31,381 bases of DNA from positions 1 to 31,381 of the IMG/VR virus record IMGVR_UViG_3300034198_017309. One strand, written 5' to 3'. Below, in pieces: positions 1 to 31,381 of the stretch. Both the position numbers and the translations under genes were made by a program. Positions within the stretch are counted from its first letter, which is position 1, and each line of letters begins with the position of its first letter. Under the pieces are notes generated by a model that was not told the DNA's origin, did not search any database, and was given only the letters and a program-made list of their open reading frames with translations. The stretch comes from a virus.

Positions 1-2
1 CC

Positions 3-482
3 TCAAGCTGCGGATTTCATGCGCCGCGCCATGAGATCGGCGCGGATCGTGGTGGCGATGGTCTGGACCATAGCAAACTCGTCCATGATCGTGGTGTCAG
101 CAATTGGCGCCGGCAAGGGTTCACCCTCCAGGCGGGCGCCTTCGGCGGCCTGGTCGGCGCGCACCCACAGGGAGCGAACGCGGCCCAAGCCGTCAATCGT
201 ATCGTCCATCTTGGGCACTTTGCGGCCAGCTTCGGCGCCAGGGCTATTCCAGGCGCGCTTTTGGTGGCTGGCGTGGATGAAGAACGAAGCGTCGGGCCAG
301 AGCAGCGCCACGGCTTGCCCAAAGCGCCGGATTGCAGGCTCGATTTCATCCGCCTTGCGGATCGTGACCAGCAGCCGGGGAAGCTGATGGGCGAGGGAAA
401 GGTTGATTGTCATGCCCCATTCGCCGGAAACGGCGGGATTGGCGGAGACTGCCATAAGGCAGGGTGGCTTCGCTAGGTTCAT
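3..482 (-). CDS. Hypothetical phage protein, 159 aa
   Basis: Last visible gene of the leftward operon. I do not recognise the family. The protein is soluble-looking, with no signal peptide or membrane segment. It has a mixed alpha/beta N-terminal half (a stretch around MTINLSLAHQLPRLLVTIRK, then FFIHASH near residue 70) and a charged helical C-terminus. The start at 482 is preceded by AAGGAA eight bases upstream, a better ribosome site than the one before the in-frame Met at residue 24. It is separated by about 140 bases from the gene upstream in the operon. The function is unknown; that it is real is supported by the ribosome site, the strand and its place in the operon. Confidence 0.6.
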   Translation of the reverse strand: MNLAKPPCLMAVSANPAVSGEWGMTINLSLAHQLPRLLVTIRKADEIEPAIRRFGQAVALLWPDASFFIHASHQKRAWNSPGAEAGRKVPKMDDTIDGLGRVRSLWVRADQAAEGARLEGEPLPAPIADTTIMDEFAMVQTIATTIRADLMARRMKSAA

Positions 483-515
483 TGTGCGGGTTCCTTGTTC
501 GAGGCTGGATTGCCT

Positions 516-543
516 CGCCGGGCTGGCGAGTGCCAGCCGGGCG
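516..543. other. GC-rich hairpin between two leftward genes
   Basis: Near-perfect 12-bp inverted repeat: CGCCGGGCTGGC at 516-527 and GCCAGCCGGGCG at 532-543, with a 4-base loop GAGT and one mismatched pair. It lies in the only longer gap of the leftward operon (483-620). On the minus strand it has no T-run after it, so it is not a classical intrinsic terminator. It could shape mRNA decay or translation of the 3-482 gene. Nothing else is visible in this gap. Confidence 0.35.
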
Positions 544-620
544 AAGGGCGCGACGCGGCGCCAGGTATGGGCTGGCGCCGGTTGGTGGGTCTCTCGCGCG
601 GTGGAAAGAAACGGGCATGG

Positions 621-929
621 TCAATTCACCGCATTTGACGCGGGCGCCGTGCTGGTTACGCGCTGGTTTTGTCGCGCCATCTCGGCCAACTCGGTCAGGT
701 GGCGGTCGTATTCCAGTTCCGCCATGCCCTTCATTGCAACCAACAGGCCCTCAAGCTTTTGCTCAAGCCCAACCGGCCCACTTTGGCGAATGACCAGCAT
801 GATGGCGGCAAGGGCGGCTGACAGGGCAAGCGTCGGCGGGCGGAGCCCTATCGCTTGGTTAGATTGGATCAGGGTTTCAACCTGGGCTTCAGCGCAAATC
901 CGCATGGTCACGGCTTCGGACGCGCTCAT
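621..929 (-). CDS. Hypothetical protein, 102 aa
   Basis: A small helical protein of unknown function. Residues about 32-50 (PTLALSAALAAIMLVIR) are moderately hydrophobic, possibly a buried or amphipathic helix. A charged helix follows around residues 60-90 (GMAELEYDRHLTELAEMARQ). A GGAGG eight bases before the start at 929 supports this start. The start overlaps the stop of the 926-1219 gene by 4 bases (ATGA), so the two are probably translationally coupled. I recognise no family. Confidence 0.65.
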   Translation of the reverse strand: MSASEAVTMRICAEAQVETLIQSNQAIGLRPPTLALSAALAAIMLVIRQSGPVGLEQKLEGLLVAMKGMAELEYDRHLTELAEMARQNQRVTSTAPASNAVN

Positions 930-1219
930 TGGCCGGCCTCCGCCTCAAGCGGCTCAAGCAGCGCGCGGGCCGTGTCATCCACAGGCAGCACGTCGCTTTC
1001 CTCAAGATCGTCGTGAATCTCGGGACATTCCGCGTCTTGGATTTCCGAGACAGGTTCCCATTCCACAGATTGCGTGTGTCCAAAATCGAGTGCGGATCGC
1101 GCTAGGCTGATAGCCTCGGCTTGGCTTCCGGCCTTCACGCGGATCGCGCCGGGTTGGATCGCGTGGTGAACCACGCGGGAGATTGGCACTAGCCACTCGG
1201 GCTTGTCGGGGTTGCTCAT
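926..1219 (-). CDS. Hypothetical acidic protein, 97 aa
   Basis: A short acidic protein. The N-terminal part (PEWLVPISRVVHHAIQPGAI) leads into what looks like a small alpha/beta unit up to about residue 50. The C-terminal 45 residues are strongly acidic (DAECPEIHDDLEESD) and probably disordered. GGAG lies nine bases before the start at 1219. It overlaps the next gene by ATGA at 926-929. I know no family for it. Phage early operons often hold small acidic proteins that mimic nucleic acid or inhibit host proteins, but nothing here proves that role. Confidence 0.65.
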   Translation of the reverse strand: MSNPDKPEWLVPISRVVHHAIQPGAIRVKAGSQAEAISLARSALDFGHTQSVEWEPVSEIQDAECPEIHDDLEESDVLPVDDTARALLEPLEAEAGQ

Positions 1220-1285
1220 TCGTGTGGTCTCCGTGGCGGCTTGATTGCCGTGTCAGCCTCGCGTCGCGGCGGGGCTGGCAAGGCA

Positions 1286-1301
1286 GGGGGCCGAAGCCCC
1301 C
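1286..1301 (-). other. Extra-stable UUCG tetraloop hairpin after the 1310-1690 gene
   Basis: On the minus strand the RNA reads GGGGGC-UUCG-GCCCCC: a perfect 6-bp GC stem closed by a C(UUCG)G tetraloop. It starts 8 bases after the stop codon of the 1310-1690 gene. A looser outer CTGGC/GCCAG pairing surrounds it. There is no following T-run, so it may act as a partial terminator, a 3'-end stabiliser or a processing boundary within the leftward operon. Confidence 0.4.
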
Positions 1302-1309
1302 GGCCAGGG

Positions 1310-1690
1310 TTACAGAAGCGCAGCTTGGCGCGGCGGTTTCGTGGCTTGCGGCTCCGGCTGCGCCAGCACAGGCGGGCGCCCCGATAGCTGCATGGTGGCG
1401 CCAGCCCGAATGTGTGGGCTGGACGGGTTCCTTGGGTCTGAGGACCAAGGGATAGCCAGCGCAATCTCGCGTTGGTGGCTTTCCATGGTGAACCGCGCCA
1501 GGGCTTCCGCCACTTTTTCCGGGCCGTGCTTCTTGTGGCGCCGGTAAACATAGAGGGCTTGAACCGTGCAATACTGGTTTGGACCCTCCTGAAACGCGGC
1601 GCGCACAATCGCGGGCAGCGCGTCGTAGGCGTCCATTTGCGAGGTCTTTTTGGGCTTGCGGCGCACTAGCCGGGCGTTTGATTGGGCCAT
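1310..1690 (-). CDS. Hypothetical protein, basic N-terminus, 126 aa
   Basis: Residues 1-80 form a compact, probably helical domain. It has a basic head (RRKPKKTSQMDAYDALP), then VRAAFQEGP, a Tyr/His-rich stretch (YVYRRHKKHGPEKVAEALAR) and FTMESHQREIALA. The C-terminal 40 residues are Pro/Gln/Ala-rich and look disordered. The 'DAYDALP…R' opening recalls small alphaproteobacterial proteins of the DUF6525 kind, but this is only a resemblance from memory. GGAGG seven bases before the start at 1690 fixes the start. It follows the small 1694-1852 gene after 3 bases. A role in nucleic-acid binding is possible but unproven. Confidence 0.65.
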   Translation of the reverse strand: MAQSNARLVRRKPKKTSQMDAYDALPAIVRAAFQEGPNQYCTVQALYVYRRHKKHGPEKVAEALARFTMESHQREIALAIPWSSDPRNPSSPHIRAGATMQLSGRPPVLAQPEPQATKPPRQAALL

Positions 1691-1693
1691 GGT

Positions 1694-1852
1694 TTAGCCT
1701 CCGACCCAGGGGCAGGCCGGCATGGTGGCCATGCCCACAATGACGACAGCAATCGGGGCCAGGGCGAGGGCGATTAAGCCCGCGCCAATGAACAAGGTTT
1801 CCCAGCGCCGGATTGGCGGGGGTGACGGGTGCAGGCGGCGGTATTGGCTCAC
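1694..1852 (-). CDS. Small single-pass membrane protein, GTG start, 52 aa
   Basis: A gene easily missed because it is short and starts with GTG. It reads (M)SQYRRLHPSPPPIRRWETL, then a hydrophobic segment (FIGAGLIALALAPIAVVIVG, residues about 21-40), ending ACPWVGG. The positive residues lie before the membrane segment, so the N-terminus should stay in the cytoplasm. Its GTG overlaps the TGA of the 1849-2613 gene as GTGA, the same coupling style used throughout this operon, and GAGGT lies upstream. The next gene starts 3 bases after its stop. The family is unknown. Small membrane proteins in early phage operons may act in superinfection exclusion or host take-over, but that is speculation here. 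Confidence 0.6.
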   Translation of the reverse strand: MSQYRRLHPSPPPIRRWETLFIGAGLIALALAPIAVVIVGMATMPACPWVGG

Positions 1853-2613
1853 AGCGCCACCTCGCTCAGATCAGTGATAAGGCGCATAGCCTCGCCGGTA
1901 GGCGGGTGCGGGTGCCATTCCCGCACGGCGGCGGCCATCGCAGCGCAGCGGGGCGCGGCTTTCGCGCTCCATTGCCGGTTTGCCTCGGGCATTGCGGCAT
2001 TGGCTGCATTCCCGGCGAATTGAGCGGCGTAGTATTCGTGGCCTTCCGTCAGGTGGCGCCAGCCCTGAGTAACCTCGGCATCGGTGAACAGGCGGGGGAA
2101 GGCGCAGGCCACAATGCCCCATTGGTCCACATCGTCAAACCAACGCGATTCAGGATCAGGCCGCGCCGCGCGCACAGCCTCGGGAATGCTTGGCAGAAAA
2201 CGGGGGCAGAGTTCCATGCCTCCATGCCCAGGGGTTCCCCATGCCTTCAGATGAACGCCACCTAAAGCGCCAAGGGCATCTTCTTGTGGAGTTTCCAACC
2301 AGCCGAAGCTTGTCAGGCGGTCAGGCTGGCCCCAGGGCGTATAGCTATGGCGCAGCATGGGTAGATCAGGGCGCACGGCGCGAATGAATAGCCCCGCCAT
2401 GGGGTCAGCCCACAGCGCCACGTCACGATTGCGCTGCATCCGCCAAATATCGGTATGGCAGTAGCGGAGGTTCAATCCGTCGAATCGGCGCAAGGCGGCT
2501 TCCACCGTCGTCAGGATCGGCCCGGCGCCTTCGCGTCCAAGCAATACCTTGATACGGCGCTCCCCGGCGTTAAGCCGGGAGAGCAGGCCGGTGTCTTTCA
2601 GGGCGGCGCTCAT
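1849..2613 (-). CDS. Hypothetical protein, 254 aa
   Basis: The largest product of the leftward operon, and I cannot assign a family. It is rich in Trp, His and Arg. Notable stretches are RFDGLNLRYCHTDIWRMQRN near residues 43-62, RHSYTPWGQPDR near 88-99, a Gly-rich turn GTPGHGGMELCPRF near 125-139, and WFDDVDQWGIVACAFPRLF near 157-175. It has no membrane segment or signal peptide. It overlaps both neighbours by 4 bases (2610-2613 and 1849-1852), so it is almost certainly co-translated with them. The many aromatic and acidic residues suggest a folded enzyme-like or binding domain, but no catalytic motif is clear. Confidence 0.65.
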   Translation of the reverse strand: MSAALKDTGLLSRLNAGERRIKVLLGREGAGPILTTVEAALRRFDGLNLRYCHTDIWRMQRNRDVALWADPMAGLFIRAVRPDLPMLRHSYTPWGQPDRLTSFGWLETPQEDALGALGGVHLKAWGTPGHGGMELCPRFLPSIPEAVRAARPDPESRWFDDVDQWGIVACAFPRLFTDAEVTQGWRHLTEGHEYYAAQFAGNAANAAMPEANRQWSAKAAPRCAAMAAAVREWHPHPPTGEAMRLITDLSEVAL

Positions 2614-2804
2614 GCTGTAACCTCCGCGTTTTGGGTTTCCTGAAGGTCAAGCCAGAAGGCTTTGACCAAAAGCCACTCGCGCGGGGGCATCTTGAAGCCC
2701 CAGCGGGCAGCGCGGGCGCAGGCAAGCGCAGCGCGTTCGATCCAAGTGTCGTCAGCGTCGCGGGCGCGCTCCAACACGTCTTGGCAGATTTGGAGATTGG
2801 TCAT
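2610..2804 (-). CDS. Hypothetical small helical protein, 64 aa
   Basis: A short, mostly helical protein (CQDVLERARDADDTWIERAA, then ARAARWGFKMPPREWLLVKAF). No family is recognised. It overlaps the upstream gene by ATGA at 2801-2804 and the downstream gene at 2610-2613. That tight packing is the main reason to believe it is translated. Confidence 0.6.
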   Translation of the reverse strand: MTNLQICQDVLERARDADDTWIERAALACARAARWGFKMPPREWLLVKAFWLDLQETQNAEVTA

Positions 2805-3055
2805 TGGCCAACCCCTTCACCCGCATGGCGCTCCACCTGGGCGATAAACTCCAGCGCAGCGCCACGAGACAGGCTAAGGACGTTTCGGCTTTCGGGGCGA
2901 CCAATATGCACCTCGACAAAGCCCTGCGGCGCCACCTTTGGGTGTCCAGGCTGGAAGGTGGCGTATTGGATGCGGCGCCCACGTTGACGAGGCACAACGC
3001 ACCCAGCCAGCCGATTGATGTCCGCCACAAGGCGATCCATGGCGGCGGCGTTCAT
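2801..3055 (-). CDS. Hypothetical protein, 84 aa
   Basis: A small alpha/beta protein: an N-terminal helix (AAMDRLVADINRLAGCVVP), a basic RQRGRR turn, two likely strands (QYATFQPG and GFVEVHIGRPE), and a C-terminal helix (RGAALEFIAQVERHAGEG). The pattern would suit a small nucleic-acid or protein-binding fold, but no family is recognised. It overlaps neighbours by ATGA at 3052-3055 and 2801-2804. Confidence 0.6.
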   Translation of the reverse strand: MNAAAMDRLVADINRLAGCVVPRQRGRRIQYATFQPGHPKVAPQGFVEVHIGRPESRNVLSLSRGAALEFIAQVERHAGEGVGQ

Positions 3056-3399
3056 GCTGCACCGCCTTCAATCTCGGCTGCGATGTCATTGGCGGAACGT
3101 CCGGTAGCATCACGCAGGGCGGAGATTGCCGTGTCGTAAGCGGGTCGCGTGTCAGAACCTAAGCCGATTTCTTCCAGGCGGTTTGCAATGGCCCATAGCG
3201 CAGCCAGCATCTTCGGCGCGGCTTCAATAAGCCTCGCGTCAGCGTCACGCTGGGCCAGCAGGTCGCGGCCACGCTCCAGAGCGTATTCCACGCGCGCCTT
3301 GCCGGGATGGTCCAGCACAGCCGGACCAACACGCAACGCGCCATACGCGCCCTTCGTGATGGCCCATGGCGCGGGGGTGAAAGATGCAACCTTGTCCAT
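3052..3399 (-). CDS. Hypothetical phage protein, first gene of leftward operon (115 aa)
   Basis: Resembles a widespread type of small phage protein: FTPAPW near the N-terminus, a variable beta-like middle, then a helix with DARLIEAAPKMLAALWAIAN. No biochemical role is established for that type that I know of. I prefer the ATG at 3399 because GGAAGG lies 11 bases before it. The upstream in-frame ATG at 3420 (adding 7 residues) abuts a palindrome and has no ribosome site. It is the promoter-proximal gene of the leftward operon, directly under the promoter at 3453-3482, and overlaps the next gene by ATGA. Confidence 0.7.
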   Translation of the reverse strand: MDKVASFTPAPWAITKGAYGALRVGPAVLDHPGKARVEYALERGRDLLAQRDADARLIEAAPKMLAALWAIANRLEEIGLGSDTRPAYDTAISALRDATGRSANDIAAEIEGGAA

Positions 3400-3422
3400 A
3401 TCAGTGAGAACCTTCCGCATCC

Positions 3423-3446
3423 GATAGAAGCCCCATCGCTTCTATC
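3423..3446. promoter_or_regulatory. 9-bp palindrome, candidate operator of the leftward operon
   Basis: Perfect inverted repeat GATAGAAGC (3423-3431) / GCTTCTATC (3438-3446) around a 6-base centre. It begins where the leftward transcript is predicted to start and ends just before the first open frame. It would therefore either bind a dimeric repressor or form a hairpin at the extreme 5' end of the mRNA. A second short repeat, CAGATACCA, occurs at 3461-3469 and 3533-3541. What is seen is the symmetry and position; the operator role is inference. Confidence 0.45.
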
Positions 3447-3452
3447 CGCATC

Positions 3453-3482
3453 AGTATAGTCAGATACCAACACGGATAGCAA
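3453..3482 (-). promoter_or_regulatory. Sigma70-like promoter for the leftward operon
   Basis: Read on the minus strand: -35 TTGCTA (3477-3482), an 18-base spacer and -10 TATACT (3453-3458), five of six matches to the -10 consensus. Transcription would start near 3446, at the edge of the palindrome, and run into the nine-gene operon. The surrounding DNA is AT-rich compared with the rest of the window, as expected for a promoter region. No equally good rightward promoter was found here. Confidence 0.5.
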
Positions 3483-3639
3483 GATAAAAAGAACGATACT
3501 CACGCTACTATATGTAGTGAAGAAAAACCGCGCAGATACCAGATTTTGCTTTACAAAGTATCCAAAATGCAAGAGGGCTTTCGCCAAGATCGAAAAAGTG
3601 CGCCGAGCGAAAATGAGAAAGGGGGGATCAAGGGGGGAA

Positions 3640-3890
3640 TGAGCAATCAGACCGAACCCCACCTCCCGAAAACAGGTTGCTGAGGGATCAGGTAATCCGC
3701 ACACACGCGCGGGAAGCCCCCCAAACAGCCAGGGGACAGCCCAAAGGCCCCGCCAAAGCCCCACCACAGGGCAGGCAAGCCCACACGCACCAACAACCAG
3801 CCTCTCAGGCCGATCTAGCCGATACCAGGCCCGCTAAACCGCATCTAACGCGCCCACAGAGGCAGCAAAAGCCCCGAAAACCACAGGAAA
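3640..3890. other. C/A-rich, G-poor non-coding leader in the divergent region
   Basis: The 470 bases between the leftward operon and the first rightward gene hold the promoter and palindrome on the left, then this stretch. On the plus strand it is dominated by C and A, with many CCCC, CCAAA and CACAC runs and few T. A 108-codon frame crosses it, but its product is only basic, Pro/Gln-rich low complexity, so I treat the stretch as non-coding. A long C-rich, G-poor RNA leader is the composition favoured by Rho. It could instead be part of a replication or packaging signal. Confidence 0.4.
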
Positions 3891-4361
3891 ATGGAAGAAA
3901 CCGCCCCAACGCGCGCAACCGCGACAAAAGCCTCATCAAGCAAGAAAAGAGGGGGGACGGTTCCGCCATCCGACAGAAATCCGGTCAAGGTCGTGGTGGA
4001 TGATGAAGCCCGCGCCTTGGCCGCCATGATGATCGAGCAGGTGGCCGATCCAGACCGGATTGCGCGGGAACTCGGGGGCAGCATCACCCAGGCGGCGGCC
4101 TCGCTGCTGGCCAGCGCCACCGCCAAAGGGCCGGCGGCTATCCCAAGCCTGACAATCCTGGGGCGGATCATCGGCGCCACCTGGGCGGAGAAGCGCACTG
4201 AGGCAGGGAACAAGGCGGCAGGCAACGCGGCGCTCGTCGCGGCGCTCCAATCGGCGCTGTCGCAGCCTCGGGAGCCGGTCAAAGTTGTGCCATCCATGCC
4301 TGGCGGGCTGAAATCCGCCACACCGACGAGGGCGGAGACCGTCGAAACCCTGGGCTTCTAG
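3891..4361 (+). CDS. Possible terminase small subunit (156 aa, unproven)
   Basis: Placed directly before the large terminase gene and similar in size to small terminase subunits (P22 gp3 is about 160 aa), which bind the packaging site and hand DNA to the large subunit. The N-terminal 30 residues are Thr/Ser/Lys-rich and disordered. Residues about 36-60 (DDEARALAAMMIEQVADPDR) followed by IARELGGSITQAAASLL could form a helical DNA-binding unit. A helix with WAEKRTEAGNKAAGNAALVA and a Pro-rich tail follow. No family motif is decisive, so the role rests on position and size. The start is uncertain: the ATG at 3891 has AGGA only 3 bases before it, and a later start near 3990-4030 is possible. Confidence 0.45.
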   Translation: MEETAPTRATATKASSSKKRGGTVPPSDRNPVKVVVDDEARALAAMMIEQVADPDRIARELGGSITQAAASLLASATAKGPAAIPSLTILGRIIGATWAEKRTEAGNKAAGNAALVAALQSALSQPREPVKVVPSMPGGLKSATPTRAETVETLGF

Positions 4362-4403
4362 GCTTTTAAGCGGGTAGCGCGCCGGTTCTAGGAACATGCG
4401 CGC
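4359..4403 (+). repeat. Terminase-flanking motif, left copy
   Basis: Left copy of a spaced element found on both sides of the large terminase gene. TAGGCTTTTA (4359-4368), which includes the stop codon of the preceding gene, is followed at an offset of exactly 34 bases by AACATGCGCGC (4393-4403). A GGTT lies between at 4384. In this copy GCGCGC-cc-GGTTC and GAAC-at-GCGCGC also fold back on each other around a TAG loop. Confidence 0.55.
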
Positions 4404-4469
4404 TATGAGGCAGGCCACTTTGCCGGGTTGAAGGCGGCCCAAGTAGGCCGGCGACCGGAAGGGGTGGCA

Positions 4470-4513
4470 GGCAGGCAGGGGCGGCAAGCGGGGTCGTGGG
4501 GCAGGCAGGGGCG
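4470..4513 (+). repeat. Direct repeats in G-rich non-coding DNA
   Basis: The 14-mer GGCAGGCAGGGGCG occurs at 4470-4483 and again at 4500-4513, 30 bases apart, inside a roughly 250-base non-coding stretch (4404-4651) that is extremely G-rich on the plus strand. Nothing protein-like was found there. Its position just before the large terminase gene would suit a packaging (pac/cos) or replication signal, but that is inference. Confidence 0.45.
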
Positions 4514-4593
4514 AGAGCGGGCGGCGAGGGCGGGCGAACGGACGGCGGGCGCGGCCTGGCACGGCGGCCACCCCCCCGGCACACCGAAAGCGA

Positions 4594-4636
4594 GGGGGTG
4601 GGGGTCTAATCATAACCCCCCCCGATTATTTTTTCT
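4594..4636 (+). terminator. Probable intrinsic terminator upstream of the large terminase gene
   Basis: GGGGGT at 4600-4605 can pair with ACCCCC (4615-4620), with further G/C pairs outside it, around a 9-base loop. This is followed by GATTATTTTTTCTTG, a T-rich tract. The G-runs (GGGGGTGGGGG) could alternatively form a quadruplex. If it works, the terminase gene needs its own promoter or antitermination. Confidence 0.45.
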
Positions 4637-4651
4637 TGTAGGGGGTGGGTT

Positions 4652-6211
4652 TTGGGTCGTCGTCGTGTTGAGGCTGTTGGTGCGGAGGATTTGGAAGCTG
4701 CGCTGGTTGCTGATGTTGCGGCGTGTGTGAATGATCCTTTGTTGTTTGTTCGGACGATGTTTCCTTGGGGTGAGAAGGGGACGTTGTTGGAGCGTGAGGA
4801 TGGGCCGGACGATTGGCACGTCGAGATTTTGACGATGGTTGCGGAGGATTTGGCGAAGGGTGCCAGCCTTGACGGTGCGTTGAGGTATGCGGTTGCGAGT
4901 GGTCATGGTGTTGGCAAGACTACTTTGGTCGCTTGGATAATTCTTTGGTTCATGAGTACGCGACCTAATCCGCAGATTGTGGTGACTGCCAATACGGTTT
5001 CTCAGTTGACGACCAAGACCTGGCGCGAGTTGGCCAAGTGGCATCGGATGGTCAGGAATGCGGGTTGGTTTTCGTGGAGTGCGCAGAAGTTTTCGTTGAA
5101 GGCTGCGCCTGAGACTTGGTGTGCCAATGCGGTGCCCTGGTCCAAGGAGCGGGCTGAGGCGTTTGCTGGTACGCACGAGACGCATGTGTTGCTGATATTT
5201 GATGAGGCGTCTGCCATTGAAGATTTGATTTGGGAAACGGCTGAGGGTGCGCTGACGACGACGGGTGCGATGTGGTTTGCGTTCGGGAATGGGACGCGGA
5301 ATACCGGCCGTTTTCGGGAGTGCTTTCGTCGGTTCCGGCATCGGTGGCGTGTGCTGACGGTGGACAGCCGGAAGGCGAAGAAGGCTGACCAGGGGCAGAT
5401 TGCCCAGTGGGTTGAGGATTACGGCGAGGATTCGGATTTTGTTCGGGTTCGCGTGAAGGGTGAGTTTCCTCGGGCTGCCAGTAGCCAGTTCATTGCTGAG
5501 GATTTTGTGGAGGCGGCGCGGGCTCGGTATCGGGCGCTGTTGCGGCGCAAGCGCGAGCGTATGGGTGAATTGGCGGAGCAGGGGGCTCCGGTGCGGGTGT
5601 CGCTGGCTGAGGATGCGCCGGCCTGGGCGCCGCTGATTATGAGTGTGGACGTTGCGCGCTTTGGCGACGATCAGAGTGTGATCGGGTTGCGCCGCGGCAA
5701 TTTGTTTATGGTTCATGCCAAGTATCGGGGCAAGGACACGCAGGAATTGGCTTTGTTGGTTGCTGAGGCGATCAATAGCCTGGGGCCGGATGCGGTGTTT
5801 GTGGATGCGGTTGGTGTGGGTGGTGGTGTTGTGGATGGTCTCAAGCGCCTTGGCTATGAGGTCGAGAGCGTGATGGGCTCGATGAAGCCTTTGGATGAGA
5901 CCAAGTTTTTCAACCGCCGTGTTGAAATGTGGCATTCGGTTCGGGAGTGGCTGAAGGACGGTGGAATTATCGAGGACAGCGACGAGCTGCGCGATGATCT
6001 GACTGGCCCTGAGTATGGGTTTGACAGCAAGAGCCGGTGGCAATTGGAAACCAAGGACGACATGAAGGCGCGCGGCTTGCCTTCTCCGGACGTTGGCGAT
6101 TGCTTGGCTATGAGTTTCTTCATGCCGGTTGCGCCGCGCAAGATGGCGGATTCTGTGGTGGCGAAATTGCTTGCCAGCCAAACCAGCCAAACATCGCATA
6201 TGGCCTATTAG
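4652..6211 (+). CDS. terL: Terminase large subunit (TerL), 519 aa
   Basis: The DNA-packaging motor: an ATPase that pumps DNA into the prohead at the portal, fused to a nuclease that cuts the concatemer. Visible motifs are Walker A GHGVGKTT (residues 84-91), Walker B LLIFDEAS (180-187), and the coupling motif FGNGTRNTGRF (about 211-221). In the RNase H-like nuclease domain, DVARFGDD starts at D333, VFVDAVGVGGG is near 382-392, and an acidic DVGD lies close to the C-terminus. Length is normal for the family. The start is a TTG at 4652 with a G-rich ribosome site (AGGGGG) before it; no in-frame ATG or GTG precedes it. Base use is odd: codons end in T or G far more than in the portal and capsid genes, with many GTT, TTG and GGT, suggesting a different origin. 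Confidence 0.93.
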   Translation: MGRRRVEAVGAEDLEAALVADVAACVNDPLLFVRTMFPWGEKGTLLEREDGPDDWHVEILTMVAEDLAKGASLDGALRYAVASGHGVGKTTLVAWIILWFMSTRPNPQIVVTANTVSQLTTKTWRELAKWHRMVRNAGWFSWSAQKFSLKAAPETWCANAVPWSKERAEAFAGTHETHVLLIFDEASAIEDLIWETAEGALTTTGAMWFAFGNGTRNTGRFRECFRRFRHRWRVLTVDSRKAKKADQGQIAQWVEDYGEDSDFVRVRVKGEFPRAASSQFIAEDFVEAARARYRALLRRKRERMGELAEQGAPVRVSLAEDAPAWAPLIMSVDVARFGDDQSVIGLRRGNLFMVHAKYRGKDTQELALLVAEAINSLGPDAVFVDAVGVGGGVVDGLKRLGYEVESVMGSMKPLDETKFFNRRVEMWHSVREWLKDGGIIEDSDELRDDLTGPEYGFDSKSRWQLETKDDMKARGLPSPDVGDCLAMSFFMPVAPRKMADSVVAKLLASQTSQTSHMAY

Positions 6212-6253
6212 GCTTTTAGCAAAATGAGGGCGGTTGCCCACTAACATGCGCGC
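6209..6253 (+). repeat. Terminase-flanking motif, right copy
   Basis: Right copy of the element at 4359-4403. TAGGCTTTTA (6209-6218, again including the upstream stop codon) and AACATGCGCGC (6243-6253) are separated by the same 34-base offset, with GGTT at 6232. The sequence between differs, so the two outer blocks are the conserved parts. Confidence 0.55.
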
Positions 6254-6286
6254 GCCGAGCGGGCGGGCGCGGCAAGGATGTCTGTC

Positions 6287-8464
6287 ATGAGCAATACCCC
6301 AAGTTCTACGGGCGGCATTTCGACGGGTGGGCTTCAGCCTGATGGCGCTCACGCAAAAGCTTTTCGGCCGCTTGGAAATATGAACACCAAATTTCGGGAT
6401 GCCTTTGAGCGGTATATTCCGGGTGAGCGTTGGCTTGAAAGTATTGGCCCTGGTGATTTGGTCATGATTCTTGGTAACGCGGCGGCTGCCAGCTATTTGA
6501 GCATTAGCAAAAATCCGCTTATTGCCGGCACTGAGACTGTCATTGAGTCGGTACTGAATTTTTCAATGCCCGCCGAAGTGGTGCTTGGCGCGCATATGAG
6601 CCAGCGCACTCTTGGTCAGGAATTCGCGGCAGAGGTTGTGGATACCGGCACGCCACTGGCGAACATCGCCGACCTCGAGATCGCCTCGATCAGCCAAACC
6701 TTGAGCGTGCTCACTGTCGGGACCGTGGCGAACCATGGCCTGTCTGTGGGCAAAAGCATCGGCATTCGTGACTGTAGCAATCAGCTCGCCAATTATCCCG
6801 CGCTGGTTGTGGCGTCCGTCCCAACGCCAAACCAATTTACCTGCACGGCTGGCCCTGGCGGCACAATTCCATCGCAAACGATCGCTGATCCTGCCGGCGC
6901 CAAAGGCTTTGTATTTTTTCGTGAGCGTCTTGGTCGCGCGCAGAACGGCGTTTCCATTATTTTTGAGAATGTTACCGCCACCAATGCCAGCTTGTATATC
7001 CGGTCTGAGGCTGGCGATGCGCTGCCTTCCGGCACCATTGTTGGCAACCACTGCATAGCGGTCGGCTCCACCAACTCAATTGCGCTAGTCAACTTGCCTT
7101 TCCAAAACGGCTTCAGCCCGTCAACGCTATACAGCCTGATCGTCCAGGCGGATCGCACTCAATGGTTTGACTCTGCCGTTGATTCCGTCGCGGCTGCCAC
7201 AAACCGATTGCTGCGCAATCAGGTCTGCCCTGACCCAGCAGAGAACTACAAGCTGCGCATCCGGGCCACGAACAACAAGTCGCTTACTGTGCCGAACGCT
7301 CAGGTTGTTTCAGTCACCAAGTCAGGCACGACCGCCGGAACTTTCGTCACTGACGAGCCGCATGGGCTGGTGACTGGCGATAGCGCGGTCTTCTATGGAT
7401 CAAGCGATACAGCAGCGGCGAATTTCCCGAACCTTGCCGTCGCGACTGCTGTAACTGTGGTGAACGCCAACACCTTCACGGCTGTCATTGGCACCGGCAC
7501 GACCGGCGCCGCGTATGGCGGCTTTGTGGCGAAGGTCCAAGGCGGCAACCTGATGAGCGCGCTTGGCGTCACGGCGCAAACCGCGATCAATGCGACGCTC
7601 ACCACCCTCTCGGATGGCAGGCGCCAGCTTGTGCTCACCGGCAACGGCAACTGGGCTGGTGCCGCGATTGGCGATCTCGTGAACGCGATTGGGTGCCGCT
7701 CGGTGCCGGGCCTGGGCGCCTCCCTAGGCGTGGATGGCGTCTGGTCCGTTGCAAACGTGGCCACTACCGTTCTGACGCTGGTGAGCCTGCCGGGGCAAAC
7801 GTGGCCGGATGACTTCGCGCTTACCGCGTGCGGTGGCTCCATCATTCGCCGCACCGAGTTTCGCCTGTCTTTCGTGCGGATTTTTGATTTTGAGCGCCAT
7901 CGCGTTGAAATGTTACCTCGCCCTGCTGGGGACATTGCCGGCGCCGCTCCGGTGGCGGTTCAGAACACCCCACAGGTCACAATGACCTCGACCAACGTGG
8001 CCGGCACGGTGGCTGCGGACGCGGCTATCGGCAACCCGATCACGGCTGGTCTGCGCGCATCTAATGCAAACATCGCTCCGATGTCGGCGGCGGGTGATAG
8101 CGTGCCCTGGGTAGGCACGATGATTGGGGCTGGGCTCGTGAAGCCTTACGCCCTGCCAGAAGCCACTTTTGATGCAAGCCTCGCTCTTACCGGAGCGGGG
8201 GCTCAAGTAATTGCTACTGCCGCCGCCGCTGGTCAAAAAAGACACTTGGTAGCCGTTCAGGCGATCAATACCGGCGCCTCAGCCGTGGACCTGATCATCC
8301 TCGACAACACAAACGAAAAATGGCGCTTGCCGCTGCCGCCGAATTTCCCGGTAGCGGTGGAATTCCCAATCCACCTAACCGTGACGGCGGCCTCCGCGCT
8401 CAATGCCAACCTCTCGGCGGCTGGTACTGTGCGCGCGAACTTCCAGGGCTACACCGCGCCTTAA
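6287..8464 (+). CDS. Large probable virion protein of unknown role, 725 aa
   Basis: Sits between terminase and the lysis cassette. The N-terminal part (residues about 25-120) has FRDAFERYIPGERW, DLVMILGNAAAASYLSISK and HMSQRTLGQEFAAEVVDTG. The middle repeats short beta-rich units of the kind 'V..V..HGL..G..V.I.' (near SVLTVGTVANHGLSVGKSIG and FVTDEPHGLVTGDSAVFYG), typical of beta-sandwich structural modules. A C-terminal jelly-roll-like stretch follows after residue 620. I recall similar large structural proteins in other podovirus-like phages, but no defined function. I chose ATG 6287 because AAGGA lies 8 bases before it; ATG 6278 (three residues longer) overlaps that site. Base use changes around 6600, inside this gene, from T/G-rich to C-rich. 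Confidence 0.75.
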   Translation: MSNTPSSTGGISTGGLQPDGAHAKAFRPLGNMNTKFRDAFERYIPGERWLESIGPGDLVMILGNAAAASYLSISKNPLIAGTETVIESVLNFSMPAEVVLGAHMSQRTLGQEFAAEVVDTGTPLANIADLEIASISQTLSVLTVGTVANHGLSVGKSIGIRDCSNQLANYPALVVASVPTPNQFTCTAGPGGTIPSQTIADPAGAKGFVFFRERLGRAQNGVSIIFENVTATNASLYIRSEAGDALPSGTIVGNHCIAVGSTNSIALVNLPFQNGFSPSTLYSLIVQADRTQWFDSAVDSVAAATNRLLRNQVCPDPAENYKLRIRATNNKSLTVPNAQVVSVTKSGTTAGTFVTDEPHGLVTGDSAVFYGSSDTAAANFPNLAVATAVTVVNANTFTAVIGTGTTGAAYGGFVAKVQGGNLMSALGVTAQTAINATLTTLSDGRRQLVLTGNGNWAGAAIGDLVNAIGCRSVPGLGASLGVDGVWSVANVATTVLTLVSLPGQTWPDDFALTACGGSIIRRTEFRLSFVRIFDFERHRVEMLPRPAGDIAGAAPVAVQNTPQVTMTSTNVAGTVAADAAIGNPITAGLRASNANIAPMSAAGDSVPWVGTMIGAGLVKPYALPEATFDASLALTGAGAQVIATAAAAGQKRHLVAVQAINTGASAVDLIILDNTNEKWRLPLPPNFPVAVEFPIHLTVTAASALNANLSAAGTVRANFQGYTAP

Positions 8465-8471
8465 AGGCAGC

Positions 8472-8515
8472 AAACTGAGCCCCAAAGGAAAGCAGCAGTT
8501 TTGTCTATTTTTTTT
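8472..8515 (+). terminator. Weak terminator-like structure
   Basis: AAACTG (8472-8477) can pair with CAGTTT (8496-8501) across an 18-base loop, followed by a run of eight T at 8508-8515. The stem is weak, so this may simply be the AT-rich leader of the next gene. It lies in the 76-base gap after the large virion gene. Confidence 0.25.
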
Positions 8516-8540
8516 GGTTAAGGAAGAAGGAAACTAGAAA

Positions 8541-8810
8541 ATGGCAACCTTGGTTGAGACGGTCTATGAGTTGAAACGGCGCCAAGTAATGATTCGGGTC
8601 AAAATTTCAGTTCAAGGAAATGATCACATCATTTCCTGCTTTGCAGATGAATCTAAACTTTTGGCACACGCCATGCAGAACGGGCGCGCGGATTGGAATA
8701 CTGCGGATTGCGCCGCAATTGCATCCATCTTTATCGGACAGGACGTAAGCCTTCCCGAAGATCCTCTTATTGAATTGTCAATTTCAAAAAACGCAAAGGC
8801 GGCTTTGTAA
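8541..8810 (+). CDS. Hypothetical protein, 89 aa
   Basis: A small soluble protein with an alpha/beta look: a helix (VETVYELKRRQ), a strand VMIRVKISVQ, IISCFADESKLLAHAM, a middle with DWNTADCAAIASIFIG, and the end IELSISKNAKAAL. The ribosome site is a strong purine run (AAGGAAGAAGGAAA) before the ATG. Its DNA is more AT-rich than its neighbours, which with its isolation between the virion gene and the lysis cassette hints at a separate acquisition. The function is not recognised. Confidence 0.6.
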   Translation: MATLVETVYELKRRQVMIRVKISVQGNDHIISCFADESKLLAHAMQNGRADWNTADCAAIASIFIGQDVSLPEDPLIELSISKNAKAAL

Positions 8811-8827
8811 AAAAGGAGCAGGCGGCC

Positions 8828-9136
8828 ATGGATCGCGTCACTCAGGAGGCTTGGCATTTGGACAAGAAAGTGCCGATTGCATTGATTTTTACGATGGCCA
8901 TTCAAACCGGTGGGGGCATTTGGTGGGCAGCGTCCTTGTCAACCCGAGTAGATCATCAAGAACGCCAGATTGTGAGCCTGGTTGCCGCCGAGCAGCAAAC
9001 AAAGCAGGAAGCCCGCCGCATCGGTGAGTGGCTTTCGCGCGTAGATGAGCGGATAGCGGCGCAAACCGAAATGTTGCGCCGCCTTGAGCAAACTCTCGCC
9101 GCAACACGATTGAACCCGCAGCAAGGAAACCGATAA
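8828..9136 (+). CDS. Holin-like or lysis-associated membrane protein, 102 aa
   Basis: One clear membrane segment at residues about 15-36 (PIALIFTMAIQTGGGIWWAA), preceded by a charged N-terminus. A long coiled-coil-like tail follows (HQERQIVSLVAAEQQTKQEA, then ERIAAQTEMLRRLEQTLAAT). This 'short N-terminus, one helix, coiled coil' layout is common in lysis cassettes, and the gene directly precedes the endolysin by one base between stop and start. It may be a single-pass holin, or a structural membrane protein that aids lysis. GGAG nine bases before the ATG supports the start. Confidence 0.6.
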   Translation: MDRVTQEAWHLDKKVPIALIFTMAIQTGGGIWWAASLSTRVDHQERQIVSLVAAEQQTKQEARRIGEWLSRVDERIAAQTEMLRRLEQTLAATRLNPQQGNR

Positions 9137-9137
9137 G

Positions 9138-9782
9138 ATGAAAGCCCTTAAGAGCCGCGGCTACCGTAACAAAAATCCAGGCAACATTGACTGGAACGCG
9201 CGCAATAAATGGGTTGGCCAGGTCGGCATTGAGCAGACCGGAAACCCGCCGCGCTTCGCTGTTTTTCAGACGCATGAGCATGGAATCCGCGCCCTGGCGG
9301 CATTGCTGACCACCTATCAGGACCGTCACGATTGCGTCACCATCCGGCAATTCATCCAGCGTTGGGCGCCCGGCAACGAGAACAATACAGACGCTTATGT
9401 GGCGCAGGTTGCGCGGCACATGAACCGCAGCAGCGAAACCGATATCCTTGATGTGGATAAGTATGAGGATCTCCGCCCGCTGGTGGAGGCAATTATCACG
9501 CATGAACTCGGGGGCAATCCCTATGAGGCGCGCGTGATTGACGAGGGATTGCGTTTGGCTGGCATCGCCCGCCCGATCCACACGGCGCGCGAGGCGGCGG
9601 CCACCCCCACCGGCAAAGGGGCGATCACGGTGGCCGCGGCGGCTTCTGCGGCGGCTACGGCGGCCCCTGCGCTGCAAAGCCTCTCTGCCTTGCCTCAGTG
9701 GGTGGGCGTGGCGCTGGTGATCGGCGTGGCGGTCGTGGCCGTTTCCTGGGTGCTGACGCAGCGCGCCAAACGAGCCGTTTGA
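9138..9782 (+). CDS. Peptidoglycan hydrolase (P5-like lysozyme/transglycosylase) with C-terminal anchor, 214 aa
   Basis: The muralytic enzyme of the lysis cassette. The N-terminal 120 residues match the phage family annotated as structural protein P5 or lysozyme-like. The signature is RGYRNKNPGNIDW (7-19), then RFAVFQTHEHGIRALAALL, TYQDRHDCVTIRQFIQRWAP (59-78) and ENNTDAYVAQVARHM. The E of NPGNI…QFIQRWAPGNE-type members is hard to assign by eye as the catalytic residue. After an Ala/Thr-rich linker (about 150-180) comes a strong membrane segment near residues 187-206 (VGVALVIGVAVVAVSWVL) and a basic end (QRAKRAV). A C-terminal anchor is unusual for an endolysin; it could tether the enzyme until holin action. 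AAGGAA nine bases upstream fixes the start. Confidence 0.8.
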   Translation: MKALKSRGYRNKNPGNIDWNARNKWVGQVGIEQTGNPPRFAVFQTHEHGIRALAALLTTYQDRHDCVTIRQFIQRWAPGNENNTDAYVAQVARHMNRSSETDILDVDKYEDLRPLVEAIITHELGGNPYEARVIDEGLRLAGIARPIHTAREAAATPTGKGAITVAAAASAAATAAPALQSLSALPQWVGVALVIGVAVVAVSWVLTQRAKRAV

Positions 9783-10027
9783 TGCTGGCCACCTGGGCGA
9801 CCCTCATTGGGGCGCGCGTAACCAAGTATGTCGCCGGCGTTGGGTTTATCCTGGCGGCTTTTGGCGCGGCCTGGCTGAAAGGGCGCAGCGAAGGTTCTGC
9901 CGCAGCCCGCACCAGGGCCACGCAGGCGGAAGTGAAGGCGGCAGGAGAACGAGCCAATGCTGAAATTCGCGCTGATCGTGAGCCTGATCCTGTTGAGCGC
10001 CTGCGCCAAGACTGGCCCCGTAAGTGA
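9782..10027 (+). CDS. Inner-membrane spanin (Rz-like), 81 aa
   Basis: Start ATG at 9782 shares one base with the endolysin stop (TGATG). One membrane segment lies at residues about 15-32 (YVAGVGFILAAFGAAWLKG). A charged, helical periplasmic part follows, with KGRSEGSAAARTRATQAEVK and ending DPVERLRQDWPRK. This is the layout of i-spanins, which pair in the periplasm with an outer-membrane lipoprotein to fuse the membranes in the last lysis step. The o-spanin gene starts inside this gene in another frame, the classical Rz/Rz1 arrangement. Confidence 0.78.
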   Translation: MLATWATLIGARVTKYVAGVGFILAAFGAAWLKGRSEGSAAARTRATQAEVKAAGERANAEIRADREPDPVERLRQDWPRK

Positions 10028-10139
10028 GTGCTTGGCATGGCGGCCTATCTTGATTCACGCGCAAGACGCTCTGACGACCGAAACGGCGCGGGCTATCCTG
10101 GCCCACAACCTGACCGGCCGGCGGCTTTGTGGCTGGTGA
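9957..10139 (+). CDS. Outer-membrane spanin lipoprotein (Rz1-like), 60 aa
   Basis: The signal peptide MLKFALIVSLILLSAC ends in a lipobox (LSAC, Cys16), so the mature protein is a 45-residue outer-membrane lipoprotein. The mature part has the C-x-x-W-R-P-I and ILAHN…G…CGW pattern seen in many short phage lipoproteins of proteobacterial phages. It overlaps the i-spanin gene by 71 bases in another frame and has its own strong ribosome site (AGGAG, nine bases before ATG). Its end overlaps the region just before the portal start. Confidence 0.82.
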   Translation: MLKFALIVSLILLSACAKTGPVSECLAWRPILIHAQDALTTETARAILAHNLTGRRLCGW

Positions 10140-10140
10140 C

Positions 10141-12123
10141 ATGACCATGAACGCAGCAATTCGGCCCCTGCCCCCGCAGGACAGCGACAAAATCCTGCTT
10201 CATGCGCAGCGGTGGCGCCGGGCGGCGGATGCGCTGCAAAAGTGGTCGGATACGGCGCGGAAATGCGTGGATTACTTCGAGGGCCGCCAATGGAGCGAGG
10301 CCGATCTTCGGAAGCTTCAGCTTGAAAAGCGGCCGGCGCTGACCCTCAACAAAATTCGGCCTTTGGTCAATCTGGTGCTGGGGTACTTCCTCAACCAGCG
10401 CACGGACATTCGGTTTCTGCCAGGCTATGATGGGGAAGGCACCGCCGAATTGGCGCAGGTGCTTTCGCACATTGAGTTGCAGATTTCCGAGATGAGCCAG
10501 CTTGGGTTCGTGAATGCCGAGGTCTATCTGGACGGGCTTCTGACCGGGCGCGGGTATTTTGACACGCGCATTGATTTTCAGCGCAATGACCTGGGCGACG
10601 TGCGAACTCGGGCGGCAGACAATTTCGCGGTTTATATTGACCCCGATCTTGATGATTATGATTTGAATCAGGGCAGCTACATCATGCGGTCCAGGTGGAT
10701 CAGCCTGGACGAAATAGAGCTTTTCTACGGGATGGATGCCGTCAATCGGATTGGCCCGTTCATGCAGTCGGGTGGCGTGGCTACCGGAATGCCGACCGGC
10801 ATTGCTGGGTATCAGGAGGAAACCAGCCCTGTGCGGCGGTTTGCCATGGAATCCGACGCCGAATTAGCCTCGGTCTATTCGGACCAGTTTTATGACTTTG
10901 TTGATATCAACCGCCGCAATGTGCGCCTTTTGGACATTGAGCATTATGTTCGCGTGAAGCGGTGGTTCTTTGTGGATTTGGAAACCGGGTCCAGCAAGCC
11001 TGTGCCGGACCATTGGGATCAGGATCGGGTGGACAAGGCCATCGCGTGGTCGAAGGAGAATGGGCAGCCGGTGGTGGTTCAGCAACGCCTGGATCGGCGC
11101 CTTCGCTGCGCACACATGATCGGCGACGTAATTGTGTACGATCGGTGGAGCAAGTACGACACTATGAGCCTGACGGGGTTCTTCCCGTATTTCAGGCGCG
11201 GCATGACGCAGGGCATGGTGGAACACCTGCTAGATCCGCAAGACGAGGTGAACAAGCGGCGCAGCGCCCGGCTGAACATGATTGGCCGAAGCGCCAATGG
11301 TGGATGGGCCTACGCCAAGGGATCATTGGACGCGCAGGCCAAGACCAATCTGGAACGCTTTGGTTCAACGCCAGGCTTCCAGATGGAATATGACACCAAG
11401 GGCGGCACCTTACCGGCGCCGGCGCAAATCCAGCCGAGCGTGACGCCGGTTGCGATGTCGCAGCTTGAGCAGGAAGCCGAGGATGATCTGAAGAAAATCT
11501 CCGGCATCAATGACAGCGCGCTTGGCATGATTGACCAATCCGTGATGTCGGGCAAAGCCATTGAGCGGCGGCAGAAGCAAACGATTGTCGGGCTTGAGCA
11601 TTATGTCACGAACTTTCGCCGCACGACGGAACTGCTGGGCAGAAAGCATCTTGAGCTGATCCAGGCGTTCTACACGGAGCGGCGGGTAATTCGGGCGACC
11701 GGGCGAGGGACAACGCAGGTTGCCATGATCATAAATGAGCGCACCGCGGGCGGCATCATCAATGACGTGACGCTTGGCAGCTTTGCGGTGGCGGTGGACC
11801 AGACGCCAATGAGCAAAAGCTTCATGGAGGCGCAGTTTGAAGAAATGCTTTCGCTGAAGCAGATGGGTATGCCGATTCCTGACGATTTCCTGATTGATGC
11901 GTCCAGCATGGATCGCAAGGAAGAACTCAAGGCGTCCTTGGCGGCGGCGCGGAAGGCACAAAGCATGATGGGCCACAATGGCGGCCCGGCAATGGATGGC
12001 GAGGAAAGCGGAGCGCCGCCGCAGTCGGCTGGCCCTGGGCCTGGCGGGAGCCGGGTGGGGATTGATGGCGGATCGCTACCAAGTGGGCCTGAGCCCGGCG
12101 CTCCGGTCCCGATGGCAGGCTGA
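10141..12123 (+). CDS. Portal protein, P22 gp1-like, 660 aa
   Basis: Forms the dodecameric ring at one capsid vertex through which DNA enters and leaves, and docks the terminase and tail. Family features are WSDTARKCVDYFEGRQWSE near residues 30-50, KRPALTLNKIRPLVNLVLGY (about 60-80), DNFAVYIDPDLDDYDLNQGS (about 155-175), LDPQDEVNKRRSARLNMIGR (about 360-380), ISGINDSALGM and an 'IERRQKQT' helix. A Gly/Pro-rich disordered tail follows. The length is close to P22 gp1. Candidate starts are ATG 10141 or 10147, with GTG 10129 also in frame; I use 10141, two bases after the o-spanin stop. Confidence 0.88.
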   Translation: MTMNAAIRPLPPQDSDKILLHAQRWRRAADALQKWSDTARKCVDYFEGRQWSEADLRKLQLEKRPALTLNKIRPLVNLVLGYFLNQRTDIRFLPGYDGEGTAELAQVLSHIELQISEMSQLGFVNAEVYLDGLLTGRGYFDTRIDFQRNDLGDVRTRAADNFAVYIDPDLDDYDLNQGSYIMRSRWISLDEIELFYGMDAVNRIGPFMQSGGVATGMPTGIAGYQEETSPVRRFAMESDAELASVYSDQFYDFVDINRRNVRLLDIEHYVRVKRWFFVDLETGSSKPVPDHWDQDRVDKAIAWSKENGQPVVVQQRLDRRLRCAHMIGDVIVYDRWSKYDTMSLTGFFPYFRRGMTQGMVEHLLDPQDEVNKRRSARLNMIGRSANGGWAYAKGSLDAQAKTNLERFGSTPGFQMEYDTKGGTLPAPAQIQPSVTPVAMSQLEQEAEDDLKKISGINDSALGMIDQSVMSGKAIERRQKQTIVGLEHYVTNFRRTTELLGRKHLELIQAFYTERRVIRATGRGTTQVAMIINERTAGGIINDVTLGSFAVAVDQTPMSKSFMEAQFEEMLSLKQMGMPIPDDFLIDASSMDRKEELKASLAAARKAQSMMGHNGGPAMDGEESGAPPQSAGPGPGGSRVGIDGGSLPSGPEPGAPVPMAG

Positions 12124-12135
12124 AGGAACCGACCA

Positions 12136-12639
12136 ATGATTGCTCCGGCTCGGAAATTCAAGGTTGGCCATCGGGTTCACACGGTCCCCGATGTGATTGT
12201 CATTGCGGATTTGGCCGGGCAGCTTGAGCGGCACGTTTCGCCCGGGTGGTATGCGGTCATTTTCTTCTCGGATGGGCGTGGCGCCGCGATGGGGGCTGAT
12301 GCGGCTACCCCGACGCCGGCAGATTACATCGTCTCTTGGATGGTAAAGGTGGCCGTGGCGCTGAACCGCCAGGCCAACCACGGCGGGCATTGGGTGGTGG
12401 GTTGGTCCGACCGGCAGGAAGCCACCCTGATCTGGCGCGATCAGGACGGGGACGTTCACGTTGCCATTGAGGTGGATTGCAAGCCCTCAAACGTCGAAAG
12501 CTACACGGCCGAGCATCTGATCCAATTGGGGGAGAAGGGCATTGCTGAATGGCACATGCGCAATTCCTGGGTTGATGCGACCGGCAACGAGGTTGTGAAC
12601 TTGGCGCAGCGCGCGGCATTGGCCCAGCGGCGTTGTTGA
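12136..12639 (+). CDS. Hypothetical protein between portal and scaffold, 167 aa
   Basis: An alpha/beta protein without signal or membrane segment. The N-terminus (FKVGHRVHTVPDVIVIADLA) looks like a small beta-rich domain. Residues about 55-90 have DYIVSWMVKVAVALNRQANH and HWVVGWSDRQEATLIWRDQD, followed by VHVAIEVDCKPSN. It has a good ribosome site (AAGGA, nine bases upstream). I do not recognise the family. Its position between portal and scaffold could mean a head-assembly accessory, but the fold hints would also fit a binding protein. Confidence 0.6.
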   Translation: MIAPARKFKVGHRVHTVPDVIVIADLAGQLERHVSPGWYAVIFFSDGRGAAMGADAATPTPADYIVSWMVKVAVALNRQANHGGHWVVGWSDRQEATLIWRDQDGDVHVAIEVDCKPSNVESYTAEHLIQLGEKGIAEWHMRNSWVDATGNEVVNLAQRAALAQRRC

Positions 12640-12650
12640 AGGGTTCGCCC

Positions 12651-12670
12651 GCGGTCAGCGATATGACCGC
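12651..12670. other. 7-bp palindrome upstream of the scaffold gene
   Basis: Perfect inverted repeat GCGGTCA (12651-12657) / TGACCGC (12664-12670) around GCGATA, in the 96-base gap between the 12136-12639 gene and the scaffold-like gene. There is no T-run, so it is not a typical terminator. It could be a protein-binding site or an mRNA hairpin. Confidence 0.35.
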
Positions 12671-12735
12671 CCTGCCGCCGAGGTTCGGGCGTTTGGTCGG
12701 AACTCTCCGCCGATACAGGGGACAGAGGATAATCT

Positions 12736-13818
12736 ATGCCACCGGAAATGAACGAGGGGGCTGACGCCCCAGCGGTAGAACACGCGCGCCCGCAAGATGG
12801 CGGAACGCCGGCCAACCAGCCGGACCCGACCGACATTGACGCGGCGGAACTCAGGGCGGCTTACGCCGCACTAGAGGCCGAAGAACGCGCCACCCAAGAA
12901 CAACACGAAGCACCCATCGGCAGCCAGGCCGCGCCGCAAGGCGACGACCAAGCGCCAGCCGAGACGGACCAACCGTCAGAACGGGCGCCTAGTGCGGTCC
13001 CATACGAGCGTTTCGCAAAGGTCAATTCCGACCTGCGGGCCGCGAAGGATAATGCCGAGTATTTCAAGGGTAAGGCAGAGGCGTTGGAAAGCGTAATCAA
13101 GGAAGGGGCGCCGGCCAATTCGCCGCAAACCCCAGCCCAGCCTACGCAGCCAGCAGCGCCCGATCCGGCTACCGATCCGATTCGGCAGATGAGGGATGCA
13201 ATTCAGGATGAAGCCAAACGGTACGATCAGGGCGAAATCACCCTGTCCGAATACGAGGCATTCAGGATGGATCGCGAGGACCAAATCCAAGCAATCCATC
13301 TTCAGCGTGTGCAGGAAACCGTTGCCCGTCAGGCAGCGCAGCCGAGCATGGCCGATGAGGCAATGCTGTCTGCCCATGCACAGCAACTGGATCAGCAATA
13401 TCCGTATCTGCCCGCCATGTCACCGGAGCAGCTTTTTAAGCTGCGCGATATGGCGGTTTTTCAAGCGCAGCAGGAAGGGCGCCCGTTTGGCAACTCCGCC
13501 AACGAAACCCGCAGGCTGCGTGAGGCGGTCGCGCAACTTTCCGTAGGTTTTGGCCCCGCGTGGGGGGTTCAACTGCCGGCATCCTCTGAAGGAAACACGC
13601 AAGCAACCCGGAAGGCAACCGGCGCACCACCCATGTCGGAGGCGGCCGCTGCGCGGCTGCGGAAGCATGGAATGGCTGCCGATATGCCGCCCGACACAAA
13701 CAACATGGGCACCGCGGGCAACGGCGAAGTCTTTACCGATCAGCGCATTTCGCAAATGACGGACGAAGAAATCATGGCCCTGCCCCCGACTGTCCGGCAA
13801 CGATTCCTCTCAGGATAA
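12736..13818 (+). CDS. Scaffolding-like protein, 360 aa
   Basis: Position directly before the major capsid gene and composition fit a scaffolding protein, which directs coat assembly and leaves the prohead. The first 95 residues are acidic, Pro/Gln/Ala-rich and disordered. A conserved-looking helical start follows (VPYERFAKVNSDLRAAKDNA, about 97-116) and a coiled coil (EYFKGKAEALESVIKEG). The Pro-rich linker leads to helices DEAKRYDQGEITLSEYEAFR and QIQAIHLQRVQETVARQAA. The C-terminus ends QRISQMTDEEIMALPPTVRQ. AGAGGA seven bases before the ATG supports the start. Sequence identity among scaffolds is low, so the call rests on context and helical/acidic character. Confidence 0.7.
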   Translation: MPPEMNEGADAPAVEHARPQDGGTPANQPDPTDIDAAELRAAYAALEAEERATQEQHEAPIGSQAAPQGDDQAPAETDQPSERAPSAVPYERFAKVNSDLRAAKDNAEYFKGKAEALESVIKEGAPANSPQTPAQPTQPAAPDPATDPIRQMRDAIQDEAKRYDQGEITLSEYEAFRMDREDQIQAIHLQRVQETVARQAAQPSMADEAMLSAHAQQLDQQYPYLPAMSPEQLFKLRDMAVFQAQQEGRPFGNSANETRRLREAVAQLSVGFGPAWGVQLPASSEGNTQATRKATGAPPMSEAAAARLRKHGMAADMPPDTNNMGTAGNGEVFTDQRISQMTDEEIMALPPTVRQRFLSG

Positions 13819-13836
13819 CGAAAGGCAGAAACTACT

Positions 13837-14943
13837 ATGGCGACAACAGATTTTGGCGCCCTTTCCGGTGCGAAGAAGCGCATTTGGGGGGCAGAACTTT
13901 GGCAGGCCGGGCGCGACCAGAATTTCTGGATGAGCAACGGTTTTGCTGGCACCGGCATGAATAACCCGGTGCAGCGCATTACCGCACTGACGGAAAGCGA
14001 ACGTGGGCGAATCTGCGTCATGCAGCTTGTCGGCGACATCGGTTCTGATGGGACGGTGGGCGACAATATCCTCGAGGGCAACGAGGAGCCGATGTGGAAT
14101 GACCAGATTGAAATCCGCATTGACCAAATTCGCCAGGGCGTTCGTTCTCGCGGGAAGATGTCCGAACAGGATACGGTGATTCGCTTCCGTACTGTTGGGC
14201 GCGAAAAGCTGGGCTTCTGGATGGCCGATAAGCTCGACGAGATGATGTTCCTTTCCATCTGCGGCATTTCCTACAGCCTCAATTTGGATGGTTCCAGCCG
14301 CGTCGGCACCAGCCAACTTCCTTCGCTGAGCTTCGCTGCTGACGTGACCGCTCCTTCATCTGGCCGACGCGCCTTTGCCGGCGCAGCCACCAGCACAGCA
14401 ACGCTGACGGCGGCTGACACAGTGACGTGGAACGGGCTTGTCGGGCTTCTGACGACCGCCAAGCGCAAGCGCATCAAGCCAATTCGTTCTGGCGGCAGGG
14501 ATTACTACGCGGTGCTGCTCTCTACCGAGCAATGCCGTGATCTTCGCCGTGACCCGAACTATCAAACCATTGTCAGCCGCGCCGGCGCCAGGGGGGATGC
14601 GAACCCGCTGTTCAAGGGCGCAACAGCCGTGGTTGAAGGCTTGGTGATCTACGACCACCAGAAAGTGCCAACCACCTTTGGCCTAGCCGGCGGTTCCAAG
14701 TGGGGCTCGGGCGGCACGGTTGAGGGCGCCCAGGCAATCCTGATGGGGGCGCAGGCATTGGGCTTCGCCACCATTGGCGAAACCGAATACAACGAATCCG
14801 ACAATACCGACTATGGCAATCGCCCCGGTATGTCTGTCGGGCGCGTGGTCGGTTTGCTCAAGCCGCAATTTCAATCGGTCTTTGATGCTCGAAGCCGTCA
14901 GGATTTCGGTATCATTTCCTGGTACACGGCGGCCGCAGCCTAA
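13837..14943 (+). CDS. Major capsid protein, N4 gp56/DUF4043-type, 368 aa
   Basis: The coat protein that builds the icosahedral head. Family hallmarks are GAKKRIWGAELWQAGRDQNF near the N-terminus, ITALTESERGRICVMQLVGD (about 48-67), and GDNILEGNEEPMW, the typical 'D…LEGNEE' segment. These are followed by IEIRIDQIRQGVRSRGKMSE and the long helix LGFWMADKLDEMMFLSICG. The C-terminus carries the usual YRP-like 'GMSVGRVVGLLKPQFQSVFD' end. The length is normal. AAAGG precedes the ATG by about 11 bases. A strong terminator follows directly, as often seen after highly expressed coat genes. Confidence 0.88.
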   Translation: MATTDFGALSGAKKRIWGAELWQAGRDQNFWMSNGFAGTGMNNPVQRITALTESERGRICVMQLVGDIGSDGTVGDNILEGNEEPMWNDQIEIRIDQIRQGVRSRGKMSEQDTVIRFRTVGREKLGFWMADKLDEMMFLSICGISYSLNLDGSSRVGTSQLPSLSFAADVTAPSSGRRAFAGAATSTATLTAADTVTWNGLVGLLTTAKRKRIKPIRSGGRDYYAVLLSTEQCRDLRRDPNYQTIVSRAGARGDANPLFKGATAVVEGLVIYDHQKVPTTFGLAGGSKWGSGGTVEGAQAILMGAQALGFATIGETEYNESDNTDYGNRPGMSVGRVVGLLKPQFQSVFDARSRQDFGIISWYTAAAA

Positions 14944-14965
14944 TCAGGCAAGGCCATCATCTGAG

Positions 14966-15013
14966 AAAGGCGTCAACCCGCGTGTAAGCGGGCGCGGCGC
15001 CTTTTTCATTTTT
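14966..15013 (+). terminator. Intrinsic terminator after the major capsid gene
   Basis: The outer stem AAAGGCG (14966-14972) / CGCCTTT (14998-15004) encloses a second perfect stem CCCGC/GCGGG (14977-14981 / 14988-14992). It is followed by TTTTT-CA-TTTTT. This is the clearest Rho-independent terminator in the window. It should reduce transcription into the tail genes and so raise capsid mRNA relative to them. Confidence 0.8.
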
Positions 15014-15049
15014 AGCCCCTCAACCTTTCCAGATCAAAAGGAGGTTTCC

Positions 15050-15784
15050 GTGAGCGGAACCCGTTACATCTACACTCTGCAACTCCAAGACATTGCGCGC
15101 GGGCAGCCCATCGCCACGGCGGGCGGCGCTGCGATCATCTGCCAGCCTGGCACGGCTCGCAAAGCCTCGCTTTTCAATCCTGATACGGGGGCAGCCATTG
15201 CCAATCCGATCGCCTTGACGCGCGGCAATATGCGGTTTGCCACGGACAATACCATTGCGACCGTGGACATCTACGGTTTTGCGCCCGATGGCGGGTTTTT
15301 CGTCTTTCGCGGCGCGCGGCCGGGCGGCGATCCTGAAATTCCGTATGCCATGGATCAGATTCAGCACACGGCAGTTATTCCTTTGGCGGCACCGGACTTC
15401 ACCGCCGCTACGGAAGGCACGACTGGCCTGCAATTCCCGACCGGCGCGCTTTTGTGGCCAGCGGCGGCGTTGCGTGTGACGGTTCCGGAAGGCTCGCGCA
15501 GCATTGAAGTCGGCCTGCTTTCTTCGGAAAGCGGCGGCGACGCTGATGGCCTGCTTGATGCGGTGTCTCTGGCTGCGGCTGGGACCATTGCCCCAGCCGT
15601 TTCCGGCACTCCTACGCTTGGCCCGCTGTTGGTCCAGAACTTTGCCACCACGCCGCCGGTCAACCTGCCTGACACGCACGCTATCGGCGCAGCCGCGGCG
15701 CGCACCATCAGCGCCACCTTCTCCGCATCCTCGGCAACGGCGCAGGCATTCGCGGTGCTGCCGTATGTCAAGCCGCATATTTGA
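15050..15784 (+). CDS. Probable virion accessory protein (head decoration or neck), 244 aa
   Basis: Begins at GTG 15050, five bases after a perfect AAGGAGG; an upstream in-frame extension would cross the capsid terminator and is rejected. Residues 20-95 show a beta-rich domain: AIICQPGTARKASLFNPDTG, then ANPIALTRGNMRFAT, ATVDIYGFAPDGGFFVF. It resembles the attachment domain seen at the N-termini of the tail proteins at 17154 and 18390. The second half is Ala/Thr/Pro-rich with a likely beta sandwich and ends AQAFAVLPYVKPHI. The exact role (decoration, head completion or tail) is not known to me. Confidence 0.65.
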   Translation: MSGTRYIYTLQLQDIARGQPIATAGGAAIICQPGTARKASLFNPDTGAAIANPIALTRGNMRFATDNTIATVDIYGFAPDGGFFVFRGARPGGDPEIPYAMDQIQHTAVIPLAAPDFTAATEGTTGLQFPTGALLWPAAALRVTVPEGSRSIEVGLLSSESGGDADGLLDAVSLAAAGTIAPAVSGTPTLGPLLVQNFATTPPVNLPDTHAIGAAAARTISATFSASSATAQAFAVLPYVKPHI

Positions 15785-15794
15785 TGGCGGCGAT

Positions 15795-15820
15795 GGCCTT
15801 GGCGTTTCGGCGCCAAGGCC
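15795..15820 (+). terminator. Perfect 10-bp inverted repeat, weak terminator or attenuator
   Basis: GGCCTTGGCG (15795-15804) and CGCCAAGGCC (15811-15820) flank the loop TTTCGG, 11 bases after the stop of the 15050-15784 gene. The stem is very strong but is followed only by GCGCTTTCCC, so termination may be partial. It could also protect the upstream mRNA 3' end. Confidence 0.5.
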
Positions 15821-15854
15821 GCGCTTTCCCTGAAACAAAACGAAAGACCAAAGC

Positions 15855-16427
15855 ATGTCTGAGAGCATCATTACCGTGACCGACGATCAATGGTCAGTGT
15901 CGGACACCAACGCCAAAACCGAACCGCGCACACATGAGCCGGTCGCCGGGTTTTTCTACAAGCTGACCGCGCAAAGCAAAACCCCAATGCCGCGCCAACA
16001 TGCGGCGGTTTTCCTGCGCGATCCTGCGTTCAGGGTTTTCGATGAGCTCGGCCAGCTTCAAGCTGCATTACCGGAGCAATTGAACCTGCGCGCAACCAAG
16101 GGCGGCATTGTGCTTCAGGAAGGCCAAACGGTTGCCATCTATGATGACCTGACGACCAAGGCGCTATTCGCCCGGTGCGTGGCCCGGCCAGGTGGCCATG
16201 AGATCAACCCGAAGGATCGGGCGGCCATGGTCGAATTTCTCAAGAACGCCCCCGCGGTCGTTGAATTGCCGCGCAGTCAGCGCGCCCGCGACATGACCAG
16301 CGATGCCGAAACCAATCCCGATCAGTTGCCGGACGACGTGACTGCGAGGATGATGGGCGCCCAAGATGCACTCGCGCGAGCGGGCGCAACCGGGACTAAG
16401 CGCGATCCGCTTGAGATGGGCGCCTGA
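15855..16427 (+). CDS. Hypothetical virion-region protein, 190 aa
   Basis: Contains two likely beta-rich stretches (SIITVTDDQWSVSDTN near the start; GGIVLQEGQTVAIYDDLTTK around residues 78-97). Between them lies a basic helix-loop segment with PRQHAAVFLRDPAFRVFDEL. The last 50 residues are charged and flexible. No family is recognised. It lies 6 bases before the gp4-like gene and within the head-completion region, so a head or neck role is plausible. There is no strong ribosome site before the ATG. Confidence 0.6.
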   Translation: MSESIITVTDDQWSVSDTNAKTEPRTHEPVAGFFYKLTAQSKTPMPRQHAAVFLRDPAFRVFDELGQLQAALPEQLNLRATKGGIVLQEGQTVAIYDDLTTKALFARCVARPGGHEINPKDRAAMVEFLKNAPAVVELPRSQRARDMTSDAETNPDQLPDDVTARMMGAQDALARAGATGTKRDPLEMGA

Positions 16428-16433
16428 TAAGCC

Positions 16434-17141
16434 ATGGCCGGCGCGCTGACCATCGGGCAGATTTGCGAGCGGGCGCTGCGCAGAATTGGCTCCTATTCCA
16501 TCAATGACGATGGCGCGCGTCAGGTGGAGATGGAAGAAGCGCGCAACTGGCTGGATTTGATTGTCGGCCATGTGGCAGCGCGGCGCCGGACGTGGTGGCT
16601 AATCCCTCAGACGGCAACACTCACCCTGCTTGCCGGTCAGTCGTCTTATCCCTTGGCTGCTGGCCTGGGCACCCTTGCGGGCGTTCAGCATGTGGTTGAT
16701 GTGTGGGCGACTGACACGCGATCAGGCCAGAAAAGCCAGATAACGATTGCCCGCCGCGACGAATGGGACGCGCGCCAGCCCAGCGAAAGCGATGTGCCAG
16801 TTATGGTCTATGTGGATCGGACGGACGATCCGACGCTGCATGTGTGGCCGACACCGCCTGATGATCCGCATTACACCCTGGCCGTGACCTTCCAGCGGTT
16901 TTCTACCGACATGCGGCAGGGGCAGCTTTCCACGGAAATGCCGGATCTCCGAACAACGTGGAACCTCTACCTCATTACGGCCCTGGCCTACGAGATTGGC
17001 AACGGGCCGGTGCGCAAGCTGCCTGCGGATGAGGTGGCGGAACACAAGCTGCGGGCAGCGGAATTGCTGCGCGATCTGGAAGATTACGATGGGCAAGAGC
17101 AGGCCGGGCAACCGCGGCGCATTGCCTACAACGATTTCTGA
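16434..17141 (+). CDS. Head-tail adaptor, P22 gp4-like, 235 aa
   Basis: Resembles adaptor proteins that bind below the portal ring and close the head before tail attachment. It has an N-terminal helix (TIGQICERALRRIGSYSIND, 6-25) and a second helix (ARNWLDLIVGHVAARRRTWW). The characteristic strand pair TLTLLAGQSSYPLAAGL follows near 61-77. Next come beta-rich 'VMVYVDRTDDPTLHVWPTP' and TLAVTFQRF, then a long C-terminal helical part with LPADEVAEHKLRAAELLRDL. It is longer than P22 gp4, nearer the T7 gp11-like adaptors. The gene order coat, …, gp4, tail supports the call. Confidence 0.65.
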   Translation: MAGALTIGQICERALRRIGSYSINDDGARQVEMEEARNWLDLIVGHVAARRRTWWLIPQTATLTLLAGQSSYPLAAGLGTLAGVQHVVDVWATDTRSGQKSQITIARRDEWDARQPSESDVPVMVYVDRTDDPTLHVWPTPPDDPHYTLAVTFQRFSTDMRQGQLSTEMPDLRTTWNLYLITALAYEIGNGPVRKLPADEVAEHKLRAAELLRDLEDYDGQEQAGQPRRIAYNDF

Positions 17142-17153
17142 GGAACGCCAGAC

Positions 17154-18371
17154 ATGCAGCGCGCTTTGCTGACGGACTTCGCACTGAAAAACCCATACTA
17201 CGCGGCTGCTTCGGTGAGCGTGTATGAGGTCAATCAGAACCTCCAGGCCACCACGACCTTAGCGCCCCTGTTTGCTGGCCCGGTTGGGGCTACGCTTCGG
17301 CCCAATCCTATTGCGCTTGATAGCGAGGGCAAGTTTCCTGGCCCGGTCTATGTCGAAAAGCCCGTTGTAATGACCGTGACCTCTGCGGGCGGCATTACGC
17401 AAAGCTTGGGCGTTTCTGGCAATATCCCGCGCTGGCGGGGCGTGTGGACGGCGTTCTCGCTTTACTATCCGGGTGAGCGTGTGCGAGATCCGGCTGGCCC
17501 GACGACTTGGATTGCGGTGCAAGGCCATGTCAGCAACACGTTTTCTGGCGAAGTTGCGCAGGGGTTTTGGCAGGAAGAAATTGACGCTGACGCTTTTACG
17601 GATGCGCTGGCCTCTGATGTGCTGGGCACGGTGATTCCGACAGCGCCAGCCAGCGCGTATCTGAGGGTGAATGCGGGCGCCAATGGCATTGAGGCGAGGA
17701 CGGCCGAGCAGGCGCGCGGTGATTTGGGCGTGGTCAATCGCGCTGGCGACACAATGACCGGCGCGCTGATTTTGCCGGGCGTGGACCCGACACTGGAAAA
17801 TCAGGCCACACGCAAGGGCTATGTTGACGCGATTGTTGCGGCCATTATCGCGGCGGCCAATCCGCCAGGCAAGATTGACGCATTTGCCATGTCCAGCCCG
17901 CCTACTGGCTGGCTGTTCTGTGATGGCAGCGCCGTATCGCGCACCACATACAAGGCACTCTTTGACAAGATTGGCACCGCTCATGGCGTGGGTGACGGCG
18001 CGACCACATTCAATTTGCCGGATTACCGTGGTGTGTTCCTGCGCGGATTTGATGGCGGGCGCGGGCTTGATCCGGGGCGGGTTTTTGCGTCGTTTCAGGA
18101 TGATGCGTTTGAAAGCCACACGCACAGCGGCACCACAACGACAAGCGGCAATCACCAGCACGGAACCGCAGGCCAGGGCGGGCAGGGTGGTGGTATAAAT
18201 CACGATTATCGCCCAGGAAATAACAATAATTATACTTTGAGTGGAGGCGGCACCGATATTTTTGTCACTTCAAACGCAGGCGCGCACAATCACACATTGA
18301 ATACGGATGCGGTTGGTGGCTCTGAAACCCGACCCAAGAACGTTGCCGTCTATATCTGCATCAAAACCTGA
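17154..18371 (+). CDS. Tail fibre protein with phage collar domain, 405 aa
   Basis: Residues 1-90 form the same type of attachment domain as in the neighbouring tail genes (VSVYEVNQNLQATTTLAPLF, NPIALDSEGKFPGPVYVEKP). The middle has a GVWTAFSLYYPGERVRDPAG segment and the fibre motif GDTMTGALILPG (about 200-211). The C-terminal part is a clear phage tail collar domain (PF07484-type): GWLFCDGSAVSRTTYKALFD, then NLPDYRGVFLRGFDGG, FQDDAFESHTHSG, and the terminal ETRPKNVAVYICIKT. The His-rich HTHSG…NHQHG…AHNHT positions may bind metal ions along a trimer axis, as in long tail fibre tips. AGGA nine bases upstream supports the start. It is a likely receptor-contacting fibre. Confidence 0.85.
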   Translation: MQRALLTDFALKNPYYAAASVSVYEVNQNLQATTTLAPLFAGPVGATLRPNPIALDSEGKFPGPVYVEKPVVMTVTSAGGITQSLGVSGNIPRWRGVWTAFSLYYPGERVRDPAGPTTWIAVQGHVSNTFSGEVAQGFWQEEIDADAFTDALASDVLGTVIPTAPASAYLRVNAGANGIEARTAEQARGDLGVVNRAGDTMTGALILPGVDPTLENQATRKGYVDAIVAAIIAAANPPGKIDAFAMSSPPTGWLFCDGSAVSRTTYKALFDKIGTAHGVGDGATTFNLPDYRGVFLRGFDGGRGLDPGRVFASFQDDAFESHTHSGTTTTSGNHQHGTAGQGGQGGGINHDYRPGNNNNYTLSGGGTDIFVTSNAGAHNHTLNTDAVGGSETRPKNVAVYICIKT

Positions 18372-18389
18372 GCCAAGGAATCACAGGCC

Positions 18390-20258
18390 ATGCCGCAATT
18401 TCTCCGCGTTCAGGAGTTTGACGTTTGGCGCCCCGGCTATGCTGGGGCGACAGTTGAAATCGTCATTGCCGGCACAACCACGCTGGCATCCGTCTATTCA
18501 GACCCACTGCTTTCCGTGCCTGCCACCAATCCGCAAGTGCTGGCGACCTATGCGGATGGCAGCGGCAACACCTATGGGCGTTTTGCCAACCCGGTCTATG
18601 TGGGTGTCCCATACCAGCTTGTCATCAATAGTGAAGGCGCAACCGGTATTGCGCACTTACCTCTAGCGTCTTTGAGCGGCGCAGATGCGTCGCTTGCAAC
18701 GGTCACATCGAGCCGACCAGGGGCGGTTGCGCGCACCTTGGACGCAGCCCTGGACGACACGATTCCGGCGCTCAATTTTGGGCCGCTGGTGTTCAATTCG
18801 CCATCCAACAATACCGCGACCCTGACGGCAGCAATCAGCGCGGCGGCAGCGGATGGCGGCGGCGTAGTGCTAATACCGAAGGGCATTTACGATTTCACCA
18901 CGCTTTCCTTGCCGCAGGGCGTCAGGCTACGGGGCGCGGGGCGCGGCACTACGGAATTGCGCAGCACGCAAGGCCAAGCCGTCATCACCATGGCCGGCGC
19001 AAATGCTGGCCTGGAGGATTTGAGCGTCAATGGTGTGAATGCGGTCGCGAATTCAGTTGGCTTGAGGGCGATCAACAAGGCGAATTTGGCCTTGCGGAAT
19101 GTTGCATTCACAGCTTTTGCGACGGGCCTATATGCCTCTGGCGGTGACGGAGCCAGCCTTGAAGAAGTGCATGTATCGGCCTGCTTGCGAGGCGCGTATC
19201 TCGCGGGTGAGTTGATTCCGGGGCAAGGTGGTGCGGCGCTACGCGCTTTTGAATGGCGCGGCGGCTCGGTAGCGGCCTGCATCAATGCCGGTTTGGTGCT
19301 TGAGGCAGTGGATGCCGAAGCGCAAAGCATTATCCTGGAGCAGCTTTATTTTGACTCAAATGCCGCCGATGCGGTGGTCAGCACGGGCGGTCGAAGCGTT
19401 CTTTTCGTTGGCTGCTTCTGGCGCAACAATGTGGGCAATGTAAGGATTCAAGACGGGGCAAACCCAACAAACAAGGCGGTGAACACCAGCCGATCCATCC
19501 GGTTTATGGGTGGGCGTATGGATGGTGGCGAGTTGCGCTTCAATGGCGAGTGTCGCGCGGTCGTGCTGGACAATACGGAGCTGCTGGGGGTTTCGCTTAT
19601 CGCGTCGGTTCCAGCCGAGCCGATTATTCTGCGGGACTGCTTTGAAAATGCTGCCGTGCAACAAACCGGAGCAGTTGAACGTATTGCCCGGCTGAAAACC
19701 AATCGGCGGGGCCGCTTCCGCGCCACGACCACCAATAATACGGCTACGCCGGTTTGGCAGATTGAAGTGCCGCCCGGTGATGTGGTTCGGGTGCGCGCGG
19801 ATGCTGTGGCGCGGCGCATGAATGGCTTGGAGGTGGCAAGCTATGTCGCTGAGGGCGTAGTCAGTCGCCCAGGCGCCGCTTTGGATTTTACTAGCGCCAG
19901 CACGACGCTTACGGCCGGATCAACCGTGACGGGCGCCACATCTGGCGCAACCGCCAGGGTCATTGCCGTGACGCAGGTAGGATTGGCCGGCACAATCACG
20001 CTACGCGATGTGGTTGGCACTTTCCAAACCGGCGAGAGCCTGGTTTTCAGCGGAGGGCCGACAGCAACCGCAGCAAGCGCGCCTGTGACGAGCAATGCTC
20101 TTGCGGGAACGGTGCGGGTCAGCGCCGGTAATCTGGCTACCTACAGCATGACGATTGACGCCAGCGGCGCGCTTGCGCGGATAATGGTGACAGGCGAGGC
20201 CAGCCACACGGTTGAGTGGGAAATTATGGTGGACTTTTTGATGGCGGGGCTGCGCTGA
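18390..20258 (+). CDS. Tailspike with right-handed beta-helix (pectate-lyase-like), 622 aa
   Basis: The N-terminal domain (residues 1-110) matches the attachment module of its neighbours (ATVEIVIAGTTTLASVYSDP, NPVYVGVPYQLVINSEG). From about 130 the sequence is that of a pectate lyase 3 / parallel beta-helix: NNTATLTAAISAAAADGGGV, VLIPKGIYDFTTLSLPQGV, RLRGAGRGTTELRS, with regular G/N/V repeats to about residue 440. C-terminal modules follow, one with TTLTAGSTVTGATSGATARV. Such spikes usually cut or deacetylate capsule or O-antigen. I cannot name catalytic residues by eye. Its stop overlaps the next start by one base (TGATG). Confidence 0.8.
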   Translation: MPQFLRVQEFDVWRPGYAGATVEIVIAGTTTLASVYSDPLLSVPATNPQVLATYADGSGNTYGRFANPVYVGVPYQLVINSEGATGIAHLPLASLSGADASLATVTSSRPGAVARTLDAALDDTIPALNFGPLVFNSPSNNTATLTAAISAAAADGGGVVLIPKGIYDFTTLSLPQGVRLRGAGRGTTELRSTQGQAVITMAGANAGLEDLSVNGVNAVANSVGLRAINKANLALRNVAFTAFATGLYASGGDGASLEEVHVSACLRGAYLAGELIPGQGGAALRAFEWRGGSVAACINAGLVLEAVDAEAQSIILEQLYFDSNAADAVVSTGGRSVLFVGCFWRNNVGNVRIQDGANPTNKAVNTSRSIRFMGGRMDGGELRFNGECRAVVLDNTELLGVSLIASVPAEPIILRDCFENAAVQQTGAVERIARLKTNRRGRFRATTTNNTATPVWQIEVPPGDVVRVRADAVARRMNGLEVASYVAEGVVSRPGAALDFTSASTTLTAGSTVTGATSGATARVIAVTQVGLAGTITLRDVVGTFQTGESLVFSGGPTATAASAPVTSNALAGTVRVSAGNLATYSMTIDASGALARIMVTGEASHTVEWEIMVDFLMAGLR

Positions 20259-21760
20259 TGGCGCAATGGGCCAACTTCCCCTGGGAAGAAGCCTTATTCA
20301 CCAATGCCGACGAGGCGATCCTGCGCAAGCGCGTGGCTGCGGCGGAAAATGTCTATTCCAATCGCGCGGGCGGCTGGTCGCGTTTTCCTGGGTTGCGGCC
20401 ATGGGTGGCCTTGCCGGGCGAGGGGCGGGTAACGCTCAAGCACTGGCGCGGTGATTTGGTGGCCGTCGGGCAATCCGGGAAAATCTATCGCATCGGCCGG
20501 AACGCGCAGGCGCACAATGTTACCGGAATCCCGCTTTCAGGCGGCAATCGCCCGACCTTTGCGGCCACTGATGAAAGCCTAGTGATTGCGGCGGGCGGCC
20601 CATTGGTGGTTTTGGATTCCGGCCAAACGCGGTTGCTTTCGGCTGACGCACCGAACTCAACTCACGTTGCCTGGATAGACGGCTATTTGATTGCGATTGA
20701 GCCTTATTCTGGCCGGTTCCGCTACAGCGAGCCGGGCGGCTATGACGTGTGGGACGATCTTTCGGTATTCACGGCAGAAGGCAAGCCGGACGATCTGGTG
20801 GCGGCGGCGGTCACGCCATACAATGAATTGCTGCTTTGCGGGCCGGAAAGCATCGAGCAATTTGAAACGCTGGCCTCGGGCGACCGGCCGTTTTTCCGGC
20901 GATGGACCAATGGCGAAGGCTTGGCGCATCCCTACACGCTTGTCACCGACAAGATGGGCACCTTTGGCGTCAACTTGTCGGCAGAGTTTGTGCGGTTTCA
21001 GGCGCAGGTGACGCGCAGCCAAAGCGACGACATTGCGCTGACCTTGCAGAACATAGACGACTGGACGGACGCCTGGGCCGATAGCGTGTCTGTGAAGGGG
21101 CAGCGTTTCATCATCTTGCAGGCGCCCAATGCCAGCGCGCCAGGCTATGATGCGCGGGGCGTAACGCTGCTGCTGGACATGAACCGCGGGCGCTGGTCTT
21201 TCCTGTGGGGCTATGACCGGCTCACTGGCGGTTATGCGCGCTGGCCGGGCTGGTCGCTCGAAGAAGCCTGGGGGCGGGTCTTTGTTGGGGTGCAAGACGG
21301 CATAGCCGAGCTGGACCCCACATATTACCAAAACCTTGCGGATCCCATGCGGTGCTTAATCCGCAGCGCGCATGTGGATGATTTCGGACCTTCCCGACTT
21401 GATGATGTGCGTGTTCGGCTGCGCATGGCGGGCAATGATTTCATGTTTTCGCTCGGTGACGGGCAGCTTCGGCGCATTACGGAAGATGGTTTTGTGCGGG
21501 TGACTGAGGACGGCAAAGCGCGCGTAGTGGATTTTGGAACGCTGCCCAAAGCCAGGTTTGGCGTGCGTGTGCGCCGGGATAATGACCTGTGGACCAGATG
21601 GGTTTGGAAAACCTTGGGGCGGACGGCTACCGAGCCAATGGTCCAAGAGTTTGGCGGTATGGGCTGCGCCCAGACGTGGCAGATGGAGATTTCCTGCGAT
21701 GATCCGGTGCCGTTTGAGTTTGTCAAGGCGATGGTTTTGGTTGAGCGATTGGGGCATTGA
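20258..21760 (+). CDS. Packaged-DNA stabilisation protein, P22 gp10-like, 500 aa
   Basis: Resembles the P22 gp10 family (tail hub that plugs the head-tail channel and keeps DNA inside). Its beta-propeller-like pattern includes ENVYSNRAGGWSRFPGLRPW near 30-50, VAVGQSGKIYRIGRN, ADAPNSTHVAWIDGYLIAIE near 133-152, and RFRYSEPGGYDVWDDLSVF. Also present are AVTPYNELLLCGPESIEQFE and EGLAHPYTLVTDKMG. The C-terminal half has WSFLWGYDRLTGGY and ends FEFVKAMVLVERLGH. The start ATG 20258 overlaps the previous stop by one base; an in-frame extension to 20216 lies inside the upstream gene and is unlikely. Its length is close to gp10 (about 470 aa). Confidence 0.72.
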   Translation: MAQWANFPWEEALFTNADEAILRKRVAAAENVYSNRAGGWSRFPGLRPWVALPGEGRVTLKHWRGDLVAVGQSGKIYRIGRNAQAHNVTGIPLSGGNRPTFAATDESLVIAAGGPLVVLDSGQTRLLSADAPNSTHVAWIDGYLIAIEPYSGRFRYSEPGGYDVWDDLSVFTAEGKPDDLVAAAVTPYNELLLCGPESIEQFETLASGDRPFFRRWTNGEGLAHPYTLVTDKMGTFGVNLSAEFVRFQAQVTRSQSDDIALTLQNIDDWTDAWADSVSVKGQRFIILQAPNASAPGYDARGVTLLLDMNRGRWSFLWGYDRLTGGYARWPGWSLEEAWGRVFVGVQDGIAELDPTYYQNLADPMRCLIRSAHVDDFGPSRLDDVRVRLRMAGNDFMFSLGDGQLRRITEDGFVRVTEDGKARVVDFGTLPKARFGVRVRRDNDLWTRWVWKTLGRTATEPMVQEFGGMGCAQTWQMEISCDDPVPFEFVKAMVLVERLGH

Positions 21761-22200
21761 GTCCGGTGCCGAATAATCAAAATACGCTTGGGCCGCCGCC
21801 GCGACTTCCTGCCGAACCGGGCGTGGCTTTGCTGGCGGTGCAACGCTATCTGCAAGACCTTTATAACGCGCTGATTTTGTCGGAACAGTTTTTGCCTCGC
21901 TCGGCAACGACTGACTTCACGCGCGCCGTTTTGGATGATGACAGCGCCGCGAAAGCGCGGGCCACGCTTGGCGCAATGCCCAGGCCCGCCGAAACGGCCT
22001 ACCAAGCATTTGCAGGCGGCGCGGCCAATGTGGCGGCTACGCTGCCAGCTAGCGGGCGGTGGCTGTGGTTTTTGGTTCACGCCAATGCGCCGGCAGGCAC
22101 GATAGCGGCACTTACCGCAGGCGAAAATGACGGCGGCAGCGTCGTTGCTGGCGCCAATGCCGCCTTGAGATATTTTGGAGTGTGCTGGCGCATTGAATAG
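21757..22200 (+). CDS. Small tail-fibre-like protein, 147 aa
   Basis: Pro-rich start (NTLGPPPRLPAEPGVALLAV), then an amphipathic helix (QRYLQDLYNALILSEQFLP). The widespread tail-fibre motif 'LDDDSAAKARATLGA' (about 59-73) follows, and a C-terminal beta domain with GRWLWFLVHANAPAGTI and a short Cys-containing end. It is probably a virion or fibre-linker protein made with gp10. The start is uncertain: TTG 21757 overlaps the previous stop, and GTG 21766 is the alternative with a better-spaced GGGG. Confidence 0.6.
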   Translation: MSPVPNNQNTLGPPPRLPAEPGVALLAVQRYLQDLYNALILSEQFLPRSATTDFTRAVLDDDSAAKARATLGAMPRPAETAYQAFAGGAANVAATLPASGRWLWFLVHANAPAGTIAALTAGENDGGSVVAGANAALRYFGVCWRIE

Positions 22201-22241
22201 CGCGCCGTGATTACCGGAACAAATACAGGCTGGAGAAAGCC

Positions 22242-23972
22242 ATGTCAGGCACAGTAAGACTTTCGCAGCTTCCTGGGGTTTCCGTTCTCAATTCCAATGA
22301 TGAGATCGAGGTCAGCCAACAGGGCGCATCGCGCAAAGCCACAATAGACCAGCTTCGCGGCGGTTTGTATGTGCTGCCAGGCGACATTGAAAATTCGTCG
22401 CTCACCATGCCGTCCATGCGCGTATTGGCAAGGACAGCAGCAGGCATCGGGCCTCCGCAAGCCCTGGCGTCAATACCATCCACCTTTATTACAAACTTTG
22501 CGGCTGCCGTGAATGCTGCAATTCAGGCGGTTTCACGCACGATATATGTGCAGGGGTTTGGCTCGGACCTGAACAACGGCTCGTCTCTGACAAAGGCGGT
22601 AGCCACTATTGAGCGAGCGCTGCAACTGGCGACTGCGGCGGGAGAACCTACGCTGATTGAGGTCTATCCAGGGGTCTATACCACGGAAGGGCATCTTGAT
22701 CTGCCGGATAATTGCGTCATACGGTCAGCGCATCGGACGGCCATCATTCGCCCGGCGCCGGGCTTTGAAACGCGCAATGTCTTTCGGATGGGATCGGGCT
22801 GTTTCGTTGAGGGGTTTCTCATAGAGGATTTTCGCCTCGACAGCCTGACCAATCCGACCAGCGGTTTTGCCTTCAGCTTCCGCCCTGGCGCGGTCATCAA
22901 CCGTGTGCCGTATGCTCATAAATGTGCCATCCGCACCGGGCGCACATGGAGCGCCGTGGCGCCGCCGCTTGACCGCGCCAATGGCAATCCCGCCGTGGGT
23001 ATCGGGGGCGGCGTCGTGCTGGCTGACGGACTGGTGTGCAGCCAGTATAGTCCCTTCCCAAACATTATGACCTGGGGCGCTACTCCCGTTTCTCATAATG
23101 GAATCGGGTATTGCGCGAAGAACGGCGGGCTCATCAATGCGGTCAACGCCGTTTCGATGTGGGCGCACAAGCATTTTCTTGCTATGACTGGCGGGCAAAT
23201 CATCCTTTCGGCTTGCTCTACGCAGTTTGGAGACTTTTCACTCGCCGCTGAGGGCTACCGCGACATTGTTGTGCCGGCTGCGGTGGCGGGAACGCCAAGC
23301 GTCCAGACTGCCGCTGCTACGCTTGTGGCGGGATCGCAAAACAACATTATCAATGCGGTGTGGGCGGCATTGGTCGCGGGTGGCTACACGACCGGCTGGA
23401 CTGCGGGCGATGAAGCGGCGACACGCGCGGATGCGGCGCTGTTCCTTCAGTGCATCCGGTGGGGGCTGGAATACGCCAGCGAAAAGCCAATCCAAGACTT
23501 TGCGGCGGGCCTGTTCAACACAGTCGGCCAGCGCGTTTTCGACGTAGCCATGCTGCCAGCCTTTGTCTTTTCGTTCAACAATATGCGCGATCAGATCAAC
23601 GCTCTTGGTATCGCCAGCCCGGCGCAAACCATGGTCAGCAATATGACGGCGGCGGTGGTCAGCACGATAAGCAGCCCTGTAACGCGCCGGGAGCCGAGCA
23701 AAATCACAGCCATCGGTCATACATGGACCGCAGTAATGGCGGGTGTTGCTTTGGCCCGCATCCCCCCGGCCAATAACGCAGCTACCATCCGCGACAGCAT
23801 CCTTGAGCAGAACGAGGGGGTGGTTGTTGCCAGCGGCCAAGACGACCAGGGCAATGCAATTTTTGTTGGTGGCTTGGAAATCAGCGCCGACACGGGAGAG
23901 TTGAGCGGCCCGCCATTTGATTCCGCCGTGCGCCGCGTAGCGACCCGAACCGCCATCGCCAGGAGTTTTTGA
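22242..23972 (+). CDS. Second beta-helix tail protein / receptor-binding candidate, 576 aa
   Basis: The N-terminal 45 residues (GTVRLSQLPGVSVLNSNDEI, then QGASRKATIDQLRG) match a common fibre-head motif. At about 98-170 lies the start of a beta-helix of the type used by many environmental phages: TIYVQGFGSDLNNGSSLTKA, then IEVYPGVYTTEGHLDLPDN. The middle (about 170-340) is repetitive beta with HNGIGYCAKNGGLINAVNAV. The C-terminal half is more helical and ends in a conserved-looking trailer (REPSKITAIGHTWTAVMAG, ADTGELSGPPFDSAVRRVA) seen in similar phage tail proteins. GGAG seven bases before the ATG supports the start. Confidence 0.72.
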   Translation: MSGTVRLSQLPGVSVLNSNDEIEVSQQGASRKATIDQLRGGLYVLPGDIENSSLTMPSMRVLARTAAGIGPPQALASIPSTFITNFAAAVNAAIQAVSRTIYVQGFGSDLNNGSSLTKAVATIERALQLATAAGEPTLIEVYPGVYTTEGHLDLPDNCVIRSAHRTAIIRPAPGFETRNVFRMGSGCFVEGFLIEDFRLDSLTNPTSGFAFSFRPGAVINRVPYAHKCAIRTGRTWSAVAPPLDRANGNPAVGIGGGVVLADGLVCSQYSPFPNIMTWGATPVSHNGIGYCAKNGGLINAVNAVSMWAHKHFLAMTGGQIILSACSTQFGDFSLAAEGYRDIVVPAAVAGTPSVQTAAATLVAGSQNNIINAVWAALVAGGYTTGWTAGDEAATRADAALFLQCIRWGLEYASEKPIQDFAAGLFNTVGQRVFDVAMLPAFVFSFNNMRDQINALGIASPAQTMVSNMTAAVVSTISSPVTRREPSKITAIGHTWTAVMAGVALARIPPANNAATIRDSILEQNEGVVVASGQDDQGNAIFVGGLEISADTGELSGPPFDSAVRRVATRTAIARSF

Positions 23973-23973
23973 C

Positions 23974-24441
23974 ATGCCTCGGATTACCTGCAAGACGCCA
24001 GCAAGCGGCAAGCCGCTGAACATCACCTTGGTTGATGTCCCTGCGACCTTCACGACGCTCGCGGATGCGCCGGATTTCTCCGTGCCCGACCCGAGCCAAG
24101 CGTTTGCAGCGCGCGATCCTCTGGACGCTACGCGGGCAATTCGCCCTGGCGAGGTATTCTTGCTGACGCCTTTGGCGGTTTACAACAAGACGGCGACGGC
24201 GCGGTGGGTCGAGGTGCAGTTTTTGACTGAGAGCGGCGTGACGGTCCTCTCGCCCGGTCGCGTTTCGGTGCCGGCGTTTGATACCGCTTATATTCCGGTG
24301 CAGGGGCGCAGTCTGACGAAGCGTGTTGCTGCTGGAGTCAATGGCGACCGACTCCAAATCCGCGCTGAGTTTGCCGCGGTGTTTGATGTGTGGGGCAGCG
24401 CCGAAGAACGGCTTTCGGCTGAACATATCGGGGTGGTGTGA
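23974..24441 (+). CDS. Hypothetical tail-region protein, 155 aa
   Basis: A beta-rich protein whose ends of strands are clear: [59 protein letters not shown], and [12 protein letters not shown]. This suggests a small sandwich domain, probably a virion protein working with the neighbouring spike or fibre. AGGAG eight bases upstream supports the start; the stop overlaps the next ATG by one base. No family is assigned. Confidence 0.65.
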
Positions 24442-25250
24442 TGGCAGAAAAATACGGCTCTGGCCGCGCACCGCTACTTGGGCACGGTATTCCGCAGGCA
24501 GTCCCGATTACGCTTGATCCCGTTCTATACGCTGGCGCGATAGTTTATGGCGCAGACGGGGAAATGTATCGCAGTAACGGCAACGCTTGGTATCTTGTGG
24601 GGACTGGCCCACAAGGTCCGCAAGGTCCGCAAGGTATTCAAGGCCCGCAAGGTGAGACTGGGCCGACTGGCCCGCAGGGCACTTCTATACGCCTGCTCGG
24701 TAGTGTTGCGACTGTTGCCAACTTACCTACAGGCGCGGTGGTTAATGACGCCTATATAGTCACCGCAGACGGTAATCTTTATGTTTGGACGGGTTCTGTT
24801 TGGGCCAATGTCGGGCAAATTGTAGGCCCGCCCGGCCCTCAAGGCCCGGCTGGTGATACCGGTCCGACTGGTCCGGTTGGCCCGATTGGTCCTGCTGGCG
24901 CCCAAGGCCCTGCTGGTCCGACTGGCCCCCAAGGTCCGGCTGGTCCTTCCGACATTCCCGTGACCAACCGCACCGCAGCTTACACGGCGGCACTATCAGA
25001 CAATGGCGGCACCATCCGTATCACCACAGGCGGCGTGACGGTTCCAAGCGGCGTCTTTTTGCCTGGGCAGGTGTTTTCCATCGTGAACAACAGCGCCGGC
25101 AACCAGACGATTACGCAAGGGGCGGGCGTCACGCTGCGTTTTGCGGGCACAACGATAACCGGAAACCGCACTCTAGCGGGATACGGGCAATGCACCGTCT
25201 ATTGTGTGGCAAGCAATGAATTCCTCATTTCCGGTCCAGGGCTCACCTGA
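24441..25250 (+). CDS. Collagen-repeat tail fibre, 270 aa
   Basis: Two runs of Gly-X-Y triplets (residues about 56-80 and 129-170, units GPQ, GPT, GPA) form a collagen-like trimer shaft. Before and between them are the motifs [20 protein letters not shown] and [19 protein letters not shown], a small beta module common in phage fibres. The C-terminus ([40 protein letters not shown]) is a beta tip. Fibres of this type bind the host surface. ATG 24441 overlaps the upstream stop; a GTG in frame at 24438 is the alternative. Confidence 0.82.
24606..24680 (+). repeat. Collagen-like triplet repeats, first block
   Basis: A 9-base unit related to GGTCCGCAA is repeated with small changes, encoding Gly-Pro-Gln and Gly-Pro-Thr triplets. 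It is coding, not a CRISPR array, as the period is 9 and there are no spacers. Confidence 0.85.
24825..24950 (+). repeat. Collagen-like triplet repeats, second block
   Basis: A further run of about fourteen Gly-X-Y codon triplets ([15 protein letters not shown]). Such blocks expand and contract by slippage and recombination, so fibre length may differ among relatives. Confidence 0.85.
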
Positions 25251-25252
25251 CC

Positions 25253-26005
25253 ATGAGTATTATGCAGCTTCTGCTCGGCTCAACGTATTCGCCTTCGTGG
25301 ACACCAGCGTTTCTATCCCCCGCCTTATGGCTTGATGCGTCCAGCCTTGGCTCTTTGACAATTAACGGCAGCAATCAGATTTCGCAGTGGAATGATCTGA
25401 GCGGAAACGCGCGGCATGTCTCACAGGGCGCGTTATCTCTCATGCCGATTTTGAGCGGTTCGTCAGTTGTTTTCAGCGGGGGGCAATCGCTGAAACATGC
25501 CACTTATGATATTACCGGACTCGATAATGTAACTTTGTGCGTGGTGGCAAATCCATCCCCGAGCGTGGCGCCCACCCAGCAGTCCATAGTCCGATTTCAG
25601 ACTAACGCAAACCCATACTTCGTGTATCCGTGGGGGCCTGGGCGCTTGATCAGCTACCAAGATGGAGGAACAGCAGGCCCCTCTGCGGGCTTCGTCTCCG
25701 GTGCCGTGAATATTGGCGTGGCTCGACGGGCGATCAATAGCGCGTCGGGGCTTCAGACTTGGAACAATGGTACTGCGGTTGCCAGTGGCGCGACTTCCAG
25801 CGGGGCCATACAAGCCGGGCCGCTTTCCATCGGCTCATGGAATGGTTTGGTTGAATACTTCACCGGTTTGGTTAGCGAGGTTCTTATTTTTCACGCAGCA
25901 TTAGTCGCGGCAGATCGTGAAAAGCTTGAGGGTTATCTGGCTTGGAAATGGGCGGTGCAAACCAGCCTTCCTTTGGCGCACCCATACCGAAACGCGCCTC
26001 CATAG
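25253..26005 (+). CDS. ConA/LamG-like virion protein, 250 aa
   Basis: Carries the signature of the LamG/concanavalin-like phage and environmental proteins: LWLDASSLGSLTINGSNQI, SQWNDLSGNARHVSQGALS, a central sugar-binding-type beta sandwich with SVVFSGGQSLKHA, and the distinctive C-terminal helix ADREKLEGYLAWKWAVQTSL followed by PLAHPYRNAPP. It is likely a carbohydrate-binding tail component. The ribosome site before the ATG is weak. Confidence 0.78.
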   Translation: MSIMQLLLGSTYSPSWTPAFLSPALWLDASSLGSLTINGSNQISQWNDLSGNARHVSQGALSLMPILSGSSVVFSGGQSLKHATYDITGLDNVTLCVVANPSPSVAPTQQSIVRFQTNANPYFVYPWGPGRLISYQDGGTAGPSAGFVSGAVNIGVARRAINSASGLQTWNNGTAVASGATSSGAIQAGPLSIGSWNGLVEYFTGLVSEVLIFHAALVAADREKLEGYLAWKWAVQTSLPLAHPYRNAPP

Positions 26006-26018
26006 AATGGGTGATTCC

Positions 26019-26273
26019 ATGCGAAAGTATCTGGTCTTCAATACCTTCGAGCAAGCGGAAGTTGCCGCACGAAATATAGATCGCAGTATGGGTCTGGATG
26101 ATCCGGTGTACAACAAGAACGCAGTGACCGGAGTGACGGATTTTAATTCTCAGCCAACGATTTGTTGGGCCGTGCCGCGCCAGATCGCGGATGGCAGATG
26201 GGTCGTGCCTTCCCCCAACAGCGAAGGCATTTCGGCTGATCCATCTTGGTTTCCAAAAATCACGGGAGCATAA
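26019..26273 (+). CDS. Hypothetical small tail-region protein, 84 aa
   Basis: Opens KYLVFNTFEQAEVAARNIDR, ends WAVPRQIADGRWVVPSPNSE. This resembles short proteins encoded after tail fibres in many phages (pattern 'YLVF.t..eA…W.A.pr…dGRW..p'), whose role is unknown, possibly as fibre-assembly helpers. Start 26019 has GGGTGA just upstream; ATG 26007, adding four residues, has no visible ribosome site. Confidence 0.6.
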   Translation: MRKYLVFNTFEQAEVAARNIDRSMGLDDPVYNKNAVTGVTDFNSQPTICWAVPRQIADGRWVVPSPNSEGISADPSWFPKITGA

Positions 26274-26276
26274 TCC

Positions 26277-26564
26277 ATGGCGGCGCAAAAACCTTTCACT
26301 CCGGCGCTATCCCACGCGCTGATTGGCGTCCTGATCACTTTGGTGGTCGGTGGAATCCTAGCTGCCGCGCCTATAGGCCCGTGGGGTGCTGGCGCCGTTG
26401 CAGCGTTCACCTTCTATTTGTCGCGTGAGCGACGCCAAAGCGAAGAACATTTCGGCAGCAACCGTATCGCGTTGTGGCAATGGAAGCCGCGCGCCTTTCG
26501 TGACATGGCTTGGCCTGCGCTGGCGGGTGTCTTGGTGGCGCTGGCGATTGAGTATTTCGTCTGA
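26277..26564 (+). CDS. Two-helix membrane protein, 95 aa
   Basis: Two hydrophobic segments: residues about 13-46 (ALIGVLITLVVGGILAAAPI and then AGAVAAFTFYL, possibly one long or two short helices) and about 78-94 (WPALAGVLVALAIEYFV). A charged cytoplasmic loop between them contains SRERRQSEEHFGSNRIALWQ. It could be a holin or another envelope protein; the lysis cassette at 8828 already has a holin candidate. GGGAG nine bases before the ATG supports the start. Its stop overlaps the start of the heme-oxygenase-like gene (TGATG), so they are coupled. Confidence 0.6.
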   Translation: MAAQKPFTPALSHALIGVLITLVVGGILAAAPIGPWGAGAVAAFTFYLSRERRQSEEHFGSNRIALWQWKPRAFRDMAWPALAGVLVALAIEYFV

Positions 26565-27076
26565 TGAGCCTCTACGCCGCCACACGCGACCTGCACCATG
26601 CCTGCGAGGCCCATCCGGTAGGCCAGCGCATGAGCGCGGGGACAGTCACACCCCAGGAATGGGCGGATTGGCTGGCTGCGTTTCGCGCCATTCACAGAGT
26701 TGTTGACCCCCACCTGCCTTCACACCTGACGCGCGTTGCATTGCTGGATGCAGACCTCGCTATGATGCAGGCAGAGCATGGTGTGACGGGACGTAAGCCA
26801 GAGGCAGCGCGGCGCTTTGCTGACGGGCTGACGACTGAGGACGCAAGGCTTGGCGCAGCCTATGTGCTGCATGGGGCGCACAGGCGCGGCGGTGCTGTCC
26901 TGGCAAAGACTATGGCCTCGCTGCGGTTTGCGACCGGGCATGTGTTCTACCCCCTGCCGGCAGAGGCAGAGGCGTTTGTGAAGCAGTTACGCGACCGGCT
27001 GGAATTGGCTGAGGCCGCTACCGCCACCTTTCGCGCGCTACTCGCCAGCATGGATGAGATAGCTGGCGGTCGTTGA
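26564..27076 (+). CDS. Heme-oxygenase-like protein, 170 aa
   Basis: The pattern fits the all-helical heme oxygenase fold, whose classic members cleave heme to biliverdin, CO and iron. An N-terminal helix, ATRDLHHACEAHP, has His11 in the H-x-x-x-E position of the heme-ligand helix. It is followed by TPQEWADWLAAFRAIHRVVD. Then comes a 'LLDADLAMM' helix and the distal-helix-like GAAYVLHGAHRRGGAVLAK (about 97-115), like the YVLEGS.LGG segment but with one extra residue. The last helix ends FRALLASMDEI. It is slightly shorter than bacterial enzymes (190-210 aa). Alternatives are a heme-oxygenase-fold protein without heme activity, such as a TenA-like member. The gene is embedded in the late operon, coupled to the membrane protein before it. 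Confidence 0.65.
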   Translation: MSLYAATRDLHHACEAHPVGQRMSAGTVTPQEWADWLAAFRAIHRVVDPHLPSHLTRVALLDADLAMMQAEHGVTGRKPEAARRFADGLTTEDARLGAAYVLHGAHRRGGAVLAKTMASLRFATGHVFYPLPAEAEAFVKQLRDRLELAEAATATFRALLASMDEIAGGR

Positions 27077-27103
27077 TCGCCCCACTTTCGGAGACAGACA
27101 GAC

Positions 27104-27523
27104 ATGATGCCATCCCCCCCTATGGCGGGCGCGGTCCCGCTTGCGCGTGAGGCCATGCCAACAGGCGGTATGCTGCGCCGCCCCTATGCTGATGAGCCAG
27201 GCCATCCGGCAGCAACATCGCTTGGCGGCGAACTGGACCCGGCATCCGCAGCCAAGAAGCGGCTTGCCGGCCTGCCGCCTGACATGCAGGCAATGGTCAT
27301 GGGTGCGCTTGGTGCTGATCCCCTGGTTGCTTCGGCCTTTCTGGCGGTGCTTGGGCCGGACTTTGCGCCGATCGTGCAGGAAGCCATGCGAATGTTCGGC
27401 CCGGATGCAATGGGAATGGATCAGCAGCAGCAGGGACCGCCCGGCATGGGTGGCGCTGCGCCGGACCAGCAAATGCAGATGCAAGGCGGCGCCGGGATGA
27501 TACCCGGCATGATGGGGGGATAA
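27104..27523 (+). CDS. Met/Gly/Gln-rich hypothetical protein, 139 aa
   Basis: Low-complexity ends flank a short ordered part (AAKKRLAGLPPDMQAMVMGA, then VASAFLAVLGPDFAPIVQEA). The tail is MGMDQQQQGPPGMGGA-like and very rich in Met, Gln and Gly. It probably belongs with the internal or ejection proteins that follow (7 bases to the next gene), but no function is known. There is a second ATG 3 bases after the first. Confidence 0.55.
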   Translation: MMPSPPMAGAVPLAREAMPTGGMLRRPYADEPGHPAATSLGGELDPASAAKKRLAGLPPDMQAMVMGALGADPLVASAFLAVLGPDFAPIVQEAMRMFGPDAMGMDQQQQGPPGMGGAAPDQQMQMQGGAGMIPGMMGG

Positions 27524-27529
27524 GCGGAT

Positions 27530-28333
27530 ATGTTTGGGGCGATTGTCGGTGCCATTTTTGGCAGTAACGCAAACAGGCAAGCGGCATCTACCGCCGCGCA
27601 AGCATCTTATGCCGCCGCTGAGCTACAGGCCAACGCGCTGCGTGACTCTACGAAGATGCAGATTGAGGCGGCGGAAAAGGCGCAGGCCGAAATGCGTCAA
27701 GCCGCCAACCGCGGTATTGGCGCTATTCGCGCTGGGACGGCGCAATTCGTGAGTACCATGCAGCCGCTTACTGAGCGCCAGGCCGAGTTTTACAACCCTA
27801 ATTTTAGGCTTGGCTTGACACCGAATCAAACCATTGCGCGCGAGGATTTGCAGCGCACAGGCCGCGCCACCATTGCCAAATCAGGATTGCGCGGCGCTGG
27901 GCGAGCGGGCGCGGCGGCTATCTTGGATGCGGATCGCCGATTTCTGGCTTCGGCGGCGGCGGATAACGACCAACTGAACCGCAATGCGGAGACGACCAAT
28001 ATCAATTTGCGGGAGAACGCAGCGAACCGGCGCGATGCCGCAACCTCCGATATTGCTCGTATTTACGCGCAAGAAGGCGGCTCGGTCGCCAATACGGAAT
28101 TGGGCCAGGGCAACCGTATTGCCGAAAGCATTTCTGATACGGGACGGGCAACCGCCGCCGACACTCGCCAGATTGGCCAAGTCCAGGGACGCGCAGTTTT
28201 GGATGATGGGATGAACCGCGCGAATACCACCATTGCTAATGGCCAGCTTTGGGGCAACGCAATTGGGCAGAGCGTCAATGGAATCACGTCATTGGCTACG
28301 GGCGGTTCAAGCGGATGGACCGCATTCATTTGA
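27530..28333 (+). CDS. Internal/DNA-ejection protein candidate, 267 aa
   Basis: Similar in style to the first ejection proteins of P22-like phages (gp7-like 'DNA transfer' proteins). A short hydrophobic N-terminus (MFGAIVGAIFGSNANR) leads into long Ala/Gln/Glu-rich helices (AAQASYAAAELQANALRDST, AAEKAQAEMRQAANRGIGAI). A central helix with RTGRATIAKSGLRGAGRAGA and further Asn/Arg/Asp-rich helices follow. Such proteins leave the virion with the DNA and help span the envelope. The call rests on composition and order (before two more such genes). Confidence 0.55.
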   Translation: MFGAIVGAIFGSNANRQAASTAAQASYAAAELQANALRDSTKMQIEAAEKAQAEMRQAANRGIGAIRAGTAQFVSTMQPLTERQAEFYNPNFRLGLTPNQTIAREDLQRTGRATIAKSGLRGAGRAGAAAILDADRRFLASAAADNDQLNRNAETTNINLRENAANRRDAATSDIARIYAQEGGSVANTELGQGNRIAESISDTGRATAADTRQIGQVQGRAVLDDGMNRANTTIANGQLWGNAIGQSVNGITSLATGGSSGWTAFI

Positions 28334-28366
28334 GGTTGGCTTGGTAGGCGGGGAGAACTCAACATC

Positions 28367-29803
28367 ATGAGCGGTCGCTTAAATTCATTCATCACAACCA
28401 ATCCAGTCACGCGCGGATTTGATGAAGCCAATGAGCGCACTCAGCGGCTTGAAAGGCAGGCGGCTGACCGAGCGGTTGATGAGGCAATCCGACGCGGCTT
28501 GCAGCGATCCTTTGGGCAGCAGCAGCCGGGCGCTGGTCCGACTGCGGGCGTCCCCGTCACGCAATCCGCGATCACGAATGAGGTTGCGCCCGGTAGCCTG
28601 CCGCCACCCATTCCGATTCCGCAGGAACCACAAGCGCCGGCCGGCGCAAATGTGGGGAACGCACCCGCCGCAATGCCGCTTCCACCGCAACCCCCGGCAC
28701 CGGCCCCAAGCCAAGCTCCGAGCGGTAGCCCGCCGCAATCTGCGGGCCAGCCAAGCGCTGCACCCCGGCGCAGGGCGCAGGATGCCCGCGAAAATATTCT
28801 GACCGAATTGGCGCAGGTACGCGGGGGCGGGGCCGCCGCACTGAGCCTGCTGCAACGTGGCAGCGCGCAAGAGCAGCGCCAGCTTGAGCGCGACGAGCGC
28901 CTAGCGATGCTTGCGTTACAGCGCGGCGACCTGAATACGTTCCGCTTTTACGGCAGCCGGGCCGGGATAGAGTTGCCGGAGGAAGTGCTGAACAATGCGC
29001 AGCAGCGCGGCCTTCTGGCTGACGCCGGGCTGATGGCAGGTAGGTTCTATCCGCGCCAGCAAAGCCAGCAACAGCGGTTCGTTGAAACTTACTTGCGCAC
29101 GGGCGGCGATTTGAACGCAGCGCGTACAGCCGCAAGAGCGGCAGGCCCAAGCGGCAATGCCGGATCTACGCGCCAGCCGCCGCAACCGCGCCCTACGCGC
29201 CAGTCTCAAGTTTGGCGGCAGGGTGCAAATCCTGGCGAGGAAGAACTTGTGATGGTGGACCCCACCAATCCCAACGCTCCGGCAAGGGCAGTCATTGACC
29301 AAAATGGATCGCCGGTTACGCGCCAGCGCGGGAGCGGGCAGGTTGCCGGGCCTCGCGCTACGGCAGAGCCAAGGCAGGGCGCTCGGCAGCAGCAGGAGCA
29401 AATGCTGATTCGCGCGGGCGTGGAGCCACAGGAGGCGGCGCGCATTGCTGGCGGGGCGCAGGCTTCGGCCAATACCGTTGCCAGTGTTTATGCTCGATTG
29501 GCGGGATCGGGCGCCAGTCAGGCCGATGTTGACAAGGCGATGGAAGTGTTCGGCCCGAATTGGCGCCGCGCACTTGGCGGATCGGCGGCCGTGGCGCCTC
29601 CGCCCCCCGCGACAGCGGCCGCGCCACAACCTAGCCGGTGGCAGCGTAACAACCCCTTCGGCAGCAGCGCGCCGCGCGTGGCGCCCCAGGACACCCCCGC
29701 GCCGTCCGCGCCGATTGGCCAGAGCGGGATGCAGGCAGAGCCGCCGCCAGCAGCGGGGCGGCAGCGCATTCGCGTCAATGAAAATGGGGAGATTGTCTTT
29801 TGA
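28367..29803 (+). CDS. Internal virion protein candidate, 478 aa
   Basis: An N-terminal helix (FDEANERTQRLERQAADRAV, 19-38) precedes a 70-residue Pro/Ala-rich disordered segment. Then come helical parts with ENILTELAQVRGGGAAALSL, ERDERLAMLALQRGDLNTFR and a 'VETYLRTGGDLNAARTAARA' stretch. A long Pro/Gln/Arg linker and a helical QQQEQMLIRAGVEPQEAARI region follow, ending IRVNENGEIVF. It fits the second ejection/internal protein slot of P22-like phages (gp20-like) by order, but sequence proof is lacking. GGGGAGA ten bases before the ATG supports the start. Confidence 0.6.
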   Translation: MSGRLNSFITTNPVTRGFDEANERTQRLERQAADRAVDEAIRRGLQRSFGQQQPGAGPTAGVPVTQSAITNEVAPGSLPPPIPIPQEPQAPAGANVGNAPAAMPLPPQPPAPAPSQAPSGSPPQSAGQPSAAPRRRAQDARENILTELAQVRGGGAAALSLLQRGSAQEQRQLERDERLAMLALQRGDLNTFRFYGSRAGIELPEEVLNNAQQRGLLADAGLMAGRFYPRQQSQQQRFVETYLRTGGDLNAARTAARAAGPSGNAGSTRQPPQPRPTRQSQVWRQGANPGEEELVMVDPTNPNAPARAVIDQNGSPVTRQRGSGQVAGPRATAEPRQGARQQQEQMLIRAGVEPQEAARIAGGAQASANTVASVYARLAGSGASQADVDKAMEVFGPNWRRALGGSAAVAPPPPATAAAPQPSRWQRNNPFGSSAPRVAPQDTPAPSAPIGQSGMQAEPPPAAGRQRIRVNENGEIVF

Positions 29804-31381
29804 TTGAAGTAGAACTCCCTGACGGGCGCATCCTTGAGATTGAGGCTGGCGACGAGCGCGCGGCTGCCCGTGCGGCCAAGGCGTTCCTTGACAAAGAGCG
29901 AGGCGTAGCCACGCCACGCGCGAGCGGCGCGGGACTGATTGGCTTCACGCCATCCAGCTTCATGTCATTGCCCGAGGCTGAACCGCCGCCGCAACGCCCG
30001 GCGCCGGATCTCCCCTTGCCGCCGCAGGCCGAACCAGCGCAGCGGCAGATTGAGGAATACCCAGGCCCGCAGGTAGAGCAGACCCCACTTTCATTGCGCG
30101 GGACACGAATCAATGAGGGCATTGCTCGCCTGGGCTTTGTTCCTGATCGCGGCCATGAATTGCTGGCAGAAACCGCGCGCCCGCTTCAAATGGATAGCCC
30201 CGAATCCTTTGGCGGGCAGCGCATCACCTATGGCGAGGCGACCGGGCTTGAGCGGGCGGGGGATCAGCTTCGTTCGGGCTGGGAGACCTTCAAGCAGGGC
30301 CTATCCCTAACCAGCGCCAAAAGCATGATGGAAGCCCTCGCCTTGGCCGATAGAGCCGATGGCGGGGCGACCCCTGCGGAAGCGCCGCTTTGGGCCGAAT
30401 TGTCGCCGGATCAGCGGCAGGGTTTACGCGACCGCACAGAGCGCGCTTTGGGCGGCGCCATTCAGTCGTTCATCAAGTCGCGCGCCGACCAGCAGGAGTT
30501 TTTGCGGAACCCCAATGTTCAGGCTCTTGCGGAGGCGGTGGACGGTGGGCGGTACAGGGACGCCTGGCGCATTCTGAGCAGCGATTTCGGCGGCATTGTG
30601 CAGCAAGCATCCGTGGAAAGCCTGCCGAACCAAATACTGCCGCTTGCTGGCGCGCTTGCTGGCGGCTTAGGCGCAGGGGCGCTAGGCGTTCGCCTTGGTG
30701 CGTTTGGCGGCGGGTATGTGGCTGACGTTGGCCCGCGCTTTGTTGAATCGCTTTCGGAGCGCATGGCGGTCGCTGGCGTAAATGGCGAAGATCCAGCCGC
30801 GGTTCAGGCGTGGATGAGCGGCAATATGAATGTCGTGCGCGAGGAATTTCAGGCCGCGCAGCGCGCCGCCTACGCCCCAGCCTTGGCCGACGTAGCAAGC
30901 TTTGGCTTGGCGCGCGGGCTGCGGCCTGGCGCTGGAGTGCTTCGCAATACTGGCATTGCGCTTCGCAACATGGGCATTGAAATTGGCACTGAGGGCGTGG
31001 GCGAGGCTGGTGCGGGCATTTTGGGCCAAGGCAAGGTGACGCCTTCCGAGGTCTTGATGGAAATGCTTGGGGCCGGGCCGCAAGCGGTTGGCACCACGGC
31101 AATCGCCACGCTGCAAGAAGCGCGCAACATGGGCAGAACCGGCGCCCAGGCCATTGAGCCGGTGCCGAACATGACCACAGCCGGAGCGCCAAGCCTGCCG
31201 CCGGCGCAAGAAGCGCAGCCGGGCGCACAGCCCGAGCGCGGCATTGATCGGTTTTTGGGCGAGGCTGATTTCACTGGCCTTGCACAGCCTGTTCCCGGTT
31301 CGGCTGGTGGGACCGGCGCGGCTGCGGTTCCGCCCGCGGCGCCCCCATCGGGCGAGCCGTCGCCGCCGCCTGGGGCAGCCG
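29800..31381 (+). CDS. Large internal virion/polyprotein, partial at right edge (527+ aa)
   Basis: An open frame without a stop from TTG 29800, overlapping the previous TGA, to the window edge. It opens IEVELPDGRILEIEAGDERA, the 'VELPDG…E…G' head typical of large phage internal or ejection proteins. A Pro/Gln-rich segment (about 55-105) follows. Near 265-365 is a Gly-rich hydrophobic core with LPLAGALAGGLGAGALGVRL, then FVESLSERMAVAGVNGEDPA and EAGAGILGQGKVTPSEVLME. This pattern matches giant phage polyproteins often annotated with PLxRFG or polyvalent-protein domains. The end visible here is again Pro/Ala-rich linker, so more domains, possibly enzymatic, should follow beyond 31381. No ATG precedes the head motif, so TTG is the likely start. 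Confidence 0.7.
   Translation, partial: MIEVELPDGRILEIEAGDERAAARAAKAFLDKERGVATPRASGAGLIGFTPSSFMSLPEAEPPPQRPAPDLPLPPQAEPAQRQIEEYPGPQVEQTPLSLRGTRINEGIARLGFVPDRGHELLAETARPLQMDSPESFGGQRITYGEATGLERAGDQLRSGWETFKQGLSLTSAKSMMEALALADRADGGATPAEAPLWAELSPDQRQGLRDRTERALGGAIQSFIKSRADQQEFLRNPNVQALAEAVDGGRYRDAWRILSSDFGGIVQQASVESLPNQILPLAGALAGGLGAGALGVRLGAFGGGYVADVGPRFVESLSERMAVAGVNGEDPAAVQAWMSGNMNVVREEFQAAQRAAYAPALADVASFGLARGLRPGAGVLRNTGIALRNMGIEIGTEGVGEAGAGILGQGKVTPSEVLMEMLGAGPQAVGTTAIATLQEARNMGRTGAQAIEPVPNMTTAGAPSLPPAQEAQPGAQPERGIDRFLGEADFTGLAQPVPGSAGGTGAAAVPPAAPPSGEPSPPPGAA

Follow-up and report, generated by a model that had tools for sequence, protein, structure and literature searches.

The reading frame at positions 26564–27076 of a viral stretch of DNA (IMG/VR record IMGVR_UViG_3300034198_017309, the whole 31,381 nucleotides of which are referred to here as the window) raises the question of whether a phage carries a heme oxygenase (HO), the enzyme that opens the heme ring and releases iron, among its tail genes, and of what use it would be there. 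The reading favoured here, with a probability of about 0.6, is that of an active HO in a fibre cassette, degrading heme chiefly for iron release.

The window phage is podovirus-like, its terminase, portal, and major head protein matching PHROGs. The head protein is closest to that of Acidovorax phage AP1 (43 %) and of Pseudomonas phages KPP25/phiR18 (40 %), with 32 % for a Paracoccus phage. Upstream of the portal gene, positions 9138–9782 encode a muramidase-like protein with a C-terminal hydrophobic segment and endolysin/tail-injection PHROG matches. A preliminary description, made from the letters alone, had placed tail genes upstream of the HO gene, and PHROG matches identify fibre genes there:

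22242–23972 (+), tail fibre protein (cluster c0); opens the fibre cassette found ahead of HO in most relatives; PHROG tail fibre/baseplate matches
23974–24441 (+), 155-aa fibre-cassette protein (cluster c1); no PHROG match
24438–25250 (+), collagen-like tail fibre protein (cluster c2); phrog_819 tail protein, 2e-32
25253–26005 (+), virion structural/fibre-associated protein, encoded after the fibre genes and before HO; phrog_10356, 6e-21
26277–26564 (+), 95-aa protein with two hydrophobic segments and a TGATG overlap with HO; weak phrog_1443 match, function unknown
26564–27076 (+), HO family protein, 170 aa; fold (Z 18.5), family profile, invariants over 53 relatives, dN/dS

The c0 fibre is 87 % identical over 464 aa to the fibre of locus L002. 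The 155-aa c1 protein belongs to a diverse family that is almost always located between two fibre genes; its relative in L034 has no Pfam match. Downstream of HO, where the preliminary description had put ejection genes, the ORFs of 139, 267, and 478 aa have no confident PHROG match.

The HO reading frame begins with ATG and is present in the window as had been described. Likewise, the reported overlap with the two-helix ORF is borne out by the coordinates, the TGA of the 95-aa ORF (26562–26564) overlapping the ATG of HO (26564–26566). Scans of the surrounding sequence, weak as they are for such signals, showed neither a sigma70-like promoter nor a terminator. In comparisons with the three nearest viral relatives (83–87 % identical), dN/dS is 0.09–0.16 at a dS of 0.70–0.93; this is therefore a real, conserved gene under purifying selection.

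Family and fold of the protein

Searched alone against Pfam, the window protein has PF01126 (Heme_oxygenase) as its sole match (E=0.0017), scoring 18.6 bits and thus under the gathering cut-off of 23 bits; it has no match in PHROGs. A search of viral contigs with this single sequence identified 46 relatives, and with a 24-member alignment at least 139 contigs were found to encode relatives, of which the best 80 were kept. PF01126 is matched by 18 of the 24 members (best 3.4e-5) and in 29 of 44 whole records at E<=0.01, two of the 44 being above the gathering cut-off. Against the PDB, the 24-member profile matches the human HO-1 G139A mutant (9.4e-4), Arabidopsis HO1 (0.0034), and HO-2 (0.006). 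All of its matches with E<0.5 are heme oxygenases, and the only others are two cytochromes c6 at E of about 1. The family profile also finds the HO of phage Mosig (1.4e-6), with a weak match to that of phage P-SSM2 (0.028). TENA_THI-4 (PF03070) is matched in none of the 44 whole records, nor in the Pfam search of the 24 members, and a TenA/PqqC identity was rejected on this basis.

The AlphaFold2 model of the protein, built from an input alignment of 53 relatives, has a pLDDT of 97.5 and a pTM of 0.92. In a Foldseek comparison with the PDB, every one of the matches listed (the best 50, all E<0.001) is a heme oxygenase. VIA-align gives a Z of 18.5 to HmuO and rat HO-1, with an rmsd of 2.7–3.0 Å and 170 residues aligned; its best 50 entries are likewise all HOs, nearly all aligned over 159–170 residues, and come from cyanobacteria, Leptospira, Neisseria, Pseudomonas, plants, and mammals. 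The predicted fold is that of a heme oxygenase, the all-helical arrangement of the superfamily being present over the full length of the model. The closest viral folds are two uncultured Caudovirales proteins named 'heme oxygenase' (A0A6J5RJ96 and A0A6J5KN38; TM 0.85–0.86), although these share only 18 % identity with the window protein. Based on profile, fold, and conservation, the product belongs to the HO superfamily as a divergent member, in agreement with the preliminary description of an HO-like protein.

Residues of the heme pocket

Across 53 sequences, L3, T7, H11, E15, H17, W36, D48, D64, Y100, A105, and H106 are invariant, as are G109, G110, H126, R143, F156, and M163. From alignment and sequence register, H11 and E15 correspond to H25 and E29 of HO-1, D64 to D92, Y100 to Y134, A105-H106 to G139-D140, G109-G110 to G143-G144, R143 to R183, and F156 and M163 to F207 and F214. 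Model residue 1 aligns with residue 15 of HO-1, 10 of HmuO, 7 of SynHO-1, 20 of GmHO-1, and 76 of AtHO-1. By such alignment offsets, His11 is in register with the proximal ligand His of nine crystallised HOs; this describes register, not geometry, and is based on the offsets and conservation, assuming that the first eleven residues are free of gaps. The ligands so matched are His45 of HO-2, His17 of SynHO-1, His16 of SynHO-2, and His86 of AtHO-1, together with His23 of Neisseria HemO and His26 of Pseudomonas PigA. In GmHO-1, HO-1, and HmuO the ligand is His30, His25, and His20, respectively (PMC7948506).

The proximal His in helix 1 and the Gly-Gly of the distal helix, both expected of the superfamily, are thus present as His11 and Gly109-Gly110. 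The proposal that His11 is the proximal ligand within an H-x-x-x-E motif is supported, Glu15 being invariant as well, and the distal segment (Y100-V-L-H-G-A-H-R-R-G-G110) is as had been described and is invariant or nearly so. Because of this conservation among 53 relatives, neither motif is a chance occurrence. The one-residue insertion suggested for the distal segment holds only against bacterial BphO-like HOs, in which the spacing is one residue shorter (YVLLGASLGG in L103 and YVLEGSALGG in L107). From the Tyr to the Gly-Gly the spacing is identical to that of HO-1, plant HO, and Mosig HO. As read from the aligned sequences, the true difference from HO-1 is the replacement of Gly139-Asp140 by Ala105-His106.

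The catalytic Asp of mammalian and HmuO-type enzymes (Asp140 of HO-1) is therefore absent, an invariant His106 being found instead. This excludes the mammalian subtype but not the superfamily, since plant HO-1 also has His at this position. The plant enzymes GmHO-1 and AtHO-1 share with the phage family both the Ala-His pair and the Y...GG spacing, the frame in GmHO-1 being Y144...G153 with Ala149-His150. In soybean GmHO-1, Ala149 and His150 replace Arg136 and Asp140, an alternative hydrogen-bond network is formed, and the enzyme is active (PMC7948506). The likeness has limits: overall identity of the plant HO-1 to the window protein is 13–16 %, in the plant enzyme the ligand His makes no use of the proximal Glu (PMC7948506) whereas the phage family retains Glu15, and an irregular region inserted after helix 1 in the plant enzymes (PMC7948506) is not shared. 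The phage family pairs a plant-like distal Ala-His with a mammalian-like proximal Glu.

The loss of Asp140 leads to a possible, though unlikely, alternative, that of a non-catalytic pseudo-HO. In such a protein the fold would serve for sensing, carrying, or scaffolding, binding heme (or a different ligand) without degrading it. In human HO-1, Asp140His strongly reduces activity (PMC7948506), and pseudo-HOs with real roles, PfHO and AtHO2, exist (PMC11634067). However, the proximal His is missing from known pseudo-HOs, and in PfHO the Gly-Gly is gone as well (PMC11634067); both features are invariant in the 53 members here, and the Ala-His arrangement occurs in an active plant HO. For the favoured reading of an active enzyme, the plant analogy is imperfect, given the impairment of the human Asp140His protein (PMC7948506) and the mammalian-type Glu kept by the phage proteins.

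Linkage to the tail-fibre cassette

Homologous fibre genes are found upstream of HO in 59 of the 71 loci that have at least 4 kb of upstream sequence, and those without them belong mostly to one freshwater branch. Homologues therefore do occur at the same place in related phages. The HO gene overlaps the preceding gene by 1 or 4 bases in 32 of 58 non-redundant loci, but the preceding gene varies: the two-helix membrane protein is found in this window only, and elsewhere its place is taken by a gene for a fibre, for a DUF4376 protein, for a tail-assembly chaperone, or for some other small protein. The overlap to which the preliminary description pointed is thus real, but a partnership with the two-helix protein does not follow, relatives overlapping other fibre-end genes; a functional pairing was rejected since other loci carry different upstream genes.

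Among 14 loci fetched with the 155-aa c1 protein, nine carry HO and three lack it despite more than 5 kb of downstream sequence, the remaining two ending too early to tell. L124, L125, and L126 are fibre cassettes without HO. The linkage is therefore strong but not obligatory. The real pattern, previously overlooked, is that of a widespread clade in which HO is tied to a cassette of tail-fibre genes, and which is present at the fibre-end position in many aquatic phages and Rhodobacteraceae prophages.

Downstream of HO the loci differ, with a GTA-type hub, NlpC/P60, and GTA_TIM in some, the c6 family (about 800 aa) in others, and small membrane proteins with CHAP or M15 peptidases, or other genes, in the rest. 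In loci L005–L007, L047, L054–L058, L081, L087, L109, and L112, the fibre cassette with its HO lies between DUF2460 and the Gp84_N hub/NlpC/GTA_TIM genes, as in a gene-transfer-agent-like tail module. On the tree, the downstream type changes at least four times among 35 classified rows; with so few changes, no more than a modest claim of module exchange is made.

It is improbable, but worth weighing, that the protein is a partner of the tail fibre, aiding its assembly or riding in the virion, with heme as a structural cofactor or receptor-related ligand. The frequent upstream fibre genes, the short overlaps, and the differing virion modules downstream (GTA-type hub, c6, and others) would all fit. 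Against this, the freshwater branch has HO away from fibre genes with the same residues, cassettes L124–L126 do without HO, the region after the fibre genes is a common site for accessory genes, and the conserved residues are those of the heme pocket. Still more doubtful is that a heme-binding HO now functions as a component of a mobile fibre module, moving with the fibre between different phages; if so, heme or iron chemistry would be important in attachment, in maturation of the fibre, or in competition for a shared receptor.

Hosts, role, and known phage enzymes

Outside viral contigs, relatives of HO are found in Roseovarius sp. TE539 and in a Rhodobacteraceae MAG. Strong phage-type copies are present in four of 394 Roseovarius-family genomes, three of them beside a fibre cassette. 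Ordinary PF01126 enzymes occur in two of 149 Roseovarius-family genomes, so the phage would probably bring an activity that, as far as PF01126 is compared, the host mostly lacks. The phage rows form one group on the tree (98/95) against three bacterial HOs, with long branches and no root inferred. A recent capture from the host was rejected, as the Roseovarius-family bacterial HOs are far off on this long-branched, unrooted tree. In tblastn searches, four family members had no match in 50,697 records of cultured phages, one family member had no match among plasmids, and a bacterial HO as query found no phage HO; the Mosig and P-SSM2 enzymes were retrieved by accession rather than by these searches.

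A heme oxygenase outside cyanophages had been considered notable, but those of pelagiphage Mosig and freshwater phage CB_2 have already been described, and the surprise is therefore smaller than supposed. The CB_2 enzyme (vHemO) makes biliverdin, and phage hemO-pcyX-alaS cassettes are known (PMC11480375). In Mosig, which like the window phage has a non-cyanobacterial host, HO lies within the structural region and adjoins phycocyanobilin:ferredoxin oxidoreductase and 2OG-Fe(II) oxygenases, with a ferrochelatase nearby. Its HO is homologous to this family, with the same T-x-x-x-H-x-x-x-E and Y...GG register, but has Gly-Asp rather than Ala-His in the distal helix. P-SSM2, a Prochlorococcus phage, encodes an HO of the same superfamily with a mammal-like distal helix (YLGDLSGG) and has photosynthesis genes in the same stretch. 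At 213709–216727 of its record, a tail fibre gene is located less than 0.5 kb downstream of HO, with an HNH endonuclease gene between them.

Whereas the HO of Mosig is paired with a bilin reductase, as is that of CB_2 (PMC11480375), the ferredoxin-dependent bilin reductase domain (PF05996, Fe_bilin_red) is absent from the 46 records of this family, including the window; a control genome was matched, and the 46 records may be fragments. This is therefore not the known pigment cassette (hemO with pcyA, pcyX, or pebS), which was rejected. Also unlike Mosig and CB_2, HO here ends the fibre cassette of smaller podo- or siphovirus-like phages and prophages. The freshwater, myovirus-like branch has a ferritin/Dps-type gene within about 2–3 kb of HO (PF00210, 5.9e-19), and some members also carry a 2OG-Fe(II) oxygenase nearby. 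The ferritin-type neighbour is mainly confined to this branch, and the window shows neither a ferritin nor a bilin gene. Because no bilin reductase is present and one branch has a ferritin/Dps neighbour, iron release or heme removal is judged likelier than pigment making. The PF00210 gene is downstream of HO in L026, L027, L028, L029, L030, L032, L033, and L093, and YkuD L,D-transpeptidase, RNaseH_like, and DUF6267 genes are further neighbours in this branch. In L088, a fibre-type HO phage, two adjacent ferritin-family matches on opposite strands are seen at about 19.2–20.1 kb of the record.

On the favoured reading, the gene stands last in a fibre cassette common to different virion types and would encode a compact cytoplasmic HO, translated late in infection along with the fibre proteins. 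Host heme would be bound by His11 on the proximal side, beneath the kinked Gly-Gly distal helix, and the ring opened to biliverdin, CO, and Fe2+. No electron-donor gene was identified, and electrons may come from host ferredoxin or flavodoxin reductases. Protons may be delivered via Ala105-His106, as in plant HO-1, and not by the mammalian Asp140 network. The useful product would probably be iron, or the removal of heme, rather than a light-harvesting pigment, there being no bilin reductase alongside. Carriers of the cassette would infect Rhodobacteraceae and probably other aquatic bacteria.

Very unlikely is a takeover of the host, in which late heme destruction and CO would disable cytochromes and respiration, aiding lysis or blocking rival phages; the late-operon position, and the small membrane proteins and CHAP or M15 peptidoglycan hydrolases that several relatives then encode, are in keeping with it, but the downstream neighbours vary, and a single HO copy serves iron supply in many bacteria. 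The superfamily fold also includes diiron oxygenases and TenA/PqqC-type enzymes, and other chemistry on it might be suspected from the extra conserved H17, D48, and H126, yet this is scarcely credible given the lack of TENA_THI-4 in all 44 records, the HO identity of the best 50 Foldseek matches, and the retention of the heme-ligand His, Gly-Gly, and propionate Arg.

A literature search on this phage HO clade found no paper. In the material covered, there appears to be no description of the clade, of its HO standing alone, of the distal pair, or of the attachment to a fibre cassette. Nearly all discussion of phage HOs has treated them as pigment genes linked to bilin reductases, and the co-occurrence of phage heme-catabolic genes has been called enigmatic (PMC11480375). 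In this clade the case is a clear one, HO standing alone in Rhodobacteraceae phages and prophages, the hosts of which are mostly without PF01126, and lying in one branch beside a ferritin-type gene. It also provides natural HOs of only 165–170 residues in which a plant-like Ala-His distal pair is set on a mammalian-like proximal site. Roseovarius sp. TE539 is one of four sequenced genomes with phage-type copies, so that the role of these enzymes is testable in culturable hosts.
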